A program made the translations under genes and the position numbers. Source: Clostridia bacterium (lineage in GTDB: Bacteria > Bacillota > Clostridia > Oscillospirales > Feifaniaceae). Taken from it: a stretch of DNA of 64,000 nt. The DNA is taken from contig JAFWXR010000037.1 in NCBI GenBank assembly GCA_017517965.1, forward strand, positions 1 to 64,000, written 5' to 3'. A model generated the notes under the pieces. The model searched no databases. It saw only the letters and a program-made list of their open reading frames with translations, and had not been told where the DNA came from. Below are positions 1-64,000 of the stretch, piece after piece. The stretch's first letter is position 1. Each line of letters begins with the position of its first letter.

Positions 1-1
1 T

Positions 2-175
2 AAGTACTATTCAGAAACACTGAGCGCAAACGTAAATAACGAATTCGTTAAGAAGACGGGCGCAAGAAGCTGGATTGTATACAAATCAGAGACACCTGTA
101 GAATTTGACGTAACGTTCGATGCATCAGCATACAATAGTGATGTAATCGTAAGACACATTACAGTTAACTTCTAA
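2..175 (+). CDS. C-terminal end of a secreted protein related to the next gene (5' truncated by window edge)
   Basis: Open reading frame running in from the left edge and ending at TAA 173-175; 57 residues are visible. It contains KKTGARSWIV and ends RHITVNF. The giant protein encoded just downstream has KKTGARSIIV and ends RHFTVTVNF at the corresponding place, so the two genes are tandem paralogs at least over their C-terminal domain. The visible part is a beta-rich tail without an LPXTG motif, SLH repeat or hydrophobic anchor. Function is unknown; a secreted or surface role is inferred only from the paralog. A strong terminator follows 6 nt after the stop. Confidence 0.8.
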   Translation, partial: KYYSETLSANVNNEFVKKTGARSWIVYKSETPVEFDVTFDASAYNSDVIVRHITVNF

Positions 176-180
176 ATTAA

Positions 181-210
181 AAAGAGAGGTCTTCGGACCT
201 CTCTTTTTCT
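181..210 (+). terminator. Rho-independent terminator
   Basis: Perfect 11-bp stem (181-191 with 196-206), TTCG tetraloop and a T-run running out of the stem. It ends the transcript of the truncated first gene. Confidence 0.9.
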
Positions 211-320
211 GTTTTGATAAGCATATTGACGAGGATTGTAAAAAATAGCCGTATTGTGATGAATCTGTAAAAAAATTGAAACAGATATTATGTTGTTTTG
301 TGAAAAATGACAAAAAGATG

Positions 321-349
321 TTGCAAAATTGTGAACACAGTGATATAGT
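321..349 (+). promoter_or_regulatory. Sigma-A-type promoter of the giant surface protein gene
   Basis: TTGCAA at 321-326, 17-bp spacer, TATAGT at 344-349. It lies about 40 nt upstream of the AAGGAGG ribosome-binding site (375-381) and supports the start at 390 rather than an upstream in-frame ATG at 276. Confidence 0.6.
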
Positions 350-389
350 TAAATTGTATGACCCTAACATTTTTAAGGAGGAAAAAACT

Positions 390-3300
390 ATGAGAAAGTC
401 ATCAAAGCTTCTGGCGATACTTCTTGCAATCCTTATGGTTGTATCAGTATTTCCGGTAAGCGTGTTCGCTGCTGATAACATAATCTCGGCAGTTGACACA
501 TCAGAACTTGTTATGACGACAAAGTTCTTGTATTCAGGAACGGACGAGTCAGGTAACGTATGGGCAAGCAATGCTGCAGCCCTTGTTAACGTAACTGCTC
601 CCACGTTCTACACAACAATTCCCGCAACGGTGGACGGTGTGGAAACAGACCTTCCCGTTACTTGGGTATCTGAAAACTATCAGTCAACCGTAGCAGGTAC
701 ATACACCTTTACGGCTGTTGCTGAAGGTTACACATGGGAATGTCCCGTGCCCACAATCACTGTTGAAGTGGTTGAAGGTGCACTTGGTTTAGACGGTATC
801 AGAGGTGGTATCATCACAAACCACACAGCACCCATCAACGTTGTCTACAAAGACTACGGTGTATACGATGCAACGGGCTGCAACCAGATGTTCACACTCG
901 GAGACGCGACAAGACTTGTTTTTGGTGCAGCACTCTCATCAGTTTCAGTCGGTGCGACGAGAACGGATGCTTTTACAGCACCCGAGTATGACACGAATAT
1001 CTATGCATCAGGCAACATCGTTGGTTCAGTTGCAGGCGGCGGCTACGGTGTCAACCTTAAGGGTGACACGAACGTAGTTGTTGAAAACGCAACACTTTCA
1101 GGTTCGAGCACCGGTCAGGTATTCGGCGGCGGTTTCTCAAACAAATCGGGCAAGCATGCAAAGGTTGACGGTAACACAAATGTAACTGTTATCGGTTCAA
1201 CTCTTACCGCAGGTGATGCTGCTATATACGGCGGCGGCTGGGCTTACAACTCAAGCATTGACACAACGGTTACGGGTAACACCAACATAACTGTTATCGA
1301 TTCAACTGTATCCAAGGTATACGGTGGTAGCTACGCATACAAAACAAGTGTAGCACCCGTTAACGGAACGGCAAACATCACGATTGTTGACTCTACGGTT
1401 ACTACTGTCAATGCAGGAAGCCGTGGTTCAAGCACAGCATCAAAGGCTGTAGTTGCCAATGCTAACATTGATATTTCGGGCGATTCGACAGTCACAACAA
1501 TCAACGCAGGTGGTACTAACTACACTACTACAAGCGTTTCAGGCACTACAACGGTAAACATTCACAACATTGCTGACCCTGCAGATATCGGTACGATTTC
1601 AAAGGGTAACGCAGCAAAGCTCGTTGTAAAGCTCGATGATACAAGTAAGTCACTTCTTACAGACGGCAGTATCACACTTGCTGACGTTGATGAGATTTAT
1701 GTCAATAATGAACTCTATGTTGATACAATCGCAGTAGAAACACTTACAGATATTCCCGATGCTATCGTTAGGGGCTCTGCAAGCACACTTCCCACAACTT
1801 TCGGTGAACTTGCAGGCTTCGTATGGTCGGGTGACGATACGACGGCAGGTGATAATGTATTCACACTTACAGCACCCGAAGGATACTTCTTCGACGGCTA
1901 CGTAAAGACGAAGGAATACACAATCACAGTAACTGACGGTACTGTTGCAGTTACAGGTGTAACGCTTAACACGGATGCAGTTGCCGGAGTTAAAGTGAAC
2001 GAAGAATTCACACTTACAGCAACGGTTGCTCCCGACGAAGCAACTGATAAGACTGTTACATGGACAGTTGAAGGCACGTCAGTTGTCCTCAGCGACGTTG
2101 AAGGTGACGAAATCACGGTTAAGGCTGTTGCTGAAGGTCAGGCAACAATCACTGCAACTGCAGGTGAGCAGACGGCTACTTGCGTTGTAGACGTTGAAGC
2201 GCCTTACGTAATAACGGCTGTTGAAACAGACGGTCTTGTATGGGAAACAAAGTTCCCCTATAACTATGAGGGCGAAAATATAACAGAATATTGGTCCAAG
2301 AGAGAGTCATACGTTGAAAACCCCACGTTCTACCCCACACTTAAAGTAACGGTAGACGGTACAGAAACAGATCTTCCTGTAACTTGGGTATCAACTACGG
2401 AATATGACGGCAGAGCTATCGGTGCTACTTATACGTTTAAACCCGAAGCAGTAGACTACGTATGGGAATGCCCTGCTCCGACTGTTACAGTTACGATAGT
2501 TGACGCAGGTTGGACTTCAAGATCTTCATACCAGGGCTTCCTTACAGGTGACGAATCAATCGTTGAATACGTTGTAAGAGGTACAGGTTCTTCATCCAGC
2601 CCCAACCAGATCTATGATGCAACAGGTTGCAATCTGATTCTCAACGGCTCAATAGGTTCAGGTCTTGACGCCTACGGCGGAAAGCAGAACGGTATGAATA
2701 CCACTACTGACGTTCAGCCCACAAAGACGGGTGCTACCGTTCCTTCAACGGAAGATACGAAATTAGTTATTTACGACACTACAATCAAGAGAATGTATGC
2801 AGCAGGTAAGAAAACGCATCATAACGCAGACACGTATGCATACATCATAAATGCAACTGCTACAGGTAATATATATGCGGGCGGTTCCGACAACGGTAAC
2901 ATGGTAGGTAACGGTCACATCTATATCATCGATTCAACAGTTAGCGGAACTATGCATGGCGGCGGTGCAGGTGCTACAGTTACAGGTAATGCATACCTTG
3001 ACGTCACGGGTGATTCACACGTCGCTGCTATTCAGGGCGGCGGTACCGGAGCAACATCAGGTACTACATATGTTAATATTCACGACCTTGCTGAAACAGC
3101 AACGGTAGGTACTATCACAATAGGTAATACAACAAAACTTGTTGTTAACCTTGATGATACGAGTGCAGAGCTTATTGCTAACGTAACAAACTGGACGACA
3201 GATGAAAACATTGAAGTTTACATCAACGGCGTTCGCCAGATTCCTGCGGTTGAAAGCGTAACGCTCGACGCAACAGAACTTGAACTTGCAGTAGGCAGTG

Positions 3301-6300
3301 AAGCAGTTCAGCTTACAGCAACGGTTGCACCCGCTAATGCTGACCAGACGGTTGTATGGACAGTTGAAGGCGATGCCGTAACGGTTGTTGACGGTCTTGT
3401 AACGGCTGTAAAGGCAGGTACGGCAACGGTTACTGCGACAGCAGGCGACTCCTCAGCAACATGCACCGTAACGGTAACAAGTTCACTTACACCCATAACT
3501 GCGGTTAACACAGACGGTCTTGTTTTGGAGACAACGTTCCTCTATTCAGGCAATCTGACAGATTTTGAAGGCGGTTACCGTAAGACTGTCAACGTTACAG
3601 AACCGACCTTCTATCCCACAATTCCCGTACAGGTGGAAGGTGAATGGATAGATCTTGAAGTTGAATGGGTATGCACAACTGAGTACGACAGCACGGCAGT
3701 TGGCACATATTATTTCGTACCCGAATTACCTCCGATTTACGAATGTGCTGATGGCGTTGAAGTGCCCACAATCAAGGTGAATGTTGTAGAAGGTGTAATC
3801 GTTTACAGATATGCATCAAACGGTGCCAGCATCATGGTGAAAGACGAAGAGCCTATTGATTACGTGCTCAACGGCGTTCAACTCTATGACGCAACAGGTT
3901 ACAACTTATTCGGATCAGTTCAGCACTCAACTGCACAGCATTTTGCTGCAGGTCCGATGGCATATTCTTACTATGAGGGTGAAAATGAAACACCCGGTCT
4001 CGATGCAAACGGTGATAAAATAGAAGGATATTCTACAAAACTTACAGTAACAGGTGAAAGAGCAGCCATAACAGCAGGTGGTGGACACCAGACCACTATT
4101 TACGGTGATACAAACTTAGTAATTGACGGTCTGACAACTACCGTGGCTACATATGCCGGCGGTATGGCAAGAAATGCAAGCGGTGTAGCAAGAGTTGAGG
4201 GTGATACACACGTTACGGTTAAAAATTCAACACTTACAACATTATACGGCGGCGGTGTTGCTGCAAATAATGCAAGTCAGGACGTAACTGTTACAGGAAA
4301 TGCATATATTGATGTTTCCGGTGCGGTAACAATTACTACGATATACGGCGGCGGTAATGCTGCTAAGTCAACCAGCACAGCAGATCTTATCGGCGTAGCA
4401 TACGTAAATATCCACGACCTTGCAGAAGGTTCAACAATCGGTGCTATTACAAGAGACGGTACTAATTACGGCGGTTCGGCTTCAAAGCTCGTAGTAAATC
4501 TTGATGATTCAAGTGCAGAACTTCTTGATGTTGTAACAGACTGGAAGACAGATGCAAATATTGAAGTTTACATCAACGGCGTTCGTCAGATTCCCGCAGT
4601 TGAAAGCGTAACGCTTGACGTTACAGAACTTGCATTCACGGAAGGTGACGATGCAGTTCAGCTTACAGCAACGGTTGAACCCGCTAATGCTGACCAGACA
4701 GTTGTTTGGACGGTTGAAGGCGATGCTGTAACGGTTGTTGACGGTCTCGTAACACCCGTAAAGGCAGGTAACGCAACAGTTACTGCAACGGCAGGCGACC
4801 TCTCAGCAACATGCACCGTAACGGTTGCAGCTAAGATCGTTTATGCTGATTACAGCATAGTAACGAATGCTGAGGCTCTCAAGCCCACAGACTTCACATC
4901 ATATACAAACGCTTCAGTTCAGGCTTACAACGAGGCTATCGCAGCACTCACAGTTCCGTCTGAAGGTCTCACAAAGGATCAGGAAAGCGTTTACACAGAT
5001 TACGCGACAGCAGTTGAAACTGCAGTTGGTCTTCTTAAGGTAAAGGCTAACTACACGTCAGTTAATGCACAGGTTGAAGCAGCAGGTCAGGTTGACAGAA
5101 GCCTTTACACTGCAACTTCACTTGCAAAACTTGATGAAGCTCTTGAAAACGTTAACTACGACCTTGACGCAGATCAGCAGGCAACGGTTAACGGCTATGC
5201 AACGGCAATCGAACTTGCAATTGCAGGTCTCGAAATGAAACCCGCAGACTACAGTGCAGTAGAAACAGCTAAGGGCAAGGTTGAAGCACTTGACAGAGCA
5301 CTTTACACAGCAGATTCACTTGCAGCAGTAGATGCAGCAGTAGCAGCAGTAGTTGACGGCCTTGACATTACAAAGCAGGCTGAAGTAGATGCAATGGCAG
5401 ATGCAATTGAAGATGCATTAGGCGCACTTGCAATTAAGGCTGCAGACTACAGTGCAGTAGAAACAGCTAAGGGCAAGGTTGAAGCACTTGACAGAGCACT
5501 TTACACAGCAGATTCACTTGCAGCAGTAGATGCAGCAGTAGCAGCAGTAGTTGACGGCCTTGACATTACAAAGCAGACTGAAGTAGATGCAATGGCAGAT
5601 GCAATTGAAGATGCACTTTCAAATCTCGTTCTCATCGTTTACGTTGCAGAAGTTGACGGCGTTAAGTACGAAACACTCGCAGAAGCATTGGCAGTTGGCG
5701 GAAACGTAACACTTCTCACAGACATTGAACTTACGGAAAGACTTACTATCAATGCAGGACAGGAAATCGTTCTTGACCTTAACGGTTACACAATTTCCGG
5801 CGGTTATACAGAAGCAGCATCATCAGCTGTAATCACAAACAAGGGTAAACTTACAGTTAAGGATTCTTCCGACGCACAGACAGGTAAGATCACAAGTGCG
5901 GCACTTAATCCCGACTTGGCAGCAATCCCCTCATACGCAAACAATACAATTACCAACTCAGGCGAATTCATTCTTGAGAGTGGTACAATCGAATGTATGA
6001 CAGATGCAGGCGCAGCTTATGCTATCGACGTTGCATGGCATACAAACGATGCATCCGTTACTATCAAGGGCGGTAAGGTAACAGCAGTAAGATGTGCAAT
6101 CCGTGTAGTTGCATGGTCAAATGCAAAGGATACACTTAACATCGAAGGCGGTGAAATCACAGGCGGTACACGCGGTATTTGGATTCATCTCCCCGGCTCT
6201 AACGACGCTGTGAAGGATGTTGATGTCAATATTACAGGCGGTACAATCTCAGCAGAGAACGGACTTGCAGTATATTCATACTCATTCGGCGATTCATACA

Positions 6301-9300
6301 GTGGCGTAGACGTTGCTATCTCAGGTGAAGCTGAATTTAACGGTGACGTTGCATTCGGTGGCGGTTCATCTTACAACGGCAGCGGTGCAGAAAAGGTAAC
6401 CGTAACAGGCGGTACGTTCAACGGTGGTATATACACATATAACACAAAAGAACATGCTATCGCTGTAAGTGGCGGTACGTTTACACAGGCTGTTGAAGAA
6501 ACATACTGTGCAGACGGATTCGTTCCTGCAGACAACGGTGACGGCACGTTCGGCGTAGTTGAATTCACTCCCGTTGCAACAGCAAACGGCGTTAAGTACG
6601 AAACACTTGCTGAAGCAGTAGCAGTTGGCGGTGAAGTAGTTCTTCTCACTGACGCGTCAGGCGACGGTATCGTAATCGATAAGGACGTAACAATCGACCT
6701 TGGCGGATTCACGTACACAATCGACGGTGCACTCGTTGGTTCAACAGGAACTAAGACACTTGGTTTCCAGATTCTTAAGGACAACAACGTAACAATTAAG
6801 AACGGTGCTATCGCAGCAGACGTTGCATCAATCGAAGCAAACAACGAAAAGACACTCAAGATGCTTATCCAGAACTACGCAAACCTCACACTTGAGGACG
6901 TAACGCTCGATATGTCAGCAGTTGAAGCAATGCTTTACGTTGTTTCAAACAACTGTGGTGAAACAAATATCACAGGCGCAACAAACATCACAGCACCCGA
7001 AGGTGCAGTAGCGTTTGACGTATACGACTATACGGCAGGCGGTTACACAGTACCCACGGTAAATGTAGATACAACAGGCACAATCACAGGTGCAATCGAA
7101 GTATCCGAAACAGCAACACTTGCAGTTTCAGGCGGTACTTACACGGTAGCACTTGAAAAGGCTTGGTGTGCAGACGGATTCATTCCTGCTGACAATGGCG
7201 ACGGTACATACGGCGTCAAGGTTGGTGAGTACGTTGCAACGGCAAACGGCGTAGGATACGAAACACTCGCAGAAGCAGTAGCAGCAGGCGGTGAAGTAGT
7301 TCTTCTTAAGGACGTAGCAGGCGCAGGCGTTGTAATCAATAATGACGTAACGATTGACTTCGCAGGTTACACATACACATTCACTGAAGGTGTTGGTTCA
7401 ACAGGTACAGAATCCAACGGTTTCCAGATTCTCACAGGAAACACGGTAGTACTTAAGAATGGTACACTTAAAGTTGCAGAAGAAAGCAAGGATAAGTTCT
7501 ACACAATCATTCAGAACTATGCAGACCTTACAGTAGAAGATATGACGCTTGACGGAACAAATCTCGACAAGTGGTCAACAACAGACGGTGACTCATACGT
7601 ACTTTCTGTAAACAGCGGTAACGTATTTGTAACAGGAAATACGAACATCATAGCAAATGATGAAGGCGACAAGGCATTCGCATTTGACTCATGTGAAAAG
7701 GCACCTTACACAACACCTGTAGTAACAGTAAATACAACAGGTACGATTGCAGGTAAGATCGAATCAACAGGCGGCGACATCGCTATTTCAGGCGGTACGT
7801 TCACTGTAGCACTCGATGAAGCATGGTGCACAGACACTTATGCAGGTCTTGCAGATATGAACGGCAACTACATAGTAGGCGTTAAGCCCACAGCAACGGT
7901 TAACAACCTCGGTGCAGTTACAGTACCCGCAGGCAGTTATACTATTTACGGTGGCGGCGATACTAACGTTGATATGCCTTTGAGCTTCGTAATGCAGTTT
8001 ATTGCAGACCAGAGTGCAGCAGAAGGCGCAGCAAGCCCGTATGCAGACTGGTATGCAGACTTCGTAATCACGGTATCAGGTCTTGAAAACGGCTCGTTTG
8101 ATGCAGCAGGATGCTATCTTGCAGGTCACTACGGCAGCTTCGGCTGGTGGAAGATTCCGCTTGACGGCATGACGGTAGAAGACGCAGTAAGATACCCCGT
8201 AATGCTCAGCGTAGCAGGCGGTGCACAGAAGTACGACTACATCTGCTCAGGCGTTGCAGACTTCAAGTGCGCAATGTACCTCACACCCGAAGTAATTGCG
8301 GCAAATCCGAATCTTGAAGTAAATCTTGAACTCTGCGTAATCGACAATTCAAAGGGTCCCGATGAAGCAAAGCTTGCAATTGCTGAAGACAGAGTATACA
8401 AGGCAGCAGAATACACATATGCAGCAGAAGAATTCCTTCTGACAGCAGATTACACAGCAGTAGAAGAAGCAATCGCTAACGTACCTGCAGACCTTACAAT
8501 CTACACGGATACATCATCTGCAGCAGTACAGGCAGCAGTTGACGCAGTAGTATACGGTCTTAAGTCAGATGAGCAGGCAACGGTTGACGCTTATGCGGCA
8601 GCAATCAATGAAGCAGTTGCAAACCTTGTACTTAAGGTAGCAGTTGAACTTTCTGAAGATCTTATCGACTGGACGCTCAGAGGCGATGCAGTTGTTGCAG
8701 GTGGCAGCCTTATCCTTACAGCTGAAACCAAGGGTAGCGGTACTTCATCAATCAAGGCACGTTTCGGCGGTCTGCCTGAAGGCGCAACAATAGCATTTGC
8801 AGACGGCGCTAATACTTCAAAGGTATCACTTGCAGACAATATGCTTACAGTTATCAACCCCGGTTACGGTAAGGTTGAAGTTCCCATGGTTATCACGTCA
8901 GCAGACGGTCTTAAGACAGAATTTATGCTTGTTGGTGACTTCGGTTACGCAGTAAGATACATTTCAACAGGTGCTAAGGTCGGCGGCTGGATCGTTCAGG
9001 AAGGCGAGTCAATCGACGTTAAGTCAGGTTACTCAACAATTTACCTCCTCTTCGACGTAAGAGATATCGATGGTGGCTATATTGAAGTTGAAAGTGTAAC
9101 GAGAAACCTTGTTGGCAGATACACGATAACAGATGCATCAGCAGGTGCAATCAGATTCTACAACCCCGTATTCCAGGGTGGCGTTGCAGTTGTCAACGTG
9201 AAGAATGCTGAAGGCACAGTTGTAGGCAGCTACACGGTTAACGTAAGCTTCGGTACGTACGACACTAACGGTCCTACTGATTCAAACGGTAACCTCATCG

Positions 9301-9620
9301 AACAGTGGGTATTCAAGTATCTTGAACCCGTAGAAAGCATTGCAAGAGCTACGTACGTCGTAGACGGCGATAACATCATAGTTACAGCTAACGATGGCGT
9401 AAAGGATTCTGTACAGATTAACTTCGGCAGATACTTTGCAGAAGCAATGACATTAGGTGAAGTAGACAGCACAATCGTCAAGAAGACGGGTGCAAGAAGC
9501 ATTATCGTGAATAAGTCTGACGAAGCAGTTACATTTGACGTATACCTTGATATGACAATGGAAGATGATAATTGCGACGACATGGCACAGAGACACTTCA
9601 CAGTTACAGTTAACTTCTAA
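390..9620 (+). CDS. Giant secreted mosaic surface protein (Big_2, beta-helix-like and FIVAR-like repeats)
   Basis: 3076 residues from ATG 390, chosen because AAGGAGG lies 8 nt upstream and a Sec signal peptide starts there (cleavage after residue 27, VFA|AD). Visible order: three composite units at about 33-605, 608-1030 and 1038-1480, each an Ig-like block with TDLPVTWVS- or TDLPVTWVC-like motifs, then a Gly-rich beta-helix-like block with repeated YGGG or FGGG turns, then a BIG2-like domain ending in AGxxSATCTVTV-type strands. Four FIVAR-like helical repeats follow at about 1484-1747, three LAEALAVGG-type beta-solenoid blocks at about 1751-2487, a unique domain at about 2497-2650, one more FIVAR-like repeat, and a beta-rich C-terminus of about 325 residues shared with the upstream paralog. 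I see no sortase motif, SLH domain or terminal membrane helix. Likely an extracellular adhesin or matrix protein; the ligand cannot be read from sequence. It is monocistronic between two terminators. Confidence 0.9.
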   Translation: MRKSSKLLAILLAILMVVSVFPVSVFAADNIISAVDTSELVMTTKFLYSGTDESGNVWASNAAALVNVTAPTFYTTIPATVDGVETDLPVTWVSENYQSTVAGTYTFTAVAEGYTWECPVPTITVEVVEGALGLDGIRGGIITNHTAPINVVYKDYGVYDATGCNQMFTLGDATRLVFGAALSSVSVGATRTDAFTAPEYDTNIYASGNIVGSVAGGGYGVNLKGDTNVVVENATLSGSSTGQVFGGGFSNKSGKHAKVDGNTNVTVIGSTLTAGDAAIYGGGWAYNSSIDTTVTGNTNITVIDSTVSKVYGGSYAYKTSVAPVNGTANITIVDSTVTTVNAGSRGSSTASKAVVANANIDISGDSTVTTINAGGTNYTTTSVSGTTTVNIHNIADPADIGTISKGNAAKLVVKLDDTSKSLLTDGSITLADVDEIYVNNELYVDTIAVETLTDIPDAIVRGSASTLPTTFGELAGFVWSGDDTTAGDNVFTLTAPEGYFFDGYVKTKEYTITVTDGTVAVTGVTLNTDAVAGVKVNEEFTLTATVAPDEATDKTVTWTVEGTSVVLSDVEGDEITVKAVAEGQATITATAGEQTATCVVDVEAPYVITAVETDGLVWETKFPYNYEGENITEYWSKRESYVENPTFYPTLKVTVDGTETDLPVTWVSTTEYDGRAIGATYTFKPEAVDYVWECPAPTVTVTIVDAGWTSRSSYQGFLTGDESIVEYVVRGTGSSSSPNQIYDATGCNLILNGSIGSGLDAYGGKQNGMNTTTDVQPTKTGATVPSTEDTKLVIYDTTIKRMYAAGKKTHHNADTYAYIINATATGNIYAGGSDNGNMVGNGHIYIIDSTVSGTMHGGGAGATVTGNAYLDVTGDSHVAAIQGGGTGATSGTTYVNIHDLAETATVGTITIGNTTKLVVNLDDTSAELIANVTNWTTDENIEVYINGVRQIPAVESVTLDATELELAVGSEAVQLTATVAPANADQTVVWTVEGDAVTVVDGLVTAVKAGTATVTATAGDSSATCTVTVTSSLTPITAVNTDGLVLETTFLYSGNLTDFEGGYRKTVNVTEPTFYPTIPVQVEGEWIDLEVEWVCTTEYDSTAVGTYYFVPELPPIYECADGVEVPTIKVNVVEGVIVYRYASNGASIMVKDEEPIDYVLNGVQLYDATGYNLFGSVQHSTAQHFAAGPMAYSYYEGENETPGLDANGDKIEGYSTKLTVTGERAAITAGGGHQTTIYGDTNLVIDGLTTTVATYAGGMARNASGVARVEGDTHVTVKNSTLTTLYGGGVAANNASQDVTVTGNAYIDVSGAVTITTIYGGGNAAKSTSTADLIGVAYVNIHDLAEGSTIGAITRDGTNYGGSASKLVVNLDDSSAELLDVVTDWKTDANIEVYINGVRQIPAVESVTLDVTELAFTEGDDAVQLTATVEPANADQTVVWTVEGDAVTVVDGLVTPVKAGNATVTATAGDLSATCTVTVAAKIVYADYSIVTNAEALKPTDFTSYTNASVQAYNEAIAALTVPSEGLTKDQESVYTDYATAVETAVGLLKVKANYTSVNAQVEAAGQVDRSLYTATSLAKLDEALENVNYDLDADQQATVNGYATAIELAIAGLEMKPADYSAVETAKGKVEALDRALYTADSLAAVDAAVAAVVDGLDITKQAEVDAMADAIEDALGALAIKAADYSAVETAKGKVEALDRALYTADSLAAVDAAVAAVVDGLDITKQTEVDAMADAIEDALSNLVLIVYVAEVDGVKYETLAEALAVGGNVTLLTDIELTERLTINAGQEIVLDLNGYTISGGYTEAASSAVITNKGKLTVKDSSDAQTGKITSAALNPDLAAIPSYANNTITNSGEFILESGTIECMTDAGAAYAIDVAWHTNDASVTIKGGKVTAVRCAIRVVAWSNAKDTLNIEGGEITGGTRGIWIHLPGSNDAVKDVDVNITGGTISAENGLAVYSYSFGDSYSGVDVAISGEAEFNGDVAFGGGSSYNGSGAEKVTVTGGTFNGGIYTYNTKEHAIAVSGGTFTQAVEETYCADGFVPADNGDGTFGVVEFTPVATANGVKYETLAEAVAVGGEVVLLTDASGDGIVIDKDVTIDLGGFTYTIDGALVGSTGTKTLGFQILKDNNVTIKNGAIAADVASIEANNEKTLKMLIQNYANLTLEDVTLDMSAVEAMLYVVSNNCGETNITGATNITAPEGAVAFDVYDYTAGGYTVPTVNVDTTGTITGAIEVSETATLAVSGGTYTVALEKAWCADGFIPADNGDGTYGVKVGEYVATANGVGYETLAEAVAAGGEVVLLKDVAGAGVVINNDVTIDFAGYTYTFTEGVGSTGTESNGFQILTGNTVVLKNGTLKVAEESKDKFYTIIQNYADLTVEDMTLDGTNLDKWSTTDGDSYVLSVNSGNVFVTGNTNIIANDEGDKAFAFDSCEKAPYTTPVVTVNTTGTIAGKIESTGGDIAISGGTFTVALDEAWCTDTYAGLADMNGNYIVGVKPTATVNNLGAVTVPAGSYTIYGGGDTNVDMPLSFVMQFIADQSAAEGAASPYADWYADFVITVSGLENGSFDAAGCYLAGHYGSFGWWKIPLDGMTVEDAVRYPVMLSVAGGAQKYDYICSGVADFKCAMYLTPEVIAANPNLEVNLELCVIDNSKGPDEAKLAIAEDRVYKAAEYTYAAEEFLLTADYTAVEEAIANVPADLTIYTDTSSAAVQAAVDAVVYGLKSDEQATVDAYAAAINEAVANLVLKVAVELSEDLIDWTLRGDAVVAGGSLILTAETKGSGTSSIKARFGGLPEGATIAFADGANTSKVSLADNMLTVINPGYGKVEVPMVITSADGLKTEFMLVGDFGYAVRYISTGAKVGGWIVQEGESIDVKSGYSTIYLLFDVRDIDGGYIEVESVTRNLVGRYTITDASAGAIRFYNPVFQGGVAVVNVKNAEGTVVGSYTVNVSFGTYDTNGPTDSNGNLIEQWVFKYLEPVESIARATYVVDGDNIIVTANDGVKDSVQINFGRYFAEAMTLGEVDSTIVKKTGARSIIVNKSDEAVTFDVYLDMTMEDDNCDDMAQRHFTVTVNF
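5244..5615 (+). repeat. Near-identical tandem 198-bp repeat inside the giant gene
   Basis: Positions 5244-5417 recur at 5442-5615 with one visible difference (CAGGCTGAAG versus CAGACTGAAG, giving Ala or Thr). The period is 198 bp, or 66 residues. The units encode the ADYSAVETAKGKVEALDRAL-type FIVAR-like repeat. Such identity points to recent duplication or gene conversion. Confidence 0.95.
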
Positions 9621-9634
9621 AAGTTAACCAGAAT

Positions 9635-9667
9635 AAAAGAGACACGCAACAGCGTGTCTCTTTTTTA
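9635..9667 (+). terminator. Rho-independent terminator of the giant gene
   Basis: Stem GAGACACGC / GCGTGTCTC extended by A-T pairs, AACA loop, then a run of Ts; begins 15 nt after the stop codon. Confidence 0.93.
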
Positions 9668-9682
9668 TTCACATTATGTTCA

Positions 9683-9711
9683 TTGACAATAAAAAATAAT
9701 TGGTTTAAAAT
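9683..9711 (+). promoter_or_regulatory. Sigma-A promoter of the ABC exporter operon
   Basis: Consensus TTGACA at 9683-9688, 17-bp spacer, TAAAAT at 9706-9711. It leaves a 5' leader of about 80 nt that contains a palindrome. Confidence 0.85.
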
Positions 9712-9738
9712 ATAAAATAGTCTAATAATAAATGTATC

Positions 9739-9760
9739 AGAGTGAGTTACTACTCACTCT
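9739..9760. promoter_or_regulatory. Perfect inverted repeat in the exporter leader, candidate operator
   Basis: AGAGTGAG-TTACTA-CTCACTCT, two 8-bp arms separated by 6 bp, 28 bp downstream of the -10 box. The size resembles TetR- or MarR-type operators, but no regulator gene is adjacent, so the binding protein is unknown. It could alternatively act as an RNA hairpin in the leader. Confidence 0.5.
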
Positions 9761-9799
9761 TATCGCGTTGTACCGTGATTTTGGAAAAGGAGAGAGTTA

Positions 9800-11545
9800 A
9801 TGTTAAAAAAATTGGCGGCGTGTGTCAGGGAATATAAGAAGGAGTCTCTGCTGGCACCGCTTTTTGTGTCACTTGAGGTTATTCTGGAAGTGATAATCCC
9901 GTTTTTAATGGCGTTTCTTATAGATAAGGGCGTTGAAAAGGGAGATATGGGTTACATACTTAAAATGGGCGGACTCATTATATTATGCTGTGTTGCATCG
10001 CTCGTCTGCGGTGCCCTGTCGGGTAAGTATGCGGCGAGAGCGTCGACGGGTTTTGCAAAAAATCTGCGCCACGATATGTATCATAACGTGCAGAATTTTT
10101 CTTTCTCGAATATTGACCGTTTTTCGACGTCAAGTCTTGTTACGAGAATGACGACCGACGTTTCAAACGTTCAGAATGCATATATGATGATAGTGCGAGT
10201 TGCCGTACGCAGTCCTATGATGATGATTTGCGCGATGATAATGTCGTTTAACATAAGCGTTAAACTTGCACTCGTGTTCGTATGCGTGCTGCCTTTCCTT
10301 GCGACTGTAATTTTCGGTATTGCTATTAAGGCACATCCTACGTTTGAAAGGGTTTTCAAAACGTATGATAAGCTCAACAACGTTGTGGGCGAGAATTTAA
10401 GCGGTATCCGTGTCGTTAAATCCTTCGTGCGTGAAGAATATGAAAAGGAAAAGTTCGGCAACATATCAGAGGATATCTATAAAGACTTTACAAAAGCAGA
10501 AAAACTGCTTGCCTTCAATAACCCTGCCATGATGACGGCATCATATACCTGTATGCTGCTTGTCTGCTGGCTCGGTGCAAAGATGATTGTAAACTCGGGC
10601 GCAACGACCATGACTACGGGCCTTCTCACGAGCTTTATTTCATATTCAATGCAGATACTTATGAGTCTTATGATGTTCTCTATGGTATTTGTTATGATAA
10701 TAATTGCTCGTTCGTCGGCTGAACGTATTACGGAAGTGCTTTCCGAGGTGAGCGACCTTCAGAACCCCGAAAATCCGATATATGAAGTTGCAGACGGCTC
10801 GGTAAAATTTGAAGACGTAAATTTCTCCTATTCCAAAAAGAAGAAAAAGCCTGCTATATCAAACGTCAACCTCGACATAAAATCGGGTGAGACGATAGGC
10901 ATAATCGGCGGTACGGGCTCGTCTAAATCAACACTTGTTTCACTTATTCCGAGACTTTACGACGTTACCGACGGCAGAGTGCTTGTCGGCGGCAGGGACG
11001 TTCGTGAATATGATATACAGACACTTCGTGACAGCGTTGCAATGGTGCTTCAAAAAAACGTGCTTTTCTCGGGAACTATAAAAGAAAATCTGCGCTGGGG
11101 CAATAAGGATGCTACGGACGAGGAAATAAAACACGCTTGTGTTCTTGCCTGTGCGGATGAATTTGTCAGCGCTTTCCCTGACGGTTACGACACCTATATT
11201 GAACAGGGCGGTACGAACGTTTCGGGTGGACAGAAACAGCGTCTGTGTATAGCAAGGGCACTTCTTAAAAAGCCTAAAATACTCATTCTTGACGACAGTA
11301 CGAGTGCCGTTGACACCAAAACGGATGCGATTATAAGAAAGGCATTTAAAGAGGAAATTCCCGATACGACCAAGTTTATAATCGCACAGAGGATATCCTC
11401 GGTGCAGGATGCTGACCGCACGATAGTGCTTGAGGGCGGCAGAGTTGTCGACTTCGGTTCGCATGACGAACTTCTTTCAAGATGCGATATTTACAGAGAA
11501 GTATATGAATCACAGGTGAAGGGGGATGAGGAAAATGGCAAATAA
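9800..11545 (+). CDS. Heterodimeric ABC exporter, subunit with degenerate catalytic site
   Basis: 581 residues: six-helix exporter membrane domain (about 1-320) fused to an ATPase. The nucleotide-binding domain has Walker A GGTGSSKST (about 370), signature SGGQKQR (about 475), Walker B LILDDSTSAVD (about 496) and AQRIS at the H-loop (about 528). The catalytic Glu after Walker B is Asp and the H-loop His is Gln. That is the pattern of the inactive-site half of heterodimeric exporters such as TM287/288, LmrCD and BmrCD. ATG 9800 follows AAGGAG. Its 3' end overlaps the partner gene, so the two are co-translated. Probable role is export of a drug, lipid or peptide; the substrate is unknown. Confidence 0.9.
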   Translation: MLKKLAACVREYKKESLLAPLFVSLEVILEVIIPFLMAFLIDKGVEKGDMGYILKMGGLIILCCVASLVCGALSGKYAARASTGFAKNLRHDMYHNVQNFSFSNIDRFSTSSLVTRMTTDVSNVQNAYMMIVRVAVRSPMMMICAMIMSFNISVKLALVFVCVLPFLATVIFGIAIKAHPTFERVFKTYDKLNNVVGENLSGIRVVKSFVREEYEKEKFGNISEDIYKDFTKAEKLLAFNNPAMMTASYTCMLLVCWLGAKMIVNSGATTMTTGLLTSFISYSMQILMSLMMFSMVFVMIIIARSSAERITEVLSEVSDLQNPENPIYEVADGSVKFEDVNFSYSKKKKKPAISNVNLDIKSGETIGIIGGTGSSKSTLVSLIPRLYDVTDGRVLVGGRDVREYDIQTLRDSVAMVLQKNVLFSGTIKENLRWGNKDATDEEIKHACVLACADEFVSAFPDGYDTYIEQGGTNVSGGQKQRLCIARALLKKPKILILDDSTSAVDTKTDAIIRKAFKEEIPDTTKFIIAQRISSVQDADRTIVLEGGRVVDFGSHDELLSRCDIYREVYESQVKGDEENGK

Positions 11546-13460
11546 TATGGGTCGTCCTCCCAAAGGTGTGAGAATGCCGGGCATGAAGCTTGACAAGGGT
11601 GCTGCTATGCGCCTTATCAAGTATATCGGCAGGAATTACGCTTTTCATATCGTTGCAGTGCTCGCATGCATTGTAATCAGCGCTTTCTGTACCGTTCAGG
11701 GTACGCTTTTTCTTGAAACACTTATCGACGATTATATCGTTCCGCTGACAAATCAGAAGCTTGCAGGGCAGGCGGTTGATTTTACGCCTATGCTGTGGGC
11801 AATTTTAAAAATGGCGGGAATATATGCCGTTGCGATAGTTGCCTCTTATACCAATAACAGAATAATGGTGGTCGTGGCACAGGGCACACTCAAGAATATA
11901 CGTGACGATATGTTTGCACATATGCAGACACTTCCCATAAAATTCTTTGATACCCATACACACGGCGACGTGATGAGTCATTACACCAACGATACCGACA
12001 CTCTGCGACAGATGATAGCGCAGTCGCTTCCTCAGCTTATAAACTCGTCGATAACGATAGTTACCGTGTTTATATCCATGTGTCTTACTAACTGGCTCCT
12101 GACACTTCTTGTTATGTGTACAATCAGTTCCATGATGGTCGTTTCGAGAAAAATTGCAGGAAGAAGCGGAAGATACTTTTTAGGACAGCAGGTATCACTC
12201 GGTAAGGTAAACGGCTATATCGAAGAAATGATAAAAGGTCAGAAGGTTGTCAAGGTTTTCTGCCACGAAGAAGAAGCGAAGGCAGATTTTGACAAACTCA
12301 ATGACGAACTTGCCGAAAATGCATATAAGGCAAATAAATTTGCCAATATCCTTATGCCTATATTGGGCAACCTCGGTCATTTGCAGTACGTTATCGTTGC
12401 AATAGCAGGCGGATTTATCGCACTCTACGGCGGTAACGTTGTGACGCTGACACTTGGCGGTCTTGTCACCTTCCTCACGCTTACGAAGAATTTTACGATG
12501 CCCGTAAATCAGGTTTCAAACCAGATAAACGCCGTTATTATGGCACTTGCAGGTGCATCAAGAATATTTGCACTTATGGATGAAGCGAGTGAAGAGGATA
12601 ACGGCTACGTCACACTCGTAAATGCAAAGTATGATGAAAACGGCAATATAACCGAGTCGGAAAAACGTACGGGTATGTGGGCGTGGAAACATCCTCACGA
12701 AACGGGTGAACTCACTTATACGCTTCTTGAGGGCGACGTGCGTATGTTTGAAGTGGACTTCAGTTATGACGGTAAAAAGACCGTTCTTACAGACGTTTCA
12801 CTCTACGCAAAGCCGGGACAGAAGGTTGCCTTCGTCGGTGCAACGGGTGCAGGTAAGACGACGATAACCAATCTTATCAACCGTTTCTACGACATTGCTG
12901 ACGGAAAAATCAGATATGACGGTATAAATATAAACAAAATCAGAAAAACTGATTTAAGACGTTCAATGGGCATCGTTTTGCAGGACACCAATCTCTTTAC
13001 GGGAACGGTTATGGAAAACATAAGATACGGCAAACTTGATGCTACCGATGAAGAGGTCTATGCCGCAGCAAAGCTTGCAAATGCGGATGACTTTATTTCC
13101 CGTCTGCCCGACGGTTACGACACTATGCTCACGGGTAACGGAAGTCAGCTTTCACAGGGACAGAGACAGCTTATATCCATAGCGAGAGCGGCGATTGCCG
13201 ACCCGCCCGTAATGATACTTGACGAGGCTACTTCAAGCATAGACACCCGTACCGAAGCGATTGTGCAGAGGGGTATGGACCAGCTTATGAAGGGCAGAAC
13301 GGTGTTTGTTATAGCACACCGCCTTTCAACTGTAAAGAACTCCGACGTTATCATGGTGCTTGACCACGGAAAGATTATCGAACGTGGCAGTCACGATGAA
13401 CTTATAGCACAGAAGGGTAACTATTACAGACTCTATACGGGAGCCTTCGAGTTAGAATAA
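11535..13460 (+). CDS. Heterodimeric ABC exporter, subunit with canonical catalytic residues
   Basis: 641 residues from ATG 11535; an in-frame ATG at 11526 lies directly against the AAGGGGG ribosome-binding site and is less likely. Membrane domain about 30-335, then an ATPase with Walker A GATGAGKTT (about 435), Walker B MILDEATSSID retaining the catalytic Glu (about 560) and AHRLST with the H-loop His (about 593). The signature is the atypical LSQGQRQ. An insertion of about 45 residues between the two domains carries a charged and Trp-rich segment. Complementary to the preceding subunit: one consensus and one degenerate ATP site per heterodimer. A terminator follows immediately. Confidence 0.9.
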   Translation: MANNMGRPPKGVRMPGMKLDKGAAMRLIKYIGRNYAFHIVAVLACIVISAFCTVQGTLFLETLIDDYIVPLTNQKLAGQAVDFTPMLWAILKMAGIYAVAIVASYTNNRIMVVVAQGTLKNIRDDMFAHMQTLPIKFFDTHTHGDVMSHYTNDTDTLRQMIAQSLPQLINSSITIVTVFISMCLTNWLLTLLVMCTISSMMVVSRKIAGRSGRYFLGQQVSLGKVNGYIEEMIKGQKVVKVFCHEEEAKADFDKLNDELAENAYKANKFANILMPILGNLGHLQYVIVAIAGGFIALYGGNVVTLTLGGLVTFLTLTKNFTMPVNQVSNQINAVIMALAGASRIFALMDEASEEDNGYVTLVNAKYDENGNITESEKRTGMWAWKHPHETGELTYTLLEGDVRMFEVDFSYDGKKTVLTDVSLYAKPGQKVAFVGATGAGKTTITNLINRFYDIADGKIRYDGININKIRKTDLRRSMGIVLQDTNLFTGTVMENIRYGKLDATDEEVYAAAKLANADDFISRLPDGYDTMLTGNGSQLSQGQRQLISIARAAIADPPVMILDEATSSIDTRTEAIVQRGMDQLMKGRTVFVIAHRLSTVKNSDVIMVLDHGKIIERGSHDELIAQKGNYYRLYTGAFELE

Positions 13461-13461
13461 T

Positions 13462-13494
13462 AAAAAACCGATGGTATTATCCCATCGGTTTTTA
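13462..13494 (+). terminator. Rho-independent terminator of the exporter operon
   Basis: AAAAACCGATGG stem pairing with CCATCGGTTTTT around a 7-nt loop, starting 2 nt after the stop codon. Confidence 0.9.
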
Positions 13495-13557
13495 TTATGT
13501 ATATTTATTTTTATGACTGAACATATTATCAGTAGAAGATGTTTTGGAGGAATATTT

Positions 13558-16500
13558 ATGCAAAGAAAGCGTGAAACGATGGATGGAAATACTGCGGCGG
13601 CGTACGTGGCGTATGCTTTTTCGGATGCTGCGGCAATCTATCCGATAACGCCGTCATCACCCATGGCGGAAATAACTGACGTGTGGGCGTCGGGCGGACG
13701 AAAAAATCTGTTCGGAGATATCGTAAAGGTCGTCGAAATGCAGTCGGAGGCAGGTGCCGCAGGCACACTTCACGGCGCTCTTGCGGCAGGGGCACTTACA
13801 ACGACCTTTACCGCCTCTCAGGGCCTGCTTCTTATGATACCGAATATGTATAAAATCGCAGGTGAGGGGCTGCCCTGCGTTATTCACGTTTCCGCACGTA
13901 CCGTGGCAACTCATGCACTGAGCATTTTCGGTGACCACAGCGATATATATGCCTGTCGGCAGACGGGTTTTGGTATGCTTTGCGAAAACAACGTTCAGGA
14001 GATAATGGATCTTGCGGTCGTGGCACATCTTGCCTCAATCGAGGGTAGAGTGCCCGTTTTAAATTTCTTTGACGGCTTTCGCACATCACACGAGATACAG
14101 AAAATAGAAAAATGGGACTATGACGATCTTGAAAAAATGCTCGATAAAGAGGCTGTAAATACGTTTCGTCAGCAGTCGCTCAGCCCCGAAGCACCTGCAA
14201 TACGGGGTTCACACGAAAATCCCGATATATATTTTCAGCACCGTGAGGCGTGTAACGAATCTTACGGGCGTTTTCCCGACGTCGTTCAAAAGTGTATGGA
14301 CAGGGTAAATGCCCTTATCGGCACCGATTATAAACTTTTCAATTACTACGGTGCACCCGATGCAGAGCGTGTAATAATTGCAATGGGCTCGGTATGCGAT
14401 ACGGCAGAGCAGGCAATAGATATTCTCGCTGAAAAGGGCGAAAAGGTCGGGCTTGTAAAGGTGCGACTTTACAGACCTTTCTGTGTGGATAAATTTACCT
14501 CATCCATCCCCAAAACCGTCAAAAAAATTGCCGTTTTGGACAGAACGAAGGAGCCGGGTGCAGTTGGTGAACCGCTTTATACGGACGTTACGTCGGCACT
14601 TTATCAGGCGGGCATAACGGATATGACGGTAATCGGCGGAAGATACGGTCTTTCATCGAAGGATACACCCGTATCAAGTCTGCTTGCGGTGTATGAAGAA
14701 CTTAAAAAAGACTGTCCCAAAAACGCCTTTACAATCGGCATAAACGATGACGTGACAAATCTCTCGCTTCCCGAAGGTGAGGCGGTTGCCGATAAGGATG
14801 TTTTTGCCTGCAAATTCTTCGGCCTCGGCGGTGACGGCACCGTCGGTGCAAATAAAAACTCGGTTAAGATTGTGGGGGACAATACCGACAAATACGTGCA
14901 GGCGTATTTTCAGTACGACTCGAAAAAAACGGGTGGCATCACAATATCTCATCTGCGGTTTTCGGATAAAAAAATAAAAGCGCCATACTACGTAAGAAAG
15001 GCGGATTTTGTTGCCTGCCACAACCCATCTTATATAGATAAGGGCTATAAAATGGCAGAGTATCTGAAGCACGGCGGAACGTTTCTCATAAATTGCAGCT
15101 GGGATGAGAAGGAACTTAGTGAGCATCTTTCACCTGATGCAAAAAGGTATATTTGTCAGAATGACATACGGGTATATACCGTTGATGCGCTTGAAATAGC
15201 TCAAAAAAACGGTATGGGACGCCATATAAATACGGTTTTACAGATGGCGTTTTTTGCACTGACCGACATTATTCCACCCGATAAGGCAAAGGAATATATC
15301 AAGGAGGCGGCGTACAAATCCTACTCGGCAAAGGGGGATGAGGTTGTTAATGCAAACTACGCCGCCATTGACGAGGGGGCAAAGGCTTATAAAAAAATAA
15401 ACGTCCCGTCCGAATGGGCAAATGCAACCGACGGTGAGGAAAAAATTAAAGTAAGCGGTAAAAAAGACACGGTAAAAATGGTCAAAAACCTGCTTGAGCC
15501 GATTTCGCTTTTAAAGGGTGATAATCTGCCCGTATCGGCATTCAAAGAGTATGAAAACGGTCAGTTTTACTCAGGGGCATCGGCGTTTGAAAAGAGGGGC
15601 GTTGCCGTAACCGTGCCCGAATGGATACCCGAAAACTGTATTCAGTGTGCCACCTGCTCATTTGTCTGTCCTCATGCCACGATAAGAACGTTTTTGCTGA
15701 GTGGTGAGGAGGCGGAGAAAGCACCGTCTGGGCTTAAAATTGCCTCTGCAAAGGGCAAAGGACTTGAAGAATATAAGTTCTCGGTTATGGTGTCACCGCT
15801 CGATTGTATGGGGTGTATGGTATGTCTTAACGCCTGCCCTGCGAACAAGGCAGGCAGACCTGCGTTAAAACAGGTATCTCAGGAGAGTCAGACCTTCCGT
15901 CAACCTGCTTTTGAATACGCCGTCTCACACGTGGAAAAGAAGGAGACTACGCTTCCCCTCGGAAGTGTGAAGGGAAGTCAGATGAACAGACCGCTTTTAG
16001 AATTCTCCGGCTCGTGTGCAGGCTGTGCCCAGACGGCTTATGCACGGCTTATCACACAGCTTTTCGGCGAGAGAATGTATATATCCAATGCGACGGGATG
16101 TTCGTCCATATGGGGCGGACCTGCGGCGGCATCGCCCTACACCTTTACAAAAGAGGGCAGGGGACCTGCATGGTCAAATTCGCTTTTTGAGGACAATGCC
16201 GAGCACGGATACGGCATTTATCTCGGACAGAAAATACTGCGTGACAGACTGATAAAAGAGGTCGAAAATATTGACACCGATACCGCAAATGAGTATTTAA
16301 AAACTCTCGATGACGGCAGGGAAAATGACGTTGCGACGAAAAAACTCGTTGAAGAGCTTAAAGATGAGAAAATACTTCAAAATAAAAAGTGGCTGTCCAA
16401 AAAATCCGTCTGGATATTCGGCGGTGACGGCTGGGCATACGATATCGGCTACGGAGGTCTTGACCACGTTCTCTCCTCGGGGGCGGACGTAAATATCTTT

Positions 16501-17043
16501 GTGTTTGATACCGAGGTTTACTCAAACACGGGCGGTCAGGCATCAAAGGCAACGGGCAAGGGTGCCGTAGCACAGTTTGCGGTGCTCGGCAAGGAAAGTA
16601 AAAAGAAAAATCTTGCTGAAATGGCAATGAGTTACGGCAACGTCTACGTGGCGCAAATTGCAATGGGTGCGGATATGAATCAGACCTTAAAGGCAATTAT
16701 TGCTGCCGAGAATTATAAGGGCACTTCGCTTATAATAGCTTATTCACCCTGCGAAATGCACGGTATCAAGGGCGGTATGTCAAATTCGATGCTTGAAATG
16801 AAAAAGGCGGTTGATGCGGGTTACTGGCATCTTTTCAGGTATGACCCGCTTGGCACACCGAAGTTTGTAATCGACAGTAAGGAGCCTAAGGAAAGTTACG
16901 AGGACTTTTTAGAGGGTGAGACGAGATACAGCCGTCTTGAGCGTTTCTCGCCCGAGCGTGCAAAGGCACTTTTTGAATCAGCATCAAAAGAAAGTAAAGA
17001 GAGATACGAGCATTTAAAGAGGCTTGAAAGTTTGTACAGTTAA
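13558..17043 (+). CDS. nifJ: Pyruvate:ferredoxin (flavodoxin) oxidoreductase, single chain
   Basis: 1161 residues from ATG 13558, chosen for the TTTGGAGG ribosome-binding site and the family-typical start RETMDGNTAAAYVAYAFSDA; a longer in-frame reading to 13471 runs back into the terminator. It cleaves pyruvate with CoA to acetyl-CoA, CO2 and reduced ferredoxin in the cytoplasm, the core step of anaerobic pyruvate metabolism. Visible domains: N-terminal pyrimidine-binding domain with YPITPSSPMAE, middle CoA and transketolase-like domains, a two-cluster ferredoxin domain (CIQCATCSFVCP about 695; CMGCMVCLNACP about 751), the cluster/TPP region GSCAGCAQTAYARL, and TPP-binding GDGWAYDIGYGG (about 956). 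The stop codon lies inside the 5' arm of the palindromic element that follows. Confidence 0.97.
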   Translation: MQRKRETMDGNTAAAYVAYAFSDAAAIYPITPSSPMAEITDVWASGGRKNLFGDIVKVVEMQSEAGAAGTLHGALAAGALTTTFTASQGLLLMIPNMYKIAGEGLPCVIHVSARTVATHALSIFGDHSDIYACRQTGFGMLCENNVQEIMDLAVVAHLASIEGRVPVLNFFDGFRTSHEIQKIEKWDYDDLEKMLDKEAVNTFRQQSLSPEAPAIRGSHENPDIYFQHREACNESYGRFPDVVQKCMDRVNALIGTDYKLFNYYGAPDAERVIIAMGSVCDTAEQAIDILAEKGEKVGLVKVRLYRPFCVDKFTSSIPKTVKKIAVLDRTKEPGAVGEPLYTDVTSALYQAGITDMTVIGGRYGLSSKDTPVSSLLAVYEELKKDCPKNAFTIGINDDVTNLSLPEGEAVADKDVFACKFFGLGGDGTVGANKNSVKIVGDNTDKYVQAYFQYDSKKTGGITISHLRFSDKKIKAPYYVRKADFVACHNPSYIDKGYKMAEYLKHGGTFLINCSWDEKELSEHLSPDAKRYICQNDIRVYTVDALEIAQKNGMGRHINTVLQMAFFALTDIIPPDKAKEYIKEAAYKSYSAKGDEVVNANYAAIDEGAKAYKKINVPSEWANATDGEEKIKVSGKKDTVKMVKNLLEPISLLKGDNLPVSAFKEYENGQFYSGASAFEKRGVAVTVPEWIPENCIQCATCSFVCPHATIRTFLLSGEEAEKAPSGLKIASAKGKGLEEYKFSVMVSPLDCMGCMVCLNACPANKAGRPALKQVSQESQTFRQPAFEYAVSHVEKKETTLPLGSVKGSQMNRPLLEFSGSCAGCAQTAYARLITQLFGERMYISNATGCSSIWGGPAAASPYTFTKEGRGPAWSNSLFEDNAEHGYGIYLGQKILRDRLIKEVENIDTDTANEYLKTLDDGRENDVATKKLVEELKDEKILQNKKWLSKKSVWIFGGDGWAYDIGYGGLDHVLSSGADVNIFVFDTEVYSNTGGQASKATGKGAVAQFAVLGKESKKKNLAEMAMSYGNVYVAQIAMGADMNQTLKAIIAAENYKGTSLIIAYSPCEMHGIKGGMSNSMLEMKKAVDAGYWHLFRYDPLGTPKFVIDSKEPKESYEDFLEGETRYSRLERFSPERAKALFESASKESKERYEHLKRLESLYS

Positions 17044-17198
17044 AAACAGCAAGTTGTAATATGCCCTATGAATAGGTAAATTTCAGTTGTTTAGTTGCGT
17101 AAGGTTGTAGCAAGGCTTTGTGCCTTGCAAAACCGACAATGCTAAAAAACGGAGATTTAACATTCATAGGACGTATGGAAATTTGCTGTTTTTAACTG
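17037..17198 (+). ncRNA. Long imperfect palindrome / rod-like structured RNA element after PFOR
   Basis: The ends form a perfect 16-bp inverted repeat: CAGTTAAAAACAGCAA (17037-17052) against 17183-17198. Inside are CCTATGAAT (17065-17073) with ATTCATAGG (17162-17170), AAATTTC (17078-17084) with GAGATTT (17152-17158, one G-U), GTTGTTTAG (17086-17094) with CTAAAAAAC (17142-17150, one mismatch), GGTT with AACC, and an apical GCAAGGC-TTTGT-GCCTTGC hairpin (17110-17128). The whole folds into one rod. The G-U pair is available only in the plus-strand transcript. It overlaps the PFOR stop and is the only candidate 3' end for that mRNA. It could be a structured 3' UTR or terminator, a small RNA, or a MITE-like insertion. 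Confidence 0.6.
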
Positions 17199-17229
17199 AA
17201 GGTAAATGTCGGAAATTGTCGTAATATTG

Positions 17230-17258
17230 TTGAACAGATTTCATTGATACTGTATAAT
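17230..17258 (+). promoter_or_regulatory. Sigma-A promoter of the SLH-GH25 gene
   Basis: TTGAAC at 17230-17235, 17-bp spacer, consensus TATAAT at 17253-17258. Confidence 0.85.
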
Positions 17259-17261
17259 ATT

Positions 17262-17285
17262 CCCGTGACGGTATTTCGTCACGGG
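17262..17285 (+). promoter_or_regulatory. 5'-terminal mRNA hairpin abutting the ribosome-binding site
   Basis: CCCGTGACG-GTATTT-CGTCACGGG, a perfect 9-bp stem starting at or within a few nucleotides of the predicted transcription start. Its 3' arm runs into the GGGAGGGA ribosome-binding site. It may stabilise the 5' end or limit translation. Confidence 0.6.
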
Positions 17286-17292
17286 AGGGACA

Positions 17293-18624
17293 ATGAAAAA
17301 ATACTTATGTTTAATACTTGCGGTCGTTATGTGCATATCGGCAAACGCCGTGTTGTACAGCGACGTGGCGGAGGGTAACTGGTTTTATCCTTACGTCAGC
17401 GATTTGAGTGAAAAGAATATAATTACGGGTTATCCCGACGGCAGTTTCAAGCCTGACGGTGACGTTACGCTTGGTGAGGCATTAAAACTTATACTTCTTG
17501 CCGCGGGCATTCCTGCGCAGGAGCCTGCAGACAATCATTGGGCAGGCGGTTATCTCAAATATGCTCTTGAAAAGGGGTATATTGCAGATAAAACGGTCGA
17601 AAATCTCGATGAATACGTAGACAGACTCACAATAGTGCAGACGGCGGCAAAGGCACTGGAACTGAGTGAATCCGAAAACGAAACTCCGTTTTCGGATACG
17701 GATGATGCGCTTGTCACCGCTATGGTCGATGAGGGTATTATCGAAGGCAGTATTGACTTGTCGGGCAACAAGGTGTTTGACCCCGATTCATTTCTCACCA
17801 GGGCAGAGGTTTCTGCAATCGTTTACAGAATAAATACAGCAAACGTGCACGAAGGACAGATAAAGTACCGTGACAAATGGTACGATATTCTTCCCGACGT
17901 TCCCGTGAGTTCATATGACACAAGTCTTTTTGTCAAAAATGAAAACGGCATAATGACCTATGCCGATGAAAGCAGGCAGACGCATCTCGGCATTGACGTT
18001 TCCTCGCATCAGGGTGAGATAGACTGGCAGAAGGTTGCGTCTTCGGGAGTGGAATTTGTGTTTGTCAGAGTCGGCTACAGAGGCTACGGTAAGAGTGGCA
18101 GTTTAAACGTTGACAAAAATTATAAACAGAACATCGAGGGGGCAAAATCGGCAGGCCTTAAGGTTGGAGTATACTTTTTCTCGCAGGCAACGTCTATGAC
18201 AGAGGCTATCGAAGAGGCGAGGATGACGCTTGACCTCGTTAAAGACTATGAGATAGATTATCCGATAGTTTTTGACTGGGAGATTATAGGCACAGCCTCG
18301 GCAAGAACGGACAACGTTAGTTCCGTAACGCTTAACTCGGCGGCAAACGCCTTCTGTGATGTTATCAAGGGGGCAGGCTACATTCCGATGGTCTATTTCA
18401 ATAAGCATGTCGGATACACGAAATACGATTTAAGCACCGTAAAGGACAACTATTTCTGGTTTGCACATTACAGTGATGCACCTGATTTTTACTATGACTT
18501 TGACATATGGCAGTACACCGCATCAGGCAGGATTGACGGCATCAAAGGCGACGTTGATATGAACATCAGTTTTACCGATTTAAGCATACCCAAAGAAGTA
18601 AATAAGAAAGACTATACCGATTAA
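17293..18624 (+). CDS. S-layer-homology-anchored GH25 muramidase (lysozyme)
   Basis: 443 residues with a short signal peptide (about 1-18) and three SLH repeats (about 20-180; FYPYVSDLSEKNIITGYPDG is the clearest). After a linker comes a glycoside hydrolase family 25 domain from about 233 (HLGIDVSSHQGEIDW, FVFVRVGYRG, DWEI near 328, WQYTASGRIDGIKGDVDMN). GH25 enzymes cleave the MurNAc-GlcNAc bond of peptidoglycan; the acidic DxE-type residues are present. SLH repeats dock to pyruvylated secondary wall polymer, so the enzyme should sit on the outer wall and act in wall turnover or separation. Single gene with its own promoter; its stop lies inside the terminator. Confidence 0.92.
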   Translation: MKKYLCLILAVVMCISANAVLYSDVAEGNWFYPYVSDLSEKNIITGYPDGSFKPDGDVTLGEALKLILLAAGIPAQEPADNHWAGGYLKYALEKGYIADKTVENLDEYVDRLTIVQTAAKALELSESENETPFSDTDDALVTAMVDEGIIEGSIDLSGNKVFDPDSFLTRAEVSAIVYRINTANVHEGQIKYRDKWYDILPDVPVSSYDTSLFVKNENGIMTYADESRQTHLGIDVSSHQGEIDWQKVASSGVEFVFVRVGYRGYGKSGSLNVDKNYKQNIEGAKSAGLKVGVYFFSQATSMTEAIEEARMTLDLVKDYEIDYPIVFDWEIIGTASARTDNVSSVTLNSAANAFCDVIKGAGYIPMVYFNKHVGYTKYDLSTVKDNYFWFAHYSDAPDFYYDFDIWQYTASGRIDGIKGDVDMNISFTDLSIPKEVNKKDYTD

Positions 18625-18638
18625 GGTATAGTCTTTTT
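18607..18638. terminator. Bidirectional terminator between converging genes
   Basis: AAAGACTATACC / GGTATAGTCTTT around a 6-nt loop, overlapping the GH25 stop codon on the plus strand and adjoining the NERD stop on the minus strand. A near-copy of this stem ends the tRNA-Arg transcript at 19613-19648. Confidence 0.85.
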
Positions 18639-19375
18639 TAGTATTTAGTTGTGTATCTGCATTTAGGAAAATTTTTACATCCATAGAATTTTCCGTTTTT
18701 TCCTTCTCGAAGAACAAGGTCTGTCTTGCAATAAGGGCATATTTTTTTGTTTGACATCTCTTCCAAAGATTCCTTATAGGCGATTACCTGTTGTTTGTGG
18801 TCTGTTCGTGCATCTTTCCCTGAATATTGATTAGCCTTTATATACTCTAAGATCCTTTGTTTTTGTTCAGGATCAAGTACAACAGGTTTTTTATCTGAAA
18901 GTTTGTACAAGGCACGCTCCATGGCATATAATGAGTTGCAAATGGCAGTGTTTTCATCAGTATTACCACTGAGTTTAAAATCATCACAGAACATAGTGAC
19001 AACTGAAAAAAATGGAATGTCACCAAAATCTCTTAAAAACGTTTTCAGATATTCAACATGCTTTTTGTTCTGTTTTATTGGACTGTAAATCTCGTATTTT
19101 TTTCCGAATTTATAATAGTACCACTTTGATTTTTGACAATCACCATAGATTTTAGCATCGGTAAACATCTTGACTTCAACAACGTAGATGCCTTTGCCAC
19201 CGATTATAATCAAGTCTATTTGAGAGGTGTTTCCGTCTGCACCATCGATCAATACATCATGTAAAACAAGTGCTCCCGGTATTGTTTTTGAAAAAATTTT
19301 AGACAACCATTCACCGAAACTGCCTTTTAGTTCATTAACCGTTGGTATTTTCTTTATGAAATCAAATAATCCCAT
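18638..19375 (-). CDS. NERD-domain protein with C-terminal topoisomerase-type zinc ribbon
   Basis: 245 residues. The N-terminal half is a NERD (nuclease-related) domain of the restriction-endonuclease-like fold: GNTSQIDLIIIGGKGIYVVE followed by VK gives the Asp and Glu-x-Lys expected for a PD-(D/E)xK core. The C-terminus is a four-Cys ribbon (CPYCKTDLV ... GCKNFPKC) like those of bacterial topoisomerase I. No signal peptide. The exact role is unknown; NERD proteins are usually assigned to nucleic-acid processing or defence. The gene looks distinctly more AT-rich than its neighbours and stands alone between two related terminators beside a tRNA, which suggests lateral acquisition. Confidence 0.85.
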   Translation of the reverse strand: MGLFDFIKKIPTVNELKGSFGEWLSKIFSKTIPGALVLHDVLIDGADGNTSQIDLIIIGGKGIYVVEVKMFTDAKIYGDCQKSKWYYYKFGKKYEIYSPIKQNKKHVEYLKTFLRDFGDIPFFSVVTMFCDDFKLSGNTDENTAICNSLYAMERALYKLSDKKPVVLDPEQKQRILEYIKANQYSGKDARTDHKQQVIAYKESLEEMSNKKICPYCKTDLVLREGKNGKFYGCKNFPKCRYTTKY

Positions 19376-19444
19376 AGCAATCCTCGATAATATGTTTTTT
19401 TAATTATATCAGAATTGTAAAAGTATATCAAGTTTTGGTAGCAG

Positions 19445-19604
19445 GTAAGGGATACTCTGCGACTCCTTGATTTTTCGACCGTTCCGAACGGTTGCGAAAA
19501 ATCTTCGGTGCTCGAGACTTTGGCAGACCGCAACACCTGTCGCGGTGTTGCGACTGCGTCGACGAACGCTTTTGCCTACGGCAAAAAGGTTCTCATTCCC
19601 TTAC
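19445..19604. repeat. 160-bp noncoding element of three consecutive hairpins with tRNA-like ends
   Basis: Bounded by GTAAGGGATA (19445-19454) and ATTCCCTTAC (19595-19604), near-inverted copies that also match the T-arm/acceptor sequence of the neighbouring tRNA-Arg. Inside are a long hairpin at 19469-19503 (GATTTTTCG/CGAAAAATC with inner ACCGTT/AACGGT), a GC-rich hairpin at 19529-19552 (CGCAACACC/GGTGTTGCG, extended by GCAG/CTGC), and TTTTGCC-TAC-GGCAAAA near 19570-19587. I see no reading frame. It is probably a mobile or repetitive palindromic element. Confidence 0.6.
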
Positions 19605-19612
19605 AGTGCATT

Positions 19613-19648
19613 AAAAAAGACTATACCCATCAGGGTATAGTCTTTTTT
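19613..19648 (-). terminator. Terminator of the tRNA-Arg transcript
   Basis: Perfect 16-bp stem AAAAAAGACTATACCC / GGGTATAGTCTTTTTT with an ATCA loop, directly following the encoded CCA end on the minus strand. Confidence 0.9.
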
Positions 19649-19724
19649 GGCGCGCTGTAAGGGATTCGAACCCCTGACCTACTGGTCCGTAGCCAGTCAC
19701 TCTATCCAGCTGAGCTAACAGCGC
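19648..19724 (-). tRNA. tRNA-Arg (anticodon ACG)
   Basis: 77 nt including an encoded 3' CCA. Acceptor stem GCGCTGT/ACAGCGC with discriminator G, D-arm GCTCAGCTGGATAGAGT, anticodon arm ACTGG-CTACGGA-CCAGT giving ACG, and T-arm with GGTTCGAATCC. ACG reads CGU and, after deamination to inosine, CGC and CGA. Confidence 0.97.
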
Positions 19725-19780
19725 ATTTCAAAATGCTAAATAATGATACCACAAACAAAAACAAAAATCAAGAGTAATTA

Positions 19781-20284
19781 TTAAAATGGAAGAGGTTTTT
19801 TAGGGACGTCGGCAATAAAGGTCATTTCACAGCCGATTTCCTGCGCGTATTTTACCGTATAATCCGTTCCGCCGTGATAGTGCGTGCGGTAGGCAATGCC
19901 GAATTTTGAACGGTCTGCCATAAAGCGATTGCGCTTATACATACAGCCTTTCTCATACTCTTCGCAGATGTAAAACACAAAGTCTGCCTTTGATAAAATA
20001 TTTTCGTACCTGCGAATTTCCGCACCGTTTCGCCACTTTTCAGTCTGATTACGGCAGGGGAGTGCCATTATAAGCTGTATACCTTCAAATTTTTCCCTTG
20101 CGGCGAGAACACGCTCTGCAGCGAGCATATCAAAACCCAGTGCGCCACCGCAGAAAAAATCTGTCACGCCGTTTTTGGTTATCATATTTTCTATCTCACG
20201 GTCAAGCTTTATACATATTTTCGGCAGTTCGCCCGTCGGCAATATGCGGTGACCCGTGAAGAAACAACTTTTATCGTGTGCCAT
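19781..20284 (-). CDS. SLOG-superfamily (DUF1273/YpsA-like) protein
   Basis: 167 residues, ATG 20284 with AAGGAAG upstream. It starts KSCFFTGHRILP and has CGGALGFDMLAAERVL followed later by ALPCRNQTEKW, the Rossmann-like SLOG nucleotide-ligand-binding pattern of YpsA/DUF1273 proteins. SLOG domains bind nucleotides or nucleotide-derived signals; YpsA has been linked to growth and division in Bacillus, but the molecular function is not settled. Divergent from the nucleosidase gene, monocistronic, cytoplasmic. Confidence 0.8.
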   Translation of the reverse strand: MAHDKSCFFTGHRILPTGELPKICIKLDREIENMITKNGVTDFFCGGALGFDMLAAERVLAAREKFEGIQLIMALPCRNQTEKWRNGAEIRRYENILSKADFVFYICEEYEKGCMYKRNRFMADRSKFGIAYRTHYHGGTDYTVKYAQEIGCEMTFIADVPKKPLPF

Positions 20285-20403
20285 AATATCTTCCTTTCAC
20301 AAAGTGTTTTTATTTTAACACAAATACGAACAAATGTACAGTAGTTTTTTTGAAAAATTTATGGTATTATAAAAACAATATATATAATTTTGGAGGGAAC
20401 AAT

Positions 20404-21075
20404 ATGTTTTACGGTATTATCGGTGCCATGAAAGTGGAAATAGAGACGATAGTTTCAGCACTGTCCGACTGTACGGTGGACGATTCGACATACATAACTT
20501 TTTATAAGGGCAAACTGCGTGATCATGACGTTGTGGTCTGCGAATGCAGTGTTGCAACGGTAAATGCGGCTGCAGCGGCACAGCTTATGATAGACCGTTT
20601 TGACGTTGACGTTATAATAAATACGGGTATTGCAGGCGGTACGGCAGAGTATATCAGACCGCTTGAAATGGTCGTGTCAAAAACGGCGGTTTTCCACGAC
20701 AGAGATGATGGTGTCATCAAGAATTATTTCCCGCACTGCACCGAATTTGTTGCGGATGACGACCTTATCACGAAGGCGGTAACCTCGGCGGCATCAATAA
20801 ACGTGAAGGCGTATATCGGCAGGGTTGCAACGGGGGATACGTTTGTAACAAGCAACAGTCTTAAAGAGGCGATAATAAACAGATGCGAGCCTCTCTGCGT
20901 TGAGATGGAGGGTGCGGCAATCGCACAGGTTGCATATATGAACAAAAAGCCGTTTGTAATTATCAGGACTATCAGCGACAGTGCTGACGACAACGGTCAG
21001 AACGAATACGACAATTTCTGGGAAGTTGCGGCAAAGAACAGCGCAATGACTGTTATCCGAATGATTGAGGTATAA
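20404..21075 (+). CDS. mtnN: 5'-methylthioadenosine/S-adenosylhomocysteine nucleosidase
   Basis: 223 residues from ATG 20404 (TTTGGAGGGA upstream); an in-frame ATG at 20350 lacks a ribosome-binding site. It hydrolyses MTA and SAH to adenine and the thioribosyl or ribosylhomocysteine product in methionine salvage and the activated methyl cycle. Family motifs in order: GIIGAMKVEIE (N-terminus), NTGIAGG, ATGDTFVTS, and CVEMEGAAIAQVA followed by RTISDSAD with the catalytic Asp. It converges on metA across a shared terminator, consistent with a methionine-metabolism neighbourhood. Confidence 0.95.
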   Translation: MFYGIIGAMKVEIETIVSALSDCTVDDSTYITFYKGKLRDHDVVVCECSVATVNAAAAAQLMIDRFDVDVIINTGIAGGTAEYIRPLEMVVSKTAVFHDRDDGVIKNYFPHCTEFVADDDLITKAVTSAASINVKAYIGRVATGDTFVTSNSLKEAIINRCEPLCVEMEGAAIAQVAYMNKKPFVIIRTISDSADDNGQNEYDNFWEVAAKNSAMTVIRMIEV

Positions 21076-21079
21076 ATAA

Positions 21080-21107
21080 AAAAGCAGTGGATATCCACTG
21101 CTTATTT
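21080..21107. terminator. Bidirectional terminator between mtnN and metA
   Basis: GCAGTGGATATCCACTGC is an 18-bp palindrome flanked by A- and T-runs; it overlaps the metA stop on the minus strand. Confidence 0.85.
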
Positions 21108-22019
21108 TATTTCCGTTATATCGTATGGCGTTGTCTGGTAAACGTAGTAGTTGAGCCAGTTTGAATAGAGAAGGTTTGCATGCCCTCTCCATATCACAAG
21201 CGGGTCTTTGGTCGGGTCATCATTGGGGAAGTAGTTTTCGGGTACTTCTATGGGAAGGCCTGCCGCAACGTCCCTGTCATACTCGGCTTTGAGTGTGCCT
21301 GCATCGTATTCCGAGTGGCCCGTTATGAATATCTGCCTGCCCTGGTCGGTCATAACCGCATAAAGACCTGCGTCTTTTGACGTGGCAATTATCTTAAGCT
21401 CGGGTATCTTTCTCACGTCCTCAATATCAACCGTCGTGTGACGTGAATGGGGTACGTAGAAGGTGTCGTCAAAACCGCGGCAGAGCATTGAATTTTTCCT
21501 CTCTGCCTTGTGGGGATATACACCGAAAAGTTTTTTATCAAGCTTGTGCTTCTGTATACCGTAGTGATAGTAAAGACCTGCCTGTGCCGCCCAGCATATG
21601 TGGAAGGTTGAGTGAACGTTGGTCTTACTCCACTCCATAATCTTGCAAAGCTCGTCCCAGTATTCAACCTCTTCAAATTCCATATGCTCAACGGGTGCGC
21701 CCGTTATAATCATACCGTCAAACTTCTGGTCCTTAACCTCGTCAAACGTCTTATAGAAGGAGAGCATATGCTCGGCAGAAGTGTGGGTTGCCTTGTGGGT
21801 TGCCGTCTGCAACAACTCGAGCTCGACCTGAAGGGGCGTATTGCCTATAACACGTGCAATCTGTGTCTCGGTCTCAATTTTCTTGGGCATAAGATTGAGC
21901 ATAAGTATGCGAAGCGGACGAATATCCTGCGTCATAGCCCTCGTTTCCGTTATGACAAATATGTTTTCCTTAGATAGCGTTTTTGTCGCCGGAAGTTTAT
22001 TCGGAATTTTAATCGGCAT
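21102..22019 (-). CDS. metAA: Homoserine O-acetyltransferase of the MetA family
   Basis: 305 residues, full length. It acylates the homoserine hydroxyl, the first committed step of methionine synthesis. The catalytic Cys is at position 142 ([10 protein letters not shown]) and the conserved His and Glu lie in FITGHSEYD. Position 111, in [10 protein letters not shown], is Glu; Glu111 marks acetyl-CoA use and Gly succinyl-CoA use in this family, so acetyl-CoA is predicted despite the usual succinyltransferase name. It begins 15 nt after the stop of the ABC ATPase gene, so it is probably the last gene of that importer operon, hinting that the importer handles a sulfur amino acid. Confidence 0.93.
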
Positions 22020-22034
22020 AGAATTTACCGCCTT

Positions 22035-22778
22035 TTACAGTACTTTTGCGAGGAAGTTTTTAAGTCTGTCACTCTCGGGGGATGAGAATATCTTTTCGGG
22101 AGTACCCTCCTCAACGATAACACCCTCGTCCATAAATATAACACGGTCGGCAACTTCACGGGCAAAGCCCATTTCGTGAGTTACGACTACCATTGTCATA
22201 CCGTCTTTTGCAAGTGATTTCATAACTTCAAGAACTTCGCCAACCATTTCGGGATCGAGTGCCGAAGTCGGCTCGTCAAAAAGAAGCACGTCGGGCATCA
22301 TACAGAGTGCACGAACGATTGCAACACGCTGTTTCTGACCGCCTGAAAGCTGACTCGGATAAGCGTTTGCCCTGTCGGCAAGACCGACTTTTTCCAAAAG
22401 TTCCATAGCATACTTTTCTGCTTCTTCTTTGGACTTCTTAAGAAGCTTCATGGGTGCTATGGTCATATTGCGAAGTATGGTCATATTCGGGAAAAGGTTG
22501 AAGTGCTGGAAAACCATACCCATTTTCTGACGGTGCAGATTTATGTTTGTGCGGGGGTCTGCTATATTAGTGCCGTCAAAGATTATTTCACCCTCCGTGG
22601 GCACTTCAAGCAGGTTGAGTGAACGAAGGAAGGTTGACTTACCGCTTCCCGAAGGGCCGATGACAACAACGACTTCGCCCCTTGAAATTTGTGCATCAAT
22701 ACCGTCAAGCGCCTTTACGACACCGCCGTTATAATGCTTTTTAAGACCGTTTACCTTAATTAAAACGTTATCTTTCAC
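22035..22778 (-). CDS. Polar amino-acid ABC transporter, ATP-binding protein
   Basis: 247 residues of the GlnQ/HisP type. Walker [11 protein letters not shown]-loop [13 protein letters not shown], signature [15 protein letters not shown], Walker [15 protein letters not shown]-loop VVTHEMGFA. It energises uptake through the permease whose gene overlaps its start by 11 nt. The substrate class is amino acid by family; the adjoining metA suggests methionine, cystine or a relative, but nothing in the ATPase itself specifies this. Confidence 0.93.
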
Positions 22779-23505
22779 TGCGACGCAACCTCCTTTCGAG
22801 AATATTTACGAGCTTTGAGAAGAATATTACCAAAACAAGATAAATAAGTGCTACTGCGATAAGAGGCAAAAATGCTGAATACGTTGCAGCACGTATGATG
22901 TTACCGCCCATGGTAAGATCACGTATTGTAACGTAACCTGCAACCGATGTTTCCTTCAAAAGAACGATAAATTCGTTTGCAAGGGCGGGTAAAACGTTTT
23001 TGAATGCCTGCGGAAGCACAATATATATCATCGTACTCTTATAGTCAAAACCGAGGCTTCTGCCTGCTTCAAACTGACCTGCATCAATAGACATAATGCC
23101 TGAACGTACAATTTCGGCAACGTATGCACCGGAATTTATACCAAAGGCAATAACTGCAACCATAAGGCTGTTTCTTGATGATGCAAAAATTATGTAATAC
23201 ATAATCATAAGCTGAACAACAACAGGTGTTCCTCTTATAACCGTAAGATAAAGTCGGCATATTCCGTTGGCGAGTGAGAATAAAAATTTCTTTACACCGC
23301 CACGCATTTCATCATACGTTTTATCGTAACTTGAGCGTACGATAGCGATAATAATACCTAAAAATACGCCAAGTATGAGAGAAAGAAGGGTAATTACAAG
23401 GGTGTTTTTAAGACCCGTTGTAATGAATTTCCATCTCTGCTGGTCGACAAAATTCAGTATGAAATCTGCCTTAAAATCATTAAACCATGCAATAATACTA
23501 TCCAT
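22768..23505 (-). CDS. Polar amino-acid ABC transporter, permease
   Basis: 245 residues with about five membrane helices and the HisM/GlnP-family coupling motif [23 protein letters not shown] near the C-terminal third, preceded by [15 protein letters not shown]. It forms the membrane channel, probably as a homodimer because only one permease gene is present. A terminator-like stem separates it from the upstream binding-protein gene, which would let the binding protein be made in excess. Confidence 0.93.
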
Positions 23506-23526
23506 TATTCCACCTCTTATAAAAGA

Positions 23527-23558
23527 AAAAAAGAGGGGCAGAGAAGCTCTGCCCCTTG
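23527..23558 (-). terminator. Intercistronic attenuator after the binding-protein gene
   Basis: Stem AGGGGCAGAG / CTCTGCCCCT (23534-23556) with a 3-nt loop. On the minus strand it is followed by a C/T-rich run, so it should terminate part of the transcripts between the binding protein and the permease. Confidence 0.8.
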
Positions 23559-23572
23559 AGCTTTAAACAAAA

Positions 23573-24364
23573 TTACTTGTTGTTAGCTGCAACGTATGCC
23601 TTAGCGGGCTCGTTGTCGATGATAACGCAGTCAACCTTACCTGTGATAAGAGCCTGAACTGCTTCGTTACCTGAAGCGTACTTCATAACTCTTTCAGCAC
23701 CGAAGTCACCTTCAGCATAGATGTCGCCTGTTGTACCTCTCTGTGTACCAACGAGGTATGTTGCACCTTCTGCATAAAGGTCGTCAACCGTTGTGATGGG
23801 TGAGCCTTCGGGAACGATAACAACCTGGATACCTGTTGCATAGCTGTCTGAGAAGTTGATGCTCTGAAGTCTTTCTTCGGTAACTGTCATACCAGCCATA
23901 CCAAAGTCTGCCTTGCCTGTCTGTACAGCAGCGATGATTGAATCGAATTCCATATCGTCAATAACGAGCTTCATACCGAGCTTGTCAGCGATTGCAGCTG
24001 CCATTTCAGCGTCGATACCAACAACTTTGTCACCCTCGTAGTATTCGTAGGGAGGGAACTGAGCGTTTGTAGCCATATGGATTTCTTCCTTGCCTTCAAC
24101 GTCAGCCTGGAAAACGAGGTCGTTTTCTACGCCTGAGATATACTTGTCAACGATTGCCTGTGCCGTACCGTCAGCTGTGAGTTCAGCAAGTGCTACGTTG
24201 ATGTTTGCAAGAAGGTCTTCATTTTCCTTAGCAACGCAGATTGCATAATCTTCAACTGCATATTCTGTGTCAAGGATTGTGAGTGTTACGGGTTCTTCTT
24301 TTGCGCATGCAGCGAATGAAAGTACCATTACAACTGCAAGCATTACTGAAATAAGTTTTTTCAT
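23573..24364 (-). CDS. Amino-acid ABC transporter solute-binding lipoprotein, apparently circularly permuted
   Basis: 263 residues with a lipoprotein signal ending at Cys20 (LSFAAC). Residues about 27-77 (LTILDTEYAVEDYAI through AIVDKYISG) match what normally forms the C-terminal tail of this SBP_bac_3 family. Residues about 78-263 then run through the usual N-terminal lobe (IHMATNAQFPPYEYYEGDKV, GIDAEMAAAIADKLG, GMAGMTVTEERLQ) and end at DCVIIDNEPAKAYVAANNK, exactly where the tail would normally continue. Total length is normal, with one copy of each segment. This is best explained by circular permutation rather than truncation. The other binding protein in this window (25990-26778) keeps the normal order. 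Function: extracytoplasmic capture of an amino acid for the adjacent permease. Confidence 0.88.
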   Translation of the reverse strand: MKKLISVMLAVVMVLSFAACAKEEPVTLTILDTEYAVEDYAICVAKENEDLLANINVALAELTADGTAQAIVDKYISGVENDLVFQADVEGKEEIHMATNAQFPPYEYYEGDKVVGIDAEMAAAIADKLGMKLVIDDMEFDSIIAAVQTGKADFGMAGMTVTEERLQSINFSDSYATGIQVVIVPEGSPITTVDDLYAEGATYLVGTQRGTTGDIYAEGDFGAERVMKYASGNEAVQALITGKVDCVIIDNEPAKAYVAANNK

Positions 24365-24406
24365 TTTGTGTAATCTCCTTTAAATATGTTTTTAATTACA
24401 AAGTGC

Positions 24407-24435
24407 ATTTTAACATCGTATTGCATAAATTTCAA
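24407..24435 (-). promoter_or_regulatory. Sigma-A promoter of the permuted-SBP/permease/ATPase/metA operon
   Basis: On the minus strand TTGAAA (24430-24435), 17-bp spacer, TAAAAT (24407-24412), about 40 nt upstream of the start codon. Confidence 0.7.
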
Positions 24436-24454
24436 TACTTATTTTATATTTATA

Positions 24455-25213
24455 CTAAAACTGTTCGAGTGAACTGTTTAAAAATGCCCTCGTTTTTTCC
24501 GATTTGGGATTGCCGAACACTTCTTCGGGCGTGCCCATTTCTTCGATAACGCCGTCTGCCATAAACATTATTTTGTCGGACACCGATTTTGCAAATTCCA
24601 TTTCGTGTGTCACGACTATCATGGTGCAGTCACCGTTTTTAAGGTCTCTTATAACCTTTAAAACCTCACCCGTAAGCTCGGGGTCGAGTGCCGAGGTCGG
24701 CTCGTCAAAACAGAGCACGTCGGGCGTTAGTGCAAGTGCCCTTGCTATTGCAACACGCTGTTGCTGACCGCCTGATAACTGACATGGATAAAAGTCCGTT
24801 TTCTCGGTGAGTCCGACACGGGCAATAAGTGATTTGGCCTTTTCTTCAATCTCTTCGGGCGTGCCCCTTTTGAGAAGGGTGGGGGCAAGCGTTATGTTCT
24901 GCAGTACCGTATACTGCGGAAAAAGGTTAAATGACTGGAATACAAGACCGAAATGCAGTCTGTTTTCCCTTATAACGCTTTCGGGTGTCTTTTTCAAGTT
25001 TTCACCGTTGAATATTTCTTTACCGTTTACTGCAATAGTGCCTTTTTCAGCCCTCTCAAGAAAGTTAAGACAACGCAAAAGCGTCGTTTTACCGCTTCCC
25101 GATGAGCCGATTATGGAAAGCACCTCGCCTTTTTCAAGAGAAAAAGAAATGTCCTTGAGTACTTCGGTACGGTCAAATGACTTTTTAAGATTATTTACTT
25201 CTAATACTGCCAT
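24455..25213 (-). CDS. Polar amino-acid ABC transporter, ATP-binding protein (second system)
   Basis: 252 residues. Walker A GSSGSGKTT, Q-loop LVFQSFNLFPQYT, signature LSGGQQQRVAIARAL, Walker [15 protein letters not shown]-loop VVTHEMEFA. Same subfamily as the ATPase at 22035-22778 but clearly diverged. The permease gene ends 3 nt upstream of its start, so the two are translationally coupled. The substrate is unresolved. Confidence 0.93.
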   Translation of the reverse strand: MAVLEVNNLKKSFDRTEVLKDISFSLEKGEVLSIIGSSGSGKTTLLRCLNFLERAEKGTIAVNGKEIFNGENLKKTPESVIRENRLHFGLVFQSFNLFPQYTVLQNITLAPTLLKRGTPEEIEEKAKSLIARVGLTEKTDFYPCQLSGGQQQRVAIARALALTPDVLCFDEPTSALDPELTGEVLKVIRDLKNGDCTMIVVTHEMEFAKSVSDKIMFMADGVIEEMGTPEEVFGNPKSEKTRAFLNSSLEQF

Positions 25214-25216
25214 ACG

Positions 25217-25918
25217 TCAACTCCTGAAATAACTCATTTTTTTCTCTATGTAGTTAAAGAGCAGTGTAAGTATACCTGAGAAAACAAGGTAGAATACTGC
25301 CGTGTAGAATAAAGGCCAGAGAAGACCGTCACGCTTGATGAATGCCTGCGCCTGCCAGATAACCTCGTAAACGGCAATCGTTCTGGCAAGAGACGTATCT
25401 TTTACAAGCGTTATTATCTCGTTGCTCATCGGAGGGATTATGCGTTTTACAACCTGCAGAAGCACGACCTTGAAGAATATCTGCGTCTTGGTCATACCGA
25501 GCACCTGACCTGCTTCATACTGTCCCTTTGAGATAGATTCGATACCGCCTCTGTATATTTCGGAGAAATAGCAGGCGTAGTTTATAACGAAGGATACTGC
25601 AACCGCAGTAAAACGCTCCATAAGTGTCCAGCTTGCTATCCAGTCAATCAAAAAGAAGGACGAGCCGAGGCTCTGCGCCCACTTTGCCGCAAGACCGGGG
25701 CCGTAATATATGACGATAAGCTGCAACATAAGAGGCGTACCTCTTATTATCCACACAAACGTCTTTACCAGCCAGCGAAGCGGGGGAAACTTACTCATCG
25801 AGCCGAAGCTGATTATAAGACCGAGCGGAAGAGCAAAGGCGAGTGTTATTGCAAATATCTGAAGCGTCATCCCGAAACCTTCAAGCAGATTCCCGGTGAC
25901 ACGTAAGAATTGATCCAT
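25217..25918 (-). CDS. Polar amino-acid ABC transporter, permease (second system)
   Basis: 233 residues with five predicted membrane helices; TFVWIIRGTPLMLQL and the EAGQVLGMTKTQIFFKVVLL coupling loop are the HisM-family hallmarks. As in the first system there is a single permease gene. It lies downstream of its binding-protein gene across an intercistronic stem-loop. Confidence 0.93.
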   Translation of the reverse strand: MDQFLRVTGNLLEGFGMTLQIFAITLAFALPLGLIISFGSMSKFPPLRWLVKTFVWIIRGTPLMLQLIVIYYGPGLAAKWAQSLGSSFFLIDWIASWTLMERFTAVAVSFVINYACYFSEIYRGGIESISKGQYEAGQVLGMTKTQIFFKVVLLQVVKRIIPPMSNEIITLVKDTSLARTIAVYEVIWQAQAFIKRDGLLWPLFYTAVFYLVFSGILTLLFNYIEKKMSYFRS

Positions 25919-25947
25919 ATTTTTACCTACCTGTAAACGTACAAAAT

Positions 25948-25973
25948 CGGCAGGAGGGGTTTCCCTCCTACCG
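25948..25973 (-). terminator. Intercistronic stem-loop after the second binding-protein gene
   Basis: Eleven-pair stem between 25948-25958 and 25963-25973. One position pairs only as G-U in the minus-strand RNA, which fixes the orientation. The U-tail is weak (ATTTTGT), so partial termination or 3'-end protection of the binding-protein mRNA is more likely than complete termination. Confidence 0.6.
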
Positions 25974-25989
25974 TTTTTTTATCTGTTTC

Positions 25990-26778
25990 TTATGCAAGTG
26001 TGAGCTCGTATTTGTCAGCAAGAGTCTGGAGTGTACCGTCGTCCTTGAGTGCTGCCATAAACGTGTTGAGTTTAGCCGTGAGGTCAGAATCCTTTCTGAA
26101 GCCTACGCCGTATTCTTCCGTTGCAAGTTCAACTGCATAGCCGAGGTCAGCATAGCTTGTGCCTTCGCCCGTCATAGCGTTTGCCATCGTAATATCGATA
26201 ACGCATGCATCTGCACTGCCTGAAGCAACTTCGAGAAGAGCGTCTGACTGAGCCGTTACACCAACTGTTGTAAGACCGTTGTCGAGAGCAACTGCTTCAC
26301 CTGCTGAGCCTGATTCAACTGCGAACGTGAGGTCTGCCATTGAAGCAACGTCTGCATAGTTTGCAAGCTTATCAGCAGCCATTACAACTACCTGTGCATT
26401 CTTTACGTAAGCGTCTGAGCAGGATGTGTTGAGGTTAACTTCGTCAGTAATTGTCATACCGTTCCAGATACAGTCGATAGCCTTTGCTTCGAGTTCGAGG
26501 AACTTGTTGTCCCATTCGATAACCTTGAATTCAACTTCTACACCGAGGTCTTCAGCAAAGAGTGTTGCAAACTCTGCATCAAAACCTGTCCATTCGCCGT
26601 TCTCATCAAGAAAATCCATGGGAGCGTATTCTGTGATACCAACTACGAGTTTTCCGTTATCAGCAACGTATGCTGAATCGGTAACTGTTGTTTCAACGTC
26701 ATTGTCTGTTGTGTTGCCGCAAGCTGCAAATGAGAATAACATTGCAACTGCGAGGATGATTGATAATACTTTTTTCAT
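25990..26778 (-). CDS. Amino-acid ABC transporter solute-binding lipoprotein (normal topology)
   Basis: 262 residues, signal ending FAACGN (lipid-modified Cys at 20). It shows the standard SBP_bac_3 order: KLVVGITEYAPMDFLDE, TGFDAEFATLFAEDLG, CIWNGMTITDE, then the second lobe with FAVESGSAGE, ACVIDITMANAM, and the C-terminal VGFRKDSDLTAKLN ... LQTLADKYE tail. It binds a polar amino acid outside the membrane for the permease and ATPase genes that follow. Confidence 0.93.
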   Translation of the reverse strand: MKKVLSIILAVAMLFSFAACGNTTDNDVETTVTDSAYVADNGKLVVGITEYAPMDFLDENGEWTGFDAEFATLFAEDLGVEVEFKVIEWDNKFLELEAKAIDCIWNGMTITDEVNLNTSCSDAYVKNAQVVVMAADKLANYADVASMADLTFAVESGSAGEAVALDNGLTTVGVTAQSDALLEVASGSADACVIDITMANAMTGEGTSYADLGYAVELATEEYGVGFRKDSDLTAKLNTFMAALKDDGTLQTLADKYELTLA

Positions 26779-26815
26779 TTTTATTTTCTCCTTTGAAGAT
26801 GTTTTCGATGTTGTT

Positions 26816-26844
26816 ATTATACTTTAGCAAGGTAAAGTTGTAAA
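26816..26844 (-). promoter_or_regulatory. Sigma-A promoter of the second amino-acid importer operon
   Basis: On the minus strand TTTACA (26839-26844), 17-bp spacer, consensus TATAAT (26816-26821), 38 nt before the start codon. Confidence 0.8.
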
Positions 26845-26884
26845 GCAGTATTTCAATAAATCAATAAAAATTAGGCAAATGACA

Positions 26885-26924
26885 AATAATATTAAGTTTA
26901 AAGAGGCTGCAACTTAACATTATT
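26885..26924 (-). other. Isolated 14-bp intergenic hairpin
   Basis: AATAATATTAAGTT pairs with AACTTAACATTATT around a 12-nt loop; the single mismatch becomes G-U on the minus strand. It has no T-run and lies between a terminator (27011-27041) and the importer promoter. The surrounding 26845-27010 is AT-rich and I see no convincing gene in it. Confidence 0.45.
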
Positions 26925-27010
26925 AAACGAAAGGGAGCTTTTGAGGTGTGTATGGCGTAAAAAAGTGCCTTTTCGGAGTGGTGAATGCCCCTGATAAGAT
27001 GTTTATAAAT

Positions 27011-27041
27011 AAAAAATCCGCAATTCTCATTGCGGATTTTT
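27011..27041 (-). terminator. Rho-independent terminator
   Basis: AAATCCGCAA / TTGCGGATTT with A- and T-runs on both sides, just downstream of the minus-strand hypothetical gene. Confidence 0.88.
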
Positions 27042-27054
27042 GTTGTTATAGTGG

Positions 27055-27291
27055 TCAATACCACATTACAACTTTTTCTTTTGGTATTTCGCATTTTTGA
27101 CTTTCCAGTATATTTTTTAGTCCTTTTATAGCCATAGACGGATATGTTGTTTCGTACCCTTCAACTGTTTCCGATATAATTTTATCATCGTTTAAATACA
27201 TTCTTACGAAACCCGATGATTCACAATCTTCGGGAATATAATTTGCCTCAATATAGTCGTTTGTTTTTTTTATGTTTACTAATCTTAGCAT
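27055..27291 (-). CDS. Small hypothetical protein
   Basis: 78 residues, start ATG 27291, ending EKVVMWY 13 nt before a terminator. Composition is that of an ordinary soluble protein (mixed charge, no membrane segment, no signal). I do not recognise the family; NIKKTNDYIEANYIPED near the N-terminus followed by FVRMYLNDD suggests a small alpha/beta fold. It follows the LUD gene by 27 nt on the same strand and may be the last gene of the glnN operon. Confidence 0.65.
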   Translation of the reverse strand: MLRLVNIKKTNDYIEANYIPEDCESSGFVRMYLNDDKIISETVEGYETTYPSMAIKGLKNILESQKCEIPKEKVVMWY

Positions 27292-27318
27292 TATATTCTT
27301 TCACTTCTTACCTTTATA

Positions 27319-27954
27319 TTAAAAACCGAGTTCTTCACCGACGAGGATAACCTTGATTCTGTCGGGGATGTGTGAACGCCTTGTTACAACAATCTGCGAA
27401 CATATACAGTCGGGGGACAGACAGTTACCGCATTTTCCCGTTACGGCACAGGGCGTATTTCTTGAAAGCCTTACCGTATTCGGAGGTGCGGCAATATTTC
27501 TTGCCCTTTTAAGACCCTCCTCCACGTCAAGCGTAACCTTGTTCATTCCTGCAATGATTATGACGTTCTGCGGACCGTAGCAGAGGAAAGATACCCTGTT
27601 TGCCCTGCCGTCAACGTTTACGAGTTCACCCTCCATCGTGATGGCGTTGGTGCTCATAAGAAAGAAATCGCTTGTGCAGATTCTTCCGCTCATCTCCCTG
27701 ATTTCTTCGGGCGTTGTCGCCGTGTCTCTGTCTATTATATCATAGGAAGCGTTTTTGATGGCATCCATAAGACCGCATTCAAAGAGCGTCATAGAACCGC
27801 CCCACGAAATGCTGCTGCCCTCTGGCATAAGCGAAAGGGCAAGTTTAAGCGCATCTTCTTTCGTTTCGCAGTAGTAGCCCTTCATCTGCCTTTTTGCAAG
27901 ATTTTTTATTATCGTGTCAGCCGTATGCTGATAGTTTATCTTCTTTGGTGTCAT
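27319..27954 (-). CDS. LUD-domain protein (LutC/YkgG-like, DUF162)
   Basis: 211 residues. LUD family features: GSSISWGGSMTLFECGLMDA, ICTSDFFLMSTNAITMEGEL, NVDGRANRVSFLCYGPQNVI and the C-terminal Cys-bearing GKCGNCLSPDCICSQIVV. LUD proteins include the lactate-utilisation subunits LutB/LutC, but stand-alone clostridial members have no proven reaction. The Cys cluster could hold a metal or Fe-S centre (inference). It starts 8 nt after the glnN stop, so the two are probably co-transcribed. Confidence 0.85.
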   Translation of the reverse strand: MTPKKINYQHTADTIIKNLAKRQMKGYYCETKEDALKLALSLMPEGSSISWGGSMTLFECGLMDAIKNASYDIIDRDTATTPEEIREMSGRICTSDFFLMSTNAITMEGELVNVDGRANRVSFLCYGPQNVIIIAGMNKVTLDVEEGLKRARNIAAPPNTVRLSRNTPCAVTGKCGNCLSPDCICSQIVVTRRSHIPDRIKVILVGEELGF

Positions 27955-27962
27955 ATTTTCAC

Positions 27963-30041
27963 CTATACCTTAAATAATAAATCGCTGTATGACGGTACGG
28001 GCCAGTATTCTCTGCCCACCATAAGCTCAAGTGCATCGACGTTTTTACGAAGACTCTTCATAATCGGCAAAACGTTATCGTGGTAATACTTTGCCGTTTT
28101 ATACGAATCCGTCTTATCCACGCCTGAAATTGCTTCGTCAAGTGCTTTGACGTCAGCGTATATTTTGTCTGTCGTCTCGCTTGCGGATTTTGCAGCCTCC
28201 TCCATATGCTTTGGAACGAAGCCTGCGGCTTTCTGTGCCGCTACGCTGTCGCATATATCCGTAAGGAAGTTTATTGCCGCCGGCAGATAATCCTTCTTGA
28301 CCATATCCGACATGGTACGGGCTTCGATATTTACCGTCTTATAATATTCCTCTGCCTTTATGTCGTATCTTGCATATACCTCATGCTCGGTGTATATGCC
28401 GTGGTCAACAAAGAGTTTTATGTTCTTGTCGGATATGTAACGGGGGAGTGCATCAACCGTGCTTACGAGGTTGGGAAGCCCTCTTTTCACGGCTTCTTCT
28501 ATCCACGCCTTGTCGTAGCCGTTGCCGTTAAAGATAACTCTTCTGTGATTGTGTATCGAGTTTCGTATAAGTCTGTCAAGTTCAGCCTGCTTATCCTCAG
28601 CCTTTTCAAGAGCAGCCGAGTATCTTGAAAATACCTCCGATGCAATGACGTTGAGTGTAACGTTTACGCCTGCTATCGACTGCGATGCACCGGGCATACG
28701 GAATTCAAACTTGTTACCCGTGAAGGCGAAAGGCGAAGTCCTGTTACGGTCGGTGTTATCCTTTTTGAAGGTCGGCAGTATTTCAACGCCTGCATCGTAT
28801 TTTGCTGATGAGGGTGCCTTGTACTTTTCACCCTTGTCGATGGCGTCGATAATAGCCTCCATCTCGGAGTCTATGAACATTGACACTACCGCAGGGGGTG
28901 CTTCACCGCCGCCGAGACGGTGGTCATTACCTGCAGAGGCAACCGAAAGACGAAGCATATCGCCGTATTCGTCAACAGCCTCAATCATTGCCGCAAAGAA
29001 AGTAAGGAAAAGCTTGTTTTCGGCAGGCTTTTTGCCCGGGTCAAGCAGATTTATGCCCGTATTGGTGCTTATCGACCAGTTGTTGTGCTTACCGCTTCCG
29101 TTTACGCCTGCAAACGGTTTTTCTGCAAGCAGACATACGAGACCGTGTCTGAGTGCCACTTTTTTCATAATGTCCATCGTAAGCTGGTTATGGTCGGTGG
29201 CAACGTTGGTTGAAGTGTATATGGGCGCAAGCTCGTGCTGAGCGGGTGCACCCTCGTTGTGCTTGGTTTTTGAGAGGATGCCGAGTTTCCACAGCTCCTC
29301 GTCAAGTTCCTTCATATAGTCGGCAACACGCTGTTTGAGCGAGCCGAAATAATGATCCTCCATCTCCTGTCCTTTGGGTGTTTTTGCACCGAAAAGCGTT
29401 CTGCCTGCAAGCTGGAGGTCAAGGCGTTTGTCGTAATTTGATTTATCTATAAGGAAATATTCCTGCTCTGCACCGACTGTTGTACGTACCGTCTGCACGT
29501 CGGTGTGTCCCATAAGGTGAAGAAGTCTTACCGCTTCTTTGCTTACTGCCTCCATCGAACGCAGAAGTGGGGTTTTCTTATCAAGAACTTCGCCCGTATA
29601 TGAAGAAAAAGCGGTCGGAATATATAAAGTACCGTCTTTTACAAATGCATACGAAGTCGGGTCCCATGCAGTATAACCGCGTGCTTCGAACGTCGCACGA
29701 AGACCGCCTGAGGGGAAAGAGGAGGCATCGGGCTCACCCTTGATAAGTTCTTTACCCGAAAATTCCATAATTACCTTTCCGCCGGGTGCGGGGGATATAA
29801 AAGAGTCGTGCTTTTCAGCGGTAATGCCCGTCATAGGCTGGAACCAGTGTGTGTAGTGGGTTGCACCTTTATCTATTGCCCAGTCCTTCATGGCGTTTGC
29901 AACACCGTTTGCAACACCCTCGTCAAGTGCTCTGCCCTCGTTAATGGTGCGGGTAAGTGACTTGTAAACTTCTTTGGGAAGTCTGTCCCTCATCACCTGC
30001 TCATTAAACACGTTGCAGCCGAAATATTCCTGTACGGTCAT
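27963..30041 (-). CDS. glnN: Glutamine synthetase, type III
   Basis: 692 residues, the expected length for GSIII, which condenses glutamate, ammonium and ATP to glutamine. Diagnostic GSIII sequence: N-terminal [25 protein letters not shown] with [14 protein letters not shown], the Glu-rich metal site [11 protein letters not shown], and [15 protein letters not shown] plus [19 protein letters not shown] in the catalytic core. The long C-terminal helical extension is present. It has its own ribosome-binding site (GGAGG); I did not find a convincing -35/-10 pair. Nitrogen assimilation enzyme, cytoplasmic dodecamer by family. Confidence 0.96.
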
Positions 30042-30155
30042 TTTGTTTCCTCCGAAAGTCTTATTATAAGATATTTATAACATTCACTCCGCAAAAATGC
30101 AAGTTTCGCCTAAAAAAGTAAGAAATGTCGTGCCTTTTGAAAGCGTGAGAGTGCC

Positions 30156-30178
30156 GTCACCTAATAAAATTAGGCGAC
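30156..30178. other. Intergenic hairpin
   Basis: GTCACCTAAT-AAA-ATTAGGCGAC, imperfect 10-bp stem, between the ABC importer terminator and the glnN leader. No U-run; role unknown. Confidence 0.4.
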
Positions 30179-30181
30179 AGA

Positions 30182-30214
30182 TAAAATCCCACGACGAAAA
30201 GTCGTGGGATTACT
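30182..30214 (-). terminator. Terminator of the NMT1-type importer operon
   Basis: Perfect 10-bp stem ATCCCACGAC / GTCGTGGGAT with a 5-nt loop, followed by TTTTATC on the minus strand. Confidence 0.9.
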
Positions 30215-30217
30215 TAA

Positions 30218-30769
30218 TTATTTCATTTCAAATTGTGTGCCGCCGAGAAGAAGCCTCTCTTCAGGGGAGTGGGTAGAAACTATGACGGGTATGTCAAGTT
30301 CTTTTATCAGCGGAACGAGACGCTCGATTAAAGCATAGTCAAGGCCTTTGAAGGGCTCGTCCAAAATCAGCATATCGCCGTCATAGGCAAGTGCCCTTGC
30401 GAGAGCAACCCTGCGTTTCATACCGCCTGAGAGTGAGTCGGGCAGGGAGTCTGCCTCGTTTTCAAGCTCGACTTTGCGCAAGAATTCTATGGCGGTGTGC
30501 TTTTTGTCGGACTGCATAACGACTGCCACGTTTTCGAGCACGCTCATCCAGGGGAAAAGCCTGTCCTCCTGAAACATAAATGAAATTTTTTCGGGGACGC
30601 CCTCAATCGTGCCCGACTGCGGTTTTATAAGACCTGCCGCCGTGCGAAGCAAGGTCGTCTTCCCGCAACCTGACGGGCCGAAAATGCAGGTAAGACCGTC
30701 AAATTCAGCCGAAAATGACGAGAGTACGTTTTTGTCGCCGTAGGATACGCTTACGTCGTTAAATTTCAT
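30218..30769 (-). CDS. ABC transporter ATP-binding protein (SsuB/TauB type)
   Basis: 183 residues from ATG 30769, supported by AAAGGGGG upstream; a 14-residue longer reading lacks this. Compact ATPase: Walker A GPSGCGKTT, Q-loop FMFQEDRLFPWMS, signature LSGGMKRRVALARAL, Walker B LILDEPFKGLD, H-loop VSTHSPEE. The DEPFKGLD and FQEDRLFPW pattern is that of the nitrate/sulfonate/taurine/thiamine-precursor importers. It is short relative to the usual 240 residues, with a reduced C-terminus. Start overlaps the permease stop by 11 nt. Confidence 0.9.
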   Translation of the reverse strand: MKFNDVSVSYGDKNVLSSFSAEFDGLTCIFGPSGCGKTTLLRTAAGLIKPQSGTIEGVPEKISFMFQEDRLFPWMSVLENVAVVMQSDKKHTAIEFLRKVELENEADSLPDSLSGGMKRRVALARALAYDGDMLILDEPFKGLDYALIERLVPLIKELDIPVIVSTHSPEERLLLGGTQFEMK

Positions 30770-31505
30770 TTTGTACCCCCTTTCTGAAAATGAGCCTGAA
30801 AAGCTTTTCAAGCAGATAACTGAGCAGTATTACCACTGCAGTCCATGCAAAAAGGTCAGGCGTTTCAAGATAGTATCTTGAATAGTATATTTCAGAGCCG
30901 ATTGCTCTTTTAGGCTGACAGAGCACCTCTGCCGCAATGCCTGCCTTCCAGGCAAGGCCGAGTGAGGTCACACAAGCCGAAAGCAGATAGGGGCGTACGG
31001 AGGGGAAATACACCTTTGAAAGTGTTTTCATTCTGCCGAAACGGTAGATTTTCGCAACTTCGAGAAGTTTACCGTCGGTCTGCAAAACGCCGGTCGTAAT
31101 GTTGCCGTATACTATGGGGAGAACTAAAAGTGCCGCTATAAAAATCGGCACGTTTGAGTAACCGAGCCACAGCATAACGAGCAGTATAAACGAGGTTACG
31201 GGGGTTGCCTTCACAATGTGTATCACGGGCGAGATGAGCACGTTACAGAGTGACGATGCACTTGACAGCACCGCAAGGATTGCACCTGCTATGATGCCAA
31301 ACATCCAGCCGAGGAATATACGCAAAAGCGAAGTGCCCGTTTTTATCCAGAAATCACCCGTCACGGACAGTGACAAAAGCCGTTTTGCCACCGTCAGCGG
31401 TGAGGGGAGAATAAGCACCTGATTTATTATTTTTGCACCGATTGCCCATACCCCTATCCAGAATATAAGGGCAACCGTGCCTTTTAAAATACGCTTAACC
31501 GACAT
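30759..31505 (-). CDS. ABC transporter permease (SsuC/TauC type)
   Basis: 248 residues, about six membrane helices; the cytoplasmic coupling loop is around LLEVAKIYRFGRMKTLSKVYFPSVRPYL, typical of BPD_transp_1 permeases of the sulfonate/nitrate group. It overlaps the upstream binding-protein gene by 11 nt. It forms the channel with the ATPase above; substrate undefined. Confidence 0.9.
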   Translation of the reverse strand: MSVKRILKGTVALIFWIGVWAIGAKIINQVLILPSPLTVAKRLLSLSVTGDFWIKTGTSLLRIFLGWMFGIIAGAILAVLSSASSLCNVLISPVIHIVKATPVTSFILLVMLWLGYSNVPIFIAALLVLPIVYGNITTGVLQTDGKLLEVAKIYRFGRMKTLSKVYFPSVRPYLLSACVTSLGLAWKAGIAAEVLCQPKRAIGSEIYYSRYYLETPDLFAWTAVVILLSYLLEKLFRLIFRKGVQNEI

Positions 31506-32451
31506 AGTAGAAATCTTCAGCGGGAATGAAACCGCCTACCGCTTTGGGATTTGCATTGAAAAGCACGTTATAATAGCCTTCTACTGCAGGCTGAATCTCA
31601 TCGCCCGTTATGCATACGAGATTACAGTCGGGAATTGCCTTTTCTGCAATGGCGGCAGAGCCCGTTATCTCGTATTTTGCAACGAGTTCTGATGCTGCCT
31701 TCGGGTCGGTAATTACCTTTTCAACAGAAGCATTGTAGTTTTCAAGGAATTTCTTTACTGTTTCGGGGTGTTCGTTTATAAAATCAGTTCTTGCTACCAC
31801 GCAACCCATTGTGAGAACGCTTGAGTCTTCGGTAACTGCCTCGTATTCGTCGGTCACGTCAAGAGCAACATGTACCGTGGGGTTTTTCATAAGAACGGTC
31901 GTTGCGTGAGGAACGGGAAGCATACAGATTTCAGCCTCGCCTGAAGCCATAAGTGCCACGATTTCCGCAGGGTCTTTAAAGATGACGTTTACGTCGCTGA
32001 CACCGTTCTTTTCAAGGATGTAATTTAACACAAATTCGGGGTTTGCGCCCTGTCCGTGAACGTACACCGTTTTTCCCGAAAGGTCGGAAACTTCGTTTAT
32101 TTTGTCACCGTTTTCAAGCACGTAGAGAACGCCGAGCGTGTTGAGTGCAATTACCTGCACACCGCCGTTTGTCTTGTTGTATAAGGATGCGGCAACGTTT
32201 GTGGGAAGTGCGGCAATGTCAAGGTCGCCGTTTGAAAGTTTTGCAACGAAATCGGTTGCTTCCGACGTTACCGTAAATTCGTAAGTATCTTCATACTCAC
32301 CGTCCATAAGATAGACGCTGCCTACGCCCGTAGGGCCTTTGAGCATACCGACGTTTACCGTCATACCCGTATAAGACGGCTGAGTTTTACCGCATGCGGC
32401 AAAAGAGAATACGAGAGCCGCCGTAAGAATAAGTGCAATAAGTTTTTTCAT
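31495..32451 (-). CDS. ABC transporter substrate-binding lipoprotein (NMT1/SsuA-like)
   Basis: 318 residues with lipoprotein signal FSFAACGK. Internal features: VNVGMLKGPTGVGSVYLMD, DIAALPTNVAASLY, LSGKTVYVHGQGANPEFVLN and ICMLPVPHATTVLMKNP, characteristic of the NMT1/SsuA periplasmic-binding fold. Relatives bind sulfonates, nitrate, thiamine precursors or other small anions or heterocycles; the pocket cannot be assigned by eye. The first four nucleotides overlap the stop of the Crp-like regulator gene, so regulator and transporter are one operon. Confidence 0.88.
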   Translation of the reverse strand: MKKLIALILTAALVFSFAACGKTQPSYTGMTVNVGMLKGPTGVGSVYLMDGEYEDTYEFTVTSEATDFVAKLSNGDLDIAALPTNVAASLYNKTNGGVQVIALNTLGVLYVLENGDKINEVSDLSGKTVYVHGQGANPEFVLNYILEKNGVSDVNVIFKDPAEIVALMASGEAEICMLPVPHATTVLMKNPTVHVALDVTDEYEAVTEDSSVLTMGCVVARTDFINEHPETVKKFLENYNASVEKVITDPKAASELVAKYEITGSAAIAEKAIPDCNLVCITGDEIQPAVEGYYNVLFNANPKAVGGFIPAEDFYYVG

Positions 32452-33116
32452 TTTGATATCTCCTTTAATTTTATTTTATCTTTGATTGTGACTGTTTTCC
32501 CGTCACGTTGTATAAGACCGTTTTTTGTAAGTAAATCAAAAGCACGGTAGAGGGATGCCCTGCCCATACCGAGTTTTTCGGCAAGTGTAGAAAGCTGTCC
32601 CGTGAGACATACGCCGTCAGCCTCGTTTGCAAGAAGGTATCCTGCAAGTGCCTGCTCTGCATCCGTGCAGGAGAGTGAGCGGATTTTATCATTGAGAAAA
32701 TGTATCCTCCCCGTCAGAAAACGGATGTAGTTTTCTGCAATGACGGGCTGTTTTATCATTTTCGACAAAAGCTCCTGCGAAAAGAAAAGTACGGTGCATT
32801 TTGCAGTTGCTTTAAGGGTGGTTTCATACTCTTCATTCTCGGAAAAGACCGAGGCGACACCAAAAGGCTTGCCCTGAGTAATCGTGTTTACAATGAGTTT
32901 TCGCCCTTTTTCATTGGTTACGAGCACTTCACCTGACAGCACCAGCCCCACGCTTCTGAAAAAATTGTCGGGGGTGTATATGTGTTCACCCTTTTCAAAG
33001 GTCATAAGTGAGCAACCGTCATTTTCAAGATAGACGTTTATCTCCTCAACCCCGTTAAAGAGAAAACATGAGCGTATTATGTTTTTTTTCCGTGGCTTGA
33101 GTAAGTTAATGTTCAT
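32448..33116 (-). CDS. Crp/Fnr-family transcriptional regulator
   Basis: 222 residues: N-terminal cyclic-nucleotide-binding-like beta-roll (SVGLVLSGEVLVTNEKGRKL, PFGVASVF), long dimer helix, C-terminal winged helix (LSTLAEKLGMGRASLYRAFD). The Cys spacing is not that of an oxygen-sensing FNR and the phosphate-binding cassette of true CRP is not evident, so the effector is unknown. First gene of the importer operon and therefore its likely local regulator; a palindrome overlaps the -10 of its own promoter. Confidence 0.87.
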   Translation of the reverse strand: MNINLLKPRKKNIIRSCFLFNGVEEINVYLENDGCSLMTFEKGEHIYTPDNFFRSVGLVLSGEVLVTNEKGRKLIVNTITQGKPFGVASVFSENEEYETTLKATAKCTVLFFSQELLSKMIKQPVIAENYIRFLTGRIHFLNDKIRSLSCTDAEQALAGYLLANEADGVCLTGQLSTLAEKLGMGRASLYRAFDLLTKNGLIQRDGKTVTIKDKIKLKEISK

Positions 33117-33135
33117 AAAACCTCAAAAAATGTCT

Positions 33136-33175
33136 TATTTGATACAAATATACCATATTTTTACTTAAAGGTCAA
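33136..33175 (-). promoter_or_regulatory. Promoter and candidate operator of the Crp-like regulator operon
   Basis: Minus-strand TTGACC (33170-33175), 17-bp spacer, TATATT (33147-33152). The perfect palindrome TATTTG-ATA-CAAATA (33136-33150) overlaps the -10 box. CTTATTTGA (33134-33142) reappears inverted at 33185-33193, just upstream of the divergent promoter. Confidence 0.65.
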
Positions 33176-33198
33176 TACGTTGCTTCAAATAAGCGCAG

Positions 33199-33227
33199 TT
33201 GACAAATCGGGGGTGGGGACTTATACT
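33199..33227 (+). promoter_or_regulatory. Sigma-A promoter of the GH39-like gene
   Basis: Consensus TTGACA (33199-33204), 17-bp spacer, TATACT (33222-33227). Confidence 0.85.
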
Positions 33228-33258
33228 GTAGGCAATATTTAAATAAACGGAGGCCATT

Positions 33259-34701
33259 ATGAAAATTAACGTAGATACGGGTGCTTCTGTCGGCGCTTAC
33301 GTTGACCCTACTGTCTGGCAGAACAGCACTTTAAGATATGCTCCGCCGGAGGATTTTCCGGCACACTGTGCGAAGATAATCGGCCGTGCAAAAATTATGC
33401 GTGCGTGGATAACGCTCGATGAATACTGGGATTACCGTACGGGTGAAACGTATCCCGATTACGATATCGGTGTTGCACGTTATCCTGTCGAGGAGCTTCC
33501 TTATGCATATGACTGGGGAAGCATTGTTCCCGCTCCGTCAGGCACACGTTTCCGTGCGTATCTGACATCACATGCAAAAGAGGCTGACGAGCTTATGCTC
33601 AACGTACGCCGACTTGAGAGAGAAGTGTCCGACGGCGTTATTACGTACGAGCAGTATGAAGAGGTTTTCGAGAAGGCTGTTGAATACTGTAAGGAGCTTG
33701 CACCAAACATACGTTATATTGAGTGCTGTAATGAAATTGAAATGTCGGTCTTCGGCAATCTTACGGCAGAGGAATATATCAAGATATATCTTTGTGCTTA
33801 TCGTGCGGTAAAGCGCCTTAACGAAAAGCATAACTACACGATGCCCCTTGAAATAGGCGGTTATTCAGCGGCACGTCCGTTGCCCAGATGGGAACTTATG
33901 CAGGACGTTATGGCAGGTCTCAGAAAATCCGAAATAGGTGAAAATCCCATGGATTTCTACGCCTACCACATTTATGAGGCAAGTGCAACAAACACACTGG
34001 TAGCTGCAGGCAGAATTGATGAAGCGGAAATAAGTGATATTGAAAAGATCAAGCTTATTTACCGTCAGCACAACGATATGCTTGATAAGCTTGGTCTGCC
34101 CGCAAAGCCGATATTCCTTGATGAAATGGGGCGTAGTCGTACCACGGGCATTAAAGCAGATGCACTTTTCAATGCCTCGGGCATAATTACGTATCTCAAT
34201 GCCTTCAGTATGGGTGAAATGCCCGGAATGTACCCATTCCCGTGGTGTACTTTTCACAATCCTGAATTGCAGATTTCATTTACACAGTTCCTGCTCAACG
34301 ATGACGGTACATATTCGCTGACGCCTAACGGCATTGCCATCCAGATGCTGCACGAGCTTTCGGGCGACCGTCTTGAAACGGGAGTAACGGGCTTCGGTAA
34401 GGACGTTGAATATTATGCATTAGCCGTACGAAACGGTGACACGATTGACGTAATCTGCACCAATCCTACAAGTGAGTCGGCTGCATGCGACCTGAATTTA
34501 AACGGTATGACTGACGGTGAATACCTTGTTGAATCATGGCGTGTTACCTCAAATGAAAACAACTGTGTAACGGGCAACGGCAACGGTAAACTGGAAAAAA
34601 CCGCAGAGGAAGTTGTGGCAGCAGAAAACGGCAAACTCCGTTATTGCAAGGCGCTCGAAAAATACTGCTTCGTGCGTTATCGCTTCACTCCCAAAAACTA
34701 A
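33259..34701 (+). CDS. Intracellular glycoside hydrolase, clan GH-A, GH39-like
   Basis: 480 residues, GGAGG upstream of ATG 33259. (beta/alpha)8-type hydrolase: YIECCNEIEMSVFGN carries the Asn-Glu acid/base pair of clan GH-A and KPIFLDEMGRSR supplies the likely nucleophile Glu. A C-terminal beta-domain (about 390-475) follows the barrel, as in beta-xylosidase-type GH39 enzymes. No signal peptide, so it should act in the cytoplasm on imported oligosaccharides. Substrate could be a beta-xyloside or another glycoside; family placement is by motif only. Monocistronic, with strong promoter and terminator. Confidence 0.75.
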   Translation: MKINVDTGASVGAYVDPTVWQNSTLRYAPPEDFPAHCAKIIGRAKIMRAWITLDEYWDYRTGETYPDYDIGVARYPVEELPYAYDWGSIVPAPSGTRFRAYLTSHAKEADELMLNVRRLEREVSDGVITYEQYEEVFEKAVEYCKELAPNIRYIECCNEIEMSVFGNLTAEEYIKIYLCAYRAVKRLNEKHNYTMPLEIGGYSAARPLPRWELMQDVMAGLRKSEIGENPMDFYAYHIYEASATNTLVAAGRIDEAEISDIEKIKLIYRQHNDMLDKLGLPAKPIFLDEMGRSRTTGIKADALFNASGIITYLNAFSMGEMPGMYPFPWCTFHNPELQISFTQFLLNDDGTYSLTPNGIAIQMLHELSGDRLETGVTGFGKDVEYYALAVRNGDTIDVICTNPTSESAACDLNLNGMTDGEYLVESWRVTSNENNCVTGNGNGKLEKTAEEVVAAENGKLRYCKALEKYCFVRYRFTPKN

Positions 34702-34705
34702 TTTG

Positions 34706-34738
34706 AAAAGACGGTGTTGTGACAACACCGTCTTTTTT
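34706..34738 (+). terminator. Rho-independent terminator of the GH39-like gene
   Basis: AAAGACGGTGTTG / CAACACCGTCTTT around TGA, followed by Ts; begins a few nucleotides after the stop. Confidence 0.92.
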
Positions 34739-34740
34739 AG

Positions 34741-34769
34741 TTGCATTATTATAAACGGTATGGTATAAT
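34741..34769 (+). promoter_or_regulatory. Promoter of putP
   Basis: TTGCAT (34741-34746), 17-bp spacer, TATAAT (34764-34769) preceded by TGG as an extended -10. Confidence 0.8.
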
Positions 34770-34800
34770 ATTACTCATTAAATTTAAGGTGGAGTTAAAA

Positions 34801-36300
34801 ATGAACACAGTAATGACACTTATTACCATTGCTGTATACCTTGCAGGTATGATTCTTATAGGTGTAAAGTACGGTAAAAACAACAACACGACGGGTGAGT
34901 TTTATCTCGGCGGAAGAAAGCTCGGCCCTCTCGTAACGGCGATGAGTGCAGAGGCTTCGGATATGTCTTCCTGGCTTCTTATGGGTCTGCCCGGTCTTGC
35001 GCTTGCAGGCGGTTTTGCAGAGGCTACGTGGACTGCTATCGGTCTTGCAATCGGTACATATATCAACTGGCTTATCGTTGCAAAGAGGCTCAGAAGATAC
35101 ACGGCAGAAACAAAGTCCGACACGGTGCCCGACTTTTTCTCAAACCGTTTTGCAGATAAAAGCGGTGCGCTTCTTGCAATATCGGCAATAATTATAGTTA
35201 TTTTCTTCGTGCCCTACACGGCATCGGGCTTTTCTGCAATAGGCAAGCTTTTCAACAGCCTTTTTGGTGTGAATTATCATATTGCTATGATAGTTGGTGC
35301 TGCGGTAATCGTGCTCTATACGGTACTCGGCGGCTTTATGGCGGTTAGTACGACTGACTTTATGCAGTCAATAGTTATGACTATCGCACTTTTCGTAATC
35401 ATCTGCTTTGGTATGAATCAGGCAGGCAGTATGGATACGGTTATTAAAAACATCAACGACTATCAGGGTTACTTCAGCCTTACGGCAAACGGTGCTTACG
35501 GCGCACTCCCCATTGCATCAACTTTTGCGTGGGGTCTTGGTTACTTTGGTATGCCCCACATTCTTCTTCGCTTTATGGCTATCGAAGATGAAAACAAGCT
35601 CAAGACTTCAAGACGTGTTGCAACTGTATGGGTTGTAATCTCAATGGCAATGGCCATCTTTATAGGTATCGTAGGCTACACGTTCGTATGGCAGAAGGGT
35701 ACTATTCTCCAGGACGGTTTTGATGCTGAACGTATCATCGTTTATATGGCAAACGCCATAAAAGAAGTCGGTCCGCTCGCTGCAATCGTTGCAGGTCTTA
35801 TCCTTGCAGGTATTCTTGCGGCTACAATGTCAACTGCGGATTCACAGCTTCTGGCGGCTTCTTCAAGCGTTTCGGAGAATATCGTTCACCGTTTCTTCTG
35901 GAAGAATATGTCCGTTAAGGCTTCTATCTGGATTTCAAGACTCACGGTTTGCGTAATTGCCATAATCGGTATGTTCTTTGCATGGAATGAAAACAGTTCG
36001 GTATTCAGAATAGTTTCATTTGCATGGGCAGGCTTTGGTGCTGCGTTCGGTCCGCTTGTACTTTTTGCTCTCTTCTGGAAGAGAACGACAAAGTGGGGCG
36101 CACTTGCAGGCGTTGTATCCGGCGGTGCAATGGTATTTATCTGGAAGTTCCTTATAGCGCCTGTCGGCGGTGTATTTGCAATATACGAGCTTCTTCCCGC
36201 ATTTGTTATCAGCTCAGTTCTTATCGTGGTTGTAAGTCTTCTTACAAAGAAGCCCGATGATGAAGTGATAGCAACTTTTGAAAGAGTAAAAGCAAAATAA
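34801..36300 (+). CDS. putP: Sodium/proline symporter (SSS family)
   Basis: 499 residues from ATG 34801 (AAGGTGGAG upstream); a 20-residue longer in-frame reading overlaps the promoter and is rejected. Thirteen-helix sodium:solute symporter. PutP hallmarks: EFYLGGRKLGPLVTAMSAEASDMS with WLLMGLPG in helices 1-2, TVPDFFSNRF, and ATMSTADSQLLAASSSVSEN in helix 9, contributing sodium ligands. Imports proline with sodium, for nutrition or osmoprotection. Monocistronic. Confidence 0.92.
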   Translation: MNTVMTLITIAVYLAGMILIGVKYGKNNNTTGEFYLGGRKLGPLVTAMSAEASDMSSWLLMGLPGLALAGGFAEATWTAIGLAIGTYINWLIVAKRLRRYTAETKSDTVPDFFSNRFADKSGALLAISAIIIVIFFVPYTASGFSAIGKLFNSLFGVNYHIAMIVGAAVIVLYTVLGGFMAVSTTDFMQSIVMTIALFVIICFGMNQAGSMDTVIKNINDYQGYFSLTANGAYGALPIASTFAWGLGYFGMPHILLRFMAIEDENKLKTSRRVATVWVVISMAMAIFIGIVGYTFVWQKGTILQDGFDAERIIVYMANAIKEVGPLAAIVAGLILAGILAATMSTADSQLLAASSSVSENIVHRFFWKNMSVKASIWISRLTVCVIAIIGMFFAWNENSSVFRIVSFAWAGFGAAFGPLVLFALFWKRTTKWGALAGVVSGGAMVFIWKFLIAPVGGVFAIYELLPAFVISSVLIVVVSLLTKKPDDEVIATFERVKAK

Positions 36301-36339
36301 TCCCTGAGCCAAGACGTCATTATTTTGCAAAATAAAATA

Positions 36340-36372
36340 AGAGCCTACGGAAACCGTAGGCTCTCTTTTTTT
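36340..36372. terminator. Bidirectional terminator between putP and the LTA-synthase gene
   Basis: AGAGCCTACGG / CCGTAGGCTCT with AAA loop and A/T runs on both sides; the 3' edge touches the stop of the minus-strand gene. Confidence 0.9.
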
Positions 36373-38128
36373 AATACAAATATATGTCGCTGTATGCTTT
36401 GAGTGTGTTATAGGTTTCTTTTTCGGCATCATCAAGCGTTGTCCACGCCCTCATGGGAACTGAGTTTTCATAACATTTCTGCAAATACTCGTAGTAGGGG
36501 GTAAGCGGTGCGTCGATGGCATTCAGAAGAAGCTGACCTAAATAATAGGGTGCCGTCTGAATGTCTGACACAGGCTCGATATCACCCTCGCTTGACCAGA
36601 TGAGGAAGGGGAGGGCGTGCATCTTGTCCTGCGTTTCCTCATCCCAGTTTGCCTCGTTTCCGTCTTCTATAAAACCGCCGTTTACAAAGCCGTGATAGCC
36701 GCCGCCGAAGTAGGGCAGATGGTCACCGTAGAACAGAATAACCGTCGGTTCACCGCTTGTCTTTGCAAAGTCGCTTATAGTCGTCAGCACGTCGTCGGTA
36801 TGCTTTAAAGCCTTTGAATAACTGCCCAGCATATTTACCGTTTCTTCATCAAGAATATCGGTGCCCGTAACCTCAACCTCGCCTCTATTGTCCTTGCCGT
36901 AGTACGGACCGTGATTTTCAATGGTTATTGCCATTATAAACTGCGGCTCTTCGTTCTCGGCAAGCGTATCCGTCACCCACTGACCGATTATACGGTCGGG
37001 CACGTAACCGCCCTGAAGTCTGTATTCGTAGGGAATGTCGTTAATGTCGAGCAGGGTGTCAAAGCCCATGGTTGAGTATGCCACGTCTCTGTCATAAAAC
37101 GTCTTTTCAAAGGTGTGCATAAAGGTCGTTTCATAGCCGTTATTTTCAAAATACGAGCCGAGTGACGGCAGATAAGGCGTCGTAACGAAGTTATAAGCAC
37201 TGTTACCCTCGGGCATACCGTCGGTAATAAGTGAGGTGAGCACTTCAAATTCCGGTCGCACCGTGCCGCCGCCTATAGTGGGGGAGAGCATCGTGCCCGA
37301 TATTCCTTCGGCTGAAAGACGGTCGTACGCCGCCGTCGGATTCTGTGAAAACGTTGCGTTTTTAAGCTGATTTACGTCCCAGTACGCCTCGGCAAGAATG
37401 ACGATTACGTTTGGCTTCTTTTCCATTTTTTCATCCGTGAAAAATGCCGACTCGCTTACGTCGTACTGCGAAAGGTCTTCTTTATTTGAGTAGTTGTAAA
37501 AGGATTTGAAGAAGGTTGGCAAAAAGCCGTTTTTCGCAAGCCCCACCGCCGCATTTTCGGTGTTTTCAATATCTATTCCTGCGATAGAATAGGCAAAGGG
37601 TGCCGTAATTACAAGCTGGAACATTAAAACTATTACGAGAATACCGCTTGTCCAGATTCTTACGAATTTGTTTATGGCAATTTTCCTGGTGAGAAGTGCA
37701 AAACAAACCGTAGGCAAAAGGTAAACGAGGACACCGATTATCATAACCGTCGGGATGACGAGCCCGTCCCCCGTAAATTCTGCGGTAATGTCATCAAGTG
37801 AGGTTGCAAATGCAAGGTCACTTGCCACGAAGGGAACGACCGAATACTGCATTTTAAAATAGTTTATCGCCGAAAATAATACGAAGGGCAGACCGCCTGC
37901 AAGAGACGCTATCCACGCCCGTCTTGTCGATATCAACAAGACCGCAAAAACTATTGCAATCAAAAACACCGCAGGAATAAAACTCTGCGGTGCGTTTTTT
38001 AGAATGTTCAAGAGATTGGATTTGCCGCCGCAGGCTATATATTCACAGAGAAGCGTCACGTATACGGGATAGAGGACTATGCCTGTCCACAGAAATATAC
38101 GGGACAGTTTTTGTGATTTTATACTCAC
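36371..38128 (-). CDS. LTA synthase family membrane phosphoglycerol (phosphoethanolamine) transferase
   Basis: 585 residues: five N-terminal membrane helices (about 10-185) and an extracytoplasmic sulfatase-fold domain from about 235. The active-site Thr lies in [15 protein letters not shown] (about 288), and metal ligands in [15 protein letters not shown] (about 467) and [12 protein letters not shown]. LtaS-type enzymes polymerise glycerophosphate from phosphatidylglycerol onto a glycolipid; relatives transfer phosphoethanolamine, so polymerase activity is not certain. Its start overlaps the recR stop by 4 nt, placing a wall-polymer enzyme at the end of the dnaX-recR operon. Confidence 0.88.
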
Positions 38129-38724
38129 AACTCACGTCTCCCTTCAATAGCGCGGGCAAGTGTAACCTCGTCAGCGTATTCGAGTTCACCGCCCACGGGT
38201 ATACCGTAGGCAATACGTGTAACCTTAACGCCGAGCGGTTTCACAAGTCTGCTTATATACATAGCAGTCGTCTCTCCCTCCACGGTCGGATTGGTCGCAA
38301 GGATTATCTCCTTAACCGTGTCGTCGGAAAGGCGGTTTATAAGCTCTTTTATCTTTATATCGTCGGGACCGATACCGTCAGAGGGTGACATAGTGCCGTG
38401 AAGCACGTGGTAAAGCCCCTTGTATTCCCTCGTTTTTTCAAATGCGATGACATCCTTTGGTTCTTCAACGACGCAGATTGTCGACTTGTCCCTCACTTCG
38501 TTTGAGCAGATAGAGCAGATTGCCGTATCCGACAGATTCTGGCATACGTTGCAGTAGCAGATGCCCGTCTTGACACCCTTTATTGCCGCTATAAATTCCT
38601 CTGCCGAACTTTCACTCATACCGATAACGGCAAAAGCCAGGCGTGAGGCTGTTTTATGGCCTATTCCCGGCAGCTTTGCAAATTGTTCTATAAGTTTTGA
38701 AATGGGGGGAATGTAGTATTGCAT
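38125..38724 (-). CDS. recR: Recombination mediator protein RecR
   Basis: 199 residues, full length. It loads RecA at gaps with RecF/RecO. Order: helix-hairpin-helix [12 protein letters not shown], four-Cys zinc finger [18 protein letters not shown], Toprim domain with [14 protein letters not shown] and [17 protein letters not shown]. Immediately downstream of ybaB in the conserved Firmicute dnaX-ybaB-recR order. Confidence 0.97.
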
Positions 38725-38733
38725 TCTTTCTCC

Positions 38734-39087
38734 TTAAAACAGGCCCGGTACAGAGGGCATCTGTGCCTGAATCTTTGCCATTTCTTCCTCGGCATCTTTT
38801 TCTGCCGCTTCAATGGCACTGTTTACTGCCGCAATAACAAGGTCCTGCAACATTTCTATATCATCGGGGTCAACAACGTCGGGAGATATAGTTATATCCG
38901 AAACGTGCTTCGTGCCCTTTACGGTAGCGCTCACAAGCTCGCCACCTGCAGTTGCCGTATACGTCCTCTCCTCAAGCTCAGCAGACATATTCTGCATATC
39001 CTCCTGCACCTTCTGCGCCTGCTTGAGCAAATTCTGCATATTTCCTGCGCCACCCTGATTAAAACCCTGTGGTAATCTTGCTTTCAT
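38734..39087 (-). CDS. ybaB: YbaB/EbfC-family nucleoid-associated protein
   Basis: 117 residues: Gly-rich start, then NMQNLLKQAQKVQEDMQNMS as the DNA-binding helix and GGELVSATVKGTKHVSDITI as the beta-sheet. Small dimeric DNA-binding protein of the dnaX-recR cluster; exact physiological role unresolved in the family. The gap to dnaX is 12 nt and to recR 9 nt, so the three form one operon. Confidence 0.95.
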   Translation of the reverse strand: MKARLPQGFNQGGAGNMQNLLKQAQKVQEDMQNMSAELEERTYTATAGGELVSATVKGTKHVSDITISPDVVDPDDIEMLQDLVIAAVNSAIEAAEKDAEEEMAKIQAQMPSVPGLF

Positions 39088-39099
39088 ATATCAATTCTC

Positions 39100-40617
39100 C
39101 TAATCAATAAATTTGATGCCCGTATCACGAAGTGCATCAAAAGCATCTCTTTCTTCCTCTGCATTAAGTACGGTTATTTTTATGCTTCTGCCCGTAACGG
39201 TTGACGCTACGGCTTTAATCTGATCGACTATCGTGCTTCCCGAAGTCAGCAGTCTGTATGACATACCCTTTGCCTTGAGAATAAATTCGTCGGCTTCCTC
39301 TTTTACTTCGCAGTTTGCCGCAATCGAGGCAACGGACGGTTCAAGTTTTGCTTTTATTTCTGCCCAGTTGTTTGAGGGGGCAGACGGTTTTTCCTGTATT
39401 GTTTTCGGCTTTTCGGGAGCTTTTTCGGGCACTTTCACTTCTACCTTTTTCTCGGTCACCGTGACGGCAGGTGCGCCTGCAAGCTTGCGTTCAAGCTCAA
39501 AAAGCCTTTCTTCATACGCTTCAAGTGAGCCGAGTGACAGCGGTGAGCAGAGTTTGAAAACAAACACCTCAAAATCCGTTCTCCGTCCGCCCAGACGCTT
39601 TATCTTGTCCGCCTCGTCCTGACATATGGAGCAGAGGTTTAAAAGCCTTGCCTCACTTAAAGAGGAAAGTGACTGTGCAACCGCATGGTCAAGAGGCGGT
39701 GATGCCAGAAGTTCCGACGGGTCGGACACGGTCTTTATCACGAGAGCGTCACGAAGCAGAACGAGCAGTTCTTCAGCCGCCGTAACGTAGCCCTTGCTGG
39801 TGAGCGAAAGTTCCTCAACCGCTTTGAGTGCTGACGGAAAGTCGGAATTTATTACCGCCTGTGCAAGTGAATTAAGATACGTCCTCGTACCTATACCCGT
39901 TATCTTTGCGGCAACTTCATAGGTTATATCGTCAGTCGATGCAAAACACTGATCCAAAATGGAAAGTGCATCACGAAGAGCACCGTCAGCAAGTTTTGCT
40001 ATGAGTTTTGCCGCATCGCCTTCGATTTTTATATTTTCTTTTTCGCAGACCGAAAGAATACGCTTTTCAATGGTTGCGACGGGAATACGCCTGAAATCGT
40101 AACGCTGACAACGTGACAAAATAGTCGCGGGAACTTTTGCAAATTCCGTGGTTGCCAGAATGAATATGGCGTGTGAAGGAGGCTCTTCAATCGTCTTGAG
40201 AAGGGCGTTGAAGGCAGGCAGGGTGAGCATATGCACCTCGTCTATGATGTAGACCTTGTACTTTGAGGAAACGGGTGAGAAAAACACCTCGTCCCTTATA
40301 CGCCTTACGTCGTCAACACCGTTGTTTGAAGCGGCGTCAAGTTCGATAACGTCCACACTTGCACCGCTGTTAACAGCCTTACACGATTCACATTCGTTAC
40401 AGGGATTACCGTCCTTCGGATTTTCGCAGTTTACTGCCTTTGCAAGTATCTTTGCAATACTCGTCTTACCCGTTCCGCGTGTGCCACAGAACAGATATGC
40501 GTGTGAGAGTTTATTTTCTTTGACTTCGTTTCTCAATATGGAAACGATATGCTCCTGTCCTGCAACGTCATCAAAATCCACGGGACGCCATTTTCTGTAA
40601 AGAGCACGGTATGACAT
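39100..40617 (-). CDS. dnaX: DNA polymerase III subunits gamma/tau
   Basis: 505 residues. Clamp-loader ATPase: start YRALYRKWRPVDFDDVAGQE, Walker A GTRGTGKTSIAKI, four-Cys zinc module (CENPKDGNPCNECESC), Walker B VYIIDEVHML, sensor 1 LATTEFAKVPATILSRCQR, collar domain to about 360, then a short Pro/Lys-rich linker and a C-terminal tau-like domain. The tau region is shorter than in Bacillus. Leads the dnaX-ybaB-recR cluster, right after the SRP RNA gene. Confidence 0.97.
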   Translation of the reverse strand: MSYRALYRKWRPVDFDDVAGQEHIVSILRNEVKENKLSHAYLFCGTRGTGKTSIAKILAKAVNCENPKDGNPCNECESCKAVNSGASVDVIELDAASNNGVDDVRRIRDEVFFSPVSSKYKVYIIDEVHMLTLPAFNALLKTIEEPPSHAIFILATTEFAKVPATILSRCQRYDFRRIPVATIEKRILSVCEKENIKIEGDAAKLIAKLADGALRDALSILDQCFASTDDITYEVAAKITGIGTRTYLNSLAQAVINSDFPSALKAVEELSLTSKGYVTAAEELLVLLRDALVIKTVSDPSELLASPPLDHAVAQSLSSLSEARLLNLCSICQDEADKIKRLGGRRTDFEVFVFKLCSPLSLGSLEAYEERLFELERKLAGAPAVTVTEKKVEVKVPEKAPEKPKTIQEKPSAPSNNWAEIKAKLEPSVASIAANCEVKEEADEFILKAKGMSYRLLTSGSTIVDQIKAVASTVTGRSIKITVLNAEEERDAFDALRDTGIKFID

Positions 40618-40658
40618 AAAAAACTCTCCTTTCGCATTTATCTTAACTTAACCAAACA

Positions 40659-40946
40659 GCATACAAAACCGCACGGTGCGACTCTGAACATCGGCTACGC
40701 CCGCATTTCCGTTTTCATCACTCAAAACAGCTTTTCTTATGGCACATTATAAAGTCCGCTTATGGCTGCTCGGTTCCCCGCCTGACCAGGTTCACGGTAT
40801 ATAATCGCATAAGGACTGCTTATCAACGCTCCGAAAACGGCTGCTGTGACACAGCCGATGCCCTCGGCACGCACACTTTTCTCTGCTATAGCGGATTGCA
40901 GACTACAGGGTGCCGCTACATCCCCGATTAGTGCGGTTTTGTATGC
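40659..40946 (-). ncRNA. ffs: Signal recognition particle RNA (large bacterial type)
   Basis: About 288 nt on the minus strand. The ends pair as GCATACAAAACCGCAC / GTGCGGTTTTGTATGC (40931-40946 with 40659-40674). The Ffh-binding apical domain is clear: CCGTGAACCTGGTCAGG ... GGGAACCGAGCAGCC near 40768-40803. The length and additional 5' Alu-type region match the long SRP RNA of Firmicutes. Its position just upstream of dnaX is the conserved Bacillus/Clostridium arrangement. Confidence 0.93.
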
Positions 40947-40961
40947 TGTCCGTATTTATCA

Positions 40962-40990
40962 ATTATAACAGACAATATATAAAAAAGCAA
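40962..40990 (-). promoter_or_regulatory. Promoter of the SRP RNA
   Basis: Minus-strand TTGCTT (40985-40990), 17-bp spacer, TATAAT (40962-40967), placing the start about 7 nt upstream of the closing stem. Confidence 0.85.
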
Positions 40991-40994
40991 CACA

Positions 40995-41020
40995 AAAAGA
41001 GTGCCTGTTACAGACACTCT
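40995..41020 (-). terminator. Terminator of the EamA operon
   Basis: AGAGTGCCTG / CAGACACTCT with TTA loop. The C/A mismatch on the plus strand is G-U on the minus strand, and TTTTT follows there. Confidence 0.85.
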
Positions 41021-41026
41021 TCGACT

Positions 41027-41887
41027 TTATTTTTTGGATAATATTACACTTCTTGCCGTTACTGCACCCAGAACCACGACCGCACCGATAAAGGCGGTTA
41101 AAGACGGCATTTCGCCGTAGAATATCGCAACCCACACGGGATTGAGCAGAGGCTCGATAACGCTCAGCAGGGAAAGCGAAAGTGCCGAACAGTAGCCCGA
41201 GGCAATCGTAAAGAGGAGATAAGGTATACCGAGCTGAAAAACGCCGAGGAAAATTAAAAGTAAAAGGTTTGTTGTCGACACCCCGTTTTGCGCAAATGCA
41301 AGAAAGGGAAGACCTGCCACAGCCGTTATTATGTGTCCGATAAGCAAAGCCGACATCCTCGTTTCACTGTCACCCTCGCCCACAAACAGAAAGGTCGAAC
41401 CGAAGAAAAGACCGCTGAAAAGTGCAACTATATTTCCCAAAACACTGCCGCCCGATATGCCGTCGATAACAAAAAGCCCGACGCCCAAAAAGGTGATGAC
41501 GGAGGTTACGATATCAAGCCTCGTTGCCTTTCTGCGCAGAAAAACGTAACTTTCGATAATTATGAAGATGGGGCCCGTAAACTGCAGTACAATCGCGTTT
41601 GCCGCCGAGGTAAACTGATTTGATACGACGAAGCATATAAACGTTGCCGCCGCAAGAAGACCGCAGGTAAAGCTTTGCTTTGAAAGAATCACCTTTTTGC
41701 GAAGGATTTTCATACCTGCATACATGGCAAATGCCGCAAAAAGACTTCTCATACCAGCCACGGCAAGACCGTTGTAAAGACCGTTTTCCGAGAGATTTAT
41801 AAATTTGAATATAAGCCCCGCCGTGCTCCACATTGCAGCACATATGAGCATTAAAATTATACCTTTTTTGTTCTGTGTTTCTTTCAT
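41027..41887 (-). CDS. EamA/DMT-family transporter
   Basis: 286 residues, ten predicted membrane helices in two EamA repeats (first from KGIILMLICAAMWSTAGLIF, second from VLGNIVALFSGLFFGSTFLF). Drug/metabolite exporters of this kind move amino acids or other small metabolites; the substrate cannot be assigned. The start overlaps the stop of a 41-codon gene in an ATGA tetranucleotide. Confidence 0.88.
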   Translation of the reverse strand: MKETQNKKGIILMLICAAMWSTAGLIFKFINLSENGLYNGLAVAGMRSLFAAFAMYAGMKILRKKVILSKQSFTCGLLAAATFICFVVSNQFTSAANAIVLQFTGPIFIIIESYVFLRRKATRLDIVTSVITFLGVGLFVIDGISGGSVLGNIVALFSGLFFGSTFLFVGEGDSETRMSALLIGHIITAVAGLPFLAFAQNGVSTTNLLLLIFLGVFQLGIPYLLFTIASGYCSALSLSLLSVIEPLLNPVWVAIFYGEMPSLTAFIGAVVVLGAVTARSVILSKK

Positions 41888-42009
41888 TTTAAAACTATTT
41901 CCTGTCCGCCTATTTCCACCGTGTTGTTGCCAAAGTCAAAATCTGCAAAAAGAGTGCAGAGCAGTATTGCTACGATGATTATTATGATTGCAATAAATTT
42001 ATTTTTCAT
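41884..42009 (-). CDS. Putative 41-residue single-pass membrane peptide
   Basis: Starts ATG 42009 as MKNKFIAIIIIIVAILLC, one hydrophobic helix, then an acidic-to-polar tail ending GGQEIVLK. Its start overlaps the PPTase stop by 11 nt and its stop overlaps the EamA start by 4 nt, so translation of the three genes would be coupled; that packing is the main evidence that it is real. No family recognised. Confidence 0.5.
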   Translation of the reverse strand: MKNKFIAIIIIIVAILLCTLFADFDFGNNTVEIGGQEIVLK

Positions 42010-42427
42010 ATGCCACCGTGACGATAAAACCGTCATCCTCAAAAGTTTCGATATGGTATCTATCCGCTGTATCAGACACGTCACCAAGCATTTTTACTAT
42101 GGCCTGACCGCACGCCTTTGCAAGTGCTTCGCGTTTGGTCCATTCGCAGAAAAACGCCTTGCCCGTCACCCCTAATTTCTGCGAAAGACGGGGAGGGGCG
42201 GTGCGGATATATTCACAGTCAATGCCGACTTTTTTATCCGAAAAGGCGATATAAGCACGGTTACCGCAATGGGTAACGCTGACGTAACCGTTATCGACCT
42301 TGGGGACACCGTCAACTTTATAAATACGGTCAAAACCTGCCTCTTTTGCAAAAGATAAAGCAGTATCCGACAGTGAAAAGCCTTTTTCCACCAAATTATC
42401 CGAGATGAACTTGTAGTATCTGAGCAT
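41999..42427 (-). CDS. 4'-phosphopantetheinyl transferase, short Sfp-type
   Basis: 142 residues from ATG 42427 (GAGG 5 nt upstream); a GTG two codons earlier is the alternative. Signature residues: VSVTHCGNRAYIAFSDKKVG then IDCEYIR, the Mg-binding Asp/Glu pair, and FFCEWTKREALAKACG with the W-x-x-[KR]-E-A helix. It transfers phosphopantetheine from CoA to a carrier protein. It is only about two-thirds the length of Sfp, like a single compact lobe, and there is no NRPS/PKS or acyl carrier gene in view, so the partner carrier is unknown. Confidence 0.8.
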   Translation of the reverse strand: MLRYYKFISDNLVEKGFSLSDTALSFAKEAGFDRIYKVDGVPKVDNGYVSVTHCGNRAYIAFSDKKVGIDCEYIRTAPPRLSQKLGVTGKAFFCEWTKREALAKACGQAIVKMLGDVSDTADRYHIETFEDDGFIVTVAYEK

Positions 42428-42461
42428 AGACACCTCATAAATAATTAGAAATTTGCTTTAT

Positions 42462-42490
42462 ATGATACCAAAATGCAAAAAAGTTGTCAA
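42462..42490 (-). promoter_or_regulatory. Promoter of the PPTase-peptide-EamA operon
   Basis: Minus-strand TTGACA (42485-42490), 17-bp spacer, TATCAT (42462-42467). Confidence 0.8.
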
Positions 42491-42495
42491 TTTAA

Positions 42496-42524
42496 TTGAA
42501 AATATTTTAAATATGTGGTATGAT
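42496..42524 (+). promoter_or_regulatory. Promoter of ksgA
   Basis: TTGAAA (42496-42501), 17-bp spacer, TATGAT (42519-42524), back to back with the divergent PPTase promoter. Confidence 0.75.
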
Positions 42525-42547
42525 TAGATGAAAAATGGGGGGATCCT

Positions 42548-43405
42548 TTGGAAAACGTACTTTGTGACATCAAGGTTATAAATGCTATCCGCAATAAATA
42601 CGGGTTTTCTTTCTCGAAAAGTCTCGGTCAGAATTTTTTGATTGACCCTGAAATTCCCAGGGAAATTGTCCGTCAGAGTGAGATAGATAAAAACACGGGT
42701 GTCATCGAAATAGGCCCCGGTTTCGGGCCGCTTACATACGAATTGTGCTCGGCGGCAGGCAGGGTAGTTGCTGTTGAAATAGACAAGTCACTCATTCCCG
42801 TGCTTGACGATACGGTTGGCCATTTTGAAAATTTAAAGGTCGTAAATGCGGATTTTCTTAAAATAGACGCCGCTTCTCTCATTGAGGAAGAGTTTACTTC
42901 AAGGGGCATTGACAGGGTTGTCGTGTGCGCCAATCTTCCTTACTATATAACGACGCCGATAATAATGGGGCTTTTAGAAAAGAAGCTGCCGCTTGAACGA
43001 ATCACTGTAATGGTGCAGAAGGAAGTGGCGGAAAGGCTTTGTGCCGACAAGCCCTCAAGGGATATGGGTGCTGTAACTCTTGCGGTGCAGTACCGTGCAA
43101 AGACGGAAATTCTTTTCCCTGTGGGTAAAGAAAAGTTTATGCCCGTACCTAAAGTTGATTCGGCAGTTATTTCACTTATTCCGTTGGAGCAGCCGCCCGT
43201 GCAGGCAAAAAACGAAAAGTTTATGTTCACGCTTATCAAGGCAGCATATTCCCAGCGAAGGAAAACGCTTGTAAACGCCGTGGCAGGTGTTTGCAGCAAA
43301 GAAAATACGGCATCAGCACTCAGGAGGCTCGGTCTTTCTGCTGACATAAGGGCAGAGAGGATGTCACTTGAGGATTTTTGCAACTTATCAAATATATTAA
43401 AATAA
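42548..43405 (+). CDS. rsmA: 16S rRNA (adenine1518/1519-N6)-dimethyltransferase
   Basis: 285 residues using a TTG start at 42548, supported by GGGGGG 5 nt upstream and by alignment of the N-terminus (SKSLGQNFLIDPEIP). Dimethylates the two adjacent adenines of the helix 45 loop during small-subunit maturation. Motifs: SAM-binding VIEIGPGFGPLTYELC, AVEIDKSLIPVL, catalytic VVCANLPYYITTPI. Followed after 21 nt by pckG with no terminator, so the two are probably co-transcribed. Confidence 0.96.
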   Translation: MENVLCDIKVINAIRNKYGFSFSKSLGQNFLIDPEIPREIVRQSEIDKNTGVIEIGPGFGPLTYELCSAAGRVVAVEIDKSLIPVLDDTVGHFENLKVVNADFLKIDAASLIEEEFTSRGIDRVVVCANLPYYITTPIIMGLLEKKLPLERITVMVQKEVAERLCADKPSRDMGAVTLAVQYRAKTEILFPVGKEKFMPVPKVDSAVISLIPLEQPPVQAKNEKFMFTLIKAAYSQRRKTLVNAVAGVCSKENTASALRRLGLSADIRAERMSLEDFCNLSNILK

Positions 43406-43426
43406 TTTATAGAAGGAGAAAAAACT

Positions 43427-45199
43427 ATGGTTATCAACAACGCAAAAGTAAACAAATGGGTTGAAGAAGTAGCAGCTCTCACAAAGCCGGACAGCATCCT
43501 CTGGATCGACGGTAGTGAAGCACAGCTCGATATGCTTCGTGCAGAAGCTTGCGCTACGGGTGAAATCATCGCTCTTAACAGCGAACTTCTTCCCGGATGC
43601 TACTATCACCGCACAAAGCCCACAGACGTTGCACGTGTTGAAGCAAGAACATTCATCTGTGCAAAGACAAAGGAAGAAGCAGGCCCCACAAACAACTGGA
43701 TGGATCCTGCTGAAATGCATGCTAAGCTCGACAAGCTTTACGACGGCTCAATGAAGGGCAGAGTTATGTACGCTATTCCTTACTCAATGGGCGTTCCCGG
43801 TTCACCCTTCGCTAAGATCGGTGTTGAACTTACAGACTCTATCTACGTTGTACTCAACATGGTTATCATGACAAGAGTAGGTCAGCAGGTTGTTGACGTT
43901 CTCGGTCCTGATGACGATTTCGTTAAGTGTCTCCATTCAAAGGCTGACCTCAGCGATGACGATAAGTACATCGTTCAGTTCCCTGAAGAGAACACGATTA
44001 TGTCAGTTAACTCTGCTTACGGCGGTAACGTACTTCTCGGTAAGAAGTGCTTTGCTCTCCGTATCGCTTCTTACCTCGGTAAGCTTGAAGGCTGGATGGC
44101 TGAGCATATGCTTATCCTCGGTATCGAAAATCCGCAGGGTGAAGTTAAGTACATCTGTGCTGCATTCCCCTCAGCTTGCGGTAAGACAAACCTTGCTATG
44201 CTTATTCCTCCTTCAATTTACAAGGATAAGGGCTACAAGGTATGGTGCGTAGGCGACGATATCGCTTGGCTCCGTGTTGGTCCTGACGGCGGTCTCTGGG
44301 CTGTTAACCCCGAAAACGGTTTCTTCGGTGTTGCTCCCGGTACGTCTGAAAAGACAAACTACAACGCTCTTATGTCAACAAAGAAGGGCACAATCTTTAC
44401 AAACGTTGCAAGAAATCTTGACAACGACACTGTTTGGTGGGAAGGTCTTGACAAGAATCCTCCCGTTAATGCTGAAGAGTGGAAGGGTGCTAAGGTTAAC
44501 GGTCCTGAATTTATCGCTTCAGGCGAAAAGCTTGCTCATCCCAACTCAAGATTTACTGCTCCCGCAGAAAACTGCCCCTGCATCTCCAAGGAATTCAATT
44601 CTAAGGACGGTGTTCCGGTATCTGCAATCATCTTCGGCGGCAGACGTGCTAAGGCAGCTCCGCTGGTATACCAGTCAAGAAACTGGCAGCACGGTGTATT
44701 CGTTGGTGCTACAATGGCATCTGAAACAACTGCAGCTGCAGCAGGTGCTGTAGGCGTTGTTCGTCGTGACCCCATGGCTATGCTTCCCTTCTGCGGATAC
44801 AACATGGGTGACTACTTCGGTCACTGGCTCGAAATGGGCAAGAAGCTTACAAAGCAGCCCAAGATATTCAACGTTAACTGGTTCAGAAAAGACGATGACG
44901 GTAACTTCATCTGGCCCGGATTTGGCGACAATATGAGAGTTCTTATGTGGATTCTTGACCGTTGCGAAGACAAGGTTGACGCTGACGAAGTTGCTATCGG
45001 TTACGTTCCCAAGGCTGAAGATATCAACATCGAAGGTCTTAACATTGACGTTGACACTGTTAAGGAACTTCTTTCAGTTGACAAGGCTGTATGGCTGGAA
45101 GAAGCAGCAGGCATCAAGGAATTCTTTGCTAAGTTTGACAGACTTCCCAAGGAAATGGCTGATGAACTTGCTACACTTGAAGCAAACCTTAGCAAGTAA
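43427..45199 (+). CDS. pckG: Phosphoenolpyruvate carboxykinase (GTP)
   Basis: 590 residues, family-typical length. Interconverts oxaloacetate + GTP and PEP + CO2 + GDP. Kinase-1a/P-loop CAAFPSACGKTNLAMLIPP with the reactive Cys, metal site VGDDIAWLRVGPDGGLWAVN followed by PENGFFGVAPGTS, and FGGRRAKAAPLVYQS. AAGGAG precedes ATG 43427. Codon choice is strongly biased, suggesting high expression. In fermentative gut anaerobes it usually runs in the carboxylating direction (known for relatives, inferred here). Confidence 0.96.
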   Translation: MVINNAKVNKWVEEVAALTKPDSILWIDGSEAQLDMLRAEACATGEIIALNSELLPGCYYHRTKPTDVARVEARTFICAKTKEEAGPTNNWMDPAEMHAKLDKLYDGSMKGRVMYAIPYSMGVPGSPFAKIGVELTDSIYVVLNMVIMTRVGQQVVDVLGPDDDFVKCLHSKADLSDDDKYIVQFPEENTIMSVNSAYGGNVLLGKKCFALRIASYLGKLEGWMAEHMLILGIENPQGEVKYICAAFPSACGKTNLAMLIPPSIYKDKGYKVWCVGDDIAWLRVGPDGGLWAVNPENGFFGVAPGTSEKTNYNALMSTKKGTIFTNVARNLDNDTVWWEGLDKNPPVNAEEWKGAKVNGPEFIASGEKLAHPNSRFTAPAENCPCISKEFNSKDGVPVSAIIFGGRRAKAAPLVYQSRNWQHGVFVGATMASETTAAAAGAVGVVRRDPMAMLPFCGYNMGDYFGHWLEMGKKLTKQPKIFNVNWFRKDDDGNFIWPGFGDNMRVLMWILDRCEDKVDADEVAIGYVPKAEDINIEGLNIDVDTVKELLSVDKAVWLEEAAGIKEFFAKFDRLPKEMADELATLEANLSK

Positions 45200-45212
45200 T
45201 TGTTATTAAATA

Positions 45213-45243
45213 AAAAGAGTTCGGAATTCCGAACTCTTTTTTT
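45213..45243. terminator. Bidirectional terminator between pckG and the iron-type ABC operon
   Basis: AAAAAGAGTTCGG-AATT-CCGAACTCTTTTT, flanked by T and A runs; it touches the stop of the minus-strand ATPase. Confidence 0.92.
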
Positions 45244-45979
45244 ATTTGGGTGAAACTGTGTAATTGGTTTTGTCGAGGGTGATGCCGAATACTTCATCTA
45301 TAAGTCCCGATGAGGCAACCTCCTGCGGAGTGCCGTAGGCAAGTACGGTACCCTTATCCATTAAAATAACCTTATCCGAATACGTCAGCGCATGGGTTAT
45401 GTCGTGAAGCACCGCAACTACTGTTTTATCGGTTAAACTTCTGATAAGATCCAGAATGTCAAACTGGTATCTGATGTCAAGGTAGGTTGTGGGTTCATCC
45501 AGAAGCAGAATGTCCGCACCCTGAGAAAGACAAAGTGCTATATAGACGCGCTGTCTTTCTCCGCCCGACAGGTTTTTAAGGCTTCTGTCGGCAAGGTGGG
45601 TGATGCCCGTCATATCCATTGCCTGCTTTGCACAAAACTCGTCTTTATCAGAGTAGTTTCCGCTGAAATTGAGATATGGATATCTTCCGCTGAGCACGAA
45701 ACGATGAACAGAAACGTCGGGCACCTCACGGAATTGGGGCAGAAGTGCGATTTTTTTGGCAAGTTCTTTTCTTTTGTAGTCCGAGATATTCTTGCCGTCA
45801 ATGATGATTTTGCCGTTCTGCGTCGAAATAAGGCGTGACAGAGCGTGCAGAAAAGTGCTTTTTCCGCTGCCGTTCGGCCCGATTATTGATATAAACTCTC
45901 TTTCGGGGAGGGTAAGATTTATATCTTTTAAAATCGCTGTATCTGAGTAAGAATATGTGAGATTTTTTATTTCTACCAT
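45242..45979 (-). CDS. Metal-chelate ABC transporter ATP-binding protein (FecE/FhuC type)
   Basis: 245 residues. Walker A GPNGSGKST, signature LSGGERQRVYIALCL, Walker B LLLDEPTTYLD, H-loop VLHDITHA. The DEPTTYLDIRYQFDIL stretch is characteristic of siderophore, haem and cobalamin importers. Its start overlaps the permease stop by 7 nt. Last gene of an operon beginning with an AraC regulator and a siroheme-type reductase. Confidence 0.93.
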   Translation of the reverse strand: MVEIKNLTYSYSDTAILKDINLTLPEREFISIIGPNGSGKSTFLHALSRLISTQNGKIIIDGKNISDYKRKELAKKIALLPQFREVPDVSVHRFVLSGRYPYLNFSGNYSDKDEFCAKQAMDMTGITHLADRSLKNLSGGERQRVYIALCLSQGADILLLDEPTTYLDIRYQFDILDLIRSLTDKTVVAVLHDITHALTYSDKVILMDKGTVLAYGTPQEVASSGLIDEVFGITLDKTNYTVSPK

Positions 45980-46977
45980 AGCCGATTCTCCTTTCTTCGC
46001 ATGAGCAAAAACAGGAAGAAGGGACCGCCGAGAAGTGACATTACGATTCCGACGGGCAGTTCAAACGGGGCAAAAATAACTCTGCACACCGTGTCGCAAA
46101 ACAGCACAAAGACGCCCCCGAAAAGTGCACAAAAGGGCAGTAAAATCTTGTTGTCCGTGCCGACAAGCCGACGTGATATATGAGGGATTAAAAGCCCTAC
46201 GAAACTCAGCAGACCCGAGAAACTGACTGCGGAGCCTGCAAGAAGCGATGCTATACACAGATAGAAAAAGCGTACAGCCGATACGTTCATACCGAGCGTT
46301 TTTGCGGTGTTTTCACCGAGAAGAAGCAAATTGAGTTTTCCTGAAAAAATAATTGCCACGGCTATGCCGATAAAAATATACACGAGGGCAGGCGTCATTT
46401 TTGCAAATGAAACGCCCGAAAAACCGCCTATCATAAACGACGTTTTTGCATACACAAGGTCTGTATCAAGCACGGTCAGCGTATCAGTTCCTGCCGTAAG
46501 TATACTGTTGATTGCCACGCCTGCAAGAACGACCGTGAGTTTTCCCGCACCCGTTTTTGATGCGAGAACAAATATAATAAGTCCTGCAAGCAGAGCACCC
46601 GTAAAAGCAAAGGTCGGCACAAGTGAAGGCAGGGTGGGCAGTATTGCCGCCGCAAGAAGCGCAAAAAAACCTGCACCTGAATTGACGCCTATTATACTCG
46701 GCCCTGCAATGGGATTGCCGAGAACGGTTTGTATTATCACACCGCTGACAGAGAGTGCGGCACCTGCGAAAACTGCGGCAACCGCACGGGGAAGCCTTAC
46801 GTAAAGGAGTATACGCAGGGCGGTGGGGTTATTTAATGCATCAGCTACGGAAATGTCGGATGAGCCTACGGAAAGACTTATAAAAAGCATCAAAAGCAGA
46901 CCTGCTGTCATAGCGACAAGCAGGCCTGCTTTATTTGTTTTAATTTTCGGGGTAGATGATTTTTGCAATGTATTCAT
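45973..46977 (-). CDS. Metal-chelate ABC transporter permease (FecCD family)
   Basis: 334 residues if started at ATG 46977; a start at 46998 adds seven residues. Either way the start lies inside the end of the binding-protein gene, giving an overlap of 38 nt or more. About nine to ten membrane helices; family motifs RLPRAVAAVFAGAALSVSGV, TVLGNPIAGPSIIGVNSGAG and GLLIPHISRRLVG. Channel for an iron-siderophore, haem or corrinoid-like ligand. Confidence 0.92.
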   Translation of the reverse strand: MNTLQKSSTPKIKTNKAGLLVAMTAGLLLMLFISLSVGSSDISVADALNNPTALRILLYVRLPRAVAAVFAGAALSVSGVIIQTVLGNPIAGPSIIGVNSGAGFFALLAAAILPTLPSLVPTFAFTGALLAGLIIFVLASKTGAGKLTVVLAGVAINSILTAGTDTLTVLDTDLVYAKTSFMIGGFSGVSFAKMTPALVYIFIGIAVAIIFSGKLNLLLLGENTAKTLGMNVSAVRFFYLCIASLLAGSAVSFSGLLSFVGLLIPHISRRLVGTDNKILLPFCALFGGVFVLFCDTVCRVIFAPFELPVGIVMSLLGGPFFLFLLMRRKENRLW

Positions 46978-47851
46978 AACTTTCAGCCCACTTTGCATTG
47001 GGTTTATAATGAAATAATTCTTTTGGCAGGATATTATATCTGCCGTTTTTTACTGCACTTAATTCCTTCCACGCAGGGTTTGAGGCAATACCCTCTGCCA
47101 GCGCAGTAAGTGCCTTGTCGTCGGCACCCATTGTGGATACGAAAATATAGTCGGGATCCTCTGCGATTATCGCCTCGATGCTTAAATCTTCAAGCAGGCT
47201 TTCGTGCCTTTCGACAATGTTGTCGGTTTTTAAATCTTCTAAAATCACGCCCGCAAGATTGTCGGCACCCTTTGCCTTTGCACCCGTTGAAAATGCACGT
47301 ATCAGAAGTACGGTCGGCCGTTTGCCGTCGGGAACGGCAGAAATAATGCTGTCTATATCTTTTTTAATTTCCGTACCGTTTTTTGCATACAAATCCTCTC
47401 TGCCCGTGAGTGAACAGAAAAGGTCAAGCATTTCAAGATATTGCTCAAACGTGTCGGTGCGGAAATATGCGTGGGTTATACCTGCATTGGTCAGCGTTTC
47501 GTCAAGCGAAACGTGGGTTGCTATATCTGCCGATAAAATCAGAAAATCGGGATTAAGCGAAATGATGAGTTCAAGATCAGGCTCCTTGACCGAGCCTATA
47601 ATTACGGCATCACCCACGTCGAGCCCTCTTTCATTCACGGCATCGACGGTAACACCGACAAGACTGCCACCTGCAAGAGTCCACACTTCAGCAAAAGAGC
47701 CGTATGCCGAAACCACCCTTTCGGGTGTGTCAAGCGACACCTCTCTGCCCAAAGCGTCGGTAAAGGTGGCAGATGCACCCTTTTCCTGCGTTTTACCGCA
47801 ACCGCTTAGCAAAATAAGCAGAGCAAGTATTATAAACTTAAGTTTTTTCAT
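46940..47851 (-). CDS. Metal-chelate ABC transporter substrate-binding lipoprotein (FecB/BtuF fold)
   Basis: 303 residues, lipoprotein signal LLILLSGCGK. Helical-backbone binding protein: FTDALGREVSLDTPERVVSA, VGDAVIIGSVKEPDLELIIS (then LNPDFLILSA), and a C-terminal TMGADDKALTALAEGIASNP followed by AWKELSAVKNGRYNILP. The ligand is a metal chelate by family; Fe-siderophore, haem and corrinoid remain possible. Its start overlaps the reductase stop by 4 nt. Confidence 0.9.
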   Translation of the reverse strand: MKKLKFIILALLILLSGCGKTQEKGASATFTDALGREVSLDTPERVVSAYGSFAEVWTLAGGSLVGVTVDAVNERGLDVGDAVIIGSVKEPDLELIISLNPDFLILSADIATHVSLDETLTNAGITHAYFRTDTFEQYLEMLDLFCSLTGREDLYAKNGTEIKKDIDSIISAVPDGKRPTVLLIRAFSTGAKAKGADNLAGVILEDLKTDNIVERHESLLEDLSIEAIIAEDPDYIFVSTMGADDKALTALAEGIASNPAWKELSAVKNGRYNILPKELFHYKPNAKWAESYEYIAKIIYPEN

Positions 47852-48774
47852 CTTGTTTTGATTTCTGCCGAAAGAATTTCATTCTTGCGGTTTAAAAGGT
47901 CATCTGAAAAAAGGCTTTTTTCAAGATTATTAACACCTATACGGTCGATTGCAGCACCAAGACGTTCTTTCTGATAAGCGTTTTCTTTAAACCAGAGAAT
48001 CGTCTTTTCAAGAAGCGTATAGACTTCATCCTCCGTCACGTATCTTGAAAGAGGAGTGCCCATTCTCGTCTGTTTGCCCCAAGTGCCGCCGACAAATATT
48101 TTATATACCGTTTCACTTGTCTTTGCAAATGCACCAAACGGACATTTGCCTGTGCAGACACCGCAATCAAGACACTTGTCTTTATCGATTGACGCCTTAC
48201 CGTCAACAACCGAAACTGCCTTAACGGGACATTTCTGTGCGATAATGCACGTTTTACAACCTTTACAGAGTGAGGCGTCAAACACGGGAATTTTGTGTGC
48301 TTCAACACCAAAGTCGTTAAGACTCGGCTTCATACAACTGTTGGGACAACCGCCTACCCCTATTTTAAATTTGTGGGGAAGGGGCACTTTAGCCCAGCCT
48401 ACGTAGAATTCGTCGTGTATTTTCTTTGCCATTTCCTGCGTATCACAGTTGCCGAATACACATGTGGTACCTTTGCAGGCGGTCACGGGACGTATTTTCG
48501 CACCCGTTCCACCGAAATAAAGACCGTGCTCTGCCATAAAGGCTACGGCAGCGTCTATTTTATCAAAAGGAATACCCACTATCTCTGCAGTAAGACGGCT
48601 TGTAAAAGCCACCTTGCCGTTTCCGAACTGATTTGCACATTCTGCAATCGCAATAAGTTCATCGGCATTAAAAACGGCGCCTCGGGGAAGAACCCTGCCT
48701 GAAAAATTCTCGGTACCTCGGTTTTGCAGAAAACCCATACCCTTTACTTTCATTATATCAGCTTGATTGATCAT
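47848..48774 (-). CDS. Siroheme/[4Fe-4S] nitrite-sulfite-reductase-like protein with ferredoxin domain
   Basis: 308 residues. The N-terminal half is a single nitrite/sulfite reductase repeat (FSGRVLPRGAVFNADELIAI; FTSRLTAEIVGIPFDKIDAA). Then come the siroheme-[4Fe-4S] ligands TACKGTTCVFGNC and GVGGCPNSCMKPSLND. A two-cluster ferredoxin insert follows (CKGCKTCIIAQKCP, CLDCGVCTGKCP). Most like the short one-repeat anaerobic sulfite-reductase-type proteins (AsrC-like) of clostridia. The true electron acceptor is unknown. It sits between an AraC regulator (21-nt gap) and the metal-chelate importer (4-nt overlap), so a role in reductive metal release or cofactor processing is as plausible as sulfite reduction. 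Confidence 0.85.
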   Translation of the reverse strand: MINQADIMKVKGMGFLQNRGTENFSGRVLPRGAVFNADELIAIAECANQFGNGKVAFTSRLTAEIVGIPFDKIDAAVAFMAEHGLYFGGTGAKIRPVTACKGTTCVFGNCDTQEMAKKIHDEFYVGWAKVPLPHKFKIGVGGCPNSCMKPSLNDFGVEAHKIPVFDASLCKGCKTCIIAQKCPVKAVSVVDGKASIDKDKCLDCGVCTGKCPFGAFAKTSETVYKIFVGGTWGKQTRMGTPLSRYVTEDEVYTLLEKTILWFKENAYQKERLGAAIDRIGVNNLEKSLFSDDLLNRKNEILSAEIKTR

Positions 48775-48795
48775 TATTATCTCTCCTTATAATAG

Positions 48796-49578
48796 TTATT
48801 CGACGTAATCTTCATATAAAGATTTTCTGTATTTTCCGGGTGAGATGCCCGTTTCTTTTTTGAATATTTTGGTAAAATACTGCTGTGAGCCGAAACCACA
48901 GAGTTCAGCAATATCGGCAATACTTGCACCCGAATCCCACAACATTTTTTTTGCATGGTCGATACGGATTTTAGTCAGATATCTGTGCGGTGACATACCG
49001 CAGACTTCGGAAAAAATATTGTGAAAATATACGGGGCTCAGATTAACCGTAGTTGCAACGTCTTCAAGATGAATGGGACTTGCATAATTCTTTTCTATAT
49101 AGCGCTTTGCCGTCTGTATTATTTTGTAATTGATACCGCTGTGCGGTTCGGGAATAGAGGCGTCACGCAGAAGAAGATTCATAAAAGTGAGCAGACGGCT
49201 GTGTAACTGCAGAGAGTTGCCGTTGCTTTCGACGATGAGAGCAAGGTCGCTGAGCATATCGCGTATTTGTTCGGGGTGGCTGCTCATAAAAAATTCAGGG
49301 GCGGCACAAAGCATTTGTGCAAGTTCGCCCTCTACGTTGAAGCATAAATACATCGTTTTAAACGGACGGCTTGAGTAACGCACCTGTCCCGGACGGGATA
49401 TCATTATGCTGTTTTTACGGATCTCATGTTTTTTTCCGTCGAGACAGACGAACATATCGTCGTTTACATAAAACTCTATTTCAAATTTTTTCACCGTACG
49501 TTCTGCCGGATGTTTCGAGGATTTTGGGTTGTTGGAATCGAAATAACCGCAGGAAATGTTATAAGGCAATGATAACAT
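48796..49578 (-). CDS. AraC-family regulator of the reductase/metal-importer operon
   Basis: 260 residues: N-terminal cupin-like sensing domain (FEIEFYVNDDMFVCLDGKKH, SIMISRPGQVRYSSRPFKTM) and C-terminal double HTH (SPIHLEDVATTVNLSPVYFH; ASIADIAELCGFGSQQYFTK). It is the first gene of a run of five same-strand genes with no terminator in between, so it probably regulates its own operon. Clearly paralogous to the next AraC gene. Confidence 0.9.
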   Translation of the reverse strand: MLSLPYNISCGYFDSNNPKSSKHPAERTVKKFEIEFYVNDDMFVCLDGKKHEIRKNSIMISRPGQVRYSSRPFKTMYLCFNVEGELAQMLCAAPEFFMSSHPEQIRDMLSDLALIVESNGNSLQLHSRLLTFMNLLLRDASIPEPHSGINYKIIQTAKRYIEKNYASPIHLEDVATTVNLSPVYFHNIFSEVCGMSPHRYLTKIRIDHAKKMLWDSGASIADIAELCGFGSQQYFTKIFKKETGISPGKYRKSLYEDYVE

Positions 49579-49594
49579 AAATTAACCTCACAGT

Positions 49595-49611
49595 AATAAT
49601 TGTTAAAATTT
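49595..49611. promoter_or_regulatory. Candidate AraC-site, copy 1
   Basis: AATAATTGTTAAAATTT, identical over 17 nt to 50608-50624. It lies 16 bp upstream of the AraC gene at 48796-49578, in its leader or promoter region. Confidence 0.45.
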
Positions 49612-49685
49612 TCAACGTTATATACGACAATCGCCCGATTATAAGTTAATAATATAATAAGATAAGATAAATGTAAAGACAAAAA

Positions 49686-49714
49686 ATCCCCGACTGCTTC
49701 TTTGCGGTCGGGGG
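49686..49714 (-). terminator. Terminator of the second AraC gene
   Basis: CCCCGACTGC-TTCTTT-GCGGTCGGGG (one G-U) followed by ATTTTTTG on the minus strand. Confidence 0.9.
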
Positions 49715-49722
49715 AAAGATAT

Positions 49723-50499
49723 TTATAACAGATATGACGTCGAGGTGGTTTTTCTGAAACTGTGGGGTGAAATACCGCATTTTCTTTTAAAGCACTCGGA
49801 AAAATAACTCTGCGAATTAAAACCGCAGTTGACGGCAATTTCGTTTAACGGCAAATTCGAGTTGATAAGCATATTCTTTGCCGCAGATATACGGCAGTTC
49901 AACAGAAAGTCCCCCGGTGTTAAACCGAGTTCTGCCTTGAAGAGTTTATACAGATAGGATACGCTTACACTACAGGTGTTTGCCATATCTGCAGTAGTTA
50001 TATCCTCGTAATAGTGACTTTCGACGTATTGACGGCACTTTGATATAATGTTTTCGTTTTTACGTGGCTCGTTTACGAGAAGGTGCAACAGCGTCAGAAG
50101 TTTTGCGTTTGCCATAAGCCTGTCAAACTTGTTTTCGGAGTAAAAATACTGAAATATCTCCTCAACATAAGCGTTGATTCTTTTTGCGTCCTGAGGGAAA
50201 AAGAAGGTGCTGACGTTATTCAACTCCTCGATAAGAATGGGATCGTCCGTCCTGAAACGGATAAATTTACATACGAGCGGAAGATAACTGTAGCGCACGT
50301 CACCGGGTTTCCCAATAAGTATTGAACCGTATTTCTTGAGATATTCATTTCCGTTGACGACGGAAATGCCGTTGTCAGTATCGTAAAATTCAAACTCGTA
50401 GTGTTTTACATTTCTCGGTGCAGATACGGTTTTGTTACGATGTTTGTTCTTACTGTCAAACAGACCGCAAGTTATAATTGTTGGCAATTCATTATGCAT
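49723..50499 (-). CDS. AraC-family regulator, divergent from GH16
   Basis: 258 residues: sensing domain (YEFEFYDTDNGISVVNGNEY, SILIGKPGDVRYSYLPLV) and double HTH (EDITTADMANTCSVSVSYLY; LPLNEIAVNCGFNSQSYFSE), ending TSTSYLL. Divergently placed from the GH16 gene, which it may control, with its own promoter and terminator. The effector is unknown; the cupin pocket suggests a sugar or small ligand. Confidence 0.9.
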   Translation of the reverse strand: MHNELPTIITCGLFDSKNKHRNKTVSAPRNVKHYEFEFYDTDNGISVVNGNEYLKKYGSILIGKPGDVRYSYLPLVCKFIRFRTDDPILIEELNNVSTFFFPQDAKRINAYVEEIFQYFYSENKFDRLMANAKLLTLLHLLVNEPRKNENIISKCRQYVESHYYEDITTADMANTCSVSVSYLYKLFKAELGLTPGDFLLNCRISAAKNMLINSNLPLNEIAVNCGFNSQSYFSECFKRKCGISPHSFRKTTSTSYLL

Positions 50500-50580
50500 A
50501 ACAAGCCCTCTCAGTATAAAATTTCTAAAAAAAAGGACAGTATATTTAAAGAAATATCCTCCGTACTGTGCTACAATATT

Positions 50581-50624
50581 ACTATAAACATTATTCTTGC
50601 TAAAGTCAATAATTGTTAAAATTT
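50581..50624 (-). promoter_or_regulatory. Promoter of the second AraC gene with adjacent candidate AraC-site
   Basis: Minus-strand TTGACT (50604-50609), 17-bp spacer, TATAGT (50581-50586). The 17-nt motif shared with the other AraC leader (50608-50624) abuts the -35 box, between this promoter and the GH16 start. Confidence 0.7.
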
Positions 50625-50646
50625 AAAAACAGAGGTGCAGAAAATA

Positions 50647-51465
50647 ATGATGAATTATGAAGTGGAAAATCACGAACCGAGTTTGCTTCCTGAAGGTGAA
50701 TGGGAACTCGTATGGGCTGACGAGTTTGACGGAACGGAGTTAGACCGTTCAACGTGGGATTACCGTATGTCTATGATGGGTAAGCAGTGGCCTGCGTGGA
50801 CGGACAAGGGCGTACATCTTGACGGTGAGAGCAATTGCGTATTCACGCTTATGCTTGATGAAAACGGAAAGCCCGTAAGCTCACAGCTTCAGACAGGCTA
50901 TAATTATATGGATCAGCCCACAGAAAAAACTACATTCGGCAAAAGCCTTCTTCAGTGGCCTATAGGTAAATTGAAAAAGAGTATGTTTACACACGGATAC
51001 GGTTATTATGAATGCCGTTGCCGTCTGCAGCAGAAGCCGGGCTGGTGGTCGGCATTCTGGGTGCAGTCACCCATTATAGGTGCATCTCTTGACCCTGCGG
51101 TGAGCGGTGTTGAAATTGACATTATGGAATCCTTCAAGCCGGGCAACATAGTTAAGCACAACATCATCACGGGCGGTTACGGTCTTGATACCGTTAAGGC
51201 AAGAGTCGGCGGTATGGACCTGGATGAGACGGTTTTCCACCGTTTCGGTCTTCTCTGGGATGAAACCGGATACACGTTCTACGTTGACGGTATTGAGGAT
51301 GGTAAAGTGACAGAGCATCTCACTGCCATACCGGAATTTATACTTATTTCTACGGAAGTTAAGGGATATCGCAAAAACGAGGAACGTGAACCCTGCGAGG
51401 AAGCGTATGATGCAGTGGGAGACACTTTCGTTGTAGACTACGTGCGTGTATTTGACAAGAAATAG
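50647..51465 (+). CDS. Glycoside hydrolase family 16 protein (beta-glucanase-like)
   Basis: 272 residues from ATG 50647, placed by AGAGGTG 9 nt upstream; a GTG at 50635 is the alternative. Concanavalin-like GH16 fold: WELVWADEFDGTELDRSTWD, catalytic GVEIDIMESF (E-x-D-x-x-E), YGYYECRCRLQQKPGWWSAF, C-terminal FVVDYVRVFDKK. GH16 enzymes hydrolyse beta-1,3/1,4-glucans, agar, carrageenan or related galactans. No signal peptide is present, unusual for polymer degradation, so it may be intracellular or released otherwise. Divergent AraC gene likely regulates it. Confidence 0.9.
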   Translation: MMNYEVENHEPSLLPEGEWELVWADEFDGTELDRSTWDYRMSMMGKQWPAWTDKGVHLDGESNCVFTLMLDENGKPVSSQLQTGYNYMDQPTEKTTFGKSLLQWPIGKLKKSMFTHGYGYYECRCRLQQKPGWWSAFWVQSPIIGASLDPAVSGVEIDIMESFKPGNIVKHNIITGGYGLDTVKARVGGMDLDETVFHRFGLLWDETGYTFYVDGIEDGKVTEHLTAIPEFILISTEVKGYRKNEEREPCEEAYDAVGDTFVVDYVRVFDKK

Positions 51466-51474
51466 AAATATATT

Positions 51475-51504
51475 GAGGGGCGGAGTTATCCGCCCCCCTT
51501 TTTT
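51475..51504 (+). terminator. Terminator of the GH16 gene
   Basis: GGGGCGG / CCGCCCC stem around AGTTAT followed by CCTTTTTT. Confidence 0.9.
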
Positions 51505-51510
51505 ATACAA

Positions 51511-51540
51511 AAAACAACCCTGACCGTGTGGGTCAGGGTA
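51511..51540 (-). terminator. Minus-strand terminator associated with an AraC gene remnant
   Basis: ACCCTGACC-GTGTG-GGTCAGGGT; on the minus strand it is followed by TGTTTTTTG. Also lies downstream of noncoding RNA 1. Confidence 0.75.
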
Positions 51541-51563
51541 AGGTATTTATAAAAGATATGAGG
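51541..51563 (-). pseudogene. Remnant of the 3' end of an AraC-type gene
   Basis: Minus-strand codons read NTSYLL-stop, then ATAAATACCT and a terminator. The AraC gene at 49723-50499 ends TSTSYLL-stop followed by ATAAATATCT and a terminator; about 21 of 24 aligned nucleotides agree. Nothing coding remains upstream of it, so it looks like the tail of a deleted or recombined paralog. Confidence 0.4.
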
Positions 51564-51573
51564 TGTTTAAAAT

Positions 51574-51933
51574 AAAAAAACGCCCCATAGGGACGAACAT
51601 AAATAAAAATAACCCTTGACCCATGCTTCTTTACGCATCTTCGGCAGGTCAAGGGTTATTTTTCTTCACTCTTGATATCTAACATCTTTTTCTTTTACCT
51701 CACATTCTTTAGATTTTTTGCCTTCTTCTTCAAGTTACCGTTTCTCGTTGTTTCCTTACTCCATCTCTCTCCCGTAAAGCGGGACCCTTTAACATACTAC
51801 ACTACTTAAGAAGGCTGATATTTAAAACTCTTGTCTTAGTCAGGCACCCGGACTGCTGCCACTTGCCTTGATTTAAGCTTCAAGAGCAATTTGCCGTTAC
51901 CTGTTCATCGGGTATCACCCCTTTCTCTTTGCA
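51574..51933 (-). ncRNA. Structured noncoding RNA, copy 1 (unassigned class)
   Basis: Minus-strand transcript of about 330 nt from a promoter at 51939-51967 to a 17-bp-stem terminator (51606-51622 with 51648-51664). A second short hairpin with a T7 tail follows at 51574-51595. Order from the 5' end: GGGTGATACCC mini-hairpin (51910-51920); a CTCTTG/CAAGAG helix enclosing an AGGCA/TGCCT hairpin (51842-51868) whose conserved loop contains GTGGCAGCAGTCC; a GCCTTCTT/AAGAAGGC helix (51808-51815 with 51720-51727) closing a variable region; a nearly invariant A/G-rich stretch; the terminator. A diverged copy lies at 59098-59463. It lacks T-box, tmRNA, RNase P and common riboswitch hallmarks. It is not the leader of any gene: only a GH16 end lies downstream, on the other strand. 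Confidence 0.8.
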
Positions 51934-51938
51934 TCTTT

Positions 51939-52025
51939 AATATAACATGATTTTTTAAATCTTACAATATGTAAAACTGTATGAAATAAATTGACTTTTC
52001 TTATGCATAACGCAGAAATTTTATT
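51939..52025 (-). promoter_or_regulatory. Promoter and control sites of noncoding RNA 1
   Basis: Minus-strand TTGTAA (51962-51967), 17-bp spacer, TATATT (51939-51944). The -35 lies in the palindrome TTACA-ATA-TGTAA (51962-51974). Further upstream is the palindrome TTATGCATAA (52001-52010) inside a 26-nt block (52000-52025) identical to the copy-2 locus. Confidence 0.75.
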
Positions 52026-52042
52026 TGCTCGGAAGAAAAGCA

Positions 52043-52072
52043 TTGACGGCGGTATTTTTTATTTGCTATACT
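52043..52072 (+). promoter_or_regulatory. Divergent plus-strand promoter of RNA locus 1
   Basis: TTGACG (52043-52048), 18-bp spacer, TATACT (52067-52072). Boxes and spacing are the same in locus 2 (59573-59602). This is the best candidate promoter for trxA-trxB. Confidence 0.75.
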
Positions 52073-52093
52073 AAATTTGTTAGAGCTGTTACA

Positions 52094-52128
52094 GGGGGAG
52101 AAAATCGGATGTTTTCTTCCCCTTTTTT
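52094..52128 (+). terminator. Intrinsic terminator in the trxA leader (possible attenuator)
   Basis: GGGGGAGAAAA / TTTTCTTCCCC (one G-U, plus-strand sense) with TTTTTT, about 15-50 nt after the predicted start and 60 nt before trxA. I see no other convincing trxA promoter after it, so trxAB expression may depend on read-through. Confidence 0.75.
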
Positions 52129-52188
52129 GTAATAGTTATGAGTATTATCTGCAGGGCAGGTTACAATTAAAATGAAAGGAAAATGATT

Positions 52189-52497
52189 ATGTCAGTAATA
52201 AGTGTAAACAACAGCAATTTTGAAGAAATCAAAAACAGTGATAAGCCCGTACTTCTTGATTTTTATGCAGACTGGTGCGGTCCGTGCCGTATGGTTTTAC
52301 CTCTGGTGCACGAAATCGCAGATGAAAATCCGCAGTACGTCGTGGGTAAAATCAACGTTGACGAGGAAATGGAGCTTGCTTCGCAGTTTGGTGTGTCGAC
52401 AATTCCCACGTTGGTAGTTATAAAGAATGGGGAAATCGTAAACCGTTCGTCAGGCGCAAAGCCCAAGGCACAGATTCTTGCTATGTTAGAGGACTGA
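52189..52497 (+). CDS. trxA: Thioredoxin
   Basis: 102 residues from ATG 52189, 8 nt after GAAAGGA; an ATG two codons earlier is too close to that site. Active site WCGPC at 29-33 within VLLDFYADWCGPCRM, cis-Pro loop VSTIPTLVVIKNG. General cytoplasmic disulfide reductant, reduced by the enzyme encoded 1 nt downstream. Confidence 0.96.
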   Translation: MSVISVNNSNFEEIKNSDKPVLLDFYADWCGPCRMVLPLVHEIADENPQYVVGKINVDEEMELASQFGVSTIPTLVVIKNGEIVNRSSGAKPKAQILAMLED

Positions 52498-52498
52498 T

Positions 52499-53413
52499 AT
52501 GGAACACGTTTACGATACGCTTATTATCGGCGGCGGTCCTGCAGGGTATACTGCCGCACTCTATGCCACACGTGCGGGACTTGATACGCTTGTGATTGAA
52601 AAAATGTCGGTCGGCGGTCAGATGGCGCTGACGGGTGATATTGATAACTATCCCGGTTTTGAAGAGGGGATAGACGGCTTTACTCTCGGTATGAAGATGC
52701 AACAGGGTGCAGAACGCTTTGGGGCAAAAACAGAATATGCCGAGGTGAATTCAGTCGACTTTTCCGACAAAATAAAGAGGGTTGACACGTCTGCGGGAAC
52801 GTTTTTTGCAAAAACGGTTGTCATTGCAAGCGGTGCAAATCCCCGTGAACTCGGTCTGGAAAATGAAGCAAATCTGGTCGGCAGGGGCGTTCACTACTGC
52901 GCTCACTGCGACGGCAGGTTTTACAAGGACAAGACGGTGGTCGTTGTCGGCGGCGGCAATTCAGCGGTGGCAGATGCAACGTATCTTTCAAATCTTGCGA
53001 AAAAGGTATATCTTGTTCATCGCAGAGACACTTTACGTGCCACGAAGGTGTATCACGAACAGTTGGAAAAGGCAGGCAATATACAGTTTGTGTGGAACAG
53101 CACCGTTACGGAAATTCTTGCCGATGACAGAGTAAAGGGCGTAAGGATTAAAGACGTAAAGACGGGTGAAATAAGCGAAATTGCGTGTGACGGATTGTTT
53201 GTCAGTATCGGAAGACAGCCCGCTACGGAGTTTTTGCACGGAAGCGTTGAACTTGACGAAAACGGATATATTATCGCGGATGAAACGACTAAGACGAATA
53301 TCGACGGCGTCTATGCTGCAGGGGACGTGAGAACCAAAGAACTCAGGCAGGTCGTGACGGCAGTTGCAGACGGCGCAGTTGCGGTATATTTTGCCGAACA
53401 GCATATTGAATAA
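52499..53413 (+). CDS. trxB: Thioredoxin reductase
   Basis: 304 residues. FAD-binding GGGPAGYTAALYATRAGL, redox pair CAHC at 134-137 inside GVHYCAHCDGRFYKDK, second nucleotide-binding GGGNSAVADATYLSNLA with HRRDTLRA (NADPH 2'-phosphate contact), C-terminal YAAGDVRTKELRQVVTAVAD. Low-molecular-weight bacterial TrxR. ATG 52499 is 1 nt after the trxA stop, so the pair is coupled. Confidence 0.96.
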   Translation: MEHVYDTLIIGGGPAGYTAALYATRAGLDTLVIEKMSVGGQMALTGDIDNYPGFEEGIDGFTLGMKMQQGAERFGAKTEYAEVNSVDFSDKIKRVDTSAGTFFAKTVVIASGANPRELGLENEANLVGRGVHYCAHCDGRFYKDKTVVVVGGGNSAVADATYLSNLAKKVYLVHRRDTLRATKVYHEQLEKAGNIQFVWNSTVTEILADDRVKGVRIKDVKTGEISEIACDGLFVSIGRQPATEFLHGSVELDENGYIIADETTKTNIDGVYAAGDVRTKELRQVVTAVADGAVAVYFAEQHIE

Positions 53414-53416
53414 TTT

Positions 53417-53457
53417 GAAAATAAACGACTCTATTATTTATAGAGTCGTTTATTTTA
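53417..53457 (+). terminator. Terminator of trxAB
   Basis: Sixteen-pair stem AAAATAAACGACTCTA / TAGAGTCGTTTATTTT with a 7-nt loop, immediately after the stop. Confidence 0.92.
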
Positions 53458-53528
53458 TTCTACAAATAATTCTATTGATAATAGAAGTTTATTTTAATTA
53501 TAATAAAAACAGGAGGAGGATGATAGTA

Positions 53529-54653
53529 ATGGACAGAACTAACAAATTTGCAGAAAATTTAAAGTGCTACAGGATGAAACATAATTTAACTCAAAAGCAA
53601 CTTGCAGAACAAATCGGATATACGGAAAAATCCATCAGTCAATGGGAACTGGGAAATGCTTTTCCCACTATTGAGACAATCTTAAAACTTGCCGAGTTGT
53701 TTAAAATAACTCTGGATGAGTTTATGTTCGGAAAAATGTCCAGCTATTATTTTCTCGGAATTGACGGTGGCGGAACCAAGACGTCGTTTAAATTGGTAGA
53801 TGAAAATGGACTTCTTATCAATCAGATATGCAAAGGGTCGAGCAATCCTAACGATATCGGGATAGAAAAGACGTTTACGGTGCTCAGTGACGGAATCGGT
53901 GAGGTGTGCAGAGGAATACCGTATTCCCAGATAACAATGTTTGCAGGTATTGCAGGCGGTGGACTGACAAGTGATAATGCTCAGAAATTAAACCGTTTTT
54001 TCAGTAAATTCGGTTTTTATGCATTTGACAACGGTAGTGACGTTGAGAACCTTGTGTCTCTTTCGGATAATAAAAAATCCGTTCTTGTCATAATGGGTAC
54101 GGGGTTTATCGTATATGCTGTCAACAAAGAAGAAAGAAAAAGGATTTCCGGTTGGGGACAGTTCTTTGATGAGGGTGGCAGCGGATATACTCTCGGAAGA
54201 GATGCAATCACTGCTGTCCTGTGCGCAAGTGACGGCAGTGGCAAACAGACTGCATTGACTTCTCTTATTGAAAACAGAATCGGTGAATCGGCAGAAAAGC
54301 ATCTTGCAGAATTTTATAAGGGCGGTAAACGTTACATTTCTCAGTTTGCAGAGTTTGTGTTCACTGCGGCACAGGACGGCGATCAGGCAGCGATTGAAAT
54401 TCTTGAAAAAAATATGTGTTTTGTGGCAGATAAGATAAATACCGCACTCAGTTATCTCGGTGGAAATTCTGCCGCGCAGACCGTACCTGTTTTATTCTCG
54501 GGAGGAATATGTGAAAATCACAATATACTGTTCCCGTTGATAAAAAAGCATATAACCGCTGATAACTATGAACTGGCAGTACTTGAGGCTGAGCAGGTTG
54601 ACGGTGCGTTGAACCGTGCAAGAAATATATTTAAAACCAAAGGAGAACGATAA
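53529..54653 (+). CDS. XRE-type HTH fused to BadF/BadG-family sugar kinase (MurK-like)
   Basis: 374 residues from ATG 53529 (AGGAGGA 8 nt upstream; an ATG at 53520 touches that site). Residues about 5-65 are an XRE/Cro HTH (LTQKQLAEQIGYTEKSISQW). From about 77 an ASKHA kinase of the BadF/BadG/BcrA group: FLGIDGGGTKTSFKLVDENG, MFAGIAGGG, VLVIMGTGFIVYAV, WGQFFDEGGSGYTLGRDA, VLFSGGICEN. This family includes GlcNAc kinases and clostridial MurK, which phosphorylates MurNAc and GlcNAc. With murQ two genes downstream, amino-sugar phosphorylation is likely. The fused HTH suggests a kinase that also senses substrate and represses its operon, analogous to ROK regulators. Confidence 0.87.
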   Translation: MDRTNKFAENLKCYRMKHNLTQKQLAEQIGYTEKSISQWELGNAFPTIETILKLAELFKITLDEFMFGKMSSYYFLGIDGGGTKTSFKLVDENGLLINQICKGSSNPNDIGIEKTFTVLSDGIGEVCRGIPYSQITMFAGIAGGGLTSDNAQKLNRFFSKFGFYAFDNGSDVENLVSLSDNKKSVLVIMGTGFIVYAVNKEERKRISGWGQFFDEGGSGYTLGRDAITAVLCASDGSGKQTALTSLIENRIGESAEKHLAEFYKGGKRYISQFAEFVFTAAQDGDQAAIEILEKNMCFVADKINTALSYLGGNSAAQTVPVLFSGGICENHNILFPLIKKHITADNYELAVLEAEQVDGALNRARNIFKTKGER

Positions 54654-56398
54654 TGAAAAGAATTGTTGCAGATAAGGGAAAGGGTTATTATCATATCGTA
54701 ACAAACGGTAAGGCACACGAGGCAGAACTTTATGCGGCGTCCGTACTGTATCAGTATCTATTTAAGGCAACAGGTGCCATCGTGCCGTATTTTTCCGATG
54801 TGGACCGTTGTCCCAGGCGTTCTCCCGAAATACATATAGGTGCCGACGTCCGTGGTATCAAGACCGACGTAAGTCATCTTACCGATGACGGTTTTGTAAT
54901 TAAGACAAGGGATGAGGATATCGTAATTGCGGGCAAAACTCCGAGAGGAACCGTTTACGGCGTATATCACTTTCTGGAAAAATTCATAAATTTCAAATGC
55001 TTTACAAAGGATATTGAAACCTTTGATAAGGTTGAAACTCTTGTGGTTGAAGATATCGATGTCTGCGAAAACCCTGTATTTGAATACCGTGAGGTATATT
55101 TCAGATCTGCTTTTGATGCGGGCTTCTGCGTTAAAAACAAACTTAATTCCAATATGGCGTATCTCCCTAAAGAAATGGGCGGAAAAATCAAATTCTTTAA
55201 TTTTCACCATTCCTTTTATGAATTGGTATCACCTGAAGTACATTATGACGAGCATCCCGAGTATTATTCACTCGTAAACGGGGAGAGGCTTAAAGAAAAA
55301 ACACAGCTTTGTCTTACCAACGAGGGTGTCTTTCAAGAGGCAAGGAAAACACTGCGTCGCTGGATTAAAGAAAATCCCGATTGCAAGATTTTTTCCGTGG
55401 CACAGAATGACAACAAAAATTACTGCACCTGTGAAAAATGTAAGGCGCTTGATGACAAGTACGGAACTCCTGCGGCAAGCCTTATAACCTTTGTTAACAG
55501 ACTTGCCGATGATATCAGGGAGGATTATCCCGACGTGCTTATTCACACGTTTGCATATCAGTACACCAAGAAAGCGCCGATAGGTATGAGAGTTGCCGAT
55601 AACGTTGTTGTAAGACTCTGCAATATTGAGTGCAGTTGGGATACGCCGATGGAACAGCAGGCAAAAGAAAGACCCGATTCGCAGGCGGCAGGCTTTGTTG
55701 AAAATATCGGTGACTGGGGAAGAATGTGTAAGCATCTTTACATCTGGGATTATGCCTGCAATTTCCGCAATTATCTGCTTCCGTTCCCGAATTACCGTTC
55801 TTTACCGGAAAATCTGCGCACCTATCAGAAAAATAACATCATAGGTGTTTTACAGCAGGGTAATTTTGCTTACGGTGAAACGTCAGGTATGGCTGATTTA
55901 GAGTCTTACCTCGGAGCAAGGCTTTTGTGGAATCCTAATCAGGATGAAAATGCAATCATCGACGAGTTTATCAGGGGCGTTTACGGGGAAGAGTGTTATC
56001 CTTATATCCGTGAATACGTAGATATGCTTTGCGATAACATCACGGGAAAACCGCTCACGCTCTATCAGAATACGGATGCAGAGCATTTTACCGACGAGTT
56101 TGTGACAAGGGCGGATGAACTCTTTACAAAGGCGATTTCCGTTGCAAAAAACGAAAAGAGCAAGTGGTATCTTGAAAAAGAGTATCTGTCGGTTATGTTT
56201 ATGAAGGCTACAAGAATGGAAATTGGTAATCCTGAGAAAAATCCTTTGATTGACGAACTTTATAAAAGAGTAAAAGACTTCAATATTTTGGAAATCAGAG
56301 AAAGAAGAAATCTTGATCATACTTTTGAAATTTTGAGAAATTCAAGATATGCTGAAAGCAGAGAAAATGAGTATAATCTTTACTACATTATGAAATAA
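54653..56398 (+). CDS. DUF4838 domain protein, putative intracellular glycosidase
   Basis: 581 residues; the ATG overlaps the kinase stop (TAATG). N-terminal about 120 residues resemble the GH20/GH67-type auxiliary domain (HIGADVRGIKTD, GFVIKTRDEDIVIAGKTPRG). The central DUF4838 barrel follows (FSVAQNDNKNYCTCEKCKAL, TFVNRLADDIREDYPDVLIH, HLYIWDYACNFRNYLLPFPN) and then a helical C-terminus. Catalytic residues are not established for the family. No signal peptide. The operon places it in handling of cell-wall-derived amino sugars, perhaps cleaving a disaccharide before or after phosphorylation (inference). Confidence 0.82.
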   Translation: MKRIVADKGKGYYHIVTNGKAHEAELYAASVLYQYLFKATGAIVPYFSDVDRCPRRSPEIHIGADVRGIKTDVSHLTDDGFVIKTRDEDIVIAGKTPRGTVYGVYHFLEKFINFKCFTKDIETFDKVETLVVEDIDVCENPVFEYREVYFRSAFDAGFCVKNKLNSNMAYLPKEMGGKIKFFNFHHSFYELVSPEVHYDEHPEYYSLVNGERLKEKTQLCLTNEGVFQEARKTLRRWIKENPDCKIFSVAQNDNKNYCTCEKCKALDDKYGTPAASLITFVNRLADDIREDYPDVLIHTFAYQYTKKAPIGMRVADNVVVRLCNIECSWDTPMEQQAKERPDSQAAGFVENIGDWGRMCKHLYIWDYACNFRNYLLPFPNYRSLPENLRTYQKNNIIGVLQQGNFAYGETSGMADLESYLGARLLWNPNQDENAIIDEFIRGVYGEECYPYIREYVDMLCDNITGKPLTLYQNTDAEHFTDEFVTRADELFTKAISVAKNEKSKWYLEKEYLSVMFMKATRMEIGNPEKNPLIDELYKRVKDFNILEIRERRNLDHTFEILRNSRYAESRENEYNLYYIMK

Positions 56399-56412
56399 GA
56401 GGGGGAGTAAAT

Positions 56413-57210
56413 ATGCTGAAAACTGAAATGCGTAACGAGGCGTCGAAACATATTGATAAAATGGATTCCTTGTCCATTGTAAAACTTATGAATGAAGAAA
56501 ATATGAATGCCGTCAAAGCGGTAGATGCCGCACTCGACAAGGTTGCAGAGGTTTGTGATACGGTTGCAGACAGTTTTGAAAAAGGTGGCAGACTGTTTTA
56601 CGTGGGTGCAGGCACGTCGGGACGTCTTGCCGTTGCAGATGCTGCAGAGTGCCCTCCGACCTTCGGTGTGCCGAGAGATCTCGTAATAGGTATCATTGCA
56701 GGTGGCGAAAAATGTATGGTGCAGGCTGCAGAAGCAGAAGAGGACGATGCTTCGGCAGGTGAGCGTGACCTGAAGAAATACGACCTTTGCGATAAGGACG
56801 TTGTTGTGGGTATTTCGGCATCGGGCGGTGCGTCTTACGTGGTTGGTGCCCTTGAATATGCCAATAGCGTGGGTGCAGTAAGCGTAAGTCTGTCAAGCAA
56901 TGCCGATTCTCCGATTGAAAAGGTTGCAAAAATCGGTATCGTGGTTGACACGGGTGCCGAGGTCATTACGGGCTCTACCAGACTTAAAAGCGGAACGGCA
57001 CAGAAACTGGTGCTGAATATGATATCAACGTGCTCTATGGTCAGAACCGGAAAGGTTTATGAAAATATGATGATAAATTTACGTCCCAGCAACGTGAAAC
57101 TCAAAGCAAGAATGGTTCGTATAGTATGCGAAATCATCGGTTGTGATGCCGATACGGCAGAGCAGTTGCTTGAAAAGAACGACTGGAACATAAGAAAAGC
57201 AGTTGAGTAA
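56413..57210 (+). CDS. murQ: N-acetylmuramic acid 6-phosphate etherase
   Basis: 265 residues. It cleaves the lactyl ether of MurNAc-6P to GlcNAc-6P and D-lactate. SIS domain with LFYVGAGTSGRLAVADAAEC then PPTFG near the N-terminus, IIAGGEKCMVQAAEAEEDDA, VVGISASGGASYVVGALEYA, TGSTRLKSGTAQKLVLNMIS. The C-terminus stops after the UBA-like helix pair (EQLLEKNDWNIRKAVE), about 30 residues shorter than many homologues; the core is intact. Last gene of the kinase-DUF4838-murQ operon. Confidence 0.94.
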   Translation: MLKTEMRNEASKHIDKMDSLSIVKLMNEENMNAVKAVDAALDKVAEVCDTVADSFEKGGRLFYVGAGTSGRLAVADAAECPPTFGVPRDLVIGIIAGGEKCMVQAAEAEEDDASAGERDLKKYDLCDKDVVVGISASGGASYVVGALEYANSVGAVSVSLSSNADSPIEKVAKIGIVVDTGAEVITGSTRLKSGTAQKLVLNMISTCSMVRTGKVYENMMINLRPSNVKLKARMVRIVCEIIGCDADTAEQLLEKNDWNIRKAVE

Positions 57211-57211
57211 C

Positions 57212-57246
57212 AAAAAACTCCTTGGTGCATACCAAGGAGTTTTTTT
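57212..57246. terminator. Bidirectional terminator after murQ
   Basis: AAAAACTCCTTGGT / ACCAAGGAGTTTTT around a short GCAT loop, starting at the murQ stop; also serves the converging minus-strand gene. Confidence 0.9.
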
Positions 57247-57319
57247 AGTTACCAAACGTCATTTACGTAGTGGTCGGAAAAGGTGGGGTTTGACGATAAA
57301 TCGAGAATGTCGGCATTTT

Positions 57320-58927
57320 TTATATGCCCAGTGCAGTCGCTATCGTCTGATAATCGTTGGTGAGAAGTGTGTCTACACCCATATCCATAAGCATCTTTGC
57401 TTCCTCTATATCGTCTGACCAGAAGAAGTTGCAACGTATACCGTGCTCGTGAGCCTTCTTGACCATATCGGCGTTATAAAGTCTCTTTACGAGCTGTACT
57501 TTTTCTGCACCTATTTCGATTGCCCTGTCAACTATCTGCAATTCCTGCTTTCCTGCCGCTACGCATACTGCAATATCAGGGGCGTATGCCTTGCATTTTT
57601 TGAGAACTTCATCGTTGAGCGTCGTGAAATAGACGTGCTTTGCACAGTCGTACTTACGTACGAGGGCAACGATTTCTTCAAGCTTGTCATCCTCCATACG
57701 TGCATCCCATATCTTGACGTGGATATTCATTATGACGCGTGAAGCAAATTTTTCCAAAATATCTTCGAATGAAGGAATCTTAAGACCGGCAAATTTACCG
57801 TCAAAGCCCAGACCGAAATCGAGTTTTAAAAGTTCTTCATACGTGTGCTCGGTAACGAGTCCCGTACCGTTGCTCACACGTTCGAGATGCTTATCGTGGC
57901 AGGAAACGAGAACACCGTCCTTAGTCGTCCAGAGGTCAAACTCTATCTCCTGTGCGCCGAGTGCGATTGCGGCACCCCATGCAGGCATACTGTTTTCGGG
58001 TGCAACCGTGTTAAAGCCTCTGTGTGCACAGATACGGGGGTAGGGAAGATCTCTGTCGAAAAGTGACACGCCTCTGCCACCGTTTCTGTAAAGCCACGGT
58101 CTGCGACCTTCTTCTATGTAGGCGTAGTGAGGCTTGGGGTCACCCCTGAAGCCTGCCGCTTTATAGTATTTTTTGTTTACGTCTATCTCGTGGGTTTCGT
58201 AACCGGCACGGCTCTTCATATCGGCAATGGTGTCGCCGTTGGGGGCGATAATACAGCTGCCGCCGCCGATAGGCGAATCCTCACCAAGCGATACTGACGA
58301 ACGTACTACGTAGGCGTTCGTATGATATGCAAGGAATTTGTTTATTATTGAGAGTGCCGAGTGCGTATCCGTCCTCTGATGTGAGCAGCCGATGATAACG
58401 TCTACTTTCTGCAGGGCGAGAGGAGCAAACGCCTCGTACATATAAAAGTCGTAGCAGGTCATAAAGCCGTAGCGTACACCCTCTATTTCAACCGTATACG
58501 GATTTTCGCGAAGTGTTGTGTAGGACGAATCAATCTCAAGTCCGCCGACTGAGGCTGACTTATCCTCCTTCGGTGCGGGGTGAGCCTTGTAGTATCTGCC
58601 TACCGTGTTGCCGTTTCTGTCAAGGGCGTGCGTCGTATTACGCCAGCCGTTTTTTGACTTGTAGCCACAGTTTACGAAGGTTATGGCGTTACATCTTTTT
58701 GCCATATCTCTTGCCGCCTGCAGATACGTTTCGTTATATTTGTTTATGCAGGCGTGATAGTTGTCCCTGCCCTTCTGCGCTGCAGGAATGTCACCCCATT
58801 CGGGCATAACGATAAGGTCAAGAGGCTCATTACAGCTTTCCATAAGCTTGAGCATTTTCTCGAAACAGATATCCGCATCCTCGGGATTTAGCGAATATTC
58901 AGGCTGAATAATTCTTACTTTCATCAT
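57320..58927 (-). CDS. Nitrilase-superfamily amidohydrolase fused to glycerophosphodiester phosphodiesterase
   Basis: 535 residues, ATG 58927 after AAGGAG. Residues 1 to about 290: carbon-nitrogen hydrolase with triad Glu43 (IVMPEWGD), Lys114 (GRYYKAHPAP) and Cys158 (GFMTCYDFYMYE). Residues about 298-535: GDPD barrel with RICAHRGFNTVAPENSMPAW, EIEFDLWTTKDGVLVSCHDK, MNIHVKIWD and a C-terminal LLTNDYQTIA. One domain should cleave an amide or nitrile, the other a glycerophosphodiester; joining them suggests sequential removal of two groups from one molecule, for example an N-acylated glycerophospho head group (inference). Cytoplasmic. A 71-nt gap with coding-like sequence in another frame separates its stop from the terminator. 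Confidence 0.88.
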   Translation of the reverse strand: MMKVRIIQPEYSLNPEDADICFEKMLKLMESCNEPLDLIVMPEWGDIPAAQKGRDNYHACINKYNETYLQAARDMAKRCNAITFVNCGYKSKNGWRNTTHALDRNGNTVGRYYKAHPAPKEDKSASVGGLEIDSSYTTLRENPYTVEIEGVRYGFMTCYDFYMYEAFAPLALQKVDVIIGCSHQRTDTHSALSIINKFLAYHTNAYVVRSSVSLGEDSPIGGGSCIIAPNGDTIADMKSRAGYETHEIDVNKKYYKAAGFRGDPKPHYAYIEEGRRPWLYRNGGRGVSLFDRDLPYPRICAHRGFNTVAPENSMPAWGAAIALGAQEIEFDLWTTKDGVLVSCHDKHLERVSNGTGLVTEHTYEELLKLDFGLGFDGKFAGLKIPSFEDILEKFASRVIMNIHVKIWDARMEDDKLEEIVALVRKYDCAKHVYFTTLNDEVLKKCKAYAPDIAVCVAAGKQELQIVDRAIEIGAEKVQLVKRLYNADMVKKAHEHGIRCNFFWSDDIEEAKMLMDMGVDTLLTNDYQTIATALGI

Positions 58928-58994
58928 ATTACTCCTTTTATTTTAAAACTGCTTTTTACGTCAATAATACGAAAGTAGCCGATAGTTCTAAAAT

Positions 58995-59075
58995 CGTTTT
59001 TAAAACGTTATCCATGAATTTTATCTTTCACACGTAATCTTGAGAGGAGTATATCACAACTTATTCAAAAAGTAA
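58995..59075 (-). promoter_or_regulatory. Promoter and candidate operator of the nitrilase-GDPD gene
   Basis: Minus-strand TTTACT (59070-59075), 17-bp spacer, TATACT (59047-59052), then the perfect palindrome CGTTTTTAAAACG (58995-59007) in the 5' leader, a size fitting a repressor site. The rest of 58928-59097 shows no gene. Confidence 0.6.
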
Positions 59076-59097
59076 ATAAAGAGGTCTTTTGGGGAAA

Positions 59098-59463
59098 ATA
59101 AAAAAACGCCCATAGGGCGATCATTCGATCAAAAAGCATAATTTTGTTAAAAGATCTCAGTAAATAAAAATAACCCTTGACCGATGTTTCTTTACACATT
59201 CCATACCGGTCAAGGGTTATTTTTCTTCACTTTTGATATCTAACATCTTTTTCTTTTACCTCACATTCCTTGAATTTTTTGCCTTCTTCTTTTAATGCTT
59301 TTCCCATTTTTACGTTACTTCTTTTCCTGTAAGGTGAGAACTTTTTCTTAAGAAGGCTATATATCTAAAACTCTTGCCAGGCACTCGGACTGCTGCCACT
59401 TACCTGAGCTTAAGAGCGATTCGCCGTTAACTCTTCATCGGGTATCACCCCTTTCTCTTTGCA
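59098..59463 (-). ncRNA. Structured noncoding RNA, copy 2 (unassigned class)
   Basis: Minus-strand transcript of about 300 nt, from a promoter at 59469-59497 to the terminator 59166-59182 with 59208-59224; a second hairpin CGCCC-TAT-GGGCG with T-tail lies at 59101-59120. Same element order as copy 1: GGGTGATACCC (59440-59450), CAGGTA/TGCCTG hairpin (59378-59406) with loop GTGGCAGCAGTCC, GCCTTCTT/AAGAAGGC helix (59350-59357 with 59281-59288), conserved A/G-rich stretch, terminator. The variable insert inside the last helix is shorter and unrelated in sequence to copy 1, while the helix itself is identical. It lies between the nitrilase-GDPD promoter and the deoR end, and leads into no obvious gene before its terminators. 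Confidence 0.8.
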
Positions 59464-59468
59464 CTTTT

Positions 59469-59555
59469 AATATAACACGATTTTTCGTTTCTTACAATAT
59501 GTAAAACTGTATGAAGAATTCGGGTGAAACTTATGCATAACGCAGAAATTTTATT
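59469..59555 (-). promoter_or_regulatory. Promoter and control sites of noncoding RNA 2
   Basis: Minus-strand TTGTAA (59492-59497), 17-bp spacer, TATATT (59469-59474), with the same TTACA-ATA-TGTAA palindrome (59492-59504) and the same 26-nt block with TTATGCATAA (59530-59555) as locus 1. Confidence 0.75.
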
Positions 59556-59572
59556 ACTCTGTATCAAAAGTG

Positions 59573-59602
59573 TTGACGGACATAAATTTATTCTGTTATA
59601 CT
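59573..59602 (+). promoter_or_regulatory. Divergent plus-strand promoter of RNA locus 2
   Basis: TTGACG (59573-59578), 18-bp spacer, TATACT (59597-59602). Predicted transcript of only about 50 nt ends at the hairpin at 59623-59660; no plus-strand gene follows. Confidence 0.7.
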
Positions 59603-59622
59603 GAATATGTTAGGTGTTAAAC

Positions 59623-59660
59623 AAACTCCCCGTTGTTGCGAAACAACGGGGAGTTTTATT
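59623..59660. terminator. Bidirectional terminator between RNA locus 2 and deoR-type gene
   Basis: AAACTCCCCGTTGTT-GCGA-AACAACGGGGAGTTT, 15-bp perfect stem with TTATTTTTT on the plus strand. Confidence 0.9.
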
Positions 59661-59663
59661 TTT

Positions 59664-60413
59664 TCAGGAACACTGCGTTACAAGTTTTTTATCAAGTGTT
59701 TTTATAAGCCCTTTATTTTCAGGTAGTTTTTCCATTACCACGAAATCTATGTTCTCAAAAGGAAAGCCGTTATAGATATATTTTTTTCCAACCTTTGAGG
59801 TGTCTGCAAGTAAAACGGTTTTTGCACTGTTTTTCTGCATTTGTTTTATGATATCCAGACGGTCGGCATCATTTGAGGTGAAACCGCCCTCCGTTATTCC
59901 GCTGCACGAGAAAAACATAATGTCGGCATTGAATCTGTCGATGTTGCAGGAGGTTAAATTTCCCGTAAAATCGTAGCCTTCATACAGTTCGCCCCCAAGC
60001 GAAATCACCTTAATTCCGGGATGCTGTTTTAAAACGTCAACGATATCGGGACAAGACGTTATAACGGTCAGATTTTTAAACGAGGTGAGCGTTCTGGCGA
60101 AATGAGTAACGGTGCTTCCCGAGGGCAGAAAAATACTCATATTGTCTTTTACTAACGTGCTCGCAATATGAGCAATTCTTTTCTTTGCCTGTATATTTGA
60201 AGTGTTTCTTAAGAATGACGGCGGGTCGCAATTTGCTTTGTCTGATGACACCGCACCGCCCCACACACGAAAAATCAGACCCCTCTGCTCCATTTGCTTA
60301 AGGTCACGGCGGATGGTTGCTTCACTTGCAAAAACCGCATTCTTCAATTGCTCGATAGTTGCGTTACCCTGTTTATTAACGAGTTCGTAAATCCTTTGCT
60401 GTCTTTCACGCAT
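59664..60413 (-). CDS. DeoR-family transcriptional regulator
   Basis: 249 residues: N-terminal DeoR HTH (MRERQQRIYELVNKQGNATI, SEATIRRDLKQMEQRGLI) and a sugar-phosphate-binding domain (KKRIAHIASTLVKDNMSIFL, SGSTVTHFARTL, VISLGGELYEGYDFTGN, KTVLLADTSKVGKK). DeoR proteins typically repress sugar-catabolic operons and release on binding a phosphorylated intermediate. It is divergent from the epimerase operon across a region of repeated TGATTGAATT motifs and a 20-bp palindrome, so it probably controls that operon and itself. Confidence 0.92.
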   Translation of the reverse strand: MRERQQRIYELVNKQGNATIEQLKNAVFASEATIRRDLKQMEQRGLIFRVWGGAVSSDKANCDPPSFLRNTSNIQAKKRIAHIASTLVKDNMSIFLPSGSTVTHFARTLTSFKNLTVITSCPDIVDVLKQHPGIKVISLGGELYEGYDFTGNLTSCNIDRFNADIMFFSCSGITEGGFTSNDADRLDIIKQMQKNSAKTVLLADTSKVGKKYIYNGFPFENIDFVVMEKLPENKGLIKTLDKKLVTQCS

Positions 60414-60430
60414 ACGTTAAACCTCACTGT

Positions 60431-60603
60431 AATTTGTGATTGAATTATATCCGACTTTAAATAACTTGTCAATGCAAATTGTGATTGAATTGCCCTTAAA
60501 AATGATTGAATTGCCAATACTGATTGTCATTTTGCATTCACGTATTGCAAATCAATCAGTTAAATGTTAATAATTGTGATGTCACAATTAACTGTGATAT
60601 AAT
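60431..60603. promoter_or_regulatory. Intergenic control region: repeated DeoR-type sites and plus-strand promoter
   Basis: TGATTGAATT occurs at about 60438-60446, 60483-60491 and 60503-60512, with a partial TGATTG at about 60521-60526. TAATTGTGATGTCACAATTA (60571-60590) is a perfect 20-bp palindrome. It covers the -35 TTGTGA (60574-60579) of a promoter whose -10 TATAAT is at 60598-60603 (18-bp spacer). The layout fits repression by the divergent DeoR protein. Confidence 0.7.
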
Positions 60604-60625
60604 AATTAGGATAAGGGTGCTTATT

Positions 60626-61492
60626 ATGTTTGGCGATCATATAGCGGGAATATATGAGAAGGCATTTGATGCCGGAATAAATTGGGATGAGAGACTGAGC
60701 CGTGCGGCAAAACTCGGCTTTGATTACGTTGAAATCAGCATAGATGAAACTGATGACCGTTTACAAAGGCTTGACTGGACTAAAGCAGAGAAGAAAAAAC
60801 TGCTTGATTCCATGTGGGCAACGGGTGTGGACATCCGTTCAATGTGCCTTAGCGGACATCGCCGTTTCCCCTTCGGAAGCGCTTGTGAGGAAACTCGCAA
60901 AAAGGCTTACGAAATTATGGAAAAGGCAATAGATTTTGCCGGTGAATTGGGAATCAGGGTCATTCAGCTTGCGGGATATGACGTGTATTATGAAGAGTCT
61001 ACCGACGACAGTGTAAAACGCTTTAAAGAGGGTATGCAGTGGGCGGCAGACAAGGCAGGTCAGGCGCAGGTTATGCTTGCAATGGAGATTATGGACACGC
61101 CGTTTATGAATTCTATCAGCAAGCATCTTGAGTATGAAAAGGCGATAAATTCACCCTGGTACCGTGTTTATCCCGACCTTGGAAATCTTTCGGCCTGGCG
61201 TGAGAATAATCCCGCAGCAGAAATAGAGAAGGGTATAGCAAGTATCGTTGCCGTTCACGTCAAGGATACTCTGTCACCGACAGAGGATTTTGAAGGTCTC
61301 TTCAAGGGCGTTCCGTTCGGAACGGGATGTGTCGATTTCCCTGCAAGATTTGCTCAGCTTGAGCAGCTTGGATATAAAGGTCCCTATATGATAGAAATGT
61401 GGCATAAAGAGGGCACAGATGACGTTGCCGAAATTGCAAAGGCGGCAAAATGGTTAGATGAACAATATGAAAGAGGTATAAAAAATGTTTAA
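60626..61492 (+). CDS. L-ribulose/L-xylulose-5-phosphate 3-epimerase (UlaE/SgbU type)
   Basis: 288 residues from ATG 60626 (AAGGG upstream); a longer in-frame reading would run back through the promoter. Xylose-isomerase-like TIM barrel: IYEKAFDAGINWDERLSRAA, FDYVEISIDETDDRL, SMCLSGHRRFPFGS, AMEIMDTPFMNS, YPDLGNLSAW, VHVKDT and a C-terminal YMIEMWHK; Glu/Asp/His/Glu metal ligands are in place. Converts the L-pentulose 5-phosphate for the AraD-type enzyme encoded next. Overlaps araD by 8 nt. Confidence 0.9.
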   Translation: MFGDHIAGIYEKAFDAGINWDERLSRAAKLGFDYVEISIDETDDRLQRLDWTKAEKKKLLDSMWATGVDIRSMCLSGHRRFPFGSACEETRKKAYEIMEKAIDFAGELGIRVIQLAGYDVYYEESTDDSVKRFKEGMQWAADKAGQAQVMLAMEIMDTPFMNSISKHLEYEKAINSPWYRVYPDLGNLSAWRENNPAAEIEKGIASIVAVHVKDTLSPTEDFEGLFKGVPFGTGCVDFPARFAQLEQLGYKGPYMIEMWHKEGTDDVAEIAKAAKWLDEQYERGIKNV

Positions 61493-62183
61493 AGAATTGA
61501 AAGAAAAAGTATTTGAGGCAAATCTCAAACTCGTGGAATACAACCTGGTTGTATTGACGTGGGGAAACGTTTCAGCCATTTCGGAAGACGGTAAATACGT
61601 GGTTATAAAGCCGTCGGGCGTTGATTATTCAAAGATGACGGCAGATATGATGGTTGTTACGGATATGGAAGGTAACGTCGTTGAGGGCAACCTTAATCCC
61701 TCTTCCGACCTTGCAACCCATCTTGAAATTTACCGCAATTATCCTGAAGTTAAGTCGGTTGTTCACACCCATTCACGTTGGGCTACGGCATTTGCACAGA
61801 GCGAGTGCGGTATTCCCTGTTACGGTACGACACATGCTGACAACTTCTACGGTGAGATTCCCTGCACCAGACATCTTACTGCTGAAGAGATTGAAAATGA
61901 GTATGAATTAAATACGGGTAAAGTCATCGTTGAAACCTTCAATTCACTTGGAATTGATCCTCTTAGCGTGCCTGCAGTTCTCGTTCGTAAGCACGGTCCG
62001 TTTGCGTGGGGCGTTACACCTCAGAAAGCAGTTGAAAGCGCACTCGTTCTTGAAGAATGTGCATATATGGCTTACATAGGAAAGACGCTTACCAATAACG
62101 GTATCGAACCTGCGCCTCAGGCTCTGCAGGATAAGCATTATTTCAGAAAGCATGGCGCAAATGCTTATTACGGACAGAAGTAA
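61485..62183 (+). CDS. araD: L-ribulose-5-phosphate 4-epimerase
   Basis: 232 residues, class II aldolase fold. Yields D-xylulose 5-phosphate for the pentose phosphate pathway. Motifs: LTWGNVSAIS, IKPSGVDYSKMTADMMVVTD, NPSSDLATHLEIY, zinc ligands in VVHTHSRWATAF plus a later HGPF His, GTTHADNFYGEIPCTR. Length and motif order match AraD/UlaF/SgbE. Coupled to the preceding epimerase. Confidence 0.95.
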   Translation: MFKELKEKVFEANLKLVEYNLVVLTWGNVSAISEDGKYVVIKPSGVDYSKMTADMMVVTDMEGNVVEGNLNPSSDLATHLEIYRNYPEVKSVVHTHSRWATAFAQSECGIPCYGTTHADNFYGEIPCTRHLTAEEIENEYELNTGKVIVETFNSLGIDPLSVPAVLVRKHGPFAWGVTPQKAVESALVLEECAYMAYIGKTLTNNGIEPAPQALQDKHYFRKHGANAYYGQK

Positions 62184-62194
62184 GGAGAAGCGCA

Positions 62195-63529
62195 ATGATT
62201 GAAAATTATATCGCCAGAACAATAGATTGTGAGTGCGGTAAATCACACAGCTCCAACGTTGAAACGATAGTTATAAATAATGGCGTTATAGAAAACGAAC
62301 TTGTTGATTTTCTTAAAAAGAACGGTTATAAAAGGCTTACGGTTGTCTGCGATAACAAAAGTTATGCCGTCGCAGGTGAAACCGTTTGCAAAGCTCTTGA
62401 TAAAAACGGTATAACCTATAAGGTGCATAAGTTCAGAGAAGAGGCGGTTGCACCGAATGAGTATTCAGTGGGCAATCTCATAATGGGTCTCGATACGGAA
62501 TGCGACATAATTTTAGCGGTAGGCAGCGGTACGATAAATGACCTTTGCCGATACGTAAGTGCCGTTGTGGGAAAGGAATTCTGCACCGTTGGAACGGCTC
62601 CGTCAATGGACGGTTACATTTCAGGCGGTTCGGCACTCATTTATAATAATCTTAAGCTTACTTTTGAAACGCATACACCCAAAGCAGTTTTCTTTGACCC
62701 CGATATGCTGGGAAATGCACCGAGGGATATGATTGCTTCCGGTGTCGGTGACCTGCTTGGTAAAGTCAACTGTCTTACCGACTGGAGACTTGCTAAAATC
62801 ATTCTCGGTGAGTGGCATTGCGATTTTATTTCGGGTATCGTTGAGGCTGCAATCGAAAAGGTGTGTGATGCACGTGACGGTATTGCGGCAGGTGACGGTG
62901 AAGCCTGTGCAACACTTCTTGAGGCGTTGCTTCTTTCGGGTGTCGGTATGGATTTTGCAGGAAATTCACGTCCCGCTTCGGGCTGTGAGCACCATATGTC
63001 GCACTTCTGGGAAATGAGATATCTGCTCGAGGGCAGAGAGCCCGTTTTCCACGGCACCAAGGTAGGTATAGGAACGGTAATTGCATTGAAGGCGTACGAA
63101 TACGTGGCAAAGCTCAATCCTGATTTTGATAAGATAAGCGGTATTTCCCGAGCTTCTTTTAAAGAATGGGAAAAATCGGTTAAAGAGGCATTCTTTGACG
63201 CTTCAACCGAAATTATCGAACTCGAGAAGAAGAGCGGTAAGAACGACGTATCAAAGCTTGAAAAGCGACTTGCGTCCATAAAAGAAAATTGGGCTGAAAT
63301 AAAGAAACTTGCAGGCTCTGTTATGAAATCGGCAGAAGTGGCGGATTTTCTTAAGCAGCTCGATGCACCTACCAGACCGAATGAAATCGGCGTTGAAAAA
63401 GAGATGGCGTGGCAGGCGATTATGTATGCAAAAGAAATACGTGACAGATATACCGTGCTTCAGTTACTCTGGGATTTGGGCGAACTTGAAAACTTTGCCG
63501 ACATGGTAATAAACGAATATTACGGATAA
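62195..63529 (+). CDS. araM: sn-glycerol-1-phosphate dehydrogenase-like protein (AraM/EgsA)
   Basis: 444 residues; AAGGAG precedes ATG 62195. Iron-containing alcohol dehydrogenase-like fold: AVGSGTINDLCRYVSAVVGK, TVGTAPSMDGYISGGSALI, MIASGVGDLLGKVNCLTDWR, and metal-ligand His residues in CEHHMSHFWEM and FHGTKVGIGT. AraM of Bacillus subtilis reduces dihydroxyacetone phosphate to glycerol-1-phosphate. It commonly sits in ara operons although its place in pentose use is unclear. An inserted helical stretch (about 330-380) makes it longer than the approximately 395-residue Bacillus enzyme. Confidence 0.9.
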   Translation: MIENYIARTIDCECGKSHSSNVETIVINNGVIENELVDFLKKNGYKRLTVVCDNKSYAVAGETVCKALDKNGITYKVHKFREEAVAPNEYSVGNLIMGLDTECDIILAVGSGTINDLCRYVSAVVGKEFCTVGTAPSMDGYISGGSALIYNNLKLTFETHTPKAVFFDPDMLGNAPRDMIASGVGDLLGKVNCLTDWRLAKIILGEWHCDFISGIVEAAIEKVCDARDGIAAGDGEACATLLEALLLSGVGMDFAGNSRPASGCEHHMSHFWEMRYLLEGREPVFHGTKVGIGTVIALKAYEYVAKLNPDFDKISGISRASFKEWEKSVKEAFFDASTEIIELEKKSGKNDVSKLEKRLASIKENWAEIKKLAGSVMKSAEVADFLKQLDAPTRPNEIGVEKEMAWQAIMYAKEIRDRYTVLQLLWDLGELENFADMVINEYYG

Positions 63530-63530
63530 T

Positions 63531-63561
63531 AAAAGCGAGGGGAATTCCCCTCGCTTTTATA
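63531..63561. terminator. Bidirectional terminator after araM
   Basis: AAAAGCGAGGGG-AATT-CCCCTCGCTTTT, perfect 12-bp stem; the minus-strand transporter stop touches it. Confidence 0.92.
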
Positions 63562-64000
63562 GTTTTAACAAAACGATGGATGATACACCGAGTATCAAGC
63601 CAATTGTTTGTAAAACGGTCAATTTTTCCTTAAAGAAAAGGATGCCGATCAGCCACACGATAGCAATATTGGCTACCGAAACGATCGGAAAAAGCACCGA
63701 TGCGTTTTCGGTTGCAGAAAGAAACAGCACAATGTAGTTTGCGGTGCCGTTCAAAGCACCGGATATAAGCCCCAACCAACTAAACTTATTTTTTTGCTTT
63801 TGGGCATGGTCTGGTTTTATGGTGGTTAATATAAGAAATACACACAGCAAAGCAAAAATCATAAACTCCGTGCGGTAAAGAGACGGGAATTTTATTTGGT
63901 GGTATTTCTGTATAATGGAGCAAATACCGTTTGCCATTAATGTTGCCATGGCATATATTAGCCACTTGAAGGATATACCGTCAACCTTTTTCCCGTTTAT
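63557..64000 (-). CDS. DMT/EamA-type small-molecule transporter (5' end outside window)
   Basis: The reading frame stays open to the right edge, so the ATG at 63949 is internal and the gene is partial; 147 codons are visible. Four to five hydrophobic helices: EFMIFALLCVFLILTTI, LGLISGALNGTANYIVLFL, VLFPIVSVANIAIVWLIGIL and LTVLQTIGLILGVSSIVLL. That is the second half of a ten-helix drug/metabolite transporter. Substrate unknown. Confidence 0.82.
   Translation of the reverse strand: MNGKKVDGISFKWLIYAMATLMANGICSIIQKYHQIKFPSLYRTEFMIFALLCVFLILTTIKPDHAQKQKNKFSWLGLISGALNGTANYIVLFLSATENASVLFPIVSVANIAIVWLIGILFFKEKLTVLQTIGLILGVSSIVLLKL

Follow-up and report, generated by a model that had tools for sequence, protein, structure and literature searches.

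What is controlled by the two closely similar promoter regions found in a 64,000-nucleotide stretch of a Clostridia bacterium genome (GenBank assembly GCA_017517965.1; the whole stretch is called the window below), and does their likeness point to a common regulator? The original prediction placed a minus-strand promoter (here P1, TTGTAA-17-TATATT) and a divergent plus-strand promoter (P2, TTGACG-18-TATACT) at two RNA loci, with identical sequence at two palindromes. Sequence reading and a promoter scan confirmed both promoters at both copies (Table 1). The 26-nt identity between the promoters (CTTATGCATAACGCAGAAATTTTATT) was confirmed as well, and the identity around the first palindrome, given as about 25 nt, was borne out over 26 nt (TCTTACAATATGTAAAACTGTATGAA). 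Aligned without gaps, the cassettes at 51939-52072 and 59469-59602 agree at 98 of 134 positions, which is far above chance. The claim that control sequences are better conserved than parts of the RNA held for the two blocks, which outdo the centre of the RNA (79%, with 33 gap columns), but not for the whole cassette, which at 73% stays below the 5' 49 nt (90%) and the 3' 115 nt (88%) of the RNA. The two paralogous RNA genes genuinely share this cassette as their control region, and homologous cassettes precede the same RNA in other families. Their consensus consists of P2 (TTGACA-17/18-TGATATACT-AATATGTTGG), a box TTnTGCAAAACGCAGAAATT, a P1 -35 block TTTCAATATGCAA and the P1 -10, so that P1 and P2 are a predicted conserved divergent promoter pair. 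Micro-ORFs, a 9-aa ORF and a terminator just after the plus promoter are added to this picture here. Judged from the sequences, one self-contained RNA gene, which is also found in many other gut Clostridia, is present here as two paralogous copies.

It had further been proposed that one factor co-regulates both copies through the palindromes. A regulon of one palindrome-binding factor on two RNA copies is favoured by the identity of the blocks, by the recurrence of homologous boxes across loci and by pattern searches of the 1.43-Mb window genome, in which CTTATGCATAACGCAGAAATTTTATT was found only at its two sites in the window, even with 3 mismatches allowed. The same searches gave a divided answer for TTACANNNTGTAA, which has four sites, two at these loci and two elsewhere. 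Against such a regulon stands the finding that palindromy is not conserved: when 48 homologous cassettes were aligned, TTATGCATAA was present in 4 of them and TTACAnnnTGTAA in 2. The conserved versions of the boxes, TTnTGCAAAACGCAGAAATT and TTTCAATATGCAA, are asymmetric, and the latter spans the P1 -35, box 2 being essentially the P1 -35 region. The perfect palindromes thus appear to be peculiar to the window copies, whereas the cassette is conserved across Clostridia, and a palindrome-binding regulator was rejected because of this lack of conservation. Moreover, the RNA module and its cassette are inherited together, and therefore the identity of the paralogues needs no shared factor; its most plausible origin is that a conserved promoter region was duplicated. 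One factor may possibly be shared by both copies, but it is extremely improbable that a palindrome-binding regulon is the main content of the finding.

Table 1. Positions of the predicted features of both module copies in the window.
Feature	Positions	Strand	Basis or remark
P1 promoter, copy 1	51939-51967	-	TTGTAA-17-TATATT; -35 and -10 conserved across loci
P1 promoter, copy 2	59469-59497	-	promoter scan
Identical 26-nt block around P1 -35, copy 1 (TTACAATATGTAA of the original prediction)	51960-51985	.	copy comparison; palindrome not kept elsewhere
Identical 26-nt block around P1 -35, copy 2	59490-59515	.	copy comparison
Identical 26-nt block with conserved box TTnTGCAAAACGCAGAAATT, copy 1	52000-52025	.	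genome search, cassette alignment
Identical 26-nt block, copy 2	59530-59555	.	genome search, copy comparison
P2 promoter, divergent, copy 1	52043-52072	+	TTGACG-18-TATACT
P2 promoter, copy 2	59573-59602	+	promoter scan
Predicted ~50-nt P2 RNA, copy 1	52079-52130	+	terminator 52093-52123 and T run; homologous arrangement elsewhere
Predicted ~50-nt P2 RNA, copy 2	59609-59660	+	terminator 59623-59656 and T run; convergent gene ahead
Long RNA, copy 1 (approximate ends)	51605-51932	-	P1 and 3' hairpin; covariance-model match 51605-51712, E 8.8e-18; fold z -3.3
Long RNA, copy 2 (approximate ends)	59166-59462	-	covariance-model match 59166-59273, E 1.4e-17; fold z -5.5
Tripeptide micro-ORF ATG AAC AGG TAA (MNR*), copy 1	51897-51908	-	Shine-Dalgarno sequence (SD) AAGGGGTGA at ~51915-51923
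Tripeptide micro-ORF ATG AAG AGT TAA (MKS*), copy 2	59427-59438	-	sequence comparison
9-aa ORF MLDIKSEEK*, copy 1	51656-51685	-	SD GTGAGG at ~51698-51703; stop codon in hairpin arm
9-aa ORF MLDIKSEEK*, copy 2	59217-59246	-	synonymous AAA replacing AAG
3' terminator-like hairpin, copy 1, inner loop GUAAAGAA	51605-51663	-	covariation, fold
3' terminator-like hairpin, copy 2	59166-59224	-	covariation, fold
Second GC-rich terminator-like hairpin	51581-51595 and 59107-59119		

The 5' end of the predicted P1 RNA has a layout that recurs across homologous loci: a strong SD sequence and then an ATG with two further codons and a stop, in most cases preceded by a small mini-hairpin (GGU..ACC or GG...CC). 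Among 135 starts of the form SD-CC[A/G]ATG in 121 loci, 114 open an ORF of exactly 3 codons and 9 one of 2 codons, where random continuation would give 4.4% and 5.6%, and no short ORF of the same kind was found on the opposite strand of these loci. At least 102 of the 121 loci contain such a micro-ORF; about 15% are without a recognisable one. The codons vary and the stops are TAA (103), TGA (10) and TAG (3), with an enrichment of Arg and Lys in the tripeptides (79% against 39% expected) and AGG (30) or AAG (23) as the last sense codon among 116. Some loci contain two to four micro-ORFs in series, spaced ~48 nt. A genome-wide pattern search of the window genome found the micro-ORF pattern at the two loci of the window only. 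Among L269, L266 and L220, one locus encodes MG*, MF* and MW*, another MNK*, MK*, MR* and MR*, and the third MNK*, MNE*, MNG* and MRK*, the first three of which lie ~45 nt apart.

The 3' part of the P1 RNA is predicted to consist of an SD and an ORF of 9-11 codons (M(x)LDxK...) that has its stop in the terminator stem. A second SD precedes the 9-aa ORF, with the sequence GAAAGAGAGG in nearly all loci and ATGTGAGG in the window copies. MLDIKSEQK* occurs in 95 of 121 loci, a count that is biased by the search motif: the scan used an exact motif, which makes these 21 nt invariant by selection. Coding evidence was therefore taken from 60 weaker homologues, which were found with R1, a covariance model of the 3' domain, without an exact-motif filter. 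In 57 of them a 7-11-aa ORF with its stop is kept, nearly always at the hairpin base, and the peptides vary (MMLDTKNSEK, MKLDIKTEEK, MTLDFKSEQK, MVLDFKSEQK and others). Substitutions in the four core codons fall mainly on the third position (44 versus 26 and 13); five different codons are used for Leu, GAT or GAC for Asp and AAG or AAA for Lys, and the stops are TAA (29), TGA (23) and TAG (7). This conservation of LDxK at the amino acid level suggests that the peptide itself matters. The spacing between ATG and SD varies by non-multiples of three, so the 9-aa ORF has no upstream extension. A longer protein in the long RNA was rejected, as the frames further upstream are closed and the indels that separate GAGG from ATG have lengths not divisible by three. 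An alternative frame of ~26 codons from an upstream ATG in copy 2 was dropped, since it is broken in copy 1. A search of the open-access literature for the 9-aa peptide sequence found nothing.

The stop codon of this ORF lies within the 5' arm of the terminator stem, which is long and carries an A-tract and a U-tract. In the alignment 98.4% of its cells are paired and all 17 pairs show both-sided changes; as a control, sliding the stem arms abolishes this covariation. The loop of the 3' hairpin is often GUAAAGAA or GUGAAAGA with covarying flanks (for instance at 51605-51663), and the conservation of this loop appears to exceed what a plain terminator would call for. In 57 of 119 loci the 3' hairpin has a second terminator-like hairpin, rich in GC, within the next 120 nt, compared with 48 of ~400 random pieces. 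The centre of the RNA is variable in length, from 64 to 584 nt between the first micro-ORF and the last ORF of homologous loci, and partly structured (fold z of -3.3 for copy 1 and -5.5 for copy 2, both including the terminator hairpin). A central element ACACGGCGGUGUnACGC...AUAUAGAU, or a close variant, is found in 30 of 102 loci (e.g. L085, L078 and L120); its GGCG loop may pair with a downstream UUCGCCUUUUGC as a possible pseudoknot. A minimal module is found at L079 (~600 nt upstream of the motif), where only ~50 nt separate MNR* from the 9-aa ORF and P1, P2, box and terminators are retained. Either the structured centre is therefore dispensable or this copy is degenerate.

On the opposite strand, a P2-like promoter lies 60-200 nt upstream in 90 of 95 testable loci, compared with 9 of 242 random pieces; a first, stricter pattern had missed it in many loci (59/114). 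A terminator follows P2 within 75 nt in 66 of the 90 loci, compared with 18 of 270 random segments. As P2 usually runs into a terminator at once, it should yield only an RNA of ~28-50 nt with a conserved 5' end, UGUUGG. Most predicted P2 RNAs of the main subgroup, to which the P2 consensus given above belongs, have a length of 28-50 nt. At copy 2 the P2 RNA cannot be the mRNA of the convergent gene beyond it, which by its appearance we take to be of the DeoR type.

The module is common in one order. In relatives, BLAST found the 3' part of the RNA in further families; in one case two copies stood in tandem, and the plus promoter lay between them. The 21-nt motif GATGYTAGATATCAARAGTGA occurs in at least 116 stretches, all from Clostridia among the records listed and mostly from ruminant-gut MAGs, and a fuzzy version matches in 40 of 394 genomes of the order. 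In genome surveys with R1, matches were obtained in 73 of 388 genomes of the order, the window genome (G000) included, in 13 of 390 other sampled genomes of the class (14 of 391 with G000) and in none of 298 other sampled genomes of the phylum (1 of 299, which is the window genome itself). Phage and plasmid records gave no match, and one weak match was found in 14 viral contigs. Some loci hold the module in tandem and some genomes give up to five matches (L005, L059 and L127; G252, G267 and G076), and R1 has no match in the seven genomes sampled from the family to which the window belongs (G001-G007); gain and loss thus seem frequent. Neighbouring genes are oriented at random, with 55 codirectional and 53 opposed downstream and 53 of each upstream, and the only neighbour families that recur are large and common (in 13 of 119 loci at most, for a group that from its sequence we presume to be AraC-like). 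The module therefore appears to be self-contained. A linked gene or mobile element was rejected, given the lack of a recurrent neighbour and of phage or plasmid matches.

At the gathering level, none of 4227 Rfam families, T-box included, matches the minus-strand RNA, and at the E-value level the window and 21 homologue loci gave chance-level or unrelated matches only. The 6S RNA (RF00013) was excluded, since its covariance model finds nothing in the window; a different RNA of the 6S kind, scoring slightly below the cut-off, is located at G000:C56. ARAGORN finds just one tRNA in the window, which excludes a tmRNA. Stand-alone structured RNA genes are also known in Clostridia as 6S, OLE, ROOL, GOLLD and raiA, but the module has no Rfam match at the gathering level and none above chance below it. 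Dual-function RNAs such as SgrS, RNAIII and SR1 likewise have an independent gene, a terminator and a short ORF, and each encodes one peptide of tens of residues; we know of no RNA of this type whose 5' end carries SD-tripeptide units or whose terminator stem contains a stop. Mini-ORFs of two to six codons with an SD are found in the axe-txe minigene and in LEE1/LEE4, as in the module (PMC8708949). The two-codon axe-txe minigene and the six-codon LEE mini-ORF are reported to stabilise or tune transcripts, and mini-ORFs of axe-txe and LEE1/LEE4 act in cis, partly at least via transcript protection (PMC8708949). Those mini-ORFs are single and lie in leaders of real protein genes (PMC8708949), whereas the ORFs of the module have 2-3 codons, can be serial and stand at the 5' end of a stand-alone RNA. 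Only the 9-11-codon ORF follows them, and with random flanks there is no downstream protein gene on which to act in cis. The module is not a 6S RNA, and neither an attenuator nor a typical type I toxin-antitoxin locus fits it well. Its anatomy is well supported by the comparison of loci, and the architecture appears to be new, as no described family known to us, in Rfam 15 or in the open-access literature searched, combines these features.

The reading that we prefer, tentatively and as somewhat less than an even bet, is that of a trans-acting dual-function RNA with ribosomes on both ends, the mechanism of which we infer. The RNA would act in trans and ribosomes would load at both ends. On the minimal ORFs they would initiate, terminate and linger near the 5' end, which would be shielded against 5'-to-3' decay, a step modelled on the stabilisation of mRNA by mini-ORFs in axe-txe and LEE4 (PMC8708949). 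The 3' ORF would tie the amount of intact RNA to translation, because the terminating ribosome would sit in the terminator stem. The abundance of the RNA would thus follow ribosome availability. P2 would either make a tiny RNA product or keep P1 free of antisense transcription and favourably supercoiled. Protection of the RNA does not need the peptide-level conservation of LDxK. Possible, though doubtful, is the bolder version of an undescribed RNA class with serial minimal ORFs and a 3' nonapeptide ORF that runs into the terminator, which would report or buffer free ribosome or release capacity in trans. Each serial unit (SD, small hairpin, AUG, one or two codons, stop) would then dock a ribosome without giving a useful protein.

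The conservation of LDxK together with the synonymous changes, and the strong SD in nearly all loci, would also fit an mRNA that encodes the 9-aa peptide as a tiny cytosolic product, the tripeptide ORFs being uORFs that set its translation; axe-txe mini-ORFs do govern downstream cistrons in cis. However, the conserved coding part comprises just 4-7 codons and the C-terminal half is free to vary, the peptide has no membrane segment or signal, and a leader of 300 nt, which in 30 of 102 loci contains the conserved element ACACGGCGGUGU, would be excessive. A stop inside the terminator would also be odd if translation were efficient, and it seems rather unlikely that the peptide is the purpose of the RNA. 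The same stop, in the stem of a terminator that follows SD-led short ORFs, is the classic geometry of leader-peptide attenuators (trp, erm and vmlR type), in which a short ORF likewise overlaps a hairpin. Stalling on the tripeptide or 9-aa ORF, caused by an antibiotic, starvation or slow release, would block the terminator and lead to read-through; resistance genes under uORF control are known, and basic tripeptides resemble drug-dependent stalling motifs. Such an attenuator is nevertheless unlikely, since it would have no gene to control, given the random orientation and variety of downstream neighbours, and read-through would in 57 of 119 loci soon meet the second terminator.

The serial ORFs of 2-3 codons and the frequent last codons AGG and AAG could also be explained by a minigene array, in which drop-off of peptidyl-tRNA, which arises from minigenes and short ORFs, sequesters the tRNAs for Arg (AGG) and Lys (AAG) when peptidyl-tRNA hydrolase is limiting. 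This is quite improbable, as many loci have a single such ORF with AAT, AGT or ATC as the last codon and the conserved 9-aa ORF is left unexplained. The divergent arrangement in turn recalls the type I toxin-antitoxin tisB/istR, which also combines a long leader mRNA with a short divergent RNA: the P2 RNA would be the antisense regulator of the P1 mRNA, consistent with the long leader, the tiny ORF, the short RNA and the several copies per genome. Yet the P2 RNA pairs with its own long RNA no better than with the long RNAs found at other loci (the mean rank fraction is 0.41, which tandem loci inflate in part), by which a role as antisense to the P1 RNA was rejected, and MLDIKSEEK and MLDIKSEQK are hydrophilic instead of a small hydrophobic membrane peptide. 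A locus of this type is very improbable.

ORFs of two or three codons fall below the threshold of every gene finder, and here their exact length, SD and stop are kept in ~100 homologous loci from many genera. If the RNA is expressed, it would offer an unusually clear example from nature of selection acting on minimal ORFs, and the purpose of a ribosome that translates only three codons would become directly testable. A common RNA gene, present in about one fifth of the sampled genomes of the order, would also be added to the scarcely explored small-RNA biology of gut Clostridia. Two other features of the window are a bacterial large SRP RNA gene (Rfam RF01854) at 40669-40936 on the minus strand and, at 57320-58927 on the same strand, a 535-aa ORF, which from its sequence we presume to resemble a carbon-nitrogen hydrolase joined to a glycerophosphodiester phosphodiesterase domain.
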